The notes under the pieces were generated by a model. It was not told where the DNA came from. It did no database searches and saw only the letters and a program-made list of their open reading frames with translations. From contig NZ_SCRP01000025.1 in NCBI RefSeq assembly GCF_004298475.1, positions 53,402 to 117,401 of the forward strand: 64,000 bases of DNA, given 5' to 3'. This document shows positions 1 to 64,000 of the stretch, in pieces. Position 1 is the stretch's first letter. Each line of letters starts with the position of its first letter. The translations under genes were made by a program, and so were the position numbers. The DNA is from Paraburkholderia sp. (lineage in GTDB: Bacteria > Pseudomonadota > Gammaproteobacteria > Burkholderiales > Burkholderiaceae).

Positions 1-660
1 GCCCGCCGAGAGGCCCGCGAGATAGACGCGCGAGCCGTCGAAGCCGTGTTCATCGACAAGTGCATCGACAAGCGAAACGACCGCCGCCGCCTCCCCGCCG
101 CCCGCCTCGTCGCGTGCGTCATACCAGTGCCAGCACTGGTGCGGGTGGACAAGTGCGGACTGCTCCGGGTAGACCACCGCGAAACCGTGCAGGTCGGCAA
201 GAAGATTCATGCGCGTGCCCTCGGCGAACGCGTCCATCGACTGCCTGCAGCCGTGCAGCATGACAACGAGCGGCAGTCCCGCCGCAGCATGGCCCGCTGG
301 CAGATAGAGGCCGTACGGCAGCGCGCGCGACGCGCGTTGTGGCGTCGCCGTAACCGTGTGTTCGGCACGGCGCCATTCGCCCGCAGCCCAGGCGGCTGCA
401 CGCGGGCCCACGCGCGACTGGCGCACGGGCCGTACCACGTGCTCAGGTTCCGTGTATGTTGATGCGGCGGCCTCACTGGCTGCCTGGCTGGCGGCCTCGC
501 TCACTGCGTCGGCCACCGCGGTTTGCGCAGCCCGTCGCGGCGCCTTGGCGTGCAGCGCGTGTCGGCGCACCCCGCGCGCAGCCTCGTGGGCAATCCGGCT
601 CTGGATGGCGAACAAACGTCGCAGGCCACCCGCTAACAGTTTCGACAGATCTTTCGTCAT
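1..660 (-). CDS. PHB depolymerase-family esterase, 3' end missing
   Basis: An alpha/beta-hydrolase of the PHB depolymerase / LpqC esterase family, which cleaves polyester or acyl ester bonds. The 220 residues in the window hold a Lys/Arg- and Ala-rich N-terminal region (1-60), an oxyanion-hole segment LVVMLHGC and, at the very edge, the nucleophile elbow GLSAG with Ser218. The acid and His of the triad lie outside the window. The ATG at 658-660 opens on MTKDLSKLLAGGLRRL, a common N-terminus of these proteins in Burkholderia (from memory). No clear secretion signal is visible, so it may act on intracellular polymer or oligomers. The family is secure; the substrate is not shown. Confidence 0.85.
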   Translation of the reverse strand, partial: MTKDLSKLLAGGLRRLFAIQSRIAHEAARGVRRHALHAKAPRRAAQTAVADAVSEAASQAASEAAASTYTEPEHVVRPVRQSRVGPRAAAWAAGEWRRAEHTVTATPQRASRALPYGLYLPAGHAAAGLPLVVMLHGCRQSMDAFAEGTRMNLLADLHGFAVVYPEQSALVHPHQCWHWYDARDEAGGGEAAAVVSLVDALVDEHGFDGSRVYLAGLSAG

Positions 661-967
661 CATCGGCCTCCCTTGAAGGGGTCTGATGTGGGGTCTAGTG
701 CTGGGTCTGGTGCTATGTGTCAGTTCGTCACACTGCGTTATGGTGCATCGCACAATAGCACTAAACCGCCGACACTGCAGATCGGCTGGAGAAAACCAGG
801 CGCCGGGATCGTGCAGCGCACCGACAGGCCGCACGGATAAGGGTTCAGCCGTGTCCGTCACGCGCCGCTATACTGAAAATCTATGCAATGTGCGTGTCTG
901 CCCGCCGGGCCGTCCGCGCGTTAACCGGGTATCACGCTTTTTCAATGCACCGTCGCTGCGCCAAGTC
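661..967. other. Intergenic region between divergent genes
   Basis: This spacer separates the divergent esterase and PAP2 phosphatase genes and should hold both promoters. Its first part is T/G-rich, around gtctagtgctgggtctggtg. I see no convincing sigma-70 pair, RNA gene or terminator. The PAP2 reading frame stays open back to 686, but that extension lacks membrane-protein character and I regard it as non-coding. Confidence 0.4.
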
Positions 968-1672
968 ATGCCGGATTTACCCCTTCACCTGTGGTATGCG
1001 ATCACGAACCTCGGCGGCGCGGGCCTCACGCTGCCGCTCGCGGTCGCTATCGCGCTCTGGCTCGCCGCAGGCTATTCCTGGCGCATGGCCGCAAGCTGGC
1101 TGCTGCTGATCGGCGCGTCCGTCGGTCTCGTCATGGTCACCAAGATCGCGTTTCTCGGCTGGGGCGTGGGCGTACGCGATCTCGATTTCACGGGCGTCAG
1201 CGGGCACGCCATGCTGTCCACGGCCGTCTATCCGGTGGCGTTTTTCCTGATGCTGCAAGGCGCGCGCGCACCGCTGCGGGTCGCGGGCGTGCTGATTGGC
1301 CTCGCAGTAGGCGTTGTGGTGGGATTCTCGCGCGTCGTGCTGGACGCGCATTCGCCGTCCGAGGCCGTCACCGGATGCCTCGTCGGCGCCGTGACGGCGC
1401 TCACGTTCGTTCGCTACTGGTGGGCTGCGCAGTCGGGACGTCTTTCGGCGGCGGCCGTCGCGCTGAGTCTTGTCGCACTGACGTTCGCGCTGCACGACGT
1501 GCGCGTGCCGACACACCGCTGGGTCACGCATCTCGCGCTGACCGTTTCGGGTCATGAGCGACCCTATGTGCGCGCCCGCTGGAAATCCAACCGCGCGCCG
1601 CGCGCGCCCGCTTCGCCGGTCTCACAGACCCGCAACACGCTCTCGCTGCCCACGCATCGCAATGCCGCCTGA
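968..1672 (+). CDS. PAP2-family membrane phosphatase
   Basis: A 234-residue phosphatidic acid phosphatase type 2 protein, a family that dephosphorylates lipid phosphates such as undecaprenyl pyrophosphate or phosphatidate at the membrane. Motif C2 is present as GVSGHAM and C3 as SRVVLDAHSPSEA (Ser-Arg, five residues, then the catalytic His). The usual C1 motif (KxxxxxxRP) is not obvious. About five to six hydrophobic segments are visible. The ATG at 968 was chosen because it opens directly on MPDLPLHLWYAITNLG and the first helix; no strong ribosome-binding site precedes it. The C-terminus is Arg/Pro-rich and polar. The substrate cannot be read from the sequence. Confidence 0.8.
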   Translation: MPDLPLHLWYAITNLGGAGLTLPLAVAIALWLAAGYSWRMAASWLLLIGASVGLVMVTKIAFLGWGVGVRDLDFTGVSGHAMLSTAVYPVAFFLMLQGARAPLRVAGVLIGLAVGVVVGFSRVVLDAHSPSEAVTGCLVGAVTALTFVRYWWAAQSGRLSAAAVALSLVALTFALHDVRVPTHRWVTHLALTVSGHERPYVRARWKSNRAPRAPASPVSQTRNTLSLPTHRNAA

Positions 1673-1681
1673 GGGCAGCAC

Positions 1682-3274
1682 TCAGCCGCCCTGGACTTTC
1701 GGTTTGCGCAGTTCGTGCAGCAGCCGCTCGCCTTCCTTCGCGGAGCAGCGCTTGACCGCTTCGCACCAGCCGCGTGCAAAGCCGAGCTGATACGGCTCGA
1801 CATCCATCGCTTCAAGAAAGCGCAGGGCGACCACCGCGTCGTTGCCGTCGCCGAGCACGGCCTGCAGCCGCGCCAGCGTGCGCGTCGTCTCGGTGCGCGT
1901 GCGGCGTGACGTGATCGGCGCGAAAAACTCGAGCGCGTAGCGCAGATACTTCGCGTTGATGCGCACGCGATGGCGGCTCGCTTCGTCAATCGCCGTGAGC
2001 TTCTGCATTCCGGCGAGACGAGCGTAATACCGGCGCACCTGTTTTGCCGCATGTTTATGCAGCGAGCGGGCGTGTGCTTCGCCTTCACCCCGGCGCTGCG
2101 CGAACGCCGCGAGCCATTGCAGCCACGCCAGCGTGAGGTGCGCGTAACGCGGCGAAGCCAGCGCCGCGCGCGCACGCGCTCGTGCCGCGAGGCGCATCGC
2201 GTCGGCTTGCGCATGCAAGGCGTCCCAGCGCGCGGCCTCGGTATCGGCAGCCGCCAGCGCGGGCAACGTCGAATCGACGAATACGTCGCGATCACGCGCG
2301 TCGCCCAGCATGCTCCCCAGCCACTTCAGATCGGGCATGAGGCGCGTGGCCCATGCGTCGTCCTGCCAGCCCGAAAAGATCCGCAGCGCCGTACGCAACC
2401 GCCGTTGCGAGACGCGCATCTGATGGATGAACTCGGTTTTCGCCGAATCGCGCACGCCCGCATCGTTGCCGAGCCACTGGTTCGTGATGTTGCGTGCAAT
2501 CGCAACGAGCGCGCCCTGCGCCGTGTCCACATCGCCCAGATCGACCGGCTCGGCATGCACCGCATCGCCATCGCCGACGAGGCAGCCCGCGGCCACACGG
2601 TCGAGCGCATCGTTTATCCGGACGAAGGCCGGCAAGCTTACAGGCGCCGCATCGACGAGGTCGTGCGCACAGGCGAACAATGCGTCGACGACCGGCGCGG
2701 CGTCGGCCTCTTCGGGCCACGGCGCACGCACGCGAAGCTCGTGCAGACACTGGGTTTCGTCGGGCGGCTGGTTCGGATCGTGAAGGCCCGCATCGAGCAC
2801 GAGTTCGACCTCGATGCCGTCGCGCGTCCACTGCCAGCGGCAACGCTCGCCGCACAGCGCCGCCGCTGGCGCGGGCTCGCCCGCTGCGGCGAGCGCATGC
2901 CGAAACGGCTCCGGTGCGGCGTCGAGCGATGCAAGGGCGAATCCGTTCGCATCGAGCGGTGCGTCGAAAACGGGGGTGCGCACGGTAATGCCCGGCGTTG
3001 TGATCCGGCAGTTCGATACGACGACCCGATTGCCGTCGCTGCGCGTCTCGACGGCAACGCGCCAGCCTGCGCGAGCCAATGCTGCGTTGCGATCGAACGT
3101 GACTGCCGTCACGCATTCCCGTTCGGCCGATAGCGCGACAAGTTGCGGCAGCGCAGCAGCCAGGTCTCTCGCCAGCACCGCCTCAATTCGGTCGCCGGGA
3201 TGCCGGGTGTCGACTGACTCGTTGCAAGCTGCTGGATAAACAATATCCAGCACAATCTCGAGAACGCGAACCAT
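1682..3274 (-). CDS. CYTH-like / CHAD domain protein
   Basis: A 530-residue protein. The C-terminal half (about 240-525) is a CHAD domain: an Arg/His-rich helical bundle with the pattern EFIHQMRVSQRRLRTALRIF and a later HRVRINAKYLRYALEFF. CHAD domains bind polyphosphate and often associate with polyphosphate granules. The N-terminal half has the layout of a CYTH / triphosphate tunnel enzyme (a segment IEVELVLDAG and beta-rich spacing), but the diagnostic ExExK near the N-terminus is missing, so triphosphatase activity is doubtful. The ATG at 3272-3274 has GGAG about 6 nt upstream. It ends 9 bp from the convergent PAP2 gene. The role in polyphosphate binding is inferred from the family. Confidence 0.8.
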   Translation of the reverse strand: MVRVLEIVLDIVYPAACNESVDTRHPGDRIEAVLARDLAAALPQLVALSAERECVTAVTFDRNAALARAGWRVAVETRSDGNRVVVSNCRITTPGITVRTPVFDAPLDANGFALASLDAAPEPFRHALAAAGEPAPAAALCGERCRWQWTRDGIEVELVLDAGLHDPNQPPDETQCLHELRVRAPWPEEADAAPVVDALFACAHDLVDAAPVSLPAFVRINDALDRVAAGCLVGDGDAVHAEPVDLGDVDTAQGALVAIARNITNQWLGNDAGVRDSAKTEFIHQMRVSQRRLRTALRIFSGWQDDAWATRLMPDLKWLGSMLGDARDRDVFVDSTLPALAAADTEAARWDALHAQADAMRLAARARARAALASPRYAHLTLAWLQWLAAFAQRRGEGEAHARSLHKHAAKQVRRYYARLAGMQKLTAIDEASRHRVRINAKYLRYALEFFAPITSRRTRTETTRTLARLQAVLGDGNDAVVALRFLEAMDVEPYQLGFARGWCEAVKRCSAKEGERLLHELRKPKVQGG

Positions 3275-3538
3275 GGACGCTCCGGTGACGGAAAAGCGGG
3301 TAAATCAAGGCGCCAGAAAATAAGGTACAAAAAAAACAGTGAAACGGCGACAAGCCGCGCTACTGTCCCCGAAATTATACGGCGCACCGGCAAAACCACG
3401 TCCGCGGGCTCGCGTCGTGCACGCACTCATTCATCCGCCCCCGCGCATCTTGACTATTATCAATTGAGCCAGACGGCGACGGTGAAAGAATGTTTAGACC
3501 ATATTCCCGATCATTCGGACATTTCTAAGGAGTGGCGA

Positions 3539-3757
3539 GTGTTTCCTGAATTCAGAGATTTGATATCGCGCCTCAAAAACGAGGATGAGCATTTCGCACG
3601 GGCTTTCGAGCGCCACAACGAGCTGGATCAGCAGATCAAGAACATGGAAGCGGGTCTCGTGCCTGCCGACGGCTTGACGATCGAGCACCTGAAAAAAGAA
3701 AAGCTCCAGCTCAAGGATTCGATCTACCAGATCCTGCGAAAAACCTCGAACGACTGA
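3539..3757 (+). CDS. YdcH-family (DUF465) small protein, GTG start
   Basis: A 72-residue highly charged helical protein of the YdcH / DUF465 family, whose function is unknown. The sequence begins MFPEFRDLISRLKNED, the usual family N-terminus, and ends in a coiled-coil-like KKEKLQLKDSIYQILRK. I chose the GTG at 3539 because AAGGAG lies 6 nt upstream at 3527-3532 and because family members start at this Phe-Pro-Glu. A longer frame from a TTG at 3464 adds 25 residues unlike the family and has no ribosome-binding site. The region upstream (3440-3538) is less GC-rich than its surroundings, as expected for a promoter. Confidence 0.85.
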   Translation: MFPEFRDLISRLKNEDEHFARAFERHNELDQQIKNMEAGLVPADGLTIEHLKKEKLQLKDSIYQILRKTSND

Positions 3758-3809
3758 GCCACGGCGTGTCGCGCGCGCATCGCCGCCGACGGGTCGCGAC
3801 GCCGTCGCG

Positions 3810-4436
3810 TCAGCGAAGAATCGGCGGCATGGACTGCGACGGCGTCGACTGCATTGGCTGAGTCGACTGCGTCTGCTGCATCGGCTGTATCGACTGCGGC
3901 ATGGCCGCGTGCTGCGGCGTAGCCGCCGCAGCGGGAGCCGCCTGCACCATCAGCCTGGGACGCGGCGCCGGATGCGCCACAGCGGGCTTCGTACGCGCAT
4001 GCTTCGCCATGCTGCCGGTGGAAGCGCGTACATGCGCGGAATGGGCCGGATTCGCAAGCGCGGCCTGCCGGGTCGAGTGCGCCGCGACGGCGTGGGCTCG
4101 ATGAGCGTGTTGTGCCGACGCATGCGCTGCGCTGGCGTGAGACCCGGCGTGCCGTGCCGTCATCGCTGGCTGGACATGTCGCGCCAAAGCATGCGTTTTA
4201 ACCGTCGCGTGATGGCCCGCCTTGCCGCCATGACCGTGATCCCCGTGCGCGACAGCCTGCGCACCGCTGTGCCGCGCATGTGCCGTGCGCGCGGTATGCG
4301 CCTGCCCGCCTTGCTTCCCGGCGTGCAACGAAACGTGGCGCGCCTCCGGCGGATTCCATACCTCTTTGACCTGACCGGCAGCAACCGCTGCCGTCGATAC
4401 CCACATTGCCGCAACCAACACTGCTACCGCCCGCAT
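3810..4436 (-). CDS. His/Ala-rich secreted protein, function unknown
   Basis: A predicted 208-residue exported protein. MRAVAVLVAAMWVSTAAVAA is a clear signal peptide ending in an Ala-x-Ala site. The mature part is low-complexity: about two dozen His within Ala/Gly/Thr/Arg-rich sequence, then a Gln/Ser/Pro/Met tail with QSTQPMQ-like repeats. I do not recognise a family. The His density suggests metal or proton binding in the periplasm, which is inference only. The ATG at 4436 was chosen over a GTG six codons upstream because GGGAGG precedes it by 6 nt. The composition could make it fast-evolving and hard to match by alignment. Confidence 0.6.
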   Translation of the reverse strand: MRAVAVLVAAMWVSTAAVAAGQVKEVWNPPEARHVSLHAGKQGGQAHTARTAHARHSGAQAVAHGDHGHGGKAGHHATVKTHALARHVQPAMTARHAGSHASAAHASAQHAHRAHAVAAHSTRQAALANPAHSAHVRASTGSMAKHARTKPAVAHPAPRPRLMVQAAPAAAATPQHAAMPQSIQPMQQTQSTQPMQSTPSQSMPPILR

Positions 4437-4524
4437 GCCGCACCTCCCGAACACTCGTCGCGTTTACTGCTGAATGACTGCTCAATACCGGGTGGCGATT
4501 ATACCCAACCATAACTTGCAATAA

Positions 4525-4567
4525 TCCATATATGGACTAACATTTACAAATAGTTCATATTAGGACT
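4525..4567 (+). promoter_or_regulatory. Two-site operator of the Xre/RES toxin-antitoxin operon
   Basis: Two 14-bp sites, TCCATATATGGACT (4525-4538) and TTCATATTAGGACT (4554-4567), match at 11 of 14 positions and lie 29 bp apart. The first contains the perfect palindrome CCATATATGG. A plausible promoter has TTGCAA at 4516-4521 and TAACAT at 4538-4543 with 16-bp spacing, so site 1 falls between the -35 and -10 elements. Site 2 contains the AGGA ribosome-binding site (4562-4565) of the antitoxin ATG at 4573. This fits autorepression by the antitoxin, as known for Xre/RES pairs; the role is inferred from position and symmetry. Confidence 0.6.
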
Positions 4568-4572
4568 CAATC

Positions 4573-5007
4573 ATGACGCACGCGTATGCCGCCTCGTCGG
4601 CCGCGCCCGCCCGACGACCACACGCCGAACCCACATTCACGGAAATGTCCGCCGCCGGTCTGCGCGCCTTCTTCAAGATCGCACACGACTGGGATCTGAG
4701 CGCCGACGAGCAGATCGTGCTGCTCGGCTCGCCAGGCCGCTCGACGTTCTTCAAGTGGAAGCAGGCACCGGAAAGCGCACGCCTGAACCGCGATACGCTC
4801 GAGCGTCTGTCGCTGCTGCTCGGCATCTACAAGGCGCTGCAGATCCTGCTGCCGCAACCTTCCGCCGCCGACGCGTGGGTCAAGCGGCCCAACAGCGCGC
4901 CGCCGTTCGGCGGCCGGCGCGCGCTCGACCGCATGCTGGCCGGCAATATCAGCGATCTCGTGGCCGTGCGTCAGTACCTCGATGCGATGCGGGGCGGCTG
5001 GGCGTGA
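4573..5007 (+). CDS. Xre/MbcA/ParS-family antitoxin
   Basis: A 144-residue antitoxin of the Xre-MbcA-ParS type (DUF2384 at the C-terminus). Residues about 25-85 form the Xre-like helix-turn-helix region (LRAFFKIAHDWDLSADEQIVLLG, then FKWK). Residues about 90-140 form the toxin-binding DUF2384 part, including PPFGGRRALDRMLAG and the closing LVAVRQYLDAMRGGW. It should neutralise the RES toxin encoded next and repress its own promoter through the two sites upstream. Its stop overlaps the toxin start as GTGA, which implies translational coupling. AGGA sits 7 nt before the ATG. Confidence 0.9.
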   Translation: MTHAYAASSAAPARRPHAEPTFTEMSAAGLRAFFKIAHDWDLSADEQIVLLGSPGRSTFFKWKQAPESARLNRDTLERLSLLLGIYKALQILLPQPSAADAWVKRPNSAPPFGGRRALDRMLAGNISDLVAVRQYLDAMRGGWA

Positions 5008-5705
5008 CGCAATCGGCCTGGCAGGACCGCTGGCGCAGCGCGCCGCTCGCGTGGACGCCCGCGTACCGGGTGATTCCCACACGCTTTCCCGCCGTGAACC
5101 TGTTCGACCGCGTGGCGTCGCCCGAGGATTTCGACGCCCTCTACGCGCTCGAAGCGCTCACCAACGACCGTCTGCGCACCGAAACCGGCGAACTCGATCT
5201 CGTGCCGCGCGAAGAGCGCCGCTTCGGGCCCGGCTTTGGCCCGATCATGGCGGCGTTCACGCATCTGAATCCGCAGGGCAGCCGCTTTTCGGACGGCACG
5301 TATGGCGTGTTCTATTGCGCGCGCTCGCGCACAACGGCCATCGCGGAGACGCGCTATCACTCGGCGCGCTTTCTCGCCGCGACCGACGAGCCGCCGCTGC
5401 GCCAGCAGATGCGCCTCTACACCGTCGCGGCCGAGGGCGACGTCGTCGATCTGCGCGGCGAGCCCGCACTCGATCCCGCCGTCCTCTCGCCGACCGACTA
5501 TGCGGCAGGCCAGGCGCTCGGCCGCGCCGTGCGCGAGGCCGGAGCACCCGGCATCGCGTACCCTTCGGTGCGCGATGCGGGCGGCGAATGTCTCGCCGCG
5601 CTGCGCACGTCGCTCGTGCACGCGTGCCATCACGCGGCGTATCTGGAATACAACTGGAACGGGCACACCATCGACATGGTGTTCGAGCTGAACCGTATCG
5701 TCTGA
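5004..5705 (+). CDS. RES-domain toxin (NAD-degrading family)
   Basis: A 233-residue RES-family protein. Characterised RES toxins deplete cellular NAD+ or ADP-ribosylate targets and are held in check by an Xre/DUF2384 partner. Features of the fold are visible: WTPAYRVIP with Arg22, then GTYGVFYCARSRTTAIAET with Tyr104 and Glu115, and a C-terminal YLEYNWNGHTIDMVF. The Arg, Tyr and Glu needed for catalysis in the family therefore seem present, so the toxin should be active. It starts at a GTG overlapping the antitoxin stop (GTGA). Product class is secure; NAD hydrolysis is inferred from relatives. Confidence 0.9.
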   Translation: MTQSAWQDRWRSAPLAWTPAYRVIPTRFPAVNLFDRVASPEDFDALYALEALTNDRLRTETGELDLVPREERRFGPGFGPIMAAFTHLNPQGSRFSDGTYGVFYCARSRTTAIAETRYHSARFLAATDEPPLRQQMRLYTVAAEGDVVDLRGEPALDPAVLSPTDYAAGQALGRAVREAGAPGIAYPSVRDAGGECLAALRTSLVHACHHAAYLEYNWNGHTIDMVFELNRIV

Positions 5706-5721
5706 CGCCTGAAACACGCGC

Positions 5722-6456
5722 TCAGGGCAACGCGTAGCCCGCCGCGCCGCGCTCGCGCGCCTCAAGCGTCGAAACCGACCAGCGCCGCGGCGTCAATGCC
5801 TCGACCATCGTGAGCCGGCCTTGCGCGATAAACGCGCCGGTGTCGATGAACATCTGCGCGCCGATCTGCTGCACGTCGCGCACGGGCGTATGCCCGCAGT
5901 ACGTGAGCGAGAGTGCGCGCTTCGGCGGCTTGACCATGCCGAGCACGAGTTCGCGGCCCCACAGCATCCGCTCGCGCACGGCATCGTCGATGCGGCCCGC
6001 GTCGAGGTCGTCGTCGTTGCCGAAGAACTCCGCGTGCAGCACGTTGAACCGCGCATCGCCCACGCCGACCACGCGCACGAGCGGCAACTGGCGCAGCCGC
6101 TGCGCATGGCGCACGAGTTCGCCTTCGGGCAGCCCTTCGGCCCAGGTGCCGCCGATGCTGTACCAGCGGTAGCGCGGCAGACGGCCTTCTGCGACGGCGC
6201 ACATCGCATCTTCGTGATTGCCGAGCACTGGAAAGAACCACGGCTTGCCGACGAGGCCGAGCGCCTCCTCGCACTGGTCGCCGCGATCGACGAGGTCGCC
6301 CACCGAAAAGAGCCGGTCGCGCGCGGCGTCGAACTGCGCCTCGCGCAACAGATAGCGCAGCGCATCGACGCAGCCGTGCAGGTCGCCGATCACAAAATCG
6401 CGGCCTTCACGATTGCTTGCGTGGTGCTGCACGACAGGAACGGAAGCGTGTGTCAT
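5722..6456 (-). CDS. Calcineurin-like metallophosphatase (PrpA/ApaH-like)
   Basis: A 244-residue metallophosphoesterase with the dimetal signature in order: GDLHG (24-28), GDLVDRG (53-59), GNHED (79-83) and a later CGHTP. This matches the lambda-phosphatase / PrpA-like Ser/Thr protein phosphatases and the related diadenosine tetraphosphatases; I cannot separate these activities by eye. Length suits the PrpA group. It is convergent with the toxin gene and downstream of the dehydrogenase operon on the same strand, with about 100 bp between. The ATG at 6456 lacks a strong ribosome-binding site. Confidence 0.85.
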   Translation of the reverse strand: MTHASVPVVQHHASNREGRDFVIGDLHGCVDALRYLLREAQFDAARDRLFSVGDLVDRGDQCEEALGLVGKPWFFPVLGNHEDAMCAVAEGRLPRYRWYSIGGTWAEGLPEGELVRHAQRLRQLPLVRVVGVGDARFNVLHAEFFGNDDDLDAGRIDDAVRERMLWGRELVLGMVKPPKRALSLTYCGHTPVRDVQQIGAQMFIDTGAFIAQGRLTMVEALTPRRWSVSTLEARERGAAGYALP

Positions 6457-6557
6457 GTGCTCATCATAGTCCCGCCCATGGCGCCCGTACGCGCGACGTC
6501 CCGCGCTGGCCGTCCTCGCATGCGCCACACATGGCTGCGCGCCTTTACTGCGCGCCC

Positions 6558-8000
6558 TTACTGCGGCGTTGCGCGCAGCACGCCGACCTGGGCCGCCGTG
6601 ATGGCCGCGCGCGGATTGCCGAACTGTTGCGTCACGTAGTTCGAGATCGCGGCGATCTGCTCGTTGGTGAGTTCGCTGCCGAAGGCGGGCATCAGCACAT
6701 CCGCGTTCTTCGTCGCGCGCGTGACGCCGTGCAGGATGACCATCGCCAGGTTGCCCGCGTTTGCCGCGCCCGTCGCGCTGTTGTGGATCAGCGACGGATA
6801 CGCGCCCGGCGCGCTCGCACCGACGCCCGCGCCCGTCCAGTGGTGACAGCTCGCGCAGTTCGCAATGAAGAGCTGCGCGCCGTTCACGGTCGTGACCGGC
6901 GTGCCGCGCAGCGCCGTCACGTCGTTGATGGCGGGCTGGCCCCAGGTGTCGCGCGAACGCGTCACGCCGCCGGAAATAGCCTGCTGCGCGCTCAGGTACG
7001 TCACGATCGAATGCGCGTCTTCTTCGGTGAGATATTGCGTCGAGTTCTGCACGACTTCGGCCATCGGGCCTGCGGCGTTCGCGTGGCCGCTGGCGGCCCC
7101 GGTCAGGAGATACGCGGCAAGCGCGCCAGCCGGCCAGGCGCCGATGCCGCCCGTGCGGTCGGGCGTGATGTTGTACGCCTGCCAGCCCGCCTGCACCGCC
7201 CCCGAAAAGCGGTTGCGCTGCTTCAAACCCTGCATGAAGTTGCGCGGCGTGTGGCACTCCTCGCAATGCGCGAGCCCCTTGACGAGATAAGCGCCGCGGT
7301 TGTATTCGGCGCTCTTCGTCGAGTCGGGCACGAAGCGCCCTTCGTCGAAGTTGAAGAGGTTCCAGAAAATCATCAGCCAGCGCTGATTGAACGGGAAGCG
7401 CAGTTCGTTGCGCGGCGGCGTGTAGCGGACCGGCGCGACGGTGTTCAGGTACGCGCGGATCGCAAGCACGTCCCGCTCGGTCACGCGCGTGAACTCGACG
7501 TACGGGAACGCCGGATAAAGCCGCTCGCCGCCTTTACCGATGCCTTCGTGCATCGCGCGCAGGAAGTCGGTGTTGGACCAGCGGCCGATGCCCGTATCCG
7601 GATCGGGCGTGATGTTCGGCGAGTAGATCTTGCCGAAGGGCGTCTGGATCGCAAGGCCGCCAGCGAGCGGGCGACGCTTGTCGGACGTGTGGCACGCGAT
7701 GCAATCGCCGAGGCGCGTGAGGTATTCGCCGCGCTTCACGAGGTCGAGGGCGTCCGCAGCGCCCGCAGCGGCAATAGCCGCCGCTGTGCCTGGCTGGCCG
7801 CCCGGCGCCTTGCCGAGCGCGGCAGTCAGCGGCGCTTCGTCGATGAAGCGCGACGGCCCGTCATGCGACGCGTGCCACGCGATATAAAGCGCGAACGCGC
7901 AGAAAACCGTGGCTGCGAGCGCGGAGCGTGTGCGGTGCGGGCGGCGCATACGGATCGTGGGCGCGCCGGTATGCACGGACTGGAACGCTCGTTCGATCAT
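6558..8000 (-). CDS. Membrane-anchored tri-heme cytochrome c, dehydrogenase subunit
   Basis: A 480-residue cytochrome c subunit of a periplasmic FAD-dependent dehydrogenase. Three CxxCH haem sites are present: CIACH (100-104), CEECH (246-250) and CASCH (382-386), one per cytochrome domain. A hydrophobic segment at about 27-44 is a signal anchor. It should pass electrons from the flavoprotein encoded just upstream to the quinone pool or terminal oxidase. The ATG at 8000 is preceded by GGAGA with 6 nt spacing; an ATG two codons earlier lies too close to that site. It follows the GMC gene by 23 bp and is the third gene of the operon. Confidence 0.9.
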   Translation of the reverse strand: MIERAFQSVHTGAPTIRMRRPHRTRSALAATVFCAFALYIAWHASHDGPSRFIDEAPLTAALGKAPGGQPGTAAAIAAAGAADALDLVKRGEYLTRLGDCIACHTSDKRRPLAGGLAIQTPFGKIYSPNITPDPDTGIGRWSNTDFLRAMHEGIGKGGERLYPAFPYVEFTRVTERDVLAIRAYLNTVAPVRYTPPRNELRFPFNQRWLMIFWNLFNFDEGRFVPDSTKSAEYNRGAYLVKGLAHCEECHTPRNFMQGLKQRNRFSGAVQAGWQAYNITPDRTGGIGAWPAGALAAYLLTGAASGHANAAGPMAEVVQNSTQYLTEEDAHSIVTYLSAQQAISGGVTRSRDTWGQPAINDVTALRGTPVTTVNGAQLFIANCASCHHWTGAGVGASAPGAYPSLIHNSATGAANAGNLAMVILHGVTRATKNADVLMPAFGSELTNEQIAAISNYVTQQFGNPRAAITAAQVGVLRATPQ

Positions 8001-8023
8001 CGTCATTCTCCGGCCGGTGAGCA

Positions 8024-9625
8024 TCACAGTTCGCGCCGCAGCTTGTCGGCGAGTTTCAGCGACAGCGCGGCAAGCGTCAGCGTGCAGTTCACCGATGCCG
8101 CGCCCGGCATCACCGCGCTGCTCGCGATAAACAGGTTCGGGTGGTCGTGGGTGCGGCAGTCGGCGTCGACAACCGAATCGGCGGCGCTCGTCCCCATGAT
8201 CGTCGTGCCCATGATGTGGTTGTTCGGCGCGAAGGTGTCGTCGAATGCGATTTCGGTGCCGCCGAACAGTTCGGCGATCTGCGCATACAGATCGTGCGTG
8301 TGCGCCGCGCTCTTTTTCACGTAGTCGTTGATCGAGTAGTAGATCTCGGGCCGCGGAATGCCGAGCGCGTCCTTGTGATCGCTCGAAGGCAGCACGCGGT
8401 TCTGCGGCTCGGGCAGATGCTCGTGGAAGCTGTTGATCGCGAGTCTGCGCGACGTGCGCTCGCGAATCTGGCGGTCGAGTTCGGCGCCGGTCAGGCCGCC
8501 CTTGATGAGCGCCGCCGTCACCGCCATCGTGTTCACGCCGTTCGACAGATGCAGCTTTTTCGATGCGTAGTCGGCGCGGAACGCACCGTCGCGGAAGTTC
8601 ACGACCGAGGTCATTTCCATCGGGCCGCGTCCGGGCCATAGCGGTTCGTTGGCGAGAAACGTGACGCCCGTGCCCGGATGATCCATCAGATTGCGCCCCA
8701 CCTGATCGGAACGGTTGCCGATGCCGTGCGCAAACCGCTCGCTCGTCGACATCAGCATGAGCTTGGGCGTTTCGATGCCGTTTGCGGCGAGTACGAAGAG
8801 CTTGCCCGACACGCGCGTGCTGTTGCCTTGTGGGTCCTTGTAGTGAACCGCGGTGATGAGCCCTTTGTTGTCGGCCTCGATGCGATAGACCACCGCCTGC
8901 GTGATGAGCTTCGCGCCTGCGCGCTCGGCCTTGTCGGCATGGATCACGCCGCTGTACATCGCGGCGATCGGACAGATCGGCATGCAGTTGTTGTTGCCGC
9001 AGCAAGTGGGGCGCGCATCGTAGGGCCGGCTGTTGCGCGCAACCGGTTCGGGCACGACGTGAAAACCGTTGGCGTTGAGCACGTCGGAGAAGCGCTGGTC
9101 CATGTACGAGAGCGGCAGCATGGTCATCGGGTAGGGCCGCGAGCGCGGCGAGCCGAGATCGTACGGCGCGCCGGGTCCCGAGACACCCAGTTCGACCTCG
9201 GCAAGCTGATACCACGGCTCCAGCTGCTCATAGGGATACGGCCAGTCGCGGCCCACGCCGTACAGCGTTTTCAGACGAAAGTCGGAGGGCAGCAGACGCC
9301 ACGCTGCGGCAGCCCAGTGCCACGTCGTGCCGCCTACGAGCCGCAGATATTGCGAGTTGTATGGGTGGTCGCCCTTCTGGATCAGATAGTCGTTCGGCGG
9401 CGAATACTCGGGATGCGGCGCGTAGGGCACCGAAGGATACGGCGTCGCGAAGTCGGCTTTCGCAGGCGAATTCCGGAAATTCTCGACGATCTGCCAGCGC
9501 GCGAGCCGCGGGCCCGCTTCGAGCAGCAGCACCGAAGCACCGGCCTCGGCCATCTGATGCGCGACCAGACTGCCCGCCACGCCCGAACCGACCACGACCA
9601 CGTCGGCGGAATGCTGTGTTGCCAT
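8024..9625 (-). CDS. GMC-family FAD dehydrogenase, large subunit
   Basis: A 533-residue glucose-methanol-choline family flavoprotein. The FAD-binding GxGxxG lies at 13-18 in VVVVGSGVAGSLVA, followed by LLLEAG. The C-terminal GMC domain contains the segment NHIMGTTIMG, typical of gluconate, sorbitol and fructose dehydrogenase large subunits. A Cys-rich stretch (TCCGNNNCMPICP) in the middle resembles that of enzymes carrying an Fe-S cluster in fungal and bacterial relatives. With the Tat-type small subunit upstream and the tri-heme cytochrome downstream it forms a three-subunit membrane dehydrogenase. The sugar or polyol substrate cannot be assigned. AGAGGA precedes the ATG at 9625. Confidence 0.9.
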   Translation of the reverse strand: MATQHSADVVVVGSGVAGSLVAHQMAEAGASVLLLEAGPRLARWQIVENFRNSPAKADFATPYPSVPYAPHPEYSPPNDYLIQKGDHPYNSQYLRLVGGTTWHWAAAAWRLLPSDFRLKTLYGVGRDWPYPYEQLEPWYQLAEVELGVSGPGAPYDLGSPRSRPYPMTMLPLSYMDQRFSDVLNANGFHVVPEPVARNSRPYDARPTCCGNNNCMPICPIAAMYSGVIHADKAERAGAKLITQAVVYRIEADNKGLITAVHYKDPQGNSTRVSGKLFVLAANGIETPKLMLMSTSERFAHGIGNRSDQVGRNLMDHPGTGVTFLANEPLWPGRGPMEMTSVVNFRDGAFRADYASKKLHLSNGVNTMAVTAALIKGGLTGAELDRQIRERTSRRLAINSFHEHLPEPQNRVLPSSDHKDALGIPRPEIYYSINDYVKKSAAHTHDLYAQIAELFGGTEIAFDDTFAPNNHIMGTTIMGTSAADSVVDADCRTHDHPNLFIASSAVMPGAASVNCTLTLAALSLKLADKLRREL

Positions 9626-9692
9626 TGTCGTCCTCTTTTTTCAGGCTCTCGTTGTGCGGACTGCGTTTGATGCAACACCGCTGCACCCTTAT

Positions 9693-10259
9693 CTAGCCGC
9701 CGTCGGGCTTGCGCGTCCAATAGAACGGCACGTCGCGGCAATACGATGGAATCGTCAGCACATCGCCGACCGGATCGAACATCAGCGCCTTTTCGTAAGC
9801 CACCACCTGAACATGCGGCAATTCGCCGACGAGGCCGAGATACCACGCGCGCATGATGTCGCCGACCGTCGCCGCGAGTTCGGGCCGTTCACCCTGAAGC
9901 GCTGCTGTCACGGTATCGGACGGCACACCGCCATGGCTTCCGATCCACGTATTGAGCGCAACTACGTTCTGCCCGAACTGGCTGCTCGCGCTCGCAAGCG
10001 CGGCGTAGACGCGCTGCGCGAGCAGCTGGTCGTAGCTTGTGCGACCGGTCAGGTGCTGCGAGAGCACGATAAAGGCGTCGTAGCCGCCGTCGCCGGGCTG
10101 CGCCGCGAATACGCGGTCGATGCCGAAGGGCAGGCCGCCGCGACCGGCCATCGTGAAAGCAAGCGCTGCGGCAGCGGCGCAGGCGCCGATCACGAACTGC
10201 CGGCGGCCAGGCCGTGCGCCCGAAGGTTGGGGTGTCCCGTCCTGCGTCACATCTGTCAT
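9693..10259 (-). CDS. Dehydrogenase small subunit with Tat signal
   Basis: A 188-residue small subunit of the gluconate/sorbitol/fructose dehydrogenase type. A twin-arginine-like signal, GRRQFVIGACAAAAALAFTMA (about 18-38), would export the folded GMC partner together with this subunit. The remainder (DAFIVLSQHLTGRTSYDQLLAQRVYAAL and further on RAWYLGLVGELPHVQ) is helical and matches this family. It is the first gene of a minus-strand operon, 67 bp ahead of the GMC gene. Small, large and cytochrome subunits occur in that order, as in known gluconate 2-dehydrogenase operons. Confidence 0.85.
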   Translation of the reverse strand: MTDVTQDGTPQPSGARPGRRQFVIGACAAAAALAFTMAGRGGLPFGIDRVFAAQPGDGGYDAFIVLSQHLTGRTSYDQLLAQRVYAALASASSQFGQNVVALNTWIGSHGGVPSDTVTAALQGERPELAATVGDIMRAWYLGLVGELPHVQVVAYEKALMFDPVGDVLTIPSYCRDVPFYWTRKPDGG

Positions 10260-10589
10260 GGGTACTCCCGATGAGTTTCGTGGCGATACGGATGCAGCGG
10301 ACGAAATGAATACCGCGATGAATACGGCGATGAATACTGCGGCAAATATTGCGGCTGAATGCAGTGCAATGTAGACGAGATTTGCAATCGTGTCGCGCGA
10401 CGTGCACGACCTTTGCGCCTCACAGGCGAGACTGGCGGCAATGATTTACCGCGCAAGCAATATAGTCCCTGCCCGCTTCATCAGACAAATCGCCCGGCAC
10501 GCATCCCGCATCGCATCGATTCGCGGGATGCAAGCGATAAAATTGCGCCCAATCGCCTACACTCGCCCCGCACAGGACATCGATACCGC
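10260..10589. other. Intergenic region between divergent operons
   Basis: This 330-bp spacer separates the dehydrogenase operon (minus) from the DUF1345 gene (plus). It holds the 12-bp repeat array at 10306-10353. The segment 10440-10580 is more AT-rich than flanking DNA and probably contains the DUF1345 promoter. I see no convincing hexamers, terminator or RNA gene. Confidence 0.4.
10306..10353 (+). repeat. 12-bp tandem repeat in dehydrogenase operon leader
   Basis: Three near-identical 12-bp units of the form ATGAATACNGCG (10306-10317, 10318-10329, 10330-10341) are followed by a diverged fourth, GCAAATATTGCG. The array starts 47 bp upstream of the small-subunit ATG, within its likely 5' leader. 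It is non-coding in any supported gene. Confidence 0.75.
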
Positions 10590-11246
10590 ATGAATATCTA
10601 TCCGCAGGTGCTTCGCAACCGCCCGCACATGATGCTGGGGCTCGCCGCCGGCGTCGTGGCCGGCCTCCTGTCTCCCGTTGCGCTCTCGCTTTCGGCGCGC
10701 GCGCTGCTCGGCTGGGACGCGGCGGTGTGGGTCTATCTCGTGCTCATCTGGTTTCACATGGCTTTCGCGACCGACGATGACGTGCGCCATCACGCGCAGC
10801 GCGAAGACGAGAACGCGGTTGCGGTGCTGTTCGTGATCTGCGTGGCCACTGTCGCGAGTATTTTCGCCATCGTGCTGGAACTGGGCACGACCAGGGAGCT
10901 CGGCATTGCATCGAAGCTGCTGCATTCGGCCATCACCGGCCTCACGCTGATCGGCGCGTGGTTCCTGATTCCGACCATCTTCACGCTGCATTACGCGCGC
11001 ATCTACTACGGCTCCGACCAGAATGCGCCTGTCCTCATGTTTCCCGACGATAACTTTCAGCCCAACTACTGGGACTTCCTGTATTTCGCCTTTACGATCG
11101 CCGCGGCATCGCAGACCGCCGACATCAGCGTGCGCGGGCGCAGCGCACGGCGCGGCGTCCTCGCGCAATCGATCCTCTCGTTCTATTTCAACGTCGCCGT
11201 ACTCGGCCTGTGCGTGAACATCGTCGCAAGCATGGTCGGCGGCTGA
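10590..11246 (+). CDS. DUF1345 inner-membrane protein
   Basis: A 218-residue membrane protein of the DUF1345 family, function unknown. Five hydrophobic stretches are visible: about 13-35, 43-58, 76-96, 110-128 and 190-213. The soluble segment FPDDNFQPNYWDFLYFAFTIA and the following TADI are the conserved part of the family. Its ATG at 10590 directly precedes NIYPQVLRNRPHM. It stands alone, 230 bp upstream of the glucan operon on the same strand; no functional link can be argued. Confidence 0.8.
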   Translation: MNIYPQVLRNRPHMMLGLAAGVVAGLLSPVALSLSARALLGWDAAVWVYLVLIWFHMAFATDDDVRHHAQREDENAVAVLFVICVATVASIFAIVLELGTTRELGIASKLLHSAITGLTLIGAWFLIPTIFTLHYARIYYGSDQNAPVLMFPDDNFQPNYWDFLYFAFTIAAASQTADISVRGRSARRGVLAQSILSFYFNVAVLGLCVNIVASMVGG

Positions 11247-11478
11247 GCGTTCGCACACATCCGTCTTCACGGCTTTTACGCCGTCTTCAGGCATGGCCCT
11301 TGCTCGCCTCGCGAGCAAGGCGTCCGGCGTGCTTCGTGGTTTGGCTCCGGCCGTCTTCTGCACTACATTGAACTAGACGCGCCGCGGCGAGCGCAGCGCG
11401 GCACGCTCCGGCACCCTCCGGGCAACGTGATCGCAGCAGGCGGCATCCACGTTGTCCGACGTATCTGGAAGACGACTG

Positions 11479-14400
11479 ATGGAACCTCCCCACGCCTATG
11501 CGCCGCGGATCTATTTCGTCCATTCCGTCCATGTCGGGCCACTCGACGCATGGCCTGCGCTCTTCGCGCACGCCGCCTCGCTCGGCTTCGATCATGTGCT
11601 GATCGGCGCGCTGTTCGCGCCCGGCCTCTCCGGCGACGGCCGCATCGTCGCCGATCATGCGCGCCTGCACCCTGGCTTCGGAACGTCGCAATCGGCCGAC
11701 GTTGCGCTGCGCACGCTCGCGCAAGCCGCACGCGAGCGCGACATCACGCTGCTCGCCGATCTCACGCTCGACCGCACCGCCGCCGATGGCGTGCTTTACG
11801 CCGCGCATCACGAGTGGTTTCATCCGTTCGAGCCCGAAGACGCGCGGCTCGATCCGCGCCACGGCCATAGCGACGCCAATGTCGCCTACGCCGATTTCGC
11901 CCGCGCGGGCGCGCCGCTCGCTGCGTGGTGGGCGCAGCGCATGATCGAACTCGTGCAGGCCGGCATTGGCGGATTTCGCATCGACTCGCCGCATTGCACG
12001 CCGCGAGACGTGTTGCGCCGCATCTTCGACACCGTGCGCCAACGCCAGCCCGACGCGCGCTGGCTTGCCGCCACGCCGGGACTCGCGCGTCCCGCCATCG
12101 CCCAGCTGGAAGGCGTGGGGTTCGACGCCGCCTTCACGTCGCTGCGCTGGTGGGACTATGCGGCGAGCTGGATGGTGGAGGAACACGACGTGCTGCGGCA
12201 CGTCGGCTCGCCTGTGGCGTTTCCCGAAGCCCCGTATGGCACGCGTTACGTGCACGACCAGGAAGGCGCTGCCGATGCGCGCGCAATCGAGCGGGCCTAC
12301 CGGCGCATGTTGCGCGCGGCGGCGGCGCTCGGCACGGGCTGGCTCGTGCCGATGGGCTTCGAATACGGCGTGAGCGAAATCGTCGAGCATGCGGGCGGCA
12401 GCGCAGCGGACTGGGAGACCGCCAGGGCGCGCGCGCCGTTCGATCTGTCCGCCGACATCGCGCACGCGAACGCCTTGCAGCGCGAAACGTGGACCTTGCA
12501 GACCAACGGCGAATTGCGCGCGCTGAACGGCCCTGGCGCGCCGGTCGCAGCCCTGCTGCGCGGCGACCGCGCGGATCTGCGCGACGCCGAAGACGCCGTG
12601 CTCACACTCATCAATCCCGCGCTCGCCGCGCCCGTGCGCGTGGACATGGCGCGTCTGCTCGACGGCGTGCCAGGCGGCTTCACGCGCTTTGCGCCGCTCG
12701 ATGCCGAAACGTTGCGTGGCGCACGCGCCGCCGCGACGCGCGACGCAAGCGCAGTGCCCGACACCTTCACGCTGCCTGCGGGCGCGTGCTGGATGTTGCG
12801 CGCGCTCGCGGCCCCCATCGTCGAGCTTGCGCCGTCTGAAGACGTTGCGAAGACGCGCACGAGCGGCCACAAGAGCGTGATCGATGCGCTCAGTGCGCCG
12901 CGCATCGCCATCGAGAGCGTGACGCCTTCCGTCGATGAAGGCCGCTTCGTGGCGAAGCGCACCGTGGGCGAGCGCGTCGAAGTGCGCGCGGCGATCTTCG
13001 CCGATGGCCACGACCATATCGACGCCGCCGTGCTGTGGCGCGCCGCCGACGAAACCGCATGGCACGAGTCGCCGATGACACCCGTGCCGCCCGCGGGCAC
13101 CGACCTGTGGAGCGGACACTTTCCGCTCGAACGCATCGGACGCCACGAATTCGTCGTGATCGCGTGGCGCGACGACTTTGCTTCGCTCGTCGAACACGTG
13201 CACAAGAAACGCGCGGCAAACCAGAGCGTCGATCTGGAGATGGAGGAAGCGAGCCGTCTTCTCGCGCTGTTGCTCGCGACCGCCGAAACATCCGACGCGC
13301 CCGAGGCTCACGACACGCAGGCCGCACGCAACGCAACGGGCAACGAACCGGGCGGCGACCACGCCGCCGTGGTGGCCGCGCTCGATACGATTGCGCGGCG
13401 CTTTGTCGGCGCGGATACGGACACGCGCTGCGCCGTGCTCGCGGCCCCGGCGACGGCAGCCGCCGTGCGCGCCGCGCATCATCGCCCGTTCCTCTCGCGC
13501 GATGCACACGTGCGCCGCGTGGACGCCGAACGCCGCGCCGCGCGCTTTGCGAGCTGGTACGAGATCTTCCCGCGTTCGATGAGCGACGACGAATCGCGCC
13601 ACGGCGGTTTCGACGACGTGATTGCGAAGCTGCCGCGCATTCGCGACATGGGTTTCGACGTGCTGTATTTCCCGCCGATCCATCCGATCGGCGTGACCAA
13701 CCGCAAGGGGCGCAATAACGCCCTCGCGGCGCAGCCGGACGACGTGGGCAGCCCGTATGCGATCGGCGCGGCGGAAGGCGGCCATACGGCGATTCACCCG
13801 CAGCTCGGCACGCTCGAAGATTTCCTGCGCATGCTGGCCGCCGCGCACGAGCACGGGCTCGAAATCGCGCTCGATTTCGCCATTCAGTGCTCGCCCGATC
13901 ACCCGTGGCTGAAGGCCCATCCGGGCTGGTTCGCGTGGCGTCCCGACGGCACGCTGCGCTTTGCCGAGAATCCGCCGAAGAAGTACCAGGATATCGTCAA
14001 CCCGGACTTCTACGCGCACGATGCGAAGCCCGGCCTGTGGCTCGCGCTGCGCGACGCCATTCTGTTCTGGGTGGATGCGGGCGTGCGCATTTTCCGCGTC
14101 GACAACCCGCATACGAAGCCGCTGCCGTTCTGGGAATGGATGATCGCCGACGTGCGCGCGCGCCATCCCGACGTGATCTTTCTTTCCGAAGCCTTCACGC
14201 GGCCTCACCTCATGTACCGGCTCGCGAAGCTCGGCTTCTCGCAGTCGTACACGTATTTCACCTGGCGCGAGTCGAAGCGCGATTTCACCGATTACCTGAC
14301 CGAACTCACGCAAACCGCCGTGCGCGACTTCTATCGGCCAAACTTCTTCGTCAATACGCCGGATATCAATCCGCGCCATCTGCAAACCGGCACGCGGGCG

Positions 14401-15026
14401 AGTTTCATGATTCGCGCGGCGCTCGCCTCGACGCTTTCCGGTCTGTGGGGCGTCTATTGCGGTTTCGAACTCTGCGAGGGGCACGCACTGCCCAACAGCG
14501 AAGAATATCTCGACTCCGAAAAATATCAGCTTCGTGCGTGGGACTGGAACCGCCACGGCAGCATCGTCGCCGAAATCACCGCGCTGAACCGCATCCGGCG
14601 CGCGAATCCGGCGCTGCAAACCCATCTCGGCGTCACGTTTCTCGACGCGCGCAACGATCAGGTTCTCTGCTTCGAAAAGGCCACGCCGGTGCGCGACAAC
14701 GTCGTCGTCGTCGCGATCAGCCTCGACCCGTATGGCGAACAGCGCGCCGATTTCGAACTTTCGTGGCACACGTTCCAGCACTGGCGGATCGACGACGGCG
14801 CTGCGCTCGCCGTCACCGATGAACTCACGGGCCAGCGCTTCGAATGGCATGGCCGCTGGCAGCACGCGCATCTCGAAGCGCACGTGCGGCCCTTCGCGAT
14901 CTGGCGCATCGAGCCCTTGCACGGCCTGCCGCGCGACGAGCCGCCGGCCGAAGCCGAAGGCGCGCAACTGGAGCACGTGAAGGGCCACCCCGAACTCGAC
15001 GCGGATTTCCCCCCCGGAGGCGCGAC

Positions 15027-15030
<4 letters not shown>
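11479..15030 (+). CDS. glgE: Alpha-1,4-glucan:maltose-1-phosphate maltosyltransferase with extra N-terminal GH13-like domain
   Basis: GlgE transfers maltose from maltose-1-phosphate to the non-reducing end of alpha-glucans. The protein is 1183 residues, far longer than the roughly 670-residue actinobacterial enzyme. The C-terminal part (about 480-1180) is canonical: an N-terminal beta domain, the entry segment [11 protein letters not shown], nucleophile Asp875 in [10 protein letters not shown], acid/base Glu904 in IFLSEAF and Asp962 in [11 protein letters not shown]. The first 400 residues look like a second GH13 barrel, with GGFRIDSPH preserved but no clear catalytic Glu, so it is probably inactive. 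The ATG at 11479 has GGAAGA 7 nt upstream; a TTG nine codons earlier lacks one. First gene of a seven-gene operon. Confidence 0.92.
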
Positions 15031-18522
<3,492 letters not shown>

Positions 18523-18530
<8 letters not shown>

Positions 18531-20739
18531 ACGCGCACCGAACGCGGGCCTCGCGCAACAGGACATCGACGCGCTCGTCGCCGCGCGCCATACCGATCCG
18601 TTCGCGCTGCTCGGGCCGCACATGATCGACGGCGCGCCCTATGTGCGCGCGTGGCTGCCCAACGCGGCGAGCGTGCAGGTCGTCGCACGCGACCGCGCGC
18701 ACGTGATCGGCGAACTCACGCGCATTCATCCCGCAGGACTCTTTGCGGGGCCGCTGGCCGAGGTGGTGCCCTACCGGCTCGACATCGACTGGCAAGGCGT
18801 GACCCAGGAAGTCGAGGACCCCTATTCGTTCGGCCCGCAGCTTTCCGAAGACGCATTGCGCAGACTCGCGAACGGCGACCCGTACGCCGTGCTCGAATGC
18901 CTCGGCGCGCAGCCGCTCGTCTGCGACGGCGTGCCCGGCACGCGCTTCGCCGTGTGGGCGCCGAACGCACGGCGCGTCTCCGTCGTGGGCGACTTCAACG
19001 CGTGGGATGGCCGCCGCCATCCGATGCGGCTGCGTCACGAAGCCGGTGTGTGGGAGCTGTTCATTCCGCGCGTGGCCGCCGGTGCGCGCTACAAGTACGA
19101 GATTCTCGGCGCGCGCGGCGACGTGCTGCCGCTGAAGTCCGACCCGTGCGCCCTGCAGACGGAAAGCCCGCCCGCGACGGCGTCCATCGTCGCGCCCGTC
19201 GAAGCGCTCGATCACTTTGCGTGGCACGACCGCGAGTGGTTGCGCACGCGCAGCGAAAAGCAGAGCGCGCGCAGCGCCATTGCCGTGTACGAGGTTCACG
19301 CGCCCTCGTGGCTGCCGACCCAGGGCGAAGACGCGCCCGCCCCCAACTGGTCCGCGCTCGCCGACCGCCTGATCCCCTACGCACAGGGCATGGGCTTCAC
19401 GCACATCGAGCTGATGCCGGTGGCCGAGCATCCGTTCGGCGGCTCGTGGGGCTATCAGCCGCTCGCGCAGTTCGCGCCGACCGCGCGCCTCGGTTCGCCG
19501 CTCGACTTCGCGGCCTTCATCGACCGCGCGCACGAAGCGGGGCTGGGCGTGATCCTCGACTGGGTGCCCGCGCATTTTCCGAACGACGCGCATGGCCTGA
19601 TCGATTTCGACGGCACCGCGCTCTACGAACACTCGGATCCGCGCGAGGGCTATCACCCCGACTGGAACACGATGATCTACAACCTCGGCCGCCGCGAGGT
19701 CAGCGCCTTTCTGATCGCGTCGGCGCTCGCATGGCTGCTGCGCTATCACATCGACGCCCTGCGCGTGGACGCCGTCGCGTCCATGCTCTACCGCGACTAT
19801 TCGCGCGGGGCGGGCGAATGGGTGCCGAATGTCTACGGCGGCCGCGAGAACCTCGAAGCGATTGCCTTCCTCAAGCGCCTGAACCACGAAACGCAGTACG
19901 TGCCGCAACGCCCCGGCGTCATCACGATCGCGGAAGAATCGACCGCCTGGCCCGGCGTGACCGCGCGCCCCGAGGACGGCGGCCTCGGCTTCCAGTTCAA
20001 ATGGAACATGGGCTGGATGCACGACACGCTGCACTACATGCACGAAGACCCGATTCACCGGCGCTACCACCATCACGAGATGACCTTCGCGCTCGTCTAC
20101 GCGTGGTCCGAGCATTTCGTGCTGCCGCTTTCGCACGACGAAGTGGTGCACGGCAAGGGCTCGCTGATCGGCAAGATGCCCGGCGACCGCTGGCAGCGCT
20201 TCGCGAACCTGCGCGCGTACTTCGGCTTCATGTGGGCGCATCCGGGCAAGAAGCTGCTCTTCATGGGCGGCGAGTTCGCGCAGTGGGCCGAATTCGATCA
20301 CGACGGCACGCCGCAGTGGGCACTGCTCGACGACCCGCTGCACCGCGGCGTGCAAAAGCTCGTGCGCGACCTCAACCGGCTCTATGGCGCCGAACCCGCG
20401 CTCTATGCGCTCGACGCCGAACCGGGCGGCTTCGAATGGCTCGTCGGGGACGACCGCGACAACAGCGTGCTCGCATGGCGCCGCGTGGACGGCGCGGGCC
20501 GGGAGATCGTCGCCGTCTGCAACTTCACCCCTGTGCCGCGCCACGGCTACCGCATCGGCATGCCGCAGCCCGGCCAGTGGGAGGAAGTGCTGAACACCGA
20601 CGCCGCCTGGTACGGCGGCTCGAACATGGGCAATGGCGGCGTCGTCTGGACGCAGCCCGTGGCGAGTCACGGCAAGCCGCAGTCGGCGGCGCTCGTGCTG
20701 CCGCCGCTCGGCACGCTGTACTTCCGCCTCGTCCGGTAG
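18523..20739 (+). CDS. glgB: 1,4-alpha-glucan branching enzyme
   Basis: GlgB introduces alpha-1,6 branches into the linear glucan made by GlgE. At 738 residues it has the usual bacterial length: N-terminal carbohydrate-binding modules (about 20-210, including [19 protein letters not shown]), then the GH13 barrel. The catalytic triad is Asp416 in [16 protein letters not shown], Glu471 in [11 protein letters not shown] and Asp539 in [12 protein letters not shown], with spacing close to E. coli GlgB. It overlaps the end of treS by 8 bp and has GGGAGG just upstream of the ATG, so it is translationally coupled. Confidence 0.97.
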
Positions 20740-20860
20740 CGACGGCGAGCGCGAGTTACACGGAAACAGCACGGAAACAGCACGCAAACGACGCGCGAGC
20801 AACACACGGGCAACTTCGGGACGACGATGCAACACGAAGAACAAGACGAGGAGCATCGAC

Positions 20861-23110
20861 ATGGCTAACGGCGCGCCCGAGCGCCTGCTGCCGGGCATGC
20901 CCTGGCCGCTCGGCGCGTCGTGGGACGGGCTCGGCACCAATTTCGCCGTGTTTTCCGCCAACGCCTGGCGTATCGAGCTGTGTCTCTTCGACCGCACCGG
21001 CCGCAAGGAACGCATGCGCTACACGCTGCCCGAATGCACCGATGAAATCTGGCACGGCTATCTGCCGGGCGCGCATCCGGGCACCGTGTACGGCTTTCGC
21101 GCGCATGGGCCGTATCAGCCGCATCAGGGCCATCGCTTCAATCCGCACAAGCTGCTGCTCGACCCGTACGCGCGGCGGCTCGTCGGCCAGTTCCGCTGGT
21201 CCGACACGCTGTTCGGCTATCGCGTCCACTCCAACCGCGCGGACCTCTCGATCGAACGGCGCGATTCGGCTCCGGCCATGCCCAAGGCGATGGTGGTCGC
21301 GGACAGCTTCGACTGGACCCGCGACGTGCGCCCCAACGTGCCGTGGGACAAGACCGTGATCTACGAAATGCATCTGCGCGGCATCTCGATCGAGCGCCAC
21401 GACCTGCGCGCGCACACGCGCGGCACCTTCGCCGGACTCGCCACGCCGCACTTCATCGAGCATCTGCACAAGCTCGGCGTCACCGCCGTCGAACTGCTGC
21501 CCGTGCATGCGTTCATGCACGAGCGCTTTCTGGTCGAACGTGGACTGCGCAACTACTGGGGCTACAACACGGCGGCGTTCTTCGCGCCGGAGCCCGCGTA
21601 CCTCGGCGGCTACGACCCCGACATGATGCGCATCGCCGTGCGCCAGCTTCACGCGGCGGGCATCGAGGTGATTCTCGACGTCGTCTACAACCACACCTGC
21701 GAAGGCGGCGAAACGGGGCCCACGATTTCGTGGCGCGGGCTCGACAACGCCAGCTACTACCGCGTCGTGCCAGGCGACGAGCGCCACTTCATCAACGACA
21801 CCGGCGTCGGCAACACGCTGAATCTCTCGCATCCGCGCGTGCTGCAGATGGTGACCGATTCGCTGCGCTACTGGGCCACGTCGTACCGCATCGACGGCTT
21901 TCGTTTCGACCTGGGCGTCTCGCTCGGACGCGAGGCCACAGGCTTCGATCCGAACAGCGGCTTTTTCGACGTGCTGCGCCAGGACCCCGCGCTCGCATCG
22001 TGCAAGATGATTTCCGAGCCGTGGGACGTGGGGCCGGGCGGGTATCAACTGGGCCAGCATCCGCCCGGTTTCTCCGAATGGAACGACCGCTTTCGCGACA
22101 GCGTGCGCCGCTTCTGGCGCGGCGACCGCGGGCAGCGCCCCGAACTGGCTGCGCGGCTCACCGGGTCGGCCGATCTGTTCGACAAACGCAGACGGCGGCC
22201 ATGGGCGTCGATCAATTTCATCACTTCGCACGACGGCTACACGCTCGCCGACGTGGTTTCGTACAACCGCAAACATAACGAAGCCAACGGCGAAGACAAT
22301 CGCGACGGCCACAACGAGAACTGGAGCGAGAACTGGGGCATCGAAGGCCCGGCGATCGACCCCGCGATCATCGATACGCGCGCACGCGTGGCACGCTCGA
22401 TGCTTGCGACGCTCTTCGTCGCGCTCGGCACGCCGATGATGGTGGCGGGCGACGAAGCCTGCCGCACGCAGCGCGGCAACAACAACGCGTACTGCCAGGA
22501 CAACGATATTTCGTGGATGGACTGGACGCTCGCCGAATCGCCGCAGGGCGAAGCGATGGCGGCGTTCGCCGCGCGCGCGATTGCGCTGCGCCGGGACCAT
22601 CCGTTGCTGCGTGAAACGCACTTTCTGTTCGGCGAGCGCGAAGTGCTGCCCGACGCGCTGCCCGGCGTCCACGATATCGACTGGTTCGACGAGCACGGCG
22701 AGCGGCTTTCGACCGAAGCGTGGCAGGACCCCGAAGCGCGCGCGTTCGCGCTGCGCCGCGCGGGCCCGGACCTCGACGGCGAAATGGAAGTATTGTTGAT
22801 CATGCTGAATGCCTCGCCCGGCGCGGTCGCGTTTTCGGCGCCGACGCCGCGCATGCAGTGGGAGGTGCTGCTCGACAGCGCGCATCCCGCCGCCGCGCCG
22901 TTCGTGCTGCCGGGCGACACGTTCGAGGTGGCCGCGCGCGCGATAGCGGTACTGTGTGCACAGCCCCTGCGCAAACCTGCGCAAGCAGCCGAACCGGCGC
23001 GCGACGACGCCCCGCTGCCGCCCGATCCGAGGACTCCGCTGGAACCGAGGACCCCGCCCGGCCCGAGCGCCGTCCCGGCACCAGGGCCTGCTCACACGAA
23101 CAGGCCCTAG
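20861..23110 (+). CDS. glgX: Glycogen debranching enzyme
   Basis: GlgX hydrolyses alpha-1,6 branches of limit glucans. The 749-residue protein has an N-terminal CBM48-type domain (about 10-110), then the GH13 isoamylase-type barrel with Asp350 in GFRFDLGVSLG, Glu386 in ISEPWDVGPGGYQLG and Asp458 in FITSHDGYTLAD. The C-terminal 45 residues form a Pro/Ala-rich tail unlike the family core. ATG at 20861 follows GAGGAG by 6 nt. A 121-bp gap from glgB, with short CACGGAAACAG repeats near 20759-20780, is the largest spacing in the operon; no terminator is seen in it. Confidence 0.95.
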   Translation: MANGAPERLLPGMPWPLGASWDGLGTNFAVFSANAWRIELCLFDRTGRKERMRYTLPECTDEIWHGYLPGAHPGTVYGFRAHGPYQPHQGHRFNPHKLLLDPYARRLVGQFRWSDTLFGYRVHSNRADLSIERRDSAPAMPKAMVVADSFDWTRDVRPNVPWDKTVIYEMHLRGISIERHDLRAHTRGTFAGLATPHFIEHLHKLGVTAVELLPVHAFMHERFLVERGLRNYWGYNTAAFFAPEPAYLGGYDPDMMRIAVRQLHAAGIEVILDVVYNHTCEGGETGPTISWRGLDNASYYRVVPGDERHFINDTGVGNTLNLSHPRVLQMVTDSLRYWATSYRIDGFRFDLGVSLGREATGFDPNSGFFDVLRQDPALASCKMISEPWDVGPGGYQLGQHPPGFSEWNDRFRDSVRRFWRGDRGQRPELAARLTGSADLFDKRRRRPWASINFITSHDGYTLADVVSYNRKHNEANGEDNRDGHNENWSENWGIEGPAIDPAIIDTRARVARSMLATLFVALGTPMMVAGDEACRTQRGNNNAYCQDNDISWMDWTLAESPQGEAMAAFAARAIALRRDHPLLRETHFLFGEREVLPDALPGVHDIDWFDEHGERLSTEAWQDPEARAFALRRAGPDLDGEMEVLLIMLNASPGAVAFSAPTPRMQWEVLLDSAHPAAAPFVLPGDTFEVAARAIAVLCAQPLRKPAQAAEPARDDAPLPPDPRTPLEPRTPPGPSAVPAPGPAHTNRP

Positions 23111-23125
23111 CCACAGGAATTTGCC

Positions 23126-25084
23126 ATGCCTTCGCCCACGCACGATCCGCATGCACGCCGCTACATGCATTGCCTGCCGTTCGGCGCGCAGTTGATCGGC
23201 GCTGCACGCGCCCAGCCGTACACGCGCTTTCGCGTCTGGGCGCCATCGTGCAGCGCCGTGCAAGTCGTGTTCGAGGCTGCGCCCGACGGCAGCACGTCCC
23301 TATCGTCCCTATCGTCTCTATCGTCTGTATCGCCCCTTGCGCCCCTCGCGCCGCTCGACATGACGGCGGCCGGCAACGGCTGGTTCGAGGCGCAGGCGCC
23401 GTGCGGACCCGGCACGCGCTATCGCTACCGCATCGACGGCCGGCAGGCGGTGCCCGATCCGGCCTCGCGCTTCCAGCCGGAAGGCGTGCATGGCCCGAGC
23501 GTCGTGTTCGATCCGCGCGCCTACGCGTGGCAGCACGCGCACTGGATGGGGCGGCCGTGGGAAGAAACGGTGATCTACGAACTGCACGTGGGCGCGCTGG
23601 GCGGCTATCGCGGCGTGACGGCGCGCCTGCCTGCGCTCGCCGAACTCGGCGTCACGGCCGTCGAACTGATGCCGCTGAACGACTATCCGGGCGAGCGCGG
23701 CTGGGGTTACGACTGCGTGCTGCCCTACGCGCCGCACGCGGCCTACGGCACGCCCGACGAGCTGAAGGCGCTCGTCGATTCGGCGCACGGCCTCGGCCTG
23801 CAGGTTTTCATCGACGTCGTCTACAACCACTTCGGCCCGGAAGGGAACTGGCTCGGCGAATACGCGAAGCCGTTCTTCCGGACCGGCGTGAAGACGCCGT
23901 GGGGCGAAGCACTCGATTTCGACCGCTTCGAAGTGCGCGACTTCTTCTGCGACAACGCGCTGTACTGGCTCACCGAATATCGCTTCGACGGCCTGCGCAT
24001 CGACGCCGCGCATGCCATCGGCAACGCGCCCTGGCTGCGCGAATTGTCCGATCACGTTCATGCGCGCGTCGAGACGGGCCGTCATGTCCATCTCGTGCTG
24101 GAGAACGAGCACAACGCGTCGAATCTGCTGGAGGCGCACTTCGACGCGCAATGGAACGACGACGCCCATCACGCGCTGCACGTCCTCCTGACCGGGGAAA
24201 ACGAGGGCTACTATCGCGCGTTCGCCTCGCATCCGGTCCGCCAGCTCGCGCGCGTGCTCGCCGAAGGCTTCGCGTATCAGGGCGAAGCGTCGCCGCTGCA
24301 CGGCGGTCAGCCGCGCGGCGAACCGAGCGCGCATCTGCCGCCCACCGCCTTCGTGATGTTCCTGCAGAACCACGACCAGATCGGCAACCGGGCCTTCGGC
24401 GAGCGGCTGCGCACGCTCTGCGACGACGACGCATTGCGCGCGGCCACGGCGCTCTATCTGCTCACGCCGCAGATTCCGCTGCTTTTCATGGACGAGGAGT
24501 ACGGCTCGACGCAGCCGTTCCAGTATTTCACGGCCTACACGGGCGATCTCGCCGATGCGGTGCGCGAAGGACGCCGTCGCGAATTCGCGGCATTCAGCGC
24601 GTTCACCGATCCCGCGCAGCGCGAGCGCATCCCCGATCCCAACGATGCAAAGACGTTCGCGAACTCGTCGCCGCCGCTCGACACGCGCCTCGACGGCGAA
24701 CGGGGCGAATGGATGCACTTCTACAAGTCGGCGCTGGCCGTGCGCGCGCATCTGCTGATGCCGCGCCTGCGCTATGCGAGCGCGCTCGGCGCGACCGTGC
24801 TCGCCGACGACGCGGGCGACGATCTCGCCGCGCTCGTCGCGCGCTGGCGTCTCGACGACGGCGCGATCCTCGCGCTCGCGCTCAATCTCGGCCACGCTGA
24901 CGTGCCGCTCAATCACGCGCCCGACGGCATGGTGGTCTTCGAAACGCCGCCGCGCGCGCGCGACCGCATCGACAACGGCGTGCTGCCCGCGCAATCGTGC
25001 CTCGCCTGGCTGACCGGCGACGTGCCCGACTACGCGATCCATCACGACGCGCGCGTCATTCATCAAGAGGAGCCGCGTGCATGA
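23126..25084 (+). CDS. treZ: Malto-oligosyltrehalose trehalohydrolase
   Basis: TreZ releases trehalose from the maltooligosyl-trehalose made by TreY. It is 652 residues: an N-terminal beta domain (about 18-130), a GH13 barrel and a C-terminal sheet. Catalytic residues are Asp293 in GLRIDAAHAIG, Glu326 in LVLENEHN and Asp417 in LQNHDQIGNR. The barrel entry is VIYELHVGALG. The N-terminal domain contains a Ser/Leu run, SLSSLSSLSSVS, encoded by a 9-bp tandem repeat at 23297-23332. AGGA lies upstream of the ATG, 16 bp after glgX. The end overlaps malQ by ATGA. Confidence 0.95.
   Translation: MPSPTHDPHARRYMHCLPFGAQLIGAARAQPYTRFRVWAPSCSAVQVVFEAAPDGSTSLSSLSSLSSVSPLAPLAPLDMTAAGNGWFEAQAPCGPGTRYRYRIDGRQAVPDPASRFQPEGVHGPSVVFDPRAYAWQHAHWMGRPWEETVIYELHVGALGGYRGVTARLPALAELGVTAVELMPLNDYPGERGWGYDCVLPYAPHAAYGTPDELKALVDSAHGLGLQVFIDVVYNHFGPEGNWLGEYAKPFFRTGVKTPWGEALDFDRFEVRDFFCDNALYWLTEYRFDGLRIDAAHAIGNAPWLRELSDHVHARVETGRHVHLVLENEHNASNLLEAHFDAQWNDDAHHALHVLLTGENEGYYRAFASHPVRQLARVLAEGFAYQGEASPLHGGQPRGEPSAHLPPTAFVMFLQNHDQIGNRAFGERLRTLCDDDALRAATALYLLTPQIPLLFMDEEYGSTQPFQYFTAYTGDLADAVREGRRREFAAFSAFTDPAQRERIPDPNDAKTFANSSPPLDTRLDGERGEWMHFYKSALAVRAHLLMPRLRYASALGATVLADDAGDDLAALVARWRLDDGAILALALNLGHADVPLNHAPDGMVVFETPPRARDRIDNGVLPAQSCLAWLTGDVPDYAIHHDARVIHQEEPRA
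23297..23332 (+). repeat. 9-bp tandem repeat inside treZ
   Basis: Four 9-bp units, TCCCTATCG twice, then TCTCTATCG and TCTGTATCG, encode Ser-Leu-Ser in frame. Copy-number change would lengthen or shorten a loop of the N-terminal domain by three residues per unit without breaking the frame. Confidence 0.85.
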
Positions 25085-27360
25085 GCACGGCACGCCGCAC
25101 GGAAACGCTCGAAAGCCTCGCGACGCTAGCGGGCTTCGAGGTGGAATGGGCCGACGCGCACGACGAGATGCAGCGCGTGCCCAACAGTACGCTCGCGGCG
25201 CTGCTCGAATGCGCGGGCCTGCCGTGCGGCAGCGCCGCGCAACTGCGTCAGAGCGCGGCGGCGCTCGCCGCCGAGCAGTCCGCACGACGCCTGCCGCCGC
25301 TCATCACCGCGGAGTTCGACCGCGTCATTGCGCTGCCCGTTTCGGCGGTGCGCGCGGGCAGCCACTACCGCATCGACCTCGAAAGCGGCGAGCACATCGA
25401 GGGGCGCTTCACGGCGCCGAAAGGCGCAAGCGCGCTGCTCGCGCCGCTGAGCGAACCGGGCTATCACACGCTCACGATCAACGATCGCCAACTGACGCTC
25501 GCCGTCGCGCCGCCGCATTGCCACACCGTCGCCGACGCATGGCTCGCGATGCACCGCGAGCGCACGAGCGCGCCCGCGCTATGGGGCGTCGCGGCGCAAC
25601 TGTACGGACTGCGCCGCACGGGCGACGGCGGCATCGGCGATTACACCGCGCTCGCGACCCTGGCCGTCCATAGCGCGAAGCACGGCGCGCAGGCACTCGC
25701 CATCAGCCCCACGCATGCGATGTTCAGTGCGCTGCCGGATCATTTCAGCCCGTATGCGCCTTCATCGCGGCTCTGGCTCAATATCGCGCATATCGATCCG
25801 GCTGCGATGTTCGGCGCGCAGGCCGCCCGCGAAGCGAGCGCCGCCATCCACGCAGACGCCGCCTGGAACGAACTCGAAGCACTGCCGCTCATCGACTGGA
25901 AGCACGCCGTGCCACTCAAGCTGCAAGTGCTGCGCGCACTGTTCGAGCGCTTCGACAAAGAGGAACGCGCAAGCGGCTCGCCGCGCGCGGCCGCGTTCGT
26001 TGCGTTCTGCGCGGACGGCGGCGAGTCGCTCGAAGATCACGCGCGCTTCGAGGCGCTGCACGCCGTCATGCTGAACGCGCCGGACGGCGCGCCTCACTGG
26101 CGCGACTGGCGCAATTGGCCTGCAGGCCTGCGCGATCCGCGCAGCGCCGAAGTCGCGGCCTTTGCCGCCGAACACCGCCACGAAGTGGATTTCCACCGCT
26201 TCCTGCAATGGCTCGCCGCCGATGGCCTCACGCGCGCGCAGCAGGATGCGCGCGAAGCGGGCATGGCGATCGGCCTGATCGCCGATCTCGCCGTGGGTTG
26301 CGACGGCGCGGGCAGCCATGCATGGTCGCAGCCGCAGGACATGCTGCCGCGCGTTTCGGTCGGCGCGCCGCCCGATCTCTTCAATCAGGCCGGTCAAAGC
26401 TGGGGCCTCACCACGTTCTCGCCGCGCGCGCTGCGCAACAGCGGTTTTCGCGCGTTCATCGCCATGCTGCGCGCCGCATTCGCACACGCGGGCGGCGTGC
26501 GCATCGACCATATCCTCGGCCTGCGGCGTCTGTGGCTCGTGCCCGAAGGCGAAAGCGCGAAGCACGGCGCGTATCTGCGCTATCCGTTCGAGGACCTCGT
26601 GCGGCTCATCGCGCTCGAATCGTGGCGGCATCGCGCAATCGTGATCGGCGAAGACCTCGGCACCGTGCCGCCCGGCCTGCGCGAACGGCTCGCGTCACAC
26701 GCGCTCTACGGCATTCGCGTGCTCTGGTTCGAGCGCAAAGGCCGTGCCTTTCTCGCACCGCGAAGCTGGGACACGCGCGGCATGGCGACGACGACCACGC
26801 ACGATCTGCCGACCGTCGCGGGCTGGTGGCGCGGCCTCGACATCGACTGGCGCAACCGCATCGGCCAGACCTTGCCGCGCGAGGACGGGCGCGACCCGGT
26901 CGAACTCGAACACGCCGAGCGCGCCGTCGACCGCGCCGCGCTGTGGCAAGCGCTGCAGCAAAGCGGCTACGCGCCGCGCGACGCCGCAAAAGCATCGCCG
27001 GACTCCGCGCTGCCGGACTGCGCGCCCGTGGAAGGCGCGCTCGGCTACGTCGCGTCGAGCGCGAGCCCGCTCATGATGTGTCCGCTCGAAGATCTGCTCG
27101 CGCTCGCGAATCAGCCGAATCTGCCGGGCTCGATCGACGAACACCCGAACTGGCGTCAGCGCCTGCCGCTCAGCGTCGATGCGCTCTACGCCGATCCGGC
27201 GTTCGCGGCGCGCGTCGAAACCGTCGTGCGTGCGCGCGAAGCCGCGACGGCCGCGACGGCCGCCGCGTCCGCCGCGTCCGCCGCAGCCGCAGCAGACGCG
27301 GCGGGCGATTCATCCGAACCCGGCGTGCAAGCGGCGCCGCCCACTGGGCCGACGCCATGA
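25081..27360 (+). CDS. malQ: 4-alpha-glucanotransferase (amylomaltase)
   Basis: MalQ (GH77) disproportionates maltooligosaccharides, lengthening short chains so that TreY, GlgE and GlgB can use them. 759 residues: an N-terminal domain of about 150 residues, then the barrel with Asp476 in VRIDHILGLRRLWLVP, Glu524 in VIGEDLGTVP and Asp575 in TTTTHDLPTVAGWW. The last 40 residues are an Ala/Thr/Ser run encoded by short GCC-rich repeats, outside the family fold. ATG overlaps the treZ stop (ATGA) and follows GAGGAG. The stop in turn overlaps treY by ATGA, so treZ, malQ and treY are translationally coupled. Confidence 0.95.
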   Translation: MSTARRTETLESLATLAGFEVEWADAHDEMQRVPNSTLAALLECAGLPCGSAAQLRQSAAALAAEQSARRLPPLITAEFDRVIALPVSAVRAGSHYRIDLESGEHIEGRFTAPKGASALLAPLSEPGYHTLTINDRQLTLAVAPPHCHTVADAWLAMHRERTSAPALWGVAAQLYGLRRTGDGGIGDYTALATLAVHSAKHGAQALAISPTHAMFSALPDHFSPYAPSSRLWLNIAHIDPAAMFGAQAAREASAAIHADAAWNELEALPLIDWKHAVPLKLQVLRALFERFDKEERASGSPRAAAFVAFCADGGESLEDHARFEALHAVMLNAPDGAPHWRDWRNWPAGLRDPRSAEVAAFAAEHRHEVDFHRFLQWLAADGLTRAQQDAREAGMAIGLIADLAVGCDGAGSHAWSQPQDMLPRVSVGAPPDLFNQAGQSWGLTTFSPRALRNSGFRAFIAMLRAAFAHAGGVRIDHILGLRRLWLVPEGESAKHGAYLRYPFEDLVRLIALESWRHRAIVIGEDLGTVPPGLRERLASHALYGIRVLWFERKGRAFLAPRSWDTRGMATTTTHDLPTVAGWWRGLDIDWRNRIGQTLPREDGRDPVELEHAERAVDRAALWQALQQSGYAPRDAAKASPDSALPDCAPVEGALGYVASSASPLMMCPLEDLLALANQPNLPGSIDEHPNWRQRLPLSVDALYADPAFAARVETVVRAREAATAATAAASAASAAAAADAAGDSSEPGVQAAPPTGPTP

Positions 27361-30257
27361 CCATTCCCCGCGCGACGATCCGCCTGCAACTGCATCGCGG
27401 CTTCACGTTCGCCGACGCGCTCGCGCAGATCGACTATTTCACGGCGCTCGGCGTGAGCCATCTCTATACGTCGCCGGTCACGACGGCGCAGCCCGGATCG
27501 GCGCACGGCTACGACGTCGCCGATTACGGCACGGTCAGCGCGGAACTCGGCGGCGAAGCGGGTCTGCGCAGGCTCGCCGCAAAGCTGCGCGATCGTGGGA
27601 TGGGCATCATCGTCGATATCGTGCCGAACCACATGGGCGTGGGCGGCGCGCACAACGTCTGGTGGCGCGACATCCTCGAATGGGGCCGTCACAGCGCGTA
27701 CGCGCGGCACTTCGACGTGGACTGGCACTCGCCCGACCCCGCGCTGCGCGGCAAGGTGCTGATGCCGTTTCTCGGCGGGCAATATGGCGAAGAACTCGCG
27801 GCGGGCCGCATCGAACTGAAGTTCGATGCGAGCGACGCCCGCTTCGTCGTCACATATGGGCCGCATGTGTGTCCGGTCTGCCCGGCCGACTATGCGGCGC
27901 TGCTGCAATTGGCGGGCCACGCCGAACTCGATGCGCTCGCGGCGTCGTTCCAGGGCCTGACGACGCAGCCCGACGACCAGCCGCGCGCCGTGGCCGCCCG
28001 CGATGCGCTGCGCGCCCTGGTCGAGCGCAACGGCACGGCGGCCATCGACGCCGTGTGCGCGGCGCATGCGGGCACCGACCCGGCCGGACGCGACCGGCTG
28101 CACCGGCTGCTGGAGCGCCAGCACTACCGGCTCGCGTGGTGGCGCACCGCCACCGATGAAGTGAACTGGCGGCGCTTCGTCGACGTGAGCGCGCTCGCGG
28201 GCGTGCGCGTCGAGCGGCACGACGTGTTCGAAGCGGTGCACAAGCTCGTGTTCCGGCTCTACGCGGACGGCGTGATCGACGGTGTGCGCGTCGATCACAT
28301 CGACGGCCTCGCCGACCCGCGCGAATACTGCGAGCGGCTGCGTCAACGGCTCGTGCCGTTGCGCGCGGCGGTGCCGTATATCGTGGTCGAGAAAGTGCTC
28401 GCGCACGGCGAAACACTGCGCGACGACTGGCGCGTGCACGGCACGACGGGCTACGACTTCATGGATGACGTGGGCGCGCTGCTGCACGATCCGGCGGGCG
28501 CGGCACCGCTCGCGCAAACGTGGGCCGCACTCGCGGGAACGTCCGCGCCGTTTGCGCTCGTCCAGTTCGATGCGCGGCGCGAAGTGCTGGCCGCCTATCT
28601 CGCCGCCGAACTCGACCACGCGACGCGCGCGCTGCATCGCATCGCGCGCGAGCAGACGGTCACGCGCGACTTCACCTACGCGAGCCTGCATCGCGCCGTT
28701 GCACAGCTCGCCATGCACTTCCCCGTGTATCGCATCTATCCGGTCAACGGGATGCGCGGGCCGCTCGACAACGGCTACTTCGACACGGCGCTCGCCGCCG
28801 CGCGGCAGGCGTTACCGCGCGCGAACCGCGCCGCGCTGGAACAGACCGCTGCCTGGCTCGGCGGCCGCTCACCCGATGCCGCTACGCCCGCAGCGAACGG
28901 CAAGCCGCCACATATGGCCAAAATCGCGCTGAACAGCGCACAGAACGCTGCGCAAAATGCGCAGCATGTGCCCAACATGCAGAATGTGCCGCTGAGCCAC
29001 GCGCTCATCGTGCAGCGCACGGCGCTCGCGCTCTTCTCGCAGCTCACCGCGCCGCTCGCGGCCAAGGCCACCGAAGACACCGCGTTCTACCGCTATGGTC
29101 GGCTGCTGTCGCGCAACGAAGTGGGCTCGGATCCCGATGATTTCTCGCGCAGCGTCGAGGACTTTCACGCCGCGAATAAACGGCGCGAGCAGCATGCGCC
29201 GTACAGCATGCTCGCCACGGCGACGCACGATCACAAACGCGGCGAAGACGTGCGCGCGCGCCTCGCCGTCTTGAGCGAATGCCCCGACGCGTGGAGCACA
29301 ACGCTGCGCGCGTGGTCGACGTTGAACCAGGCGCACCGCCGCAACGACACCACGGGCAATGCGGACTGGGCGCCGGGCGCTGCGGCGGAGGCGATGCTCT
29401 ATCAGACGCTCGTGGGCTGCTGGCCACCCGATCTCGATCCCGGCGACGAAGCGGGCGTGCACGCGCTCGCCGAACGCGTGGCGCAGTGGCAGCGCAAGGC
29501 GCTGCGCGAAGCGAAGCTGCGCACGAACTGGCTCTCACCCGATGAGACGTACGAATCGGATTGCCAGGCGTTTTTATTCGATATCCTGGCGACGCAGCGG
29601 CGCGACGGTTTCCTGAACGCGCTCGCCGGATTCGTGGCGCGCATCGCGCCCGCAGGCGCGCTCAACACCCTGCTGCAGACCACGCTGCGGCTCACTTCGC
29701 CTGGCGTGCCCGATCTGTATCAGGGCACCGAACTGTGGGATTTCAGTCTCGTCGATCCGGACAACCGGCGGCCTGTCGATTTCGCGGCGCGTGCGGCGGC
29801 GCTCGATGGCGCGCCGCCCGCGGCGAAACTTCCGCACTGGCGCGACGCGCGGGTGAAACTCGCAATTGTCCAGCGGCTGCTGGCGCTGCGCGCGCTCGCA
29901 CCGGAACTGTTGCGCGAGGGCCGCTACGTGCCGCTTGAAGTGCGCGGGGCGCTGGCGCAACACGTCGTCGCATTCGCGCGCAAGCGCAACGATGCCTGCG
30001 CGGTCGTCATCGGCACACGACTGGCGGCACGGCTGCTCGACGGGGAGTTGCCGCTCGTCGCGGCGCAGGATTGGCGCGATACCGCTATCGCCATACCGAA
30101 GGACTGTGCCGCGCCGCTTTGGCACGACTGGCTAAGTGACACGCAAACAAGCGACGCGGAAAAAGCCGCGCAAGGAGAAAACACGCTCTATCTGCGCGAC
30201 GTGCTTCAGGCCATGCCGGTGGCAGTCCTGTCCAACCTCGCGCCTGCGCGTGCATGA
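27357..30257 (+). CDS. treY: Maltooligosyl trehalose synthase
   Basis: TreY isomerises the reducing-end glucose of a maltodextrin into an alpha,alpha-1,1 trehalose unit, which TreZ then cleaves off. It is 966 residues. It opens with IPRATIRLQLHRGFTFADA and YFTALGVSHLYTSPV, both diagnostic. Catalytic residues are Asp313 in GVRVDHIDGLADP, Glu345 in YIVVEKVL and Asp625 in ATHDHKRGEDVRAR. An Asn/Gln-rich insertion (about 521-541) interrupts the region before the last barrel strands and looks like a loop expansion. It is the last gene of the operon and is convergent with the histidine kinase gene 30 bp away; no terminator hairpin is evident in that gap. Confidence 0.95.
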   Translation: MTIPRATIRLQLHRGFTFADALAQIDYFTALGVSHLYTSPVTTAQPGSAHGYDVADYGTVSAELGGEAGLRRLAAKLRDRGMGIIVDIVPNHMGVGGAHNVWWRDILEWGRHSAYARHFDVDWHSPDPALRGKVLMPFLGGQYGEELAAGRIELKFDASDARFVVTYGPHVCPVCPADYAALLQLAGHAELDALAASFQGLTTQPDDQPRAVAARDALRALVERNGTAAIDAVCAAHAGTDPAGRDRLHRLLERQHYRLAWWRTATDEVNWRRFVDVSALAGVRVERHDVFEAVHKLVFRLYADGVIDGVRVDHIDGLADPREYCERLRQRLVPLRAAVPYIVVEKVLAHGETLRDDWRVHGTTGYDFMDDVGALLHDPAGAAPLAQTWAALAGTSAPFALVQFDARREVLAAYLAAELDHATRALHRIAREQTVTRDFTYASLHRAVAQLAMHFPVYRIYPVNGMRGPLDNGYFDTALAAARQALPRANRAALEQTAAWLGGRSPDAATPAANGKPPHMAKIALNSAQNAAQNAQHVPNMQNVPLSHALIVQRTALALFSQLTAPLAAKATEDTAFYRYGRLLSRNEVGSDPDDFSRSVEDFHAANKRREQHAPYSMLATATHDHKRGEDVRARLAVLSECPDAWSTTLRAWSTLNQAHRRNDTTGNADWAPGAAAEAMLYQTLVGCWPPDLDPGDEAGVHALAERVAQWQRKALREAKLRTNWLSPDETYESDCQAFLFDILATQRRDGFLNALAGFVARIAPAGALNTLLQTTLRLTSPGVPDLYQGTELWDFSLVDPDNRRPVDFAARAAALDGAPPAAKLPHWRDARVKLAIVQRLLALRALAPELLREGRYVPLEVRGALAQHVVAFARKRNDACAVVIGTRLAARLLDGELPLVAAQDWRDTAIAIPKDCAAPLWHDWLSDTQTSDAEKAAQGENTLYLRDVLQAMPVAVLSNLAPARA

Positions 30258-30287
30258 GGAGTTGGACGGCGGCGTTAAATGGCGGCG

Positions 30288-31049
30288 TTACACGGCTGCA
30301 GCGGGCACGCTCAATGCGAGCGCTGTAACTGTGCCTTCAACGAGCGGCTGCTGCTGGAAGCGTCCGCCGTGCGCCTCGGCCACGCGCTGGCACAGCGACA
30401 GCACCCACGCCGCGCGCCCCGCCTCCAGCGGCTCGCGTGCCTGCGCGCGCGCAAACGGTTCGAGCAGATGCGGCACGGCTTCGTCGGTCAACGCCTGCGG
30501 CGCAGCGGTCCACGTCACCTCGAACCCCGCCGCAGCGGCAGTCGCATTCACGTCGAGCGTCACGGCAGCGCCCTGCGCGCTCGCCTCCACCGCGAACATG
30601 AGCATCAGCCAGAGCGCTTGTGCGATCCGTTCGCGGTCGCCATCGAGCGTCGCGCCCGTCGGCGTGCCGTGCACGGTCAGCGTCACCGCGCGCGCATCGG
30701 CGAGCGCCACGCGCACGTCGTCCACCGCTTCGCCGATCAATGCGTCGAGCGCGAACGGCGCACGCTCGACGTGCAGCTTGCGCGTTTCGGCGCGCGTCTT
30801 GTCGACCAGCGTTTCGAGCAGTTGCACCTGCTGCTCGACGCCGGTGCGAATGCCGCCCAGCGCGCGCTGCGCAGCCGCATCCACGGTCTCGATCTTGCGT
30901 TCGAGCACGTAAGCCCAGCTGTGGATTGCATTGAGTGGACTGCGCAGATCGTGCGACACGCGCGACAGCACATGATCGCGCATGAACAGCGCGGTTTCCG
31001 CGCACAGCCGTGCGATGCGTTCGGAGCGGGAATGGGGAGTCGGCGCCAT
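30288..31049 (-). CDS. Histidine kinase-like protein with degenerate ATP-binding domain
   Basis: A 253-residue cytoplasmic protein with a clear HisKA dimerisation and phosphoacceptor motif, SRVSHDLRSPLNAIHSWAYVLE (His33), followed by a second helix (30-95). The region where HATPase_c belongs keeps its general length and an F-box-like LLEPFARA, but the N-box Asn helix is replaced by ERIAQALWLMLMFAVEAS and no DxGxG or GxGLGL motif is present. It may be a pseudokinase, a phosphotransfer protein or a strongly diverged kinase. No sensor or membrane segment and no adjacent response regulator. GAGGA precedes the ATG at 31049. Confidence 0.7.
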   Translation of the reverse strand: MAPTPHSRSERIARLCAETALFMRDHVLSRVSHDLRSPLNAIHSWAYVLERKIETVDAAAQRALGGIRTGVEQQVQLLETLVDKTRAETRKLHVERAPFALDALIGEAVDDVRVALADARAVTLTVHGTPTGATLDGDRERIAQALWLMLMFAVEASAQGAAVTLDVNATAAAAGFEVTWTAAPQALTDEAVPHLLEPFARAQAREPLEAGRAAWVLSLCQRVAEAHGGRFQQQPLVEGTVTALALSVPAAAV

Positions 31050-31237
31050 CAGTGTCCTCGTTTGCGCCCGTGGCGGGCATTAGTGGCTCGCATGCGGCGT
31101 GCCGCGCCGGTCCCGGATCGGCTTTTTTTCTCGGCCTTTCATTATAGGCAGCCGTGCCGCAGGAGCCGCCACGCGTGCCTGTCAGCCGGGCAAACCGCCT
31201 ACAATACCGGTTTTACCTTCCGAATCAGGAGTCTTAC

Positions 31238-31579
31238 ATGTCTATCGTGACCACCGCATCCGGCCTCAAGTACGAGGACGTCACCGAAGGCGCCGGCGCC
31301 GAAGCGCGCGCGGGCCAGACCGTCAGCGTGCACTACACCGGCTGGCTGACGGACGGCCAGAAGTTCGATTCGAGCAAGGACCGCAATGATCCGTTCGCCT
31401 TCGTGCTGGGCGGCGGCATGGTCATCAAGGGCTGGGACGAAGGCGTGCAGGGCATGAAGGTCGGCGGCGTGCGCCGTCTGACGATTCCGCCGCAACTCGG
31501 CTACGGCGTGCGCGGCGCGGGCGGCGTGATTCCCCCGAACGCCACGCTCGTGTTCGAAGTGGAACTGCTCGGCGTTTAA
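31238..31579 (+). CDS. FKBP-type peptidyl-prolyl isomerase
   Basis: A 113-residue single-domain cytosolic FKBP. Family signatures are [18 protein letters not shown] (about 30-46), [23 protein letters not shown] (about 55-76), IPPQLGYG and the closing [13 protein letters not shown]. It catalyses cis-trans isomerisation of Xaa-Pro bonds and has the length and sequence of the small FKBPs common in Burkholderia. CAGGAG lies 7 nt upstream of the ATG. It is divergent from the kinase-like gene, sharing a spacer of about 190 bp. No signal peptide is present. Confidence 0.95.
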
Positions 31580-31612
31580 TACATCGACAGGTCGATACGT
31601 CGCGCACTCGCG

Positions 31613-31648
31613 CTCCTCGCCCTTCTTGCCCTTCTTGCCCTTCTTGCC
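31613..31648 (+). repeat. 9-bp tandem repeat upstream of the AraC-type gene
   Basis: One CTCCTCGCC and three exact CTTCTTGCC units lie directly before the GTG start at 31652 and occupy the place of a ribosome-binding site. The frame stays open back to the FKBP stop at 31577-31579, so the repeat would read Leu-Leu-Ala if an upstream start existed, but none of ATG, GTG or TTG occurs there in frame. Confidence 0.8.
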
Positions 31649-31651
31649 GCC

Positions 31652-32509
31652 GTGAATCCCCATCACCACGCGCCGGTCACCGCGCCCGGCGTCGCATTGC
31701 GCCGCTACGGCGCGGCCGAAGCGACCGATCTGCACGATTTTCACCAGATCGTGCTCGGGCTCGACGGTGCGATGGAGATGACCGTCGACGGCGTGGGCGA
31801 GCGTATCGACTGCTGTTCCGCCTGGCTGATCCCGGCCGGCGCACAGCACGACTACGCGGGAATCGGCGAAAACTGCCAACTGGTGCTCGATCTGCCCGCC
31901 ACGTCGCTCGCCGTGCCCGAACGGCTCTTTAGAGCGGCACGCGCGGTGCGCATCGATCCGGCGCTCACGCAGCTCGTGCAGCAGATCGCGCAGCAGGCCG
32001 TCCTGGCCGTGCCGCCGCGCGTCAGCGCCGATTCCACTGATTTCGCCGCTTCTGCCGATTTCACCGCTTCATACGCAAGACGATTTCACTGGGACGCGTC
32101 GGCGCGGCTGTGCGCCGCCGTCATCGCGCAAACCGGCATCGAGGGCGGCGCGGCCTTCGAAGCCGCAGCCGGTCTCGACTACGCGCGCATCGACCGCTGG
32201 CTGCGCGCGCATCTCGCAGAACCGCTGCGCATCGCCGACCTGGCCGCGCATTGCGGCTTCGGCATGCGGCGCTTCCACCAGCTTTTTATCGAGGCTTTCG
32301 GCGAAACGCCGCATCGCTATCTGCAGCGGCTGCGCCTCGATACCGCCCTGACGCTGCTCGCCGATCCGCGCCGCTCGCTCATCGACGTCGCGCTCGAAGT
32401 GGGCTTCGGCGATCAAAGCGCGTTCACCCATGCGTTCACGCGCCGCTTCGGCCTCGCACCGGGGCAATGGCGGACGTTGCCGCCCCAGGACAGCAGCGCG
32501 CGCCCGTAA
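31652..32509 (+). CDS. AraC-family transcriptional regulator
   Basis: A 285-residue regulator. The N-terminal half (about 10-90) is a cupin-like sensing domain (LHDFHQIVLGLDGAMEMTV). The C-terminal hundred residues hold two helix-turn-helix motifs: IADLAAHCGFGMRRFHQLF, and the second ending in ALEVGFGDQSAFTHAFTRRFGLAPGQWR, the AraC/XylS signature. Target genes are unknown; neighbours encode an FKBP and a MOSC protein. The only usable start is GTG at 31652, which has no Shine-Dalgarno because the 9-bp repeat lies there, so expression may be weak or depend on the repeat. Confidence 0.88.
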   Translation: MNPHHHAPVTAPGVALRRYGAAEATDLHDFHQIVLGLDGAMEMTVDGVGERIDCCSAWLIPAGAQHDYAGIGENCQLVLDLPATSLAVPERLFRAARAVRIDPALTQLVQQIAQQAVLAVPPRVSADSTDFAASADFTASYARRFHWDASARLCAAVIAQTGIEGGAAFEAAAGLDYARIDRWLRAHLAEPLRIADLAAHCGFGMRRFHQLFIEAFGETPHRYLQRLRLDTALTLLADPRRSLIDVALEVGFGDQSAFTHAFTRRFGLAPGQWRTLPPQDSSARP

Positions 32510-32544
32510 GCGCGGTCCCGCCGCTCATTTGCCCTCACTTAGCC

Positions 32545-33402
32545 TTACTCGTCGAAACGAAACGCCCACTGCGCCTGCGCACCCACAGCCACACGCTTGC
32601 CCGCTCCTGCCAGGATCATCGCGTTCTGGCCGAACGCCAGGCCGCCGTCCACGCGCGGGTCCGCGCGATACGCCGCCAGCGTGTCGAGCGGCTCGGCGGG
32701 CCATTGCGGGTCGTGCTCGCCCGTACGCTGGTCGATCGTCGTGATCGGGCAACGCGCGCACGGCTTCGCGAAGCGCAGCACCACGTCGCCGTCGATCTCC
32801 ATCGTCTCGATGAAGTCTTCGTCGAACGCACCCTCGCCGTCCACGACGATGTTCGGACGAAAGCGGCTCATCGGCACGGGCTGCGCGCCCTTTGCCACGA
32901 GCCGCGCGTTGAGGTCCGCGAGCGACGCCTCGCTCGTCACGAGCAGCGGGAAGGCGTCCGAGAACCGCACCGGCACGTCCTCGTCGTTCGTCCACTTGCG
33001 GCTCGCAAGACGCGTGACGTCGTGCGCGAATCGCACGAGGCGCAGCGGCACGCCCACGGCCTTCGTCAACCACTGTGCCGCTTCGTCGCCTTCGTCGAGC
33101 GCCTCGACCGTATCGCTCCAGACCGTCGCGCTCACACGGCGCGCTGCGGCCGGCGCTTCGAAAGGCAGCAGCAGCGAAGACGCCATGCCGTCCCTCGAAA
33201 GCCGCACGCCGTCCTCGACGAACGCGGGCACGATGCGCGCCATTGCCGCGTATTCGCGCTGCGAGACGAAGCGTCCCGTCTCGTCCACGGCCATCCAGTG
33301 ACGGTCCCACTTCAGCCCCCTGGCTTCGAGCTGCGCGTGATCGAGCGCGATAGCGCCGCACGACTTGACGGGGTAGACGAACAACGCGCGAATAACAGGC
33401 AT
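32545..33402 (-). CDS. MOSC-domain protein (YcbX-like, no ferredoxin domain)
   Basis: A 285-residue protein with an N-terminal MOSC_N beta barrel (about 1-120: MPVIRALFVYPVKSCGAI, GLKWDRHWM) and a C-terminal MOSC domain containing KPCARCPITTIDQRTG, whose Cys would bind the molybdenum cofactor sulfur. Relatives such as YcbX and mARC reduce N-hydroxylated compounds; this protein lacks the C-terminal 2Fe-2S domain of E. coli YcbX and would need a separate electron donor. The ATG at 33402 was chosen over one 24 codons upstream because AGAGGT precedes it and the family starts at this Met. Convergent with the AraC-type gene. Confidence 0.88.
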   Translation of the reverse strand: MPVIRALFVYPVKSCGAIALDHAQLEARGLKWDRHWMAVDETGRFVSQREYAAMARIVPAFVEDGVRLSRDGMASSLLLPFEAPAAARRVSATVWSDTVEALDEGDEAAQWLTKAVGVPLRLVRFAHDVTRLASRKWTNDEDVPVRFSDAFPLLVTSEASLADLNARLVAKGAQPVPMSRFRPNIVVDGEGAFDEDFIETMEIDGDVVLRFAKPCARCPITTIDQRTGEHDPQWPAEPLDTLAAYRADPRVDGGLAFGQNAMILAGAGKRVAVGAQAQWAFRFDE

Positions 33403-33431
33403 GGCAATCGACCTCTGCGATGATGAAATGC

Positions 33432-33462
33432 GGGCCGCGTTATACGGTAAAAAACGCGGCCC
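33432..33462 (-). terminator. Hairpin after metZ
   Basis: GGGCCGCGTT (33432-33441) pairs perfectly with AACGCGGCCC (33453-33462) around an 11-nt loop. It lies about 50 nt beyond the metZ stop. On the minus strand no U-run follows the stem, so it is either a weak terminator or an RNA-stabilising hairpin ahead of the MOSC gene. Confidence 0.5.
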
Positions 33463-33513
33463 AAACTGCTGCACAACGCGAAACTAACCCGGACGAAGCG
33501 ATAAAGAAGCCGC

Positions 33514-34728
33514 TCAGGCCGCCGCGTCGAGCCCGCGCGCGAGATCGTTGCGGATGTCCTGTGCGTTTTCGAGGCCGACGGCAAGCCGGATCAGGCCTTC
33601 GGTGATGCCCGCCGCCTCGCGTGCTTCCGGCGCGATCCGGCCATGCGTGGTCGTGGCCGGGTGCGTGATCGTCGTGCGCGTATCGCCGAGATTGCCCGTG
33701 ATCGAGCACACTTTCGTGTTGTCGATCACGCGCCAGGCGTTCGCGCGCTGCTGTTCCGGCGTGTCGCCCTTCAGCTCGAACGAGACGATCGCACCGCCCA
33801 ATTTCTGCTGACGCATCGCGAGCGCATGCTGCGGATGCGACGGGAGGCCCGGATAGAACACGCGTTTGACAGCCGGATGCGCTTCGAGCCAGCTCGCGAT
33901 TTCGAGCGCGTTGGCCGACTGCTTTTCGACGCGCAGCGACAGCGTCTCCAGGCCCTTGAGCAGCACCCACGCGTTGAACGCGGAGAGCGTCGGGCCCGCG
34001 CTGCGCACGAACGGGAACACCTTTTCCATGATGAATTGCCGCGAGCCCACGAGCGCGCCGCCGAGCACGCGGCCCTGGCCGTCGAGGAACTTGGTGGCCG
34101 AGTGCATCACGACATCGGCACCGAGCTTGAGCGGCTGCTGCAATGCGGGGCTGCAAAAACAGTTGTCGACGACGAACAGCGCGTTCGCAGCCTTCGAAAT
34201 CTTGCTGATCGCTTCGATATCGGCCACTTCGGTCAGCGGATTCGAGGGCGTTTCGAGGAAGAACATCTTCGTCTCGGGGCGCACGGCGTTTTGCCACGCG
34301 TCGAGATCGGCGGGATCGACAAACGTGGTCGTGATGCCGAACTTGCCGAAGATCTGCGAGAACATGCCGATGGTCGAGCCGAAGATGCTCTGCGAGCTGA
34401 CGATGTGATCGCCCGCCTGCAGCGCCGCCATCACGACCGAGAGAATCGCCGACATGCCCGACGCCGTCGCCATGCACGCCTCGCCGCCTTCGAGCGCCGC
34501 GAGCCGGTCCTGGAACATCGTCACAGTCGGGTTCGTGAAGCGCGAGTACGTGTAGCTGGTTTCGGCGGTCTTGAAGCGCTCGGCGGCTTCGCCGGCGCTC
34601 GAAAAGCAGAAGCTCGACGTGAGGTAGAGCGCTTCCGAATGTTCGTTGAATTCGCTGCGCAGCGTACCCGAGCGCACGGCGAGGGTGTCGAAGTTAAAGG
34701 TGTCGTCCATGTTCGTGTTGTTTCCCAT
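33514..34728 (-). CDS. metZ: O-succinylhomoserine sulfhydrylase
   Basis: MetZ makes homocysteine directly from O-succinylhomoserine and sulfide in methionine synthesis. A 404-residue PLP enzyme of the Cys/Met metabolism family, with SYTYSRFTNPTVTMFQ, the PLP lysine Lys213 in MHSATKFLDGQGRVLGG and the C-terminal ITHPATTTHGRI. The gene context (directly after purF) and the sequence match MetZ of pseudomonads and Burkholderia. ATG at 34728 is given; an ATG six codons in (34710) is equally possible, and neither has a strong ribosome-binding site. A terminator ends 19 nt before the start and a SAM-II-like element lies upstream, so transcription should fall when SAM is plentiful. Confidence 0.93.
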   Translation of the reverse strand: MGNNTNMDDTFNFDTLAVRSGTLRSEFNEHSEALYLTSSFCFSSAGEAAERFKTAETSYTYSRFTNPTVTMFQDRLAALEGGEACMATASGMSAILSVVMAALQAGDHIVSSQSIFGSTIGMFSQIFGKFGITTTFVDPADLDAWQNAVRPETKMFFLETPSNPLTEVADIEAISKISKAANALFVVDNCFCSPALQQPLKLGADVVMHSATKFLDGQGRVLGGALVGSRQFIMEKVFPFVRSAGPTLSAFNAWVLLKGLETLSLRVEKQSANALEIASWLEAHPAVKRVFYPGLPSHPQHALAMRQQKLGGAIVSFELKGDTPEQQRANAWRVIDNTKVCSITGNLGDTRTTITHPATTTHGRIAPEAREAAGITEGLIRLAVGLENAQDIRNDLARGLDAAA

Positions 34729-34746
34729 TCGAAGATCATCGGGCGC

Positions 34747-34781
34747 AAAAAAGCCCGCTTTGCGTCGGCAGAAGCGGGCTT
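34747..34781 (-). terminator. Intrinsic terminator in the metZ leader
   Basis: AAGCCCGCTT (34751-34760) pairs with AAGCGGGCTT (34772-34781) around an 11-nt loop. Read on the minus strand the stem ends in a run of six U (34752 down to 34747). It sits 57 nt downstream of the riboswitch-like core and 19 nt before metZ. It could simply end the purF transcript, but its position fits the expression platform of the riboswitch better. Confidence 0.85.
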
Positions 34782-34837
34782 TCGGGTATCGGGGCAGCAG
34801 CGAGGCGTTTCGAATTCAGACTTCCGGTTCGATGCCC

Positions 34838-34900
34838 TTCGCTTTAGCTGTTTCGGGTTGCCCCGCGTCCGCAAGCTGAGATCAAATCGACGCAGGCGCC
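34838..34900 (-). promoter_or_regulatory. SAM-II-like riboswitch upstream of metZ
   Basis: On the minus strand this leader holds the SAM-II (metA RNA) core in order. A P1 stem of 8 bp, CCUGCGUC / GACGCGGG including one G-U, encloses a loop that begins GAUUUGAUC and contains AGCUUGCG. After it come GAAAC and AGCUAAAGC. Between P1 and the GAAACAGCUAAAGC segment a small hairpin GGG-GCAA-CCC is inserted or overlaps the base of P1, as in long-loop variants. SAM-II RNAs bind SAM and repress methionine genes. Recognition is by eye against the remembered consensus; downstream metZ and the terminator support it strongly. Confidence 0.75.
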
Positions 34901-34959
34901 TATGCTAACACGCGAAAGCGCACGGCACACGCGCCTGCCCTCATACGTCAACTCGCGCG

Positions 34960-36507
34960 TCAATCCACCGAGAGTTGCAGATGCAGTTGCGAGCGCGTCG
35001 TGCCGCCGTCCATCGCATCGCTCGCCGCATCGCGGTCCGATTGCGCCTGCGGCGCAAGACGTGCCGCTTCGATGTTGTCGAGGTACGCACTCGTGACGTC
35101 GCCGGTGATGTAGTCGCCGTCGAAGCACGAAGCCTCGAAGCCCGTGATCTCCGGATTGATGTCGCGCACTGCCTGCTTGAGCGCGTCGACGTCCTGATAC
35201 ACGAGGTGATCCGCGCCGATGATGCGCGCCACTTCTTCATCCGTGCGGCCGTGCGCGACGAGTTCGCCGCGCGTGGGCATGTCGATGCCGTACACGTTCG
35301 GATACTTCACGGGCGGCGCCGCCGAAGCGAAGATCACGCTGGTCGCGCCCGCGTCGCGCGCCATCTGCACGATTTCGTGCGAGGTGGTGCCGCGCACGAT
35401 CGAGTCGTCGACGATCAGCACGTTCTTGCCCTTGAACTCGATACCCATGGCATTGAGCTTCTGGCGCACCGACTTCTTGCGCACCGCCTGGCCCGGCATG
35501 ATGAAGGTGCGGCCCACATAGCGGTTCTTGAAGAAGCCTTCGCGATATTCCACGCCGAGTTTAGCCGCGACCTGCATCGCCGCGGGACGCGACGAATCGG
35601 GAATCGGCATTACGACGTCGATCTTCACGTCGGGCAGTACGCGCCGGATTTTCTCGGCGAGATAGTCGCCCATGCGCAGACGCGCGTTGTAGACCGGCAC
35701 GCCGTCGAGCACGGAGTCCGGACGCGCGAGGTAGACCAGTTCGAAGATGCAGGGATTAAGGCTCGGTGTCGTCGCGCACTGCTGCGCGTGGAAGTTGCCG
35801 TCGAAGTCGATGAACACGGCTTCGCCCGGCGCCACGTCGCGCACGAATTCGAAGCCGATGCCTTCGAGCGCGACCGATTCCGAGGCCACCATCCATTCCG
35901 TGCCCTCGGACGTTTCACGCTTGCCGACGCACAGCGGGCGGATGCCGAACGGGTCGCGGAACGCGAGCAGGCCGTAACCGGCAATCAGCGAAACGATCGC
36001 GTACGAGCCGCGCACGCGCCGGTGGACGCCCGAGACGGCCTTGAAGAGCGCCGTGGGATCGAGTTCGAGGCCGGAACTGGCCGTCTGCATTTCGTGCGCG
36101 AGCACGTTGAGCAGCACTTCGGTATCGGAATTGGTGTTGATGTGCCGGCGATCGACGCGGAACATCTCTTCCTTGAGCTGTTGCCAGTTCGTGAGGTTGC
36201 CGTTATGCGCGAGGATGATGCCGAACGGCGCGTTCACGTAGAACGGCTGGGCCTCCTCTTCACTCGTCGCCGAACCGGCGGTCGGGTAGCGCACCTGGCC
36301 GATGCCGGTGGTGCCCGGGAGGCTACGCATGTTGCGCGTGCGGAACACGTCGCGCACCATGCCGTTGGCCTTGTGCATATGGAACCGGGTGCCGTTCGCG
36401 GTGGCGATGCCGGCCGCGTCCTGACCGCGGTGCTGCAGGAGCAGCAGCGCGTCATAGAGGAGCTGGTTGACGGGAGAGCGGGAAACTACGCCTACGATGC
36501 CGCACAT
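34960..36507 (-). CDS. purF: Amidophosphoribosyltransferase
   Basis: PurF catalyses the first committed step of purine synthesis, PRPP plus glutamine to phosphoribosylamine. 515 residues. Cys2 of MCGIVGVV becomes the N-terminal nucleophile of the glutaminase domain; LQHRGQDAAGIA and GHNGNLTN-type LAHNGNLTN follow. The phosphoribosyltransferase domain carries the PRPP motif VLIVDDSIVRGTTS. The ATG at 36507 starts exactly on the catalytic Cys. It lies 101 bp downstream of cvpA, the partner seen with purF across proteobacteria. Confidence 0.97.
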   Translation of the reverse strand: MCGIVGVVSRSPVNQLLYDALLLLQHRGQDAAGIATANGTRFHMHKANGMVRDVFRTRNMRSLPGTTGIGQVRYPTAGSATSEEEAQPFYVNAPFGIILAHNGNLTNWQQLKEEMFRVDRRHINTNSDTEVLLNVLAHEMQTASSGLELDPTALFKAVSGVHRRVRGSYAIVSLIAGYGLLAFRDPFGIRPLCVGKRETSEGTEWMVASESVALEGIGFEFVRDVAPGEAVFIDFDGNFHAQQCATTPSLNPCIFELVYLARPDSVLDGVPVYNARLRMGDYLAEKIRRVLPDVKIDVVMPIPDSSRPAAMQVAAKLGVEYREGFFKNRYVGRTFIMPGQAVRKKSVRQKLNAMGIEFKGKNVLIVDDSIVRGTTSHEIVQMARDAGATSVIFASAAPPVKYPNVYGIDMPTRGELVAHGRTDEEVARIIGADHLVYQDVDALKQAVRDINPEITGFEASCFDGDYITGDVTSAYLDNIEAARLAPQAQSDRDAASDAMDGGTTRSQLHLQLSVD

Positions 36508-36608
36508 GGCAGGTCCTTCAAAAAAGCGAAATCGGTAGCGGGGGACGGTCGGAGCCGGTCCTGCGCCGCGTGGGTGCAGTGCTGCCGCACCGCGCCGCCA
36601 GCGTCACG

Positions 36609-37103
36609 TCAGACGTGAACGTAGTGAGCGAGCGTTTGGGGCAACAGCGGCTTCAGTTCGCGCACGCCCTGCTCGGCATAGCGCCGCAGCAGCGCATCGC
36701 GCCAGAAGTCCTGCTGGGGCAGCTCGGTCAGTCCGCCAAGGATGACGAGAATCAGCACCAGCACGACGCCTCGCACGAGGCCGAACATCAATCCGAGCGA
36801 CCGGTCCACGCCGGACAGTCCGGTCACCTGCACCAACCGTCCCAGCAACGCGTTCACCACACCGGCCGCGAACACGACCGCGATCACGATCAGCGCGAAA
36901 ACAATCAGCCACTGCGTGACGGCGCCGCCCGGCCAGTGCGCCGGCATCCACGGCACCACGCGTTCCACGTAGCGGCACGCCACGAGAAACGCCACGACCC
37001 AGCCGATCAAGCCAAAAATTTCGCCGATGAATCCGCGCCACGCGCCGCGCAGCGCCGACACGCCAATCACCGCCATTACAGCGTAGTCGAATGCGGTGAA
37101 CAT
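36609..37103 (-). CDS. cvpA: CvpA family membrane protein
   Basis: A 164-residue inner-membrane protein with four hydrophobic helices (about 8-24, 28-46, 64-86 and 100-125). CvpA is required for colicin V production in E. coli and is linked to envelope homeostasis and purine genes; its biochemical role is unsettled. The signature segment SALRGAWRGFIGEIFGLIGW is present. It begins 7 bp after the SPOR gene and precedes purF, the common arrangement. Confidence 0.92.
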   Translation of the reverse strand: MFTAFDYAVMAVIGVSALRGAWRGFIGEIFGLIGWVVAFLVACRYVERVVPWMPAHWPGGAVTQWLIVFALIVIAVVFAAGVVNALLGRLVQVTGLSGVDRSLGLMFGLVRGVVLVLILVILGGLTELPQQDFWRDALLRRYAEQGVRELKPLLPQTLAHYVHV

Positions 37104-37110
37104 CGGCCTG

Positions 37111-38208
37111 TTATTCCGCTGCCCCGTTCGCGCCTGCCATCAGCCCCGCACCGCGCACTTTCGCAATCGCATCGAGGGCCGCCGCGCGGTCCGGGAACGG
37201 CCCCGCGCGCAACAGCGTGCGCATCGAGCCATCGGCTTGCTTGCGCTGTTCCATATATGCGGGCACACCCGCGGCTTTCAACTTCGCTACCCAGTTGCGC
37301 GCCGTCGCCTCGCTCGGGAATGCGCCGAGCTGCACCGCAAAGCGCGCTCCGGGCGGCACGGCCGGCGTGGCCGAACCGTTCCCGCTGTTGTCCGCGCTCG
37401 CCCTGGCGGACTGGCTCGATGCGTCGAGCGGCTTGCCGCGCGACGCCGCTGCCGCAGTGTTTTCGGGGGTGTTCGCCGATGTATTCGTTGCCGTGATCGC
37501 GGCCGAATTTGCCGCCGTCGTTGCGGTATTTGCAGCGGCCTGGGCGGCGGGCTTGCTCGCGCGCTGCGTTTGCCTCGGCTGATTCTGTGCGGTTTGTGCC
37601 CCCTTGCCGGAAGGCGCCGCAGGGCCAGATGCGGTCGCGGCAGCCTTCGCCGCAGCCTTCGCCGCAGCCTTCGCCGTAGCAGGCGTGCTGGCCGGTGCGG
37701 CGGGCGCATTCTGCGCGACTTGCGCCGCAGCCGGAGCGGCCGGGACGGCCGCCGATGCGCCGGACGTCGCCGCGCTCAGGCCCGACGCGACGGGATTATC
37801 CGGCGCAACGCCCGCCTGGGTGTCCTCGGCCTGGTCGCGTTGCGCGAACCGGGAAACCGGACGGCCGGGAATATCGATCGCGATGTCGTCGGTGACGGGT
37901 TTCGGATGCGAATCGAGCACCATCGGCAGGATCACGATGGCCGCCACGACGAGCGCGATTGCGCCGACGAGCCGCCGCCGCGCGCGCTGCTTTTCGGGCA
38001 AGGTGGGATCGAGGAGCATCGCCTCGGCGTTGCCGGAGACGTCCGGCCGACGACTGCGCCGCTCGACGCGCGCGCTCTGGCTGCCCTGGCCACCCTGGCT
38101 CACATTACGCCGGCGTGAGCTGCTGCTAGAGCCATTGCTTGAGCCGGTTTCGGCGCTGCGCCGTCGCGGCGCCGAGTCGTCTTTCTTGCCGAACGAGAAA
38201 ATTCCCAT
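37111..38208 (-). CDS. SPOR-domain membrane protein (DedD-like)
   Basis: A 365-residue bitopic protein. A basic, Ser-rich cytoplasmic part (1-78) precedes one membrane helix (LVGAIALVVAAIVILPMVL, about 80-98). A long Ala/Pro-rich periplasmic linker follows, then a C-terminal SPOR domain (about 285-360: RFAVQLGAFPSEATARNWVAKL). SPOR domains bind glycan strands without stem peptides at the division septum, so it is probably a septal protein like DedD. The linker contains a KAAAKAAAKAAA run encoded by 12-bp repeats near 37630-37680. It lies between folC and cvpA, where dedD-like genes are usual. Confidence 0.88.
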   Translation of the reverse strand: MGIFSFGKKDDSAPRRRSAETGSSNGSSSSSRRRNVSQGGQGSQSARVERRSRRPDVSGNAEAMLLDPTLPEKQRARRRLVGAIALVVAAIVILPMVLDSHPKPVTDDIAIDIPGRPVSRFAQRDQAEDTQAGVAPDNPVASGLSAATSGASAAVPAAPAAAQVAQNAPAAPASTPATAKAAAKAAAKAAATASGPAAPSGKGAQTAQNQPRQTQRASKPAAQAAANTATTAANSAAITATNTSANTPENTAAAASRGKPLDASSQSARASADNSGNGSATPAVPPGARFAVQLGAFPSEATARNWVAKLKAAGVPAYMEQRKQADGSMRTLLRAGPFPDRAAALDAIAKVRGAGLMAGANGAAE

Positions 38209-38262
38209 GTATGGCTGCTTTTGGCCTGGTATCTGCGTGGCGGCGTGCGAGATGCCGTGCGT

Positions 38263-39573
38263 TCAATGCTGCTGGGACTTTCGCAAAGCAATCACGCCCG
38301 CGACTGTCAAGAAACTGCCGAAAACGAGAATTCTATCATTTTCGCCTGCGCGTTTTAGCGCATCTTGAAACGCGGCGGCCGGTGATTCGTAGCGCGTCAC
38401 GCTGCTGTCGGGACTATCGACGACGCCCGCCGCCCGCAGCGTCCCTTCAAGCTCTTCCGCCGAGGCTGCGCGCGTGCCGGGCAGATCGGTGACGCACCAG
38501 TGGTCGATCTCGCCCTTGAGGTGGCGCAGCACGCCCGCGATGTCCTTGTCGCGCATGGCGCCGAACACGGCGTAAGTGTAGGGAAAGTAGCCCATGCCGC
38601 CGAGATTTTGCGCCAGCACAGCCGCCGCATGCGGATTGTGGCCGACGTCGAGCACCACCGCAGGCTTGCCCGGCAGCACCTGGAAACGGCCCGACAGCTC
38701 GACGTTCGCGAGGCCGAGACGGATGTCCTGCGCCGAAACGGGCACGCGATCACGCATCGCTTCGAGCGCCGCCAGCGCCGCCGACGTGTTGATGAGCTGA
38801 TTTGCGCCGCGCAGCGCGGGATACGCGAGCGCGGAACGGCGTTGCGCGCGGCCCACGTAGCTCCACTGCTGGCGCTCGCTGCCCGCCTGCCCTTCGTAGC
38901 GGAAATCGCGGCCGAAGAGCCACAGATCGGCGCAGATGGCCTTTGCGTGGTCGACGAGCGTTTGCGGCGGCATCGGATCGGCGCAGATGGCGGGCCTGCC
39001 CGCACGGAAGATGCCGGCCTTTTCGAAGCCGATCTTCTCGCGCGTATCGCCCAGGTACTGGGTGTGGTCGATATCGATGCTGGTGACGATCGCGCAGTCG
39101 GTATCGAGCACGTTCACGGCGTCCAGACGGCCGCCGAGGCCCACTTCCAGGATCACGGCGTCGAGCCCGCGCGAGGCGAACAGGTGCATGATCGCGAGCG
39201 TCGTGAATTCGAAGTAGGTCAGCGAAACCGGCTGCGCCAGCGACAGACGGGCCGCTTCCACCGCCTCGAAATGCTCCAGGAGATCCGCATCGCTCGCCTC
39301 GTTGCCGTCGATGCGCGCGCGCTCGTTGAACGCGAGCAGATGCGGCGACGTATGGCAGCCGACGTGATAGCCGGCCTTCAGCAGGATGGTTTCGAGAATC
39401 GCGCAGGTCGAGCCCTTCCCGTTCGTGCCGCCGACCGTGAAGATCGGGCAGGCGAACTCCAGTTGCAGCGCTTCCTTGACCTGGCGGATGCGCTCGAGGC
39501 CCATGTCGATGCCGACCGGATGTGCGGTTTCAAGGTGCGTGAGCCACGCGTCGAGGGAGGAAAAGGTGCTCAT
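38263..39573 (-). CDS. folC: Dihydrofolate synthase / folylpolyglutamate synthase
   Basis: FolC adds glutamate to dihydropteroate and to folates. 436 residues, Mur-ligase-like: the P-loop is GGTNGKGSTCA (about 47-57), followed by GCHTSPHLLAFNERARIDG and VGLGGRLDAVN. The central SIDIDHTQYLGDTREKIGFEKAGIF binds Mg-ATP and the carbamylated Lys region. VLDVGHNPHAA lies in the C-terminal Rossmann domain. Length is normal. The order accD-folC-SPOR-cvpA-purF matches other Burkholderiales. Confidence 0.96.
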   Translation of the reverse strand: MSTFSSLDAWLTHLETAHPVGIDMGLERIRQVKEALQLEFACPIFTVGGTNGKGSTCAILETILLKAGYHVGCHTSPHLLAFNERARIDGNEASDADLLEHFEAVEAARLSLAQPVSLTYFEFTTLAIMHLFASRGLDAVILEVGLGGRLDAVNVLDTDCAIVTSIDIDHTQYLGDTREKIGFEKAGIFRAGRPAICADPMPPQTLVDHAKAICADLWLFGRDFRYEGQAGSERQQWSYVGRAQRRSALAYPALRGANQLINTSAALAALEAMRDRVPVSAQDIRLGLANVELSGRFQVLPGKPAVVLDVGHNPHAAAVLAQNLGGMGYFPYTYAVFGAMRDKDIAGVLRHLKGEIDHWCVTDLPGTRAASAEELEGTLRAAGVVDSPDSSVTRYESPAAAFQDALKRAGENDRILVFGSFLTVAGVIALRKSQQH

Positions 39574-39765
39574 CGGAGAAGTCGTAGCCTGCGGGGTTCG
39601 CGTCCGGCGCTCGTGCCGGTCACGCTAAAGATCCGCTTAAAACAGGCATTATCGCGGAAACGACAGCGCGCCGCTCGCTTACGCATGCGGCGCGCGGGGG
39701 TATGTGGGCTGGACTGCGGCGGGTGTGCTGCGGGGGTTTGTGCTGAGGCAGTCTGTGCTGCAAGC

Positions 39766-39804
39766 GCGTGCCCTTCTCGCGCGCGCCGCATGAGAAGGGC
39801 ACGC
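39766..39804 (-). terminator. Long hairpin at the 3' end of accD
   Basis: GCGTGCCCTTCTC (39766-39778) and GAGAAGGGCACGC (39792-39804) form a perfect 13-bp stem with a 13-nt G/C-rich loop, 18 nt beyond the accD stop. No U-run follows on the minus strand, so it is a candidate factor-independent terminator of weak type or a 3' stabiliser within the accD-folC spacer. Confidence 0.5.
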
Positions 39805-39822
39805 GCAGGAAGGCACGGGGAA

Positions 39823-40695
39823 TCAGGCGACGGCGTCGGCGGGTTGGCGCGACAGGACCGCCATCAGGCGCGCGAGTTCTTCGCGCAGCTTGCGGCGGTC
39901 GACGATCATGTCGATCGCGCCTTTTTGCAGGAGGAATTCCGAACGCTGGAAGCCTTCCGGCAGCTTCTCGCGCACGGTCTGCTCGATCACGCGCGGGCCG
40001 GCGAAGCCGATCAGCGCCTTCGGCTCGGCGATCACGACATCGCCAAGGAACGCGAAGCTCGCCGACACGCCGCCCATGGTCGGATCGGTCAGCACCGAAA
40101 TGAACGGGAGTTTTGCGTCGGAGAGTTTGGTCAGCATTGCCGTGGTCTTGGCCATCTGCATGAGCGAAAGCAGGCTTTCCTGCATGCGCGCGCCGCCCGA
40201 AGCCGTGAAGCAGATGAACGGCACTTGCTGCTCCAGCGCGTTTTGCGCGCCGCGCACGAAGCGCTCGCCGACCACCGAACCCATCGAGCCGCCCATGAAC
40301 GAGAACTCGAAGCACGCCACCACGACCGGCAGCGTGTGGATCGCGCCGCCCATCACGACCATGGCGTCGGTTTCGCCGGTGTCGTCCATCGCTTCTTTGA
40401 TGCGGTCCGGGTACTTGCGGCTGTCCTTGAACTTGAGCGAGTCGACCGGAACGATCTCCTGGCCGATCTCGTAGCGGCCTTCCGGGTCCAGCAGCCCGTC
40501 AAGGCGCTCGCGCGCGCCGATGCGCATGTGGTGATCGCACTTCGGGCAGACGTGGAGATTCGCTTCGACGTCGTTGCGGTACAGCACCGCTTCGCACGAC
40601 GGGCACTTGATCCACAACCCTTCCGGAATGCTCTTGCGGCTTTTCGGATCGGTTTGCTTGATCTTCGGCGGCAGCAGTTTGTCGAGCCAGCTCAT
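39823..40695 (-). CDS. accD: Acetyl-CoA carboxylase carboxyltransferase beta subunit
   Basis: AccD with AccA transfers the carboxyl group from biotin to acetyl-CoA, the first step of fatty acid synthesis. 290 residues. The N-terminal zinc ribbon has Cys31, Cys34, Cys50 and Cys53 ([24 protein letters not shown]). The crotonase-like carboxyltransferase core includes [24 protein letters not shown] and the closing [12 protein letters not shown]. Length and sequence are standard. It follows trpA by 104 bp, a neighbourhood conserved in beta- and gamma-proteobacteria. Confidence 0.97.
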
Positions 40696-40799
40696 TTATT
40701 TTCCTTCCATGACCTTCGTGATGCGCGGCGCGGGCGGACAGCGAATCCGGCAATAGTTACCGGGATCCGACCCCAACCGCGCATGGCGAAAAGTGGATT

Positions 40800-41627
40800 T
40801 TACCGCAGGTCGTGTGCCCCGCCCCCTGCTTGCGCGTCCAGGGCCGTGCGGATGCCCGCGACGAACTGCTCGAGCGCCTGTGCGGCATCTTGCGGCGGCG
40901 TTTGTTCGAGCAGCTGCACGATACGGCTGCCGATCACGACGGCATCGCTCACGGCGGCGACAGCGGCGGCAGTCTGCGCGTCGCGGATGCCGAAGCCGAC
41001 GCCAACCGGCACCGTCACGTGCGACTTGATCGCCGGGATTTTACTCGCGATGCTCGCAACGTCCAGGTTCGCTGCACCCGTCACGCCCTTGAGCGACACG
41101 TAATAGATGTAGCCGCTCGCAACGCGGCCGACGTCGGCGATGCGCTCGTCAGTCGAGGTGGGCGCGATCAGGAAGATCGGATCGATGCCCGCCGCTTTCA
41201 TCTTTTGAGCGAAATCCACGCACTCTTCCGGCGGATAGTCGACGATCAGCACGCCATCGACGCCCGCTTCCTTCGCCGCGGCGGCGAACGTGTCGGCGCC
41301 CATGCGCTCGATGGGATTCGCATAGCCCATCAGCACGACCGGCGTTTTGTCGTCGGTTTCGCGAAAGCGCTTCACGTCGGCCAGCACGCTGCGCAACGTC
41401 ACGCCCTTCGCGAGCGCGCGCTCCGACGACTGCTGGATCACGGGGCCGTCGGCCATCGGGTCCGAAAACGGCACGCCCAGTTCGATCACATCCGCGCCGC
41501 CCGCAGCGAGCGCGTGCATGAATTCGACGGTGCGTGCCGGATCGGGGTCGCCGGCGGTCATGAACGGAATGAGGCCTTTTTTGCGCTGGGCAGCCAGCGC
41601 GTCGAACGTGTTCTTGATACGGGACAT
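40800..41627 (-). CDS. trpA: Tryptophan synthase alpha chain
   Basis: TrpA cleaves indole-3-glycerol phosphate to indole and glyceraldehyde-3-phosphate. 275 residues in a TIM barrel. The catalytic acids fall at Glu49 and Asp60 ([15 protein letters not shown]), the same numbers as in Salmonella Trp[13 protein letters not shown] and the phosphate-binding [10 protein letters not shown] are present. It is separated from trpB by the methyltransferase gene rather than adjoining it, an arrangement seen in Burkholderia. Confidence 0.97.
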
Positions 41628-41716
41628 TTCAGGGTCCTCTGAATAAAAACTTACTGCGCGCCGCGGGTAACTTCGGCAACGGCGGTGGCAACTGCGGTGG
41701 CAACAGCGGCGGCGCC

Positions 41717-42658
41717 TCAGGCGCTCACCGCGACGGGCCGCGCCGCCAACGCGGTCGCGGCAGCCGCCGCGCTTACGCGTTCGCGCGCGATTGCGCAGTA
41801 ACTTTCGTTGATCTCATAGCCGACGAATTCGCGCTTCTGGCGTGCGCAGGCGACTGCCGTGGTGCCGCTGCCCATGAAGGGATCCAGCACCCGGCCGCCT
41901 GGCGGACAGCTCGCAAGCACCATGCGCTCGACGATCTCCAGCGGCTTCTGGGTCGGATGATCCACGCGCTCCGCGTGCTGCCGGTGCAGACGCGAAACCG
42001 ACCAGACGTCCTTGGGGTTGTAGCCGAGCTCCAGCCACCTGCTGCCTTCGAATATTTTCCGCGAACGCGCCTTCTTCGTGACGGCATCGTACGGGATGCG
42101 GACGGGATCGAGATCGAAGTAATAATTCTTCGACACCGCGAAGAAACCGATGTTGTCGTGTACCGACGTGAAACGGCGCGTCGTGCCGCCCATGCTCGGC
42201 ACGCGCCGGTCCCAGACGATCTCGTTGATCATCGTGAGCTTCGACTTCAGGAAGACGAAGATTTCCGGCGCGTACTGCCAGGTGCAGAACACGTAGAGCG
42301 AGCCGCTCGGCTTGAGCTTGGGGATCGCCAGTTCGAGCCATTCGCACGTCCAGGCGAGAAAATCCTCGCCCGAGCGCTTGTCGGAGTCGTTGCCGTAGTC
42401 CTTGCCGAGCCCGTAGGGCGGGTCGGCGACGATCAGATCGATCGAGGCGTCGGGCAGATTCGCTGCATCGGTCAGAAAATCGCGGTTCAAGAGCCGGATG
42501 CCATCCGGCACCGTGGCGAGAGAACCCGCAGCAGCAGGCACAGTGGAACCCGCGCGCGGCGGCGCGCAGGGCAGGTCTGCAACGGCCTGTCCGGCCGCTT
42601 GCGGGGTCGCGTCGCTCATGGATGCCGGGGCTTGCGGTTCGTCGAACTCGTCGCGCAT
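41717..42658 (-). CDS. Beta-class DNA adenine/cytosine-N4 methyltransferase, orphan
   Basis: A 313-residue site-specific DNA methyltransferase. The catalytic motif IV, DPPYGLG (79-85), comes before the target-recognition region and the SAM motif [13 protein letters not shown] (259-271), with motif X in [15 protein letters not shown]; that order defines the beta class, which includes CcrM. No restriction gene is nearby, so it is probably an epigenetic orphan enzyme. An orphan GTWWAC methyltransferase has been described in Burkholderia cenocepacia; that this is its ortholog is my inference from the trp context. Start is uncertain: ATG 42658, 11 bp after trpB, or ATG 42619. Confidence 0.9.
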
Positions 42659-42669
42659 CGCGTGGGCGC

Positions 42670-43863
42670 TCAGAACGTGATGCCCGATCGCTCGGCGACC
42701 GTGTGCATGTCCTTGTCGCCCCGGCCCGACAGGTTCACCAGCAGGATCTTGTCCTTCGGCAAAGTGGGCGCGAGCTTGGCCGCATAGGCGAGCGCGTGGC
42801 TCGATTCGAGCGCCGGAATGATGCCTTCGATGCGGCAGCAGTCGTGGAACGCCTTGAGGGCTTCTTCGTCGTCGATCGTCACGTACTGCGCGCGGCCGCT
42901 GTCCTTGAGCCACGCGTGCTCGGGGCCGACGCCCGGATAGTCGAGGCCCGCCGACACCGAATGCGTCTCGATGATCTGGCCGTTCTCGTCCTGCAGCAGA
43001 TACGTGCGGTTGCCGTGCAGCACGCCCACGGTGCCGGCCGTGAGCGCGGCGGCGTGACGGCCCGTCTCCATGCCGTCGCCAGCGGGTTCGACGCCGATCA
43101 GCTGCACCGAACTATCGTCGATATACGGGTAAAAGATGCCCATCGCGTTCGAACCGCCGCCCACGCAAGCAATCACGGCGTCGGGCTGACGACCTGTCAT
43201 TTCGGGCATCTGGACGCGGCATTCATCGCCGATCACGCGCTGGAAGTCGCGCACCATCATCGGGTACGGATGCGGGCCCGCCACGGTGCCGATGATGTAG
43301 AAGGTGTTTTCGACGTTGGTGACCCAGTCGCGCATGGCTTCGTTGAGCGCGTCCTTGAGCGTGCGCGAGCCCGATTCCACGGGGACGACCGTCGCGCCGA
43401 GCAGCTTCATGCGGTACATGTTCGCGGCCTGGCGGCGCACGTCCTCGGCGCCCATGTAGACCACGCACTCCATGCCGAAGCGCGCCGCGATCGTGGCGGT
43501 GGCGACGCCGTGCTGGCCCGCGCCCGTTTCGGCGATCACGCGCGGCTTGCCCATGCGCTTCGCGAGCAGCGCCTGGCCGATCACGTTGTTCACCTTGTGC
43601 GCGCCGGTGTGGTTCAGGTCTTCGCGCTTCAGGTAGATCTGCGCGCCGCCCACCATTTCGCTCCAGCGCTGCGCGTGATAGACCGGCGACGGACGGCCGA
43701 CGAAATGCTTCAACTCGCGCCGATATTCGGCGACGAAGTCGGGATCGTTCTTGTATTTCTCGTAGGCGTCGCGCAGTTCGTCGATTGCCTGCATGAGGGT
43801 TTCGGCAGCGAACACGCCGCCATAGGGGCCGAAATGGCCGCGTTCATCCGGTAAGTTGTACAT
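42670..43863 (-). CDS. trpB: Tryptophan synthase beta chain
   Basis: TrpB condenses indole with serine to tryptophan using PLP. 397 residues. PLP is bound by Lys90 in [14 protein letters not shown]; the phosphate-binding GGGSNAMG loop and the [14 protein letters not shown] segment are intact. It starts [16 protein letters not shown], the normal N-terminus. It lies 70 bp after trpF and 11 bp ahead of the methyltransferase gene, with which it is probably co-transcribed. Confidence 0.97.
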
Positions 43864-43933
43864 AAGTCACTCGCTCGACCTGGCACGGGCGCCCTGCGTT
43901 GCGCAGAGCCGGCCGGCCATGGGGTCAAAGGGT

Positions 43934-44653
43934 TTATCCCGCGTCCGCTTCGCGCACTGCGCGCACGAACGCCGCCATACGGGCGTGATCCTTCACGCCT
44001 TTTGCGCCCGGAACCTCGATGCCGCTGGAGACATCGACAGCGAACGGACGCACCTGGCGAATCGCATCACCGACGTTTTGCGCGTTCAAGCCACCACTCA
44101 AAACGGCCCGATGCGCGAGCCCTGCGGGGATAAGTGACCAATCGAAGACCTTCCCGCCACCGCCGTATCCGTCGACATGCGTGTCGAACAGAAGGCCGCT
44201 GGCCGATGAATAATTGTTCGCCGATTCTATCAAATCGGCTTCGCGAGTATCCGTCCCCACCCGCAATGCACGCAACCAGGGCAAACCGGCAACGGCGGAG
44301 AGCGTGTCGCACTGCGCGGGCGTTTCGTCGCCGTGGAACTGCAGGAGCGTGAGCGAGACGCTGCTCGCCACCTCACCGATCCACTCTGGCGTGGCGTTCA
44401 CGAACAGCCCCACTACCGAGACGAATGGCGGAATGTCACGGGTGAGTTCCACCGCCTCGGCGACGCTCACCGAGCGCGGGCTGGGCGGATAGAACACGAG
44501 GCCGATCGCGTCGGCGCCAAGCGCGATGGCATGTGCAACCGACTCGGGCGTCGAAAGGCCGCACAGCTTGATGCGCGTGCGGTGCGCGCTCGCACCGGCA
44601 GCTTGAGCGCTGGCGGACGTCGAGCTTGTTGCGGAAAGATCGGCTGCTGTCAT
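43934..44653 (-). CDS. trpF: Phosphoribosylanthranilate isomerase
   Basis: TrpF isomerises phosphoribosylanthranilate in tryptophan synthesis. 239 residues; the barrel starts at residue 27 (RIKLCGLSTPESV, catalytic Cys31). It continues through IGLVFYPPSPRSVS, LLQFHGDE, LLFDTHVDGYGGGGKVFDWSLIP (catalytic Asp in FDTH) and VDVSSGIEVPGAKG. The first 25 residues are a Ser/Ala-rich extension not needed by the fold; the start is the first reasonable ATG and has no strong ribosome-binding site. Located between truA and trpB. Confidence 0.95.
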   Translation of the reverse strand: MTAADLSATSSTSASAQAAGASAHRTRIKLCGLSTPESVAHAIALGADAIGLVFYPPSPRSVSVAEAVELTRDIPPFVSVVGLFVNATPEWIGEVASSVSLTLLQFHGDETPAQCDTLSAVAGLPWLRALRVGTDTREADLIESANNYSSASGLLFDTHVDGYGGGGKVFDWSLIPAGLAHRAVLSGGLNAQNVGDAIRQVRPFAVDVSSGIEVPGAKGVKDHARMAAFVRAVREADAG

Positions 44654-44722
44654 GGCGGATGAAGCGGATTGCCCTCGCGATGGTTCGTGTATGGCTGTTC
44701 GATGCGCCCGGCCCCGGCGCTT

Positions 44723-44763
44723 TGCGGGTTGCCGTGCGCGTCGCTGTGCGGGTTGCCGTGCGC
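44723..44763. repeat. 24-bp tandem repeat downstream of truA
   Basis: TGCGGGTTGCCGTGCGC occurs at 44723-44739 and again at 44747-44763, a 24-bp period. The array lies between the truA stop and trpF and is not coding in either gene. Confidence 0.7.
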
Positions 44764-44766
44764 TTA

Positions 44767-45582
44767 TCAGGCCGCGCCGTTCGCATCGTCGGACCAGATC
44801 GCGCTCCACGGCACGCTGGCCGTATGCGGTCCCGGCACCTGAAACGCATCAGGATAGCCTACCTGAGCAAGGTAGAGACCGTCGGGCATGAAGGTCGGCG
44901 CGGCCTTCGTGCGGTCGAGCCCCGCCAGCACTTCGGCCATCCACGCCGCCGGATAGCGGCCACGGCCCACCGCCACGAGGCAGCCCATCAGGTTGCGGAC
45001 CATGTGATGCAGGAACGCATTGGCGCGAAACCGGAAGTGGATAAAGTCGCCCTGCGGCCGGATGTCGATCTGATAGAGGTGCTTGACCGGCGTCTTCGAC
45101 TGGCACTCCGACGAGCGGAACGCCGAAAAATCGTGCTCGCCGATCAGGTGCGCGGCGGCCTCGCGCATGGCATCGACGTCGAGCGGCGTATGGATCCAGC
45201 CCGCGCGGCCCGCCAGCATCGGCGAGCGCACCGCATTGACGTAGAGCGCGTAGTAATACGTGCGCTCGAACGCGGAAAAACGTGCGTGAAACGCCTCCGG
45301 CATCGGTTGCGCCCACTGCACGGCAACCGTCTGCGGCAGGAACGCGTTGGTCCCGCGAACCCACGAAAACGGCGCGCGGTCGAGGTCGGTATCGAAATGG
45401 ACGACCTGGCCGAGACCGTGGACACCCGTATCGGTGCGCCCCGCCACGACCGTCTGCAGCGGCACGCACGCGAACTCGCGCAGGGCGCGCTCGAGCACGT
45501 CCTGCACGGTCTTGCCGTGCGGCTGCGACTGCCAGCCGCAAAACGCGGCGCCGTCGTACTGGATGCCTAGCGCTATTCGCAT
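44767..45582 (-). CDS. truA: tRNA pseudouridine(38-40) synthase
   Basis: TruA converts uridines 38-40 of the anticodon arm to pseudouridine. 271 residues from the chosen start, [18 protein letters not shown]. The catalytic Asp51 is in [18 protein letters not shown]; the C-terminal [15 protein letters not shown] and VGRGR are present. Two further in-frame ATG codons lie 12 and 24 nt upstream because a 12-bp unit is repeated there; family length favours the innermost. No clear ribosome-binding site is seen at any of the three. It follows fimV by 43 bp. Confidence 0.95.
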
Positions 45583-45610
45583 ACGGATTGGCATACGGAT
45601 TGGCATACGG
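45580..45610 (-). repeat. 12-bp repeat that multiplies the truA start codon
   Basis: CATACGGATTGG occurs at 45580-45591 and 45592-45603, and CATACGG begins a third copy at 45604. On the minus strand each unit carries an in-frame ATG, giving Met-Pro-Ile-Arg repeats before the truA start. Confidence 0.8.
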
Positions 45611-45625
45611 TCTGCGGCGTTCCGG

Positions 45626-47836
45626 TCACGACAGCGGCGCAAGCGTCGACAGCAGCGCCTGCGCGTCGGCACGGGTGTCGCGGTCGTTCGACTCGATCAC
45701 TTCGTTGATCAGCGCGCGCGCGCCCGCCAGATCGCCCAGCGCGATGTACTCGCGCGCGAGTTCGAGCTTGTTGCGTGCGATCCGCGCCAGTTGGTCTGGC
45801 GTGAAAACGGGCAGCGGCTCGGCGGAATCGGGCGGCAGGTTGAGATCGAAGTCGAGCGTCAATGCGCCAAAGCGCGGCGCGCCGAGGCCCGCCGTCGTGC
45901 CAGGCCCGGTCATCCCGGCCGCAAGCTCCTCGATCGGGGGAAGCATCGGCGGCTCGTCCAACGGCAAAGCCTGTGCCGCAGTCGCCTCGGGCGACGCGAC
46001 AGGCTGCGCCACGCGCGGCGGCAACGGCATGTCGATACCGCCGAGTGCGCTGACGGCAGCGGGCGGGAATTCGCCCGGCGCTTCAGCGTGGCTCAGATCC
46101 TGCGGCGGTGCGAGGGGGAACGCGGGTTCTGCGAAAAGTGCAGGCGGCGCCGGTTGCGGTTCCTCAGCCTGGGAAGCCGCTGCTGTCGGCTCGACGGCTT
46201 CGGATGGCGGTTCAGTGTGAACCGGCGTATCCGTGTGCTCTGCCGTTTCGGCTTCGTACGCGCCCGGTGCGTTCTCCGGCTCTGCCGCGCGTTCGAGTTC
46301 GCCGGTTTCGCCCGGCGCATGCGGCGCTGCTACGTGTTCAGGAGGAAGCGCATGAGACAGCGTCGACGCGCCCAGTTCCGCCGCAGCTGCGAAGCCTGCG
46401 GCCTCGCTCGCGTCGGCCACGGTTTGGTGCACGCCACGCTCGATGCCGTGCGCGCTCACGCTACGTTCCACGCGGTCTTCGTGCGATGCCGCGGAGTCAT
46501 CCCCCGGCTGCACGGCTTCATCGTCCGACGACGCCGCAGCCGTCAGGGCAGCGATATTCGTCGTGCGATCGAGCGTTTGCTTGCGCTGCGCCGGTGCGAG
46601 CGCGGCATCCTTGTCCGGTTCGACGGCAGGCGTCTCGTTTGCGACCAGCGGCGTGTCGAGGACGGGTGGTTCCTCGCGCATCGGCGCGGCTTCCGCCGCG
46701 TCGTCGACCCGTGCTTTGCGCCTGCGCGCGAACAAAACGAACATCAGCGCGAACACCGCCACGCCAACCGCCCCCGCAATGCCCAGCAGCACCGGCGACA
46801 ACTCGAACGGGCTTTCGCTCGCGCCATGCCCCGCGACGCCCGCCGCGCCGTTCCCGCCAGCCGCTGCCGCCACATGGCCCGCTACGCCGCTCGCCGCGCC
46901 CGCCGATTGGGCGTGCTTGCCGATGCCGTGCTGCTGCAGTGCCATGAGCACGCGGTTCTTCAGTGCGAGCAATTGCTGGAGACTCGACAGCGTGATGCTC
47001 CCCGGTGCATGCGCCGCGCCCGACGCTGCGCTGGCCGCGGGTGCCGCCTGGACGGCCCCCGTCCACACGTGCGCGTCGCTCGGCGACGTGGCCGCGGCAG
47101 GCTGGCTCGCCGCCGAGGTGCCAGATGCAGCCGACGCGGACGACGCACCCGAGGCCGCAAGCGCCGCTGCCTGCGCTGCGGCCTGTGCCGCCCCATCAAC
47201 TGCCGGCGCGCTCGCACCGCTGGCCGCCGCCGCCAAGCTAGCGGATACCGACGGCCCGGAGGCCGCCGCATTCGCATTGGCGGGCAGGCTCGCCGCAGCA
47301 GATGCGCCCGTCGCAGTCGCTGCAGCGGCGTTCGCCGCCGGAGCCGAACCAGGCGCGGCCACGGCAGGCGCTACCGGAGCCACAGGCGCGACAGGCGCGA
47401 CAGGCGCCGCCGGCGCTGCGGGTGCGGCAGGCGCCGAAACCACAGCAGCGGGCGCAGCCGGCGCAGCTTGCGATGCAGCCGCCACGATTCCCGGCACGGC
47501 GGGCACGTTGAGCACGGAGCCGATCTTCAGGCGGCTCGGATCGTGCTTCGCGAACGCGCCCGGGTTCGCCTCGAAAAGTGCGCTGCTCAAGCGCGCGATC
47601 ACGTCTTTATCGCGGGACTGTGCGAGATCGGCGGCAATGCCGTGCAATGACTGGCCAGGCTTGACGGGGTACTTGCCGATCACGCGCACAGCCGGTGCCG
47701 TTGAAGCCGCCTGCGCCGCCGTCGCGCCGCCTTGTGCGCTGGCGACGCCGCTCAGTGCGAGGAATGCCGCCGCCATGGCGACGTGTGCGGCCCGCCGCGC
47801 GATGGCGACGGGAACAGAATCAAATCGAACGATCAT
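45626..47836 (-). CDS. fimV: FimV-family pilus/polar assembly protein
   Basis: A 736-residue FimV/TspA-like protein. A signal peptide (about 1-35) precedes a LysM-like region ([16 protein letters not shown]) that would bind peptidoglycan. A long Ala/Pro/Val-rich periplasmic stretch with [10 protein letters not shown] repeats follows, then one membrane helix ([19 protein letters not shown]) with a basic stop sequence, and an acidic cytoplasmic part. The closing FimV C-terminal domain with a TPR-like [31 protein letters not shown] completes it. FimV of Pseudomonas organises type IV pili and cell poles. Start at ATG 47836 (AGGG upstream) rather than a GTG eight codons earlier. Between asd and truA as in other Burkholderiales. 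Confidence 0.9.
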
Positions 47837-47926
47837 CAGATGCCCTGGCGCGCCGCTCACGCGGCTGTCGACGAATCAGATACGAACTGCACGATAGAAA
47901 GAAAACCCGGGCGCGCGCTCAAAACG

Positions 47927-47953
47927 AAAGCGCCGCGACTGGCGCGGCGCTTT
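47927..47953 (-). terminator. Intrinsic terminator after asd
   Basis: AAAGCGCCGCG (47927-47937) pairs with CGCGGCGCTTT (47943-47953) around a 5-nt loop. On the minus strand the stem is followed by TTTCGTTTT, suitable to end asd transcription about 45 nt after its stop. On the plus strand it is also followed by a short T-run. Confidence 0.85.
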
Positions 47954-47995
47954 TCCATCCTGTCTACGCGTCATTAGCCGCGTAGTTTAATTCAT

Positions 47996-49117
47996 TCACT
48001 TCTCGAGCAGAATGCGCAGCATGCGGCGCAGCGGCTCTGCAGCGCCCCACAGCAACTGGTCGCCGACCGTGAAGGCCGACAGGTACTCGCCGCCCATCGC
48101 CAGCTTGCGCAGGCGGCCGACCGGCACCGAGAGCGTACCCGTCACCACGGCGGGCGAAAGGTCGCGCATCGACGCTTCGCGCTGATTCGGCACGACCTTG
48201 ACCCAGTCGTTGGCCGAAGCGAGGATGCCGTCGATCTCGTCGAGCGGCACGTCCTTCTTCAGCTTGATCGTGAGCGCCTGCGAGTGGCAGCGCATCGCGC
48301 CGATCCGCACGCACAGGCCGTCCACGGGGATCGAGCCCGGCTCGCCCATGGCGGGCTTGCCGAGAATCTTGTTGGTTTCGGCGCCGCCCTTCCACTCCTC
48401 CCTCGACATGCCGTTGCCGAGATCCTTGTCGATCCACGGAATCAGCGAGCCCGCGAGCGGCACGCCGAAGTGGGCGGTCGGCATGGCGTCGCTGTTCATG
48501 GTCGCCAGCACCTTGCGGTCGATGTCGAGAATCGCCGACGACGGGTTCGCCAGATCGTCCTTCACCGCGCCGTTGAGCGCGCCCATCTGCGTGAGGAGTT
48601 CGCGCATGTTCTGCGCGCCCGCGCCTGAAGCGGCCTGGTAGGTCATGGCCGTCATCCAGTCGACGAGGTTTTCGCGGAACAGGCCGCCGAGCGCCATCAG
48701 CATCAGGCTGACCGTGCAGTTGCCGCCGATGAAATCCTTCTGACCCTTGACGAGGGCGTCCTTGATGACGTCGAGGTTGACCGGATCGAGGATGATGACC
48801 GCATCGTCCTTCATGCGCAGCGCCGAAGCCGCGTCGATCCAGTAGCCCTTCCAGCCCGCGGCGCGCAGCTTCGGATACACGTCGTTCGTGTAGTCGCCGC
48901 CCTGGCAGGTGATGATGATGTCGCACTTCTTCAGCTCTTCGACGCTGTTCGCGTCCTTGAGCTTCGTCTCGTTCCTGGCGAACGACGGAGCCGCGCCGCC
49001 TGCGTTGCTGGTGCTGAAAAACACCGGTTCGATCAGGTCGAAATCACGTTCTTCCTGCATGCGCTGCATCAGCACGCTGCCGACCATGCCGCGCCAACCT
49101 ACGAGACCTACATTCAT
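47996..49117 (-). CDS. asd: Aspartate-semialdehyde dehydrogenase
   Basis: Asd reduces aspartyl phosphate to aspartate semialdehyde for lysine, threonine, methionine and diaminopimelate synthesis. 373 residues. The NADP loop is [17 protein letters not shown] at the N-terminus; the catalytic Cys134 is in [17 protein letters not shown]; the active-site His is in [14 protein letters not shown]. Length suits the Gram-negative (type I) enzyme. It has its own leader of about 385 bp after leuB and a terminator after it, so it is probably transcribed alone. Confidence 0.97.
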
Positions 49118-49502
49118 GACTTACCCTTGATATGGACACTTCCCCGCTTCGCTCGCCCGGCGTGGCCGCGCGGGGAAGATGAGCGGGCACGACGAGCGAT
49201 CAACGAGTGATGATCGTTTTGATAATCGTTTTCGTGGTAATGGCGAGGGAAATCGCACGGGCTGCCTGCGTGCCGCGGATTTTCGAAACAATCGTGATCT
49301 GGGGGATCGTCGCCATCGGGAGAGTCTACACGAAAACCGCATATTCGCGCGGTAAAAGCCGCCTGTTCGAGCATTTGCGGCAAGGCGTCGCATCAAGATT
49401 CTGGTTATAAGACGCCGCATCTGGCCGCTCAAGCGTTACGGGCATGTCCACGGACATGCCCGTAATCTGCGTTGTTAAAGCGGTGCCGTTATAGCGGTGC
49501 CG
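49118..49502. other. asd leader / leuB 3' region
   Basis: This 385-bp spacer contains, at its leuB end, a 14-bp perfect inverted repeat TTACGGGCATGTCC (49436-49449) / GGACATGCCCGTAA (49452-49465). No U-run follows it, but it is a likely leuB terminator. Beside it is a tandem pair of AGCGGTGCCGTTAY units at 49480-49507 that overlaps the leuB stop. The middle (49205-49340) is lower in GC and probably contains the asd promoter. A hydrophobic plus-strand frame at 49207-49410 is not supported. Confidence 0.55.
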
Positions 49503-50570
49503 TTACAGCGCCGCGACCACGGCGTCGCCCATCGCCGCGGTGCCGACCTGCTGGCAGCCCGGCGTGAGGATGTCGCCCGTGCGGTAGCCTTGTTCGAGCA
49601 CTTTCTTGACGGCGTTTTCGATGCGATCGGCCTGTTCGGCGCGCGCCAGCGAGTAGCGCAGCATCATGGCGGCCGAAAGAATTGTTGCGAGCGGATTCGC
49701 AATGCCCTTGCCCGCGATGTCCGGCGCGGAACCGTGCGACGGCTCGTAAAGACCCTTGTTGTTCTTGTCGAGCGAGGCGGACGGCAGCATGCCGATCGAG
49801 CCCGTGAGCATCGCGGCTTCGTCCGAGAGGATGTCGCCGAACATGTTGCCCGTCACGACCACGTCGAAGGCCTTCGGCGCCTTCACGAGCTGCATCGCCG
49901 CGTTATCGACGTACATGTGCGACAGTTCGACGTCCGGATATTCCTTCGCGACATCGATCATGACGTCCTTCCAGAACTGCGACGTTTCCAGCACGTTGGC
50001 CTTGTCGACCGACGTGAGCTTTTTCTGACGCTTCTGCGCAGCCTGAAACGCAACGTGCGCGATGCGGCGCACTTCGGGTTCCGCGTAGCGCATCGTGTCG
50101 AAGCCTTCGCGCGCGCCCTTGAAGAGACCATCCGGCGCTTCGCGCGTGCCGCGCGGCTGGCCGAAGTAGATGTCGCCGTTCAGCTCGCGCACGATCAGGA
50201 TGTCGAGGCCCGACACGATTTCGGGCTTCAGCGACGACGCACCCGTCAATTGCGGATAGCAGATGGCGGGACGGAAGTTGGCGAACAGTTCCAGATGCTT
50301 GCGCAGGCCCAGAATGGCCTGCTCCGGGCGCAGCGCGCGTTCGAGCGAGTCGTACTTCCAGTCGCCCACGGCGCCGAACAGGATCGCATCGGCGGCCTTC
50401 GCGAGCGCGAGCGTCGCTTCCGGCAGCGGATGGCCGCTCGCCTCGTAGCCCGCGCCGCCGACCGGCGCCGTCTCCATCTCGAACTTTTCGCCGAGCGCGT
50501 TCAGCACCTTGACGGCTTCCTTGACGATCTCGGGACCGATGCCGTCGCCCGGCAGCACTGCAATCTTCAT
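49503..50570 (-). CDS. leuB: 3-isopropylmalate dehydrogenase
   Basis: LeuB oxidises and decarboxylates 3-isopropylmalate in leucine synthesis. 355 residues. The N-terminus [19 protein letters not shown], the substrate Arg segment [24 protein letters not shown], and the metal-binding [25 protein letters not shown] are intact. The NAD-selecting part [18 protein letters not shown] is also present. It is the last gene of the leuC-lipoprotein-leuD-leuB operon, 73 bp after leuD. Confidence 0.97.
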
Positions 50571-50643
50571 TCTGCGATTCCTCGTTGTATTGCGTTATGC
50601 GTCTGTCTTGCGCGAGCGCCTGCTCGATAGCTCGAATGCGCGC

Positions 50644-51294
50644 TCAAAGCACGCGGTTGTTCAACCACGGCTGGCGCACGAGGCGCTCGGCTTCGAACTC
50701 GCGGATCTTGTCGGCGTGACGCAGCGTGAGGCCGATGTCATCGAAGCCGTTCAGGAGGCAGTAGCGGCGGAACGCGGACACTTCGAACGGGTACTCCTTC
50801 GCGCCGTCCACCGTGCGCACGACCTGCTTGTCGAGGTCGATCGTCAGCTGGAAGCCCGTGAATGCGGTGGTTTCGTTGAACAGCGTGTCCACTTGCTGCT
50901 CGGTCAGCACGATCGGCAGCAGGCCGTTCTTGAAGCAGTTGTTGTAGAAGATGTCCGCGAAGCTCGGCGCGATGATCGCGCGAAAACCGTACTGCTGGAG
51001 CGCCCACGGCGCGTGTTCGCGCGAGCTGCCGCAGCCGAAGTTCTTGCGCGCGAGCAGCACCGATGCGCCGTGGTAGCGCGGCTGGTTCAGCACGAAGTCG
51101 GGATTGAGCGGACGCTTCGAGTTGTCCTGACCCGGCTCGCCGTGGTCGAGGTAACGCCATTCGTCGAAGGCGTTCGGGCCGAAGCCGGTGCGCTGGATCG
51201 ACTTGAGGAACTGCTTCGGAATGATCGCGTCCGTGTCCACGTTCTCGCGATCGAGCGGCGCCACGACGCCGGTGTGTACGATGAATTTATCCAT
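50644..51294 (-). CDS. leuD: 3-isopropylmalate dehydratase small subunit
   Basis: LeuD with LeuC isomerises 2-isopropylmalate to 3-isopropylmalate. 216 residues, the normal size. It begins [30 protein letters not shown] and contains the swivel-domain motif [18 protein letters not shown] at 51294 is the conserved start; an upstream in-frame extension of 24 residues is unlike the family. It follows the small lipoprotein gene by 79 bp. Confidence 0.97.
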
Positions 51295-51373
51295 GATCCG
51301 TGATCCAGAAGGATGCTGGGCGAGCCAGGGCGCGGACGCGGTCCGCGCTGCCAGGCCGTCGCTCACGCGGAAA

Positions 51374-51514
51374 TTAGAGCGCGTGCTGCACCGTGCGCGC
51401 CGAATTGGTGATGTCCTCGCCGAAGCCGGCCACCGTGTTGCAGCCCGTCAGGGCAAAAAGCGCACCCGCCAGCGAAATGAGCGCGGCTCGACGCCAGAAA
51501 ATGCCTGCCGTCAT
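51374..51514 (-). CDS. Entericidin-like small lipoprotein between leuC and leuD
   Basis: A 46-residue lipoprotein of the entericidin A/B type. A basic N-terminus ([15 protein letters not shown]) and hydrophobic stretch end in the lipobox LTGC with Cys25. The short mature tail [18 protein letters not shown] matches entericidins, which in E. coli form a bacteriolytic antidote/toxin pair. ATG at 51514 lies 4 bp after the leuC stop, so it is co-transcribed with the leucine genes. Similar genes occur at this spot in other Burkholderia (from memory). The physiological role is unknown; it may be an ordinary outer-membrane lipoprotein. Confidence 0.85.
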
Positions 51515-51518
51515 GGCT

Positions 51519-52928
51519 TTATCCCAGCTTGCGAATATCAACGAAATGGCCTTCGATCGCCGCGGCCGCAGCCATGGCCGGGCTCACGAGGTGCGTGCGT
51601 CCGCCCGCGCCTTGACGGCCTTCGAAATTGCGATTCGACGTCGACGCACAGCGCTCGCCCGGCTCCAGCCGGTCGGCGTTCATGGCGAGGCACATCGAGC
51701 AGCCCGGCTCGCGCCACTCGAAACCGGCATCGACGAACACCTTGTCGAGCCCTTCGCGCTCGGCCTGCGCCTTCACGAGACCCGAGCCCGGCACCACCAG
51801 CGCGAGACGGATGTTCGGCGCCACGCGGCGGCCGAGCTTCTTGACGACGTAGGCGGCGGCGCGCAGGTCTTCGATGCGCGCGTTCGTGCACGAACCGATG
51901 AAAATCTTGTCCGGCTTGATCGACTCGATCGGCGTGTTCGGTTCGAGCGCCATGTAGTGCAGCGCGCGCTCCATCGCGTCGCGCTTGACCGGATCCTTCT
52001 CGCGCTCGGGATCGGGCACGCGGCCGTCCACCGACGTGACCATCTCCGGCGACGTGCCCCACGTGACCTGCGGCACGATTTCGGCGGCATTCAGCTCGAC
52101 CACGCGGTCGAACTGCGCGCCTTCGTCGGAGCGGAACGTCTTCCAGTATTCGACGGCCTGATTCCACTCCGCGCCCTGCGGCGAGAACGGACGGTTTTTC
52201 AGGTAATCGACCGTGGTGTCATCCACGGCGACCATGCCGGCGCGCGCGCCCGCTTCGATCGCCATGTTGCAGACGGTCATGCGGCCTTCCATGGTGAGCG
52301 CGCGGATCGTCGAGCCGCCGAATTCCATGGCGTAGCCCGTGCCGCCCGCAGTGCCGATCTTGCCGATGATGGCGAGCACGATGTCCTTCGCGGTGCAACC
52401 GCGCGGCAATGTGCCCTCCACTTTCACGAGCATGTTCTTGCTCTTTTTCTGCAGCAGCGTTTGCGTGGCGAGCACGTGCTCGACTTCCGACGTGCCGATG
52501 CCGTGCGCGAGCGCGCCGAACGCGCCGTGGGTGGATGTGTGCGAGTCGCCGCAGACGATCGTCATGCCCGGCAGCGTCGCACCCTGTTCCGGGCCGACGA
52601 TATGGACGATGCCCTGGCGCCGGTCGGTCATCTTGAACTGCGTGATGCCGTAGGCGTCGCAGTTCGTGTCGAGCGTGTCGACCTGGAGCTTCGAGACGGG
52701 ATCGGCGATGCCGTGGCTGCGGTCGGTGGTGGGCACGTTATGGTCGGAAACGGCCAGATTCGCGCTGATGCGCCAGACCGGGCGCTCGTGTATCTTCAGG
52801 CCCTCGAAGGCCTGCGGACTGGTGACTTCGTGCAGCAGATGACGGTCGATATAGAGGAGCGTCGTGCCGTCGTCTTCGGTGTGGACCACATGGGAGTCCC
52901 ACAACTTGTCGTAGAGCGTCTTTGCCAT
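51519..52928 (-). CDS. leuC: 3-isopropylmalate dehydratase large subunit
   Basis: LeuC is the iron-sulfur subunit of isopropylmalate isomerase. 469 residues of the aconitase family. Cluster ligands are in [14 protein letters not shown] and in [11 protein letters not shown]; the substrate segments [21 protein letters not shown] and [12 protein letters not shown] are typical. The ATG at 52928 opens [10 protein letters not shown] as in the family. First gene of the leu operon; its promoter must lie in the spacer at 52929-53242. leuA is not in the window. Confidence 0.97.
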
Positions 52929-53242
52929 GATATGCGGGGAATAAATGACTGCGGGGCAATACGGTGTCGAACGATTATGCCACGCGAAACCTGCGCGCTG
53001 TGGGCGCACGATTTAAAAAGTCGATAAAAAACAGTGAGTTGGGTGGTAGTGGCAATACCTGTATCGGTATTACCCGGTAGAGAATATTAGAGAATCAGCT
53101 TTTGGGGCGGCGAGGCTGGAAGAGAAACGTCGGGCGCTTTCATTTTTCAGTCGTGCCGTCCGCGTAGCATGACGCTCGTTGCGTCGGCCCACAGGTGAGC
53201 CAGACGTGCGAGTGAAATAAAACCAGAACGGGGAATTGAATA
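52929..53242. other. leuC leader and divergent promoter region
   Basis: This 314-bp spacer lies between the divergent leuC and DUF3761 genes. The part 53010-53110 is AT-richer (aaaaagtcgataaaaaacag, then ttagagaatcag) and probably contains both promoters. An imperfect palindrome ATACCTGTATCGGTAT near 53055 could be a regulator site. No transcription terminator or RNA gene was recognised. Confidence 0.4.
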
Positions 53243-53557
53243 ATGGGGATCAGCCTGAGTGGCGGCAGTCATGCCGCACAGATGCTTGCCGCAGTCCGTT
53301 GCTCCAGTCTCGTGGCATTGCTGGCGCTCGCGAGCGCCGCCCACGCCTACCAGCCGCCCTCTCCCGACGAGTCTCAACTGCAGGAGCACGGCCACTACGT
53401 CAACCGCGACGGAAATGTCGTGCACTCGCCTGCTCACTCCCGAAATGGCGGCATGCCGGCCGGCGCCACCGCGAAGTGTCGCGACGGAACGTATAGCTTC
53501 AGCCAGCATCGCTCGGGCACCTGCTCGCGTCATCACGGTGTCGCCGAGTGGAAATAG
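53243..53557 (+). CDS. DUF3761 small secreted protein
   Basis: A 104-residue exported protein of the DUF3761 family, function unknown. A signal peptide (VRCSSLVALLALASAAHA) ends near residue 35. The mature domain has the family pattern HYVNRDGNVVHSPAH, then GATAKCRDGTYSFSQH, then RSGTCSRHHGVAEW, with two Cys likely to form a disulfide. GGGGA precedes the ATG at 53243; an ATG 13 codons downstream (53282) would give a shorter, more typical signal peptide and is equally possible. It marks the left border of the sulfur/SAM cluster and is convergent with it. Confidence 0.85.
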   Translation: MGISLSGGSHAAQMLAAVRCSSLVALLALASAAHAYQPPSPDESQLQEHGHYVNRDGNVVHSPAHSRNGGMPAGATAKCRDGTYSFSQHRSGTCSRHHGVAEWK

Positions 53558-53637
53558 CGTTGTGTCGGGAGCCGCGATTTCTACACGGTAAAAACGCGGT
53601 CGCAGCCTTCTCGCGCAGGCCCGATCGTTTGACCGTG

Positions 53638-54852
53638 TCAGGTCTGTTCGCCGGACGATTCCAGGACCCGCCAGTAACGCCAGCGCAGGCGGATCGCGCT
53701 AACAACGATCGCCGAGCCGACGAACATGATTGCCACGAAGTGCCACATGTTCTGCTCAACGAAGCTGGCCAGCAGGCTGCTCAGCGTGGCGCACGACACC
53801 ATGGCGGTGGCGAACATCGCCATCTTGGCACCGGCCGGCTCGACGCTTCCGTCGATTGCCATGCGCTGGAACGTCGCGAACGTCAGGCCATTCCCCACGT
53901 TGTAGACGAATACCCCGGCCAACAATGGCCACACCGATTCGGAAACCCAACCGGGCAGCATGACAAGCAGGCCACCGGCGAGCGCGAGCGTGATGCCGGC
54001 GCGCGTGAAGCCGCCCTTTCGCAGCGCCGATGTCTGCCCGCTTATCACGACCGCGCCGATCATGAAGCCTGCGAACACCAGCAGTTGGGTCAACCCGTAC
54101 TGAATGGGACTGTAGCCCCGCAAGTCGAGCAGCAGATGCGGACTGGATACGATCCATGCCATCGTGCCGCCGAACAGGATCGCGGCGGACACGGTATTGA
54201 CCGTAAAGGCAGGATTGCGAAGTAGGCGGCCGTAGCGCGCCATGATCTCGCCCGTTCGCAGCGCGGTACGGCTGTGTGCCTTCTGACTTTCCGGCACGAG
54301 CCAGGCTATCAGCAGTACGGCGATCATGGCCGCCACACCGATCAGCCCGAAAATGGGCCGCCATGCCCACCACTCGACGACAATGCCGCCGAGCGTGGGG
54401 CCGAAGGCCGGCGCCAGCACGGTGAGGAGGCTCATCAAGCCGAGCGCTCTGACAGCCTCTGCCTCGTCCATCGTTTCGTGGATCATCGCGTAGCCGCACA
54501 CAGCGACGGCGGCTACGGTTGTCCCCTGAAAGAAACGTGCGGTCAGGAAAACCGCGATGTCGCTGGTTGTGGCGCAGACCAGCGAACTTGCGCAGAACAG
54601 CGCGCCCCAAAGCAGCAGCACCGGCTTGCGTCCAAAACGATCGGAGATCGGACCCAGCAGCAGATTGAACACAGCGCCACCGAGAAACCACAGCGTCAGT
54701 GTCTGCTGACCCAGACGCGTATCTGCGGATAGATCGCTGCGCATGACCGGCAGCGCGGGCAGGAACATGTCGTTGGACAGATAGACGACGAGTTCGAACA
54801 GGGCCAGCAGGACGGGCGTCCAGGTCCGGGCGGAGCGCGAGGAGGTTGTCAT
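53638..54852 (-). CDS. MFS exporter of the MdfA/Bcr-CflA type
   Basis: A 404-residue major facilitator with 12 predicted helices. The first helix carries FELVVYLSNDMFLPALP with acidic residues Glu20 and Asp28, spaced like the drug/proton-coupling Glu26 and Asp34 of E. coli MdfA. The loop 2-3 motif is GPISDRFGRKPVLL. Such proteins are proton antiporters for drugs or small metabolites. It is the last gene of the seven-gene operon, 14 bp after the desulfurase gene, so it is the likely exporter of the cluster product. The ATG at 54852 avoids overlap with the upstream gene; the ribosome-binding site is weak. Confidence 0.88.
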   Translation of the reverse strand: MTTSSRSARTWTPVLLALFELVVYLSNDMFLPALPVMRSDLSADTRLGQQTLTLWFLGGAVFNLLLGPISDRFGRKPVLLLWGALFCASSLVCATTSDIAVFLTARFFQGTTVAAVAVCGYAMIHETMDEAEAVRALGLMSLLTVLAPAFGPTLGGIVVEWWAWRPIFGLIGVAAMIAVLLIAWLVPESQKAHSRTALRTGEIMARYGRLLRNPAFTVNTVSAAILFGGTMAWIVSSPHLLLDLRGYSPIQYGLTQLLVFAGFMIGAVVISGQTSALRKGGFTRAGITLALAGGLLVMLPGWVSESVWPLLAGVFVYNVGNGLTFATFQRMAIDGSVEPAGAKMAMFATAMVSCATLSSLLASFVEQNMWHFVAIMFVGSAIVVSAIRLRWRYWRVLESSGEQT

Positions 54853-54866
54853 GGTGGCCGGTCCGG

Positions 54867-56108
54867 TCAATGCATGAAGCGGGACGTTGGGCGTTCCTTC
54901 GTCCATGGTCCCGGTTTGACGCTGACCAGTGCCTCCGCCACCGTGTCAATATCGGCCAGTGTGTTGTAGACGCTGAACGATATGCGCACGGTACCCAGCA
55001 CACCCAGGCTGTCGACAAGCGGTATTGCACAATGCACGCCAGTGCGCACGGCAATATCGAAGCTGTTTAAATGATTTCCCACGTCGTAGGGATGCAGATC
55101 CCGAATGCCAAACGAAAGGATGCTGCCCTGTTCGCCGGGCGCACCGAACAGCTGTACGTGGGGCAGCGCGCCGAGCTGCTTCGCCGCGTGGGAGAACAGT
55201 GCCTGGTCGTGCCGATGAACCTCATCGAGGTCCAGAGCGGCGAGGTAGTCGGCCGCGCGAGCAAGTCCGACGGCGCCCGCCACGTTAGGCGTGCCGGCTT
55301 CGAAGCGATGCGGTGCTGGCAGGAAATGCGTCACACGCTCGTAATTGACGCCATACGCGACGCCGCCGCCTGTCTGGAACGGTGCGAGCCATTCCGTCTG
55401 GCGCGGGTTGACATACAGGACGCCGATGCCTTGCGGCCCATACATCTTGTGACCCGAGAAGCAGTAGAAGTCGACGTCGAGATCCTGCACATCCACTTTC
55501 ACATGCGCGATGGCCTGCGCGCCGTCTACCAGGACGGGAATATCGCGTTCGCGCGCCAGACGGGCCATGTCTCTCACCGGATTGGTGACGCCCAACACAT
55601 TGGACACATGGGCGATCGCAACCAGTCGGGTTTTGGGCGACAGCAGCGTCTGAAAGTCCTCCAGCCGGATCCGTCCCGTCGCGTCGATCGGCACCACATG
55701 CAGGGTGGCACCGGCTTCCTGGCAGGCCGTCTGCCAAGGCAGTAGATTGGAGTGGTGTTCCATACCAGTCACCACGACCTCGTCGCCCTGTTGCAAGCGT
55801 CGCTTGGCGAAATTCTGCGCGACGAAGTTAATCGCCTCGGTTGTACCCTTGGTAAAAATGATGCTGCTGGCCGACGCGGCATTGATGAACTGCGAAAGGG
55901 TCTGGCGACTGGCCTCGTAGGCTTCGTGTGATCGGGTGCTGAGCTTGTGGACGCTGCGCCCGACATTCGCATTGATATGACTGTAGTAATGCGTCATGGC
56001 ATCGATGACAGCGGCAGGTTTTTGTGTCGTTGCCGCGTTGTCGAGATAGATCAGGCTTTCTTCACGCGTGAAGATGGGGAAGTCTTTTTTGGCCTGGTTG
56101 ATGGACAC
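54867..56108 (-). CDS. SufS-type cysteine desulfurase / selenocysteine lyase
   Basis: A 413-residue class V aminotransferase-fold enzyme that removes sulfur from cysteine as a persulfide, or selenium from selenocysteine. PLP Lys221 is in CFSGHKMYGPQGIG; the cofactor-stacking His lies in GMEHHSN; the sulfur-accepting Cys360 is in RTGVHCAIPLV, where SufS has RTGHHCAQP. It is thus a complete group II desulfurase. No sufBCDE or other Fe-S genes are nearby, which argues against a housekeeping role and for sulfur delivery within this operon. It starts 33 bp after the gamma-synthase-like gene. Confidence 0.9.
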   Translation of the reverse strand: MSINQAKKDFPIFTREESLIYLDNAATTQKPAAVIDAMTHYYSHINANVGRSVHKLSTRSHEAYEASRQTLSQFINAASASSIIFTKGTTEAINFVAQNFAKRRLQQGDEVVVTGMEHHSNLLPWQTACQEAGATLHVVPIDATGRIRLEDFQTLLSPKTRLVAIAHVSNVLGVTNPVRDMARLARERDIPVLVDGAQAIAHVKVDVQDLDVDFYCFSGHKMYGPQGIGVLYVNPRQTEWLAPFQTGGGVAYGVNYERVTHFLPAPHRFEAGTPNVAGAVGLARAADYLAALDLDEVHRHDQALFSHAAKQLGALPHVQLFGAPGEQGSILSFGIRDLHPYDVGNHLNSFDIAVRTGVHCAIPLVDSLGVLGTVRISFSVYNTLADIDTVAEALVSVKPGPWTKERPTSRFMH

Positions 56109-56141
56109 GATGAGCCTTTGCTGGAAAAGATGAAGGTGGGG

Positions 56142-57263
56142 TTACAGATAGCGAGTCAGATCGGCGGACAGATCAGCGATATCCTCGATACCGACCGACA
56201 GGCGAATCAGGTTCGGGGTAATGCCGAGGCTGTGCTTGAGCTCGTCCGGCACGACGCGGTGTGTCATGAGCGCAGGACATTCGATCAGCGAGAACACGGC
56301 GCCGAGGCTCACCGCGCAATGGAAATACCTCAGGCCATGCATCAGCTCGGTGATGTCGCCGAGATACTCGAACGAGATGATCGCGCCGGGACCGGTCATC
56401 TGCCGCTTGCACAACGCGTGTTGCGGATGCGACTCGAGGCCGGGATAGATGACACGCGATATCTTCGGTGAGCGCTGAAGCAATTCGACCAGCGCCCGCG
56501 CGTTGGCGACCTGGCGCTCGACGCGCAGGCCCAGTGTCTTGACGCCCCGGTGGACCAGATAGCAGTCGAGCGGACCGGGCACCGCCCCCGTTACTGTGCG
56601 ATGCCGGGCAAGAACGCGATGAAATGACTCGTCGCGCGAAATCAGCGCGCCGCCGATGACATCGCCGTGACCGGCAAGGTATTTGGTCGTGCTGTAGAGA
56701 ACGAAATCAGCGCCAAAATCAAGCGGGCGCTGCAGATACGGACTGGCGAACGTGTTGTCCACCAGCACCAGTGCCTCGCGTCGTTTTGCGATCGCGCCGA
56801 TCGCCTGCAGATCAGCCAGTTTTAGCGTCGGGTTGGTGGGCGTCTCGATCCACACCAAGCGGATCCCGCCGGCGAGGGCAGCATCCACCGCATCCAGGTC
56901 GCTCATGTCGACCTTGCGGTGCCGCAGGCCGCTGGTCGCATCGAGCATCTGGAACAGATCAAGCGTCCCTCCATAGACATCGTCCGAGCACAGGAAAGTG
57001 TCGCCCGGACGCAGCAGGCTCAGCGCCGCAGCGCCTGCCGCCTGCCCAGAGGCAAAGGCGAGTGCGTGTGCGCCGCCTTCCAGTGCCGCCAGGCAGTGTT
57101 CAAGCGCTTCACGCGTCGGATTCTCACCTCGACCGTAGAAATAGCGCAGCGGCGCCTGATTTTCCTGCGCGAACGTCGAAGCCAGATGAAGGGGCGGGAC
57201 GACCGCCCCCGTGACCGGATCCGGCCTCTGGCCGACATGTACCGCGATCGTATCGAATTGCAT
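56142..57263 (-). CDS. Cys/Met-metabolism PLP enzyme (cystathionine gamma-synthase/lyase family)
   Basis: A 373-residue fold-type I PLP enzyme. The phosphate-binding YFYGRGENPTREALE (Tyr43, Arg45), Tyr98 in DDVYGGT, Asp169 in LVDNTFASPYLQ and PLP Lys194 in YSTTKYLAGHGD are all present, so it should be active. Family members act as cystathionine gamma-synthase, gamma-lyase, methionine gamma-lyase or sulfhydrylase, and these cannot be separated by eye. It is distinct from metZ in this window. Its ATG overlaps the upstream ahcY-like stop (TGATG). Next to SAH hydrolase and a cysteine desulfurase it probably handles homocysteine or cystathionine; that is inference. Confidence 0.88.
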   Translation of the reverse strand: MQFDTIAVHVGQRPDPVTGAVVPPLHLASTFAQENQAPLRYFYGRGENPTREALEHCLAALEGGAHALAFASGQAAGAAALSLLRPGDTFLCSDDVYGGTLDLFQMLDATSGLRHRKVDMSDLDAVDAALAGGIRLVWIETPTNPTLKLADLQAIGAIAKRREALVLVDNTFASPYLQRPLDFGADFVLYSTTKYLAGHGDVIGGALISRDESFHRVLARHRTVTGAVPGPLDCYLVHRGVKTLGLRVERQVANARALVELLQRSPKISRVIYPGLESHPQHALCKRQMTGPGAIISFEYLGDITELMHGLRYFHCAVSLGAVFSLIECPALMTHRVVPDELKHSLGITPNLIRLSVGIEDIADLSADLTRYL

Positions 57264-58552
57264 CAGGCGACGCTCTCGACTTCGAGGCTCTTCTTCGTGC
57301 CTTCTTCCCACGCGTCGAGATAGCTTTGCTGCTCCGGCGTGAGCACATCGATCTCGATGTTGCGCGAAGCGAGCTTCATCGCTGCGATCATTGTGTCGAT
57401 TTCCGGTGGCATGTCCAGCACGCTGATCGGCAGGTCCGGATGCTTGACGAGATATTCGCAGCCTAGCGCCTGGTTTGCGAACGACATGTCCATCACTTCC
57501 GCCGGGTGTCCCTCGGCCGCACAGAGATTGACGAGGCGCCCCTCGGCCAGTACCGAAATGCGCTGTCCGCTCGCGAGCGTAAACTGCTCGATATCCCGGC
57601 GAATTTTCTGGGTGCCCGAGGACAGATCGCGCAGGCGAACGAGGTCGATCTCGCAATCGAAGTGACCGGCGTTGGCGAGCACAATGTTGTCCTTCATGGC
57701 GGCGAAGTGACGGTCGTCGATGACCGATTTGTTGCCCGTCACCGTGACGAACACGTCGCCGAGCGGAGCAGCCTGCTCCATCGGCATGACGCGAAAGCCC
57801 TCCATGACCGCTTCGAGCGCACGGACCGGATCAATCTCGGTGACGATCACGTCGGCACCCATCCCTGCCGCGCGCATGGCTACGCCACGCCCGCACATGC
57901 CGAACCCGGCCACGACGAATTTCTTGCCGGCCAGCAACATGTTGGTCGCGCGCAGGATCGCGTCGACGGTTGATTGACCGGTGCCGTACCGGTTGTCGAA
58001 CATATGCTTGGTCTTGGAGTCGTTGATCGCAATGATTGGATACCTGAGTCCGCCCATGCGCTCCAGGTTCTTCACCCGGATCACGCCGGTAGTGGTTTCC
58101 TCGAGTCCACCGACGATGTTCGTGGCAGCGGACGCATAGTCCGAGTGCAGCAGCTTGGTGAGATCGCCGCCGTCATCGATTACCACATGCGGTTGCGCGT
58201 CGAGCACCATATAGCAGTGACTTTCATAGGTCTTCAGATCCTCGCCGTGAATCGCGTAGACGTGTACGCCCTGCGACGAAAGATAGGCAGTAACCGGATC
58301 TTGCGTGCTGATCGGATTGGATGCGCAGAGGTACACTTTGGCGCCGCCAGCGCGCAGCGTCTCAATCAGGTTGGAGGTCTCGGCCGTGATATGCAGGCAT
58401 GCGCCGATGACGCGGCCCGCCAGCGGTCGCTCGCGCTCGAAGCGGCGGCGAATCGATTCGAGAACGGGCATGTTGCGCCGTGCCCACTCGGTCAGTTCAC
58501 GACCTTCATTGGCCAGGTTAATGTCGGCGATATGAGACGGATGCGTGTGCAT
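57263..58552 (-). CDS. ahcY: S-adenosylhomocysteine hydrolase, short archaeal-type
   Basis: SAH hydrolase splits S-adenosylhomocysteine to adenosine and homocysteine, relieving methyltransferase inhibition. 429 residues, against roughly 470 for the usual beta-proteobacterial enzyme. Substrate blocks LHITAETSNL, IDDGGDLTKLL, GGLEETTTGV and INDSKTKHMFDNRYGTGQS are intact, as is the NAD loop GFGMCGRG (216-223). It ends SYLDAWEEGTKK like archaeal and Thermotoga enzymes instead of the KPDHYRY end. It is therefore probably a second, acquired copy dedicated to this operon. AAGGA lies 6 nt upstream of the ATG at 58552. Confidence 0.93.
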   Translation of the reverse strand: MHTHPSHIADINLANEGRELTEWARRNMPVLESIRRRFERERPLAGRVIGACLHITAETSNLIETLRAGGAKVYLCASNPISTQDPVTAYLSSQGVHVYAIHGEDLKTYESHCYMVLDAQPHVVIDDGGDLTKLLHSDYASAATNIVGGLEETTTGVIRVKNLERMGGLRYPIIAINDSKTKHMFDNRYGTGQSTVDAILRATNMLLAGKKFVVAGFGMCGRGVAMRAAGMGADVIVTEIDPVRALEAVMEGFRVMPMEQAAPLGDVFVTVTGNKSVIDDRHFAAMKDNIVLANAGHFDCEIDLVRLRDLSSGTQKIRRDIEQFTLASGQRISVLAEGRLVNLCAAEGHPAEVMDMSFANQALGCEYLVKHPDLPISVLDMPPEIDTMIAAMKLASRNIEIDVLTPEQQSYLDAWEEGTKKSLEVESVA

Positions 58553-58604
58553 GCAGGTTCCTTGTCTAGAGCAACGAAAATGAAGAAAGGGATGGCTTGG
58601 CCGC

Positions 58605-59447
58605 TTATCGTCTGGCGGAGAAGCACAGGGCATGTGAGGGCAGCGATACCGTGCCGTCCGCACGCACGAAGTGGCCAGCCGTTTCGGCGAACTTCGTCCA
58701 TAGGGCGGCGAGCCGTTCCGGCGAAGCGCGTTCGGCGATGGCCGCACCGATACCGGGTGGAATCAGGTCGCGCGAGAATTCGACGAATTCAGTCAACGTC
58801 TCGAACATGAATGGTGCGACGACCTGTTCGCAACGAGTCTGCTTGAAGCCCGCGGCGTCCAGCTCGGCGAGCACGGCCCGCTCGTCGGCCATGCTGAACG
58901 GATTGGGCTTGCCTGGCGGCGGTGGCGGCAGATCCAGCTCGCGTGCGAAGAAGCCGACGGCGAGACTGATCACAGGTACCTGGCCCGGCGTACTCCAGGT
59001 AGAAAACACAAGTCGCCCGCCGGGTGTCATGGCTTCCCGAAGGCGCAGCAGGCACGCCTGCCGATTCGGCATGAACATCAGCCCGAACCGGCTCGTCACG
59101 ACCTCGAAGCGCGAATCCGGCACGAAATGTTCGGCATCGGCCGCGACGAACGATACGTTCGCGACCTTACCCTGGCGCCGCCGCGCTACCGCGATCATTT
59201 CTTCGGAGACGTCGATACCTGTCACATGGCCGGTGGACCCCACCTGTGCCGCGATGCTCAAGGCCGGCTCACCGAGGCCCGTCGCCACGTCGAGAACGCG
59301 ATCACCAACTTCGAGGGCCGCGCTGTCAATCAGCGTACGGCTGACATGGCTTGCGCCGCGTTCGAATGCGTCGCCCCAATGCTCCCATGCTTGAGCGAGC
59401 GTATTCCATATTTCCCGCTGCTCCTGGCTCGCGGATGTCGTCTTCAT
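58605..59447 (-). CDS. Class I SAM-dependent methyltransferase
   Basis: A 280-residue Rossmann-fold methyltransferase of the UbiE/Methyltransf_11 type. Motif I is VLDVATGLGEPALSIA (51-66), the ribose-binding acidic residue follows in TGIDVSEEM (Asp79), then ADAEHF, and motif III-like MTPGGRLVFSTWS. The acceptor is unknown: C-, N-, O- and S-methylating enzymes share this layout. The C-terminal region contains FEFSRDL-like FVEFSRDLIPPG. In the operon its by-product SAH would be consumed by the adjoining hydrolase. ATG 59447 is preferred to one two codons earlier because AAGGA then has 6 nt spacing. Confidence 0.88.
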   Translation of the reverse strand: MKTTSASQEQREIWNTLAQAWEHWGDAFERGASHVSRTLIDSAALEVGDRVLDVATGLGEPALSIAAQVGSTGHVTGIDVSEEMIAVARRRQGKVANVSFVAADAEHFVPDSRFEVVTSRFGLMFMPNRQACLLRLREAMTPGGRLVFSTWSTPGQVPVISLAVGFFARELDLPPPPPGKPNPFSMADERAVLAELDAAGFKQTRCEQVVAPFMFETLTEFVEFSRDLIPPGIGAAIAERASPERLAALWTKFAETAGHFVRADGTVSLPSHALCFSARR

Positions 59448-59469
59448 ATGCATTCCTTATAGGTGGCAC

Positions 59470-60402
59470 TCAAATTGCGCCGGTGTCAACGAGCTTTCGC
59501 AGCGCCGCGATATACCGGGGCGATGTGCCGCAGCAACCGCCGACGAGGCTCAGTCCATAGCGTGACGCGCTCTCGCTGATGAATTCGACGAACTGTCGTG
59601 TAGAAACGTTGGGACGCAAGTAACCACCCTGGATGCCGACGGACTCTTCGGCGCGATCTTCGACATTCGGATAGGCGCCGAGAGCAAGATGGCCGACCGA
59701 CGCCAGGTGGGTCAGTGCCAGGTGTGTCGCCGCAAGATTGCTGCAATTAACGCTGATCGCGAGCGGAGCAAATTCGGCGACGAAGTCCTGCAGCGGCGAG
59801 TAGTTCTCACCGCCGAGCAACAGACCATATGGATCGCACACAAAGCTGACGATGAAGGGAGCCTGCATCTCGCGGCATATCGCTCCGATTACCTGAGCCT
59901 CTCGCCACGTGTTGATTGTTTCCGCCAGGATGAGATCGGCACCGGCGTCCAGCAGACCGGCGATCGAGTCACGGTGTTCTTTGCGCAGGATGCTGATTGA
60001 CGGCGTGTCTTCAGGGCGGTAGGCGTCGGCGACGGGAGCGAGCGATCCAGCGATCAGAACCTGACGATCGCCATCAGCCTGGTCGACCGCTTGCCGGGCA
60101 AGGCCGATGGCAATGGCGGTGAGTTCCGCGGTCGTAATATGCCGGTCGCTTTCTGCGACTGCCTTCCGAGTGGTCCGGAACGTATTGGCAGTGATGATGT
60201 CGGCGCCTGCCTCGACGTACTCGCCGTGAATTTCCAGTAGCGCCGCGCGGCCCTCGGGCGTCAGCAACATCTCGGCAGACCACAAGGGCGGCCGCAACTT
60301 GAAGCCGCGGCGCTGCAGTTCGGTGGCGGTGGCACCGTCGAGCAGCACGGGCATTTTCGAGGCAAGCCTCAAGCGAAGTGACATGAGCGTTTGATCGCTC
60401 AT
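59470..60402 (-). CDS. Homocysteine S-methyltransferase family protein
   Basis: A 310-residue (beta/alpha)8 zinc methyltransferase like MmuM, which makes methionine from homocysteine using S-methylmethionine or SAM. It starts LLDGATATELQRRG, continues through ADIITANTFRTTRKA and LILAETINTWREAQV, and has zinc ligands Cys220 in SVNCSNLA and Cys290/Cys291 in GGCCGTSPRYI. All ligands are present. ATG 60402 overlaps the stop of the upstream gene (ATGA); an ATG six codons earlier would overlap more. In this operon it would return homocysteine released by the SAH hydrolase to methionine. Confidence 0.9.
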   Translation of the reverse strand: MSDQTLMSLRLRLASKMPVLLDGATATELQRRGFKLRPPLWSAEMLLTPEGRAALLEIHGEYVEAGADIITANTFRTTRKAVAESDRHITTAELTAIAIGLARQAVDQADGDRQVLIAGSLAPVADAYRPEDTPSISILRKEHRDSIAGLLDAGADLILAETINTWREAQVIGAICREMQAPFIVSFVCDPYGLLLGGENYSPLQDFVAEFAPLAISVNCSNLAATHLALTHLASVGHLALGAYPNVEDRAEESVGIQGGYLRPNVSTRQFVEFISESASRYGLSLVGGCCGTSPRYIAALRKLVDTGAI

Positions 60403-61148
60403 GTCGGTTGACCCGCCCATGGTTCTACGACGCTTTCACGAAAGCGTTCGATCAGGCAGGCTGGTAGCAGCATCGCCTTTTGCGGAGGATAGCGCCGCGA
60501 GCACGGTGGCCTGTAGTCGCTGTCGACACGTGTTGGCAAGTGCAGCGTTCGGTCGAGAAGATGGGCACCGCGGTAGAACCAGCATATCTGGCCGACCGTT
60601 TCGGTAAAGACGGCGTGACCTGCCGTGGATGACAACAACTGGAGGTGATGCAGGGCCGCCATGCATTCACCATGCAGCGAGAAGTCCTGACGTGGCAAGT
60701 AGTGGCAGTAGTAGTCATGTACCGCTCGAAACAGGTCGTTATACGCAAACCGGTAGCCATCAATCACGATGTCGCTGCGTTCCAGCATCGGATGGTCGGT
60801 CGGTGCAGCGACGTCGCTTCCGTATCCACAAGAGGTCAGATAGACGTATAGCGTGCTGGTCGACGCCACCCGGGCGATCATGTCGCCTGAATTTGCATAG
60901 GGCTGACCTTGACCGAGAAACGGGCGGATCTTGATGCCGTGCCTGGACATGAACTCGAATTGCATCAGAATCTCTTCCTTGAGCGCTTCGTATGCATCGC
61001 GAACTTTCGGATCATCTGGTGCGTGCGGCGTCATGTCATAGGTGATCGCCACGCGTGAGAAGAAATGCTCCTGCATGCGCAAGCCCAATGGCTTTGACTC
61101 CCTGAAAGGGAATTTTTCCTTGATGTAGCATTCCGCCAGTAAAGTCAT
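60399..61148 (-). CDS. Unrecognised 249-residue protein heading the sulfur/SAM operon
   Basis: I do not recognise a named family. The 249 residues have no signal peptide or membrane segment. A central block looks like an active site: LYVYLTSCGYG (100-110), YNDLFRAVHDYYCH (Asn137, Asp138, Arg141, His144, Asp145, His149), HGECMAALHHL (Glu161, His167, His168) and TETVGQICW (Glu183, Gln187, Trp190). The spaced His and Glu could bind one or two metal ions. I have a memory of a similar ND-FR-VHD block in long phage-encoded proteins of unknown function, not verified. ATG 61148 has AGGA upstream; a TTG 18 codons earlier does not. ATGA-coupled to the next gene. Confidence 0.7.
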   Translation of the reverse strand: MTLLAECYIKEKFPFRESKPLGLRMQEHFFSRVAITYDMTPHAPDDPKVRDAYEALKEEILMQFEFMSRHGIKIRPFLGQGQPYANSGDMIARVASTSTLYVYLTSCGYGSDVAAPTDHPMLERSDIVIDGYRFAYNDLFRAVHDYYCHYLPRQDFSLHGECMAALHHLQLLSSTAGHAVFTETVGQICWFYRGAHLLDRTLHLPTRVDSDYRPPCSRRYPPQKAMLLPACLIERFRESVVEPWAGQPT

Positions 61149-61675
61149 GAATTCAGTCCTGTCAGCCAATTGAACGGAGGCAGATGTCTGATCGCTAGTC
61201 AATGTCGGGTCGGGGGCTGCTGCTGCCTTTGCTTACATGGCGCTGCCTGGCACGTCGCTTGGCAGGCGCTGGCCGATTCGTGCGAGAGTTGTGCGGACTC
61301 GTGCGTACCCTCTTCGATCGCTGGCAAAGTTTCGCGCTCAATACCGCGGAATCAACGGCAAGGAAATCTTTTAACGTTGCAGCCTCGATAACCCCGTCGT
61401 TAATCGCTTCAAGCCGTCCTTTATCGATATCGGCAATACCTTTAAAGACTACTAAATTTCCTATTTACCAGATCTGGCAGCTTTACCGTCGCCACACCGG
61501 ATTTGCCGCTATAAGGTGGGACACAATTGATTCATGCCACCGATACTCACCAGCGTCGTTTCTTTCACAATTGAAAGGAATAATGCCGACCTAACGTGAC
61601 AGCAACATGAATGAGGGCGGGGTGGGCAAGCACCAGTCGTTCAACTTCAGCAGCTATCTCATCGCGTTGCTCGCA
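61149..61675. other. Low-GC spacer upstream of the sulfur/SAM operon
   Basis: This 527-bp stretch between the ATPase gene and the operon has no intact gene. Its middle (61340-61600) is clearly lower in GC than the rest of the window, for example tttaaagactactaaatttc near 61441. It holds the possible broken coding sequence and must hold the operon promoter, read leftwards. I could not fix a promoter with confidence and saw no known riboswitch. Confidence 0.5.
61199..61466 (-). pseudogene. Possible frameshifted small coding sequence ahead of the operon
   Basis: On the minus strand an open frame from 61464 reads NLVVFKGIADIDKGRLEAIN and goes on through EAATLKDFLAVDSA, which looks coding but has no ATG, GTG or TTG before it. 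Near 61345 its quality drops into an Arg-rich run. The frame shifted by one base continues sensibly: ERETLPAIEEGTHESAQLSH, then SACQATCQAAPCK, with stop at 61199-61201, 50 bp before the operon's first ATG. Joined, this would be about 90 residues with an acidic first part and three Cys near the end. It may be a decayed gene, a sequencing error or a small peptide gene; no function is claimed. Confidence 0.3.
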
Positions 61676-62869
61676 CTACTTATGCTTATCGGCCCAATGC
61701 CAGGCCGGTTTATCGAGCAATTGCTGCCCCATGATCGTCGTCACCGAGGCGACTTTGTCGAGCACCACGCTGTTGCACTCGGCATCCTCCTCCAGCGCGG
61801 CGGCCAAACGCGTGGAATGTGAGACGACCCAAATTTGCGATCGCTGCGACGCCTGCCGAATGAGACGGCCAAGCGCAGGCATCAGGTCAAGGTGAAGACT
61901 TGATTCCGGTTCGTTGAGAATCATCAGTTCGGGCGGACGCGGCGTGAAAAGCGCCGCACAGAGCAACAGATATCGCAACGTCCCATCGGACAACTCCGCC
62001 GCAGTGAGCGGCCGCAACAAGCCGTCCTGATAGAAATGCAGCGCGAACAGACCGCCAGGTTGAGCATCGATCTCGACTCGTGCACCAGGAAACGCATCGG
62101 CGACCGCCTCGTCGAGCGATCGCCAGTCTCCAATCTCGCGAATCGTTTGCCATGCCGCCGCAAGATCGCGTCCATCGTGATGTAGCACCAATGTTCGCGT
62201 GCCGATTTGCGGATGCCGGGCGGGCGAATCGGCATCGACACGAAAATGGTCGTAAAACCGCCAGCTCCGCATCGTTTCGCGGACGGCAAAGACCTCCGGG
62301 CTGAAAGCGTCGCGGCCGACTTGAGAGAAAAGACTTTCGTAGAGCGGCAAGTGCTGCGTGAGCACGTCCCATTCGCGATCGATCCGGCGGCGAACCACGC
62401 TGCCGACACGCTCGACCAACAAACTTGCCGGTCGCAGGAATGGCCCCGCCCAGATGGACTCGTGCTTGAATTCCGGGTCAAGTGCGAATGAAGACCCTTT
62501 ACGCTGGGTTTCATTGCCTTGCGGCGTGACGATTCCCATGCTCACGGCGTAGCCAAACTCGTCGCTGCCGAATCCCAGCTTGAGTCGCGGCGCTGGCGTG
62601 CCTATGGCCCGTCCCTGGGCCGGAATTTCGCCACGGCGCACGCGTCCCGAGCGATCCTCCGTGCCCGCCCACATCAGTGAATTCAGACCGCCCTCACGAG
62701 CGAGCGGCGCGATGATTCCATCTTGCGCCGTGCTCGCCAGCAACCTTAAAGCCCGGTAGAGGTTTGACTTACCGCTCCCATTGGCGCCCGTAATCAAATT
62801 AAGCCTCGTCATGGGCATCACGAGATCTCGCACTGAGCGGTAGTTACTAATGGCAAGCGTGGTTAGCAT
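61676..62869 (-). CDS. AAA ATPase of the OLD/RecF-like type
   Basis: A 397-residue ABC-type ATPase. The N-terminus LAISNYRSVRDLVMPMTRLN is the usual opening of OLD/RecF/SMC-like nucleases and ATPases, with Walker A GANGSGKS (28-35). A signature-like LSDGTLRYLLL comes late, then Walker B LMILNEPESSLH and a D/H-loop VVSHSTRLAAAL. There is no TOPRIM nuclease domain after the ATPase, so it resembles standalone predicted ATPases often found near defence or mobile genes. ATG 62869 has GGGA upstream and starts at the conserved LxxLxIxNYRS. It stands alone beside the inserted operon. Confidence 0.85.
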   Translation of the reverse strand: MLTTLAISNYRSVRDLVMPMTRLNLITGANGSGKSNLYRALRLLASTAQDGIIAPLAREGGLNSLMWAGTEDRSGRVRRGEIPAQGRAIGTPAPRLKLGFGSDEFGYAVSMGIVTPQGNETQRKGSSFALDPEFKHESIWAGPFLRPASLLVERVGSVVRRRIDREWDVLTQHLPLYESLFSQVGRDAFSPEVFAVRETMRSWRFYDHFRVDADSPARHPQIGTRTLVLHHDGRDLAAAWQTIREIGDWRSLDEAVADAFPGARVEIDAQPGGLFALHFYQDGLLRPLTAAELSDGTLRYLLLCAALFTPRPPELMILNEPESSLHLDLMPALGRLIRQASQRSQIWVVSHSTRLAAALEEDAECNSVVLDKVASVTTIMGQQLLDKPAWHWADKHK

Positions 62870-63054
62870 CTCAGTCCCGATCGATATGGCTATCCATGAT
62901 AGCGGGTAGCGTCGCCCCTGCAGTTCAGGGTGCGCGAACACCAACAGGTTAACGACATCCTGATATCGAATCGCCGCTTCGGCGAATGAGGCAAGGTGTT
63001 CAACGGCAGCGAGACAAATTCATCGGACAACCAACAACGCGTTCGGCCACCAAT

Positions 63055-63088
63055 AAAAAAGGCCCGCGCTTTCGAAAAAGCGCGGGCC
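63055..63088 (-). terminator. Intrinsic terminator after satP
   Basis: GGCCCGCGCTTT (63061-63072) and AAAGCGCGGGCC (63077-63088) form a perfect 12-bp stem with a CGAA tetraloop region. On the minus strand six U follow (63060 down to 63055). It lies 57 nt beyond the satP stop and ends the acs-satP transcript. Confidence 0.95.
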
Positions 63089-63144
63089 AACATCATGCGG
63101 GATTATCGTGCCTTGCTACCAGGATCAACCCTGGTGAAACTGTA

Positions 63145-63744
63145 TTAGCGTGCCGCCGACGTCACGAGCGGAGCGCTGACCGTCCCAATGGGAAGGACTT
63201 CGCGGCCATAGCATTCGATCATCATTTCAGCAGCCGACAGGTAGAAGGCCAGAACGGCGGTCAGCAGGCCCATGTAGCCGCCTGCTGCGTGCAGGGTAGC
63301 CGAACCGGTCCAGTCGCCGGCGGCGAGCAGGAAGAACGTGATCCAGAGAACGAAGAAGATGGCTTGCAAAACGCGCGGCGAGCGGAACGTGGAGAGCCAC
63401 ATGTAGAAGGTGAACACGCCCCACAGGCAGAGGTACCACGCCACGAAGCCTGCCGGCACCTTGTCGTGCAGGAACAGAACGAAGAGCGCGAACGACCACC
63501 AGAACGCGCCGTACGCCGTGAATGCCGTCGCACCGAACGTGTTGCCGCGCGGCAGCTCCATCACACCGGCGATCATCTGAGCGGTACCGCCGAAAGCGAG
63601 GGCGACGGCCAGCACCATACCCATTGCTTCCCCGGAGAACCATCCGGCGTTGATCATGCTGAGCAGCCAGGTCGTCAATGCGAAACCTGCCAGCCCTAGC
63701 GGCGCCGGATTGGGAAACTTCTTCACTTCGGTTGCGTTGCTCAT
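63145..63744 (-). CDS. satP: Acetate/succinate transporter, GPR1/FUN34/YaaH family
   Basis: A 199-residue membrane protein with six helices that imports acetate with protons. The family signature NPAPLGLAGFALTT lies at 12-25, and FGGTAQMIAGVMEL and NTFGATAFTAYGAFW are also typical. Position directly after acs, 66 bp away, fits uptake feeding acetyl-CoA synthetase. GGAGACGACA precedes the ATG at 63744. The symbol follows the E. coli name; the exact substrate range is not shown. Confidence 0.9.
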   Translation of the reverse strand: MSNATEVKKFPNPAPLGLAGFALTTWLLSMINAGWFSGEAMGMVLAVALAFGGTAQMIAGVMELPRGNTFGATAFTAYGAFWWSFALFVLFLHDKVPAGFVAWYLCLWGVFTFYMWLSTFRSPRVLQAIFFVLWITFFLLAAGDWTGSATLHAAGGYMGLLTAVLAFYLSAAEMMIECYGREVLPIGTVSAPLVTSAAR

Positions 63745-63810
63745 TGTCGTCTCCTTGATAATGGGATCGTTGTCCCGTTGATTAATGCTTTGCTGCTACA
63801 GCCTGATCCG

Positions 63811-64000
<190 letters not shown>

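What the first reader, a model, noticed from the sequence alone, without database searches (positions are those of the whole stretch)
53638..61148. Seven-gene operon combining methyl transfer, SAM recycling, sulfur mobilisation and export
The genes in transcription order are an unknown protein, homocysteine S-methyltransferase, class I methyltransferase, SAH hydrolase, a cystathionine-gamma-synthase-family PLP enzyme, a SufS-type desulfurase and an MdfA-like exporter. Junctions are ATGA, 22 bp, 52 bp, TGATG, 33 bp and 14 bp, so it is one transcript. Housekeeping partners (suf, metF, metH) are absent and metZ elsewhere already covers homocysteine synthesis. A plausible reading is a dedicated pathway to an exported methylated and perhaps sulfur- or selenium-containing metabolite. 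I know of no described cluster with this content; that is limited by what I can recall.
Basis: partly seen in the sequence, partly recalled or inferred. Interest (0 to 1): 0.8.

Follow-up and report, generated by a model that had tools for sequence, protein, structure and literature searches.

The report
Enediyne sulfur module without the enediyne
A Paraburkholderia bacterium carries a compact seven-gene set whose core is the sulfur-handling gene module otherwise seen in bacteria with calicheamicin-type antibiotic genes, here without those antibiotic genes, so it probably makes and exports a small methylated sulfur compound and could show how that antibiotic's sulfur trigger is built.

Summary
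In detail: seven tightly packed genes (X, HMT, MT, SAHH, CGS, SufS, MFS) on the minus strand. The unit is real. P. phenazinium carries the same block at 85.6% DNA identity, with edges at the operon's own ends, and a gammaproteobacterial MAG has the same seven in the same order. Of 80 genomic loci with X, 36 hold at least three of SufS, MT, CGS and HMT. Of these, 31 lie in actinobacteria whose genome has a CalE7-like enediyne thioesterase; it lies inside the fetched stretch in 13. The other five lack it and are exactly the five with SAHH beside the module. The window's CGS is closest in the PDB to calicheamicin's CalE6. X has no Pfam or NCBIfam family; its confident model has no PDB match; its relatives are domains of phage polyvalent proteins. 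MT's best fold matches are fungal thiol S-methyltransferases. Best reading: a stand-alone form of the sulfur module of trisulfide-type enediynes that makes an exported S-methylated (poly)sulfide. In trees of X and CGS the enediyne-type copies form one group with the stand-alone copies outside it, but the direction of transfer is weakly supported. Product and X's reaction are inferred. My literature searches found no description of this operon.

The parts
60399..61148 (-). X: 249-aa protein of no curated family (alternative start TTG at 61202)
   Evidence: No Pfam or NCBIfam match; related to phage polyvalent-protein domains; AF2 model pLDDT 92.9, pTM 0.90; no PDB fold match. Invariant in A2 (83 sequences): N137, D138, F140, R141, V143, H144, D145, H149, G160; at least 90%: E161, H168, E183, Q187
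59470..60402 (-). HMT: PF02574 homocysteine S-methyltransferase family (start at 60402 gives the ATGA junction; 60420 is the longer ORF)
   Evidence: Pfam 184.7 bits; NC and GGCC cysteine motifs in 33 of 33 sequences
58605..59453 (-). MT: class I SAM methyltransferase, likely thiol/persulfide S-methyltransferase
57263..58552 (-). SAHH: short-type adenosylhomocysteinase, additional to the long housekeeping copy
   Evidence: TIGR00936 582.2 bits, cut-off 497.6; own genome long type at C25, 45%
56142..57263 (-). CGS: PLP gamma-lyase/synthase-family enzyme, CalE6 relative
   Evidence: Best PDB match CalE6, 4u1t, 1.1e-123; tree with CalE6
54867..56108 (-). SufS-type cysteine desulfurase
   Evidence: TIGR01979 above cut-off; RxGxHC catalytic-cysteine motif in 39 of 39 sequences
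53638..54852 (-). MFS exporter, Bcr/CflA type (longer ORF starts at 54906)
   Evidence: TIGR00710 218.4 bits, cut-off 200.9
53637..61207 (.). Homology block shared with P. phenazinium: the apparent unit of transfer
   Evidence: One blastn alignment, 85.6% over 7,584 columns, no other homology in the 14 kb compared

Best explanation
A stand-alone, horizontally moving biosynthetic operon whose five-gene core (X, SufS, MT, CGS, HMT) is the sulfur module of calicheamicin-type enediyne clusters, here without an enediyne. Proposed working: SufS takes sulfane sulfur from cysteine; CGS cleaves methionine or homocysteine (or their S-conjugates) to give methanethiol, sulfide or a thiol; X, a predicted metal-dependent enzyme of an undescribed fold, joins or transfers the sulfur; MT caps a thiol or persulfide with a methyl group from SAM; SAHH and HMT return the S-adenosylhomocysteine to methionine; MFS exports the product, a small S-methylated (poly)sulfide. 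Because the same core is kept with and without enediyne genes, its product should be a self-contained methyl-sulfur unit that enediyne pathways attach to their core. Shown here: gene content, conservation, association with enediyne genes, relation of CGS to CalE6, fold of MT. Inferred: each reaction, the product, its export and X's role.
For: Core X plus at least 3 of 4 partners in 36 of 80 loci, all four in 26. 31 of those 36 are in genomes with a CalE7-like thioesterase: 6, 25; the query is CalE7-like by PDB. It lies in the fetched stretch in 13 of 36, and an enediyne-type PKS in 12 of 36. The 5 without it are exactly those with SAHH at 33% identity or more, each also with an MFS gene. Full-length PKS match (43-55% over at least 1,700 aa, or the query itself) in 6 of 6 enediyne-type genomes tested; in 6 of 6 stand-alone ones (window included) only partial matches of at most 39% over at most about 860 aa among the best listed. 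Base rate for comparison: 81 of 3,400 surveyed actinomycetes hold enediyne PKS cassettes (abstract of PMC5181780). CGS closest to CalE6 in the PDB; CalE6 falls inside the enediyne-type clade, 87% to L122. MT fold: TmtA and GtmA first in both aligners. Spread: 2 of 144 genus genomes have operon-type X, the window's own included; block edges equal operon ends.
Confidence: 0.55

Rival explanations
1. The operon only supplies sulfur and methyl groups to a larger scaffold made elsewhere in the genome (for example by one of its PKS genes), as the module presumably does in enediyne producers; the operon has no product of its own.
For: In actinobacteria the module sits with a PKS. The window's genome has generic PKS genes, e.g. 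C4:86054-88084.
Against: The transferred block is just the seven genes at unrelated sites. It carries its own exporter. No gene other than the seven was found shared across the window, L109, L110, L111, L112 and L136 with support beyond weak hits (27-32%) between single pairs (the tail of that output, the ORF listings, was cut).
Confidence: 0.2
2. A methionine/SAM salvage or sulfur-scavenging operon of primary metabolism.
For: HMT, SAHH and CGS families are primary-metabolism enzymes.
Against: The genome already has relatives of SAHH, CGS, MetH and a desulfurase. The operon is rare: operon-type X in 2 of 144 genus genomes, 1 of 369 class genomes, 1 of 398 family genomes and 1 of 398 phylum genomes, the window's own included each time. 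The core recurs with enediyne genes.
Confidence: 0.12
3. A volatile-forming or detoxifying pathway: methanethiol and dimethyl polysulfides (or methylated selenium) made to dispose of excess sulfide.
For: A gamma-lyase beside a possible thiol methyltransferase would suffice for methanethiol and dimethyl sulfide (inference).
Against: HMT, SufS, X and an MFS exporter are not needed for that. No sign of selenium was seen.
Confidence: 0.1

Closest known systems
Sulfur genes of the calicheamicin cluster (CalE4, CalE6)
   Same: CGS is closest in the PDB to CalE6. A cysteine desulfurase and a gamma-lyase occur together; the same core lies beside enediyne PKS and CalE7-like thioesterase in Micromonospora loci whose CGS is up to 87% identical to CalE6.
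   Different: No enediyne PKS or thioesterase in the window's genome; SAHH and an exporter are added; all genes in one packed operon. Whether X, MT and HMT occur in the calicheamicin cluster itself was not checked (sequence not held).
Gliotoxin-type thiol S-methyltransferases TmtA/GtmA
   Different: About 21% identity; substrate of MT unknown; no gliotoxin-type genes here.
Phage polyvalent-protein domain related to phrog_3170
   Same: Homologous to X by sequence and predicted fold.
   Different: In phages usually one domain of proteins up to about 3,500 aa; X is a free 249-aa protein in a separate clade, SH-aLRT 100.

Membership tests
Trisulfide-type enediyne biosynthetic cluster | Enediyne iterative PKS | tested here: not met
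   Best match in the window's genome 35% over residues 142-808 of 1,875
Trisulfide-type enediyne biosynthetic cluster | CalE7-type thioesterase | tested here: not met
   No match in the window's genome
Trisulfide-type enediyne biosynthetic cluster | CalE6-type gamma-lyase | tested here: met
   (sequence relation only)
Trisulfide-type enediyne biosynthetic cluster | Cysteine desulfurase orthologous to CalE4 | tested here: inconclusive
   SufS-type by TIGR01979; CalE4 sequence not at hand
Trisulfide-type enediyne biosynthetic cluster | Methyl trisulfide product | not testable with these tools
   No chemistry
Methionine gamma-lyase (TIGR01328 equivalog) | Score above curated cut-off | tested here: not met
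   CGS 347.3 bits, cut-off 549.7
Adenosylhomocysteinase (TIGR00936) | Score above curated cut-off | tested here: met
   582.2 bits, cut-off 497.6
SufS family cysteine desulfurase (TIGR01979) | Score above cut-off; catalytic cysteine motif | tested here: met
   496.4 bits, cut-off 475.1; RTGVHC
Homocysteine S-methyltransferase (PF02574) | Pfam gathering score; zinc-cysteine motifs | tested here: met
   184.7 bits, cut-off 22; NC and GGCC motifs; the NCBIfam equivalogs are below cut-off
Thiol S-methyltransferase (TmtA/GtmA-like) | Methylation of a thiol | not testable with these tools
   Fold similarity only
Any Pfam or NCBIfam family, for X | Match at E 0.001 or better | tested here: not met
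   No match; homologues checked give none above cut-off either

The most novel reading that the evidence does not exclude
The seven genes are a free-living ancestor-type form of the enediyne methyl-polysulfide pathway: bacteria make and secrete a self-contained methyl polysulfide with them, and enediyne producers took the core over to arm their warheads. X is then the founding member of a new enzyme fold, shared with phage-injected polyvalent proteins, that forms or transfers the polysulfide or acts on a SAM-derived intermediate.
Probability: 0.3. Interest if true: 0.92.

Novelty: new variant of a known kind. Interest (0 to 1): 0.78.

Why it matters
How the methyl trisulfide trigger of calicheamicin is built was stated as unknown in the one paper I could read on its sulfur genes (PMC4851618, 2016, passages). 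A compact seven-gene form without the PKS, present in a proteobacterium, would let the sulfur chemistry be studied alone. It also gives a biochemical context to a protein family that so far appears as an unnamed domain of phage polyvalent proteins.

Tried and rejected

Papers. Passages read: PMC4851618, PMC5512222, PMC5181780, PMC10951976. Listings only. The calicheamicin cluster paper and the enediyne neighbourhood paper are not held. The statement that the operon is not described rests, in a library of open-licence papers only. The function of GtmA (gliotoxin), the meaning of calicheamicin gene names beyond, the name metZ and the zinc and PLP roles of motifs are recalled.

Full report
What is there. 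The window (contig C38 of a 4.25 Mb genome in 38 contigs, completeness 99.98%) holds seven consecutive minus-strand genes between 61148 and 53638, with junctions ATGA, 22, 52, TGATG, 33 and 14 bp. X alone has none. On one side the next genes are an AAA_21 ATPase and a YaaH-type transporter; on the other lies the leuC-leuD-leuB region (names recalled from the sequences).

A mobile, exact unit. In 144 genomes of the genus, X has three matches: the window's own genome, one at 89% and one at 35% inside a 1,124-aa frame. The 89% case is P. phenazinium LMG 2247. The window and that locus share one block, 53637-61207 at 85.6%, with no other homology in the 14 kb compared, so the seven genes travelled as a unit. 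P. phenazinium has a LuxR-type regulator with an autoinducer-binding domain divergent from the operon; no such gene was found in the window. Wider sampling with X gave the own genome only in 369 class genomes; own plus G079 (35%) and G607 (34%, in a 3,485-aa frame) in 398 family genomes; and own plus G923 (33%, in a 3,606-aa frame) in 398 phylum genomes. These samples overlap.

Relatives. A genome scan with the X profile A1 gave 116 confirmed loci, of which the best 80 were kept. With the threshold, 26 of 80 hold all of SufS, MT, CGS and HMT, 10 hold three, 1 two, 4 one and 39 none. The 39 include long frames of up to about 3,600 aa, typical of phage polyvalent proteins. MAG UBA7310 has the seven genes in the window's order. 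Two Streptomyces and Micromonospora tarensis have X-SufS-MT-CGS-HMT with SAHH and an MFS gene divergent beside it. Their exporters are nearer to DHA2/LmrA types, below cut-off, than to the window's Bcr/CflA type.

The enediyne link. The window's CGS is closest in the PDB to CalE6 (1.1e-123). A gene in the Nocardia loci is closest to CalE7 (1.2e-57). A roughly 1,900-aa PKS and this thioesterase lie beside the module in Nocardia and Micromonospora loci: thioesterase in 13 and PKS in 12 of the 36 loci with three or more partners. Genome-wide, the thioesterase is present in 31 of 36: 6 and 25. In one search all 31 actinobacterial X genomes searched had it, six of which hold fewer than three partners in the fetched stretch, and so did L153; the two Ruegeria did not. 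It is missing in L109, L111, L112, L136 and the window's genome; L110 has one match of 26%, E 8.8e-4. The five of 36 without a clear thioesterase are exactly the five with SAHH at 33% or more. With the PKS as query, the six enediyne-type genomes tested give matches of 43-55% (and the query itself) over at least 1,700 residues; the six stand-alone genomes give at most 39% over at most about 860 residues in the listed rows (list cut at its end). For scale, a survey found 81 of 3,400 actinomycetes with enediyne PKS cassettes (PMC5181780, abstract and passages). I ran no random actinobacterial control of my own.

Trees. Among 59 X sequences the 34 module sequences separate from phage and other rows (100); the 28 enediyne-type rows form one clade (98) and the six stand-alone rows lie outside it as two or more branches with open basal forks. 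Among 37 CGS sequences with three own-genome paralogues as outgroup, the 31 enediyne-type rows, CalE6 among them, form one clade (90), again with the six stand-alone rows outside; the root has no support. Both are quick trees. This fits an origin of the enediyne module from stand-alone operons, but does not prove it.

MT and the other enzymes. MT's model (pLDDT 94.8) matches TmtA (titled S-methyltransferase) and GtmA best by both aligners. SufS has its catalytic-cysteine motif in 39 of 39 and HMT its cysteine motifs in 33 of 33 sequences. CalE6 has reported methionine gamma-lyase activity, but its part in thiosugar or trisulfide formation was unknown (PMC4851618, passages). The window's CGS is below the cut-off of the methionine gamma-lyase model.

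Working model and limits. Sulfane sulfur from SufS, thiol or sulfide from CGS, coupling by X, S-methyl capping by MT, recovery of methionine by SAHH and HMT, export by MFS. The homologies and the associations are shown. Every reaction, the methyl donor of HMT, the product and export are inferred. Against the reading: no chemistry; linkage to enediyne genes seen in a minority of loci; SAHH absent from the fetched stretches of enediyne-type loci; exporter not homologous throughout.

Verdict. Observation confirmed, interpretation right in direction. New: the recognition that the core is shared with trisulfide-type enediyne loci, that it also exists alone with SAHH and an exporter in six species of two phyla (the window included), and that X is a family without name or known fold.

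Noticed in passing
L153:8741-11176: Actinophytocola algeriensis: X domain fused behind an adenosylhomocysteinase-like domain, with DUF3293 at the C-terminus.
   Followed up: partly
L145:9896-12260 and L147:9848-11896: Ruegeria: free X gene followed by an adenosylhomocysteinase-like gene, outside the sulfur module.
   Followed up: partly
L010:9239-10633, L160:9209-10597: Actinobacterial proteins with X behind a sub-threshold match to the S-adenosylmethionine lyase family PF23780.
   Followed up: partly
L006:11531-12232: P. phenazinium: LuxR-type regulator with autoinducer-binding domain divergent from the operon; not found in the window.
   Followed up: partly
L126:6846-7970: Adenosine deaminase-like genes near the module in Nocardia and Nocardiopsis loci.
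   Followed up: no
L135:12164-14490: In Nocardiopsis sp. CNR-923, SufS and CGS each match in two pieces: broken genes or assembly errors.
   Followed up: no
L117:11898-14821: TldD- and TldE-like metalloprotease genes beside the module in Micromonospora enediyne loci.
   Followed up: no
window 54867-56108: The lowest NCBIfam E-value for SufS is the family 2A encapsulin cargo desulfurase, 502.7 bits, below its cut-off of 800; same for the Streptomyces copy.
   Followed up: no
window 34748-34934 (+): Rfam match Bp2_287, Burkholderia sRNA candidate, 111 bits.
   Followed up: no
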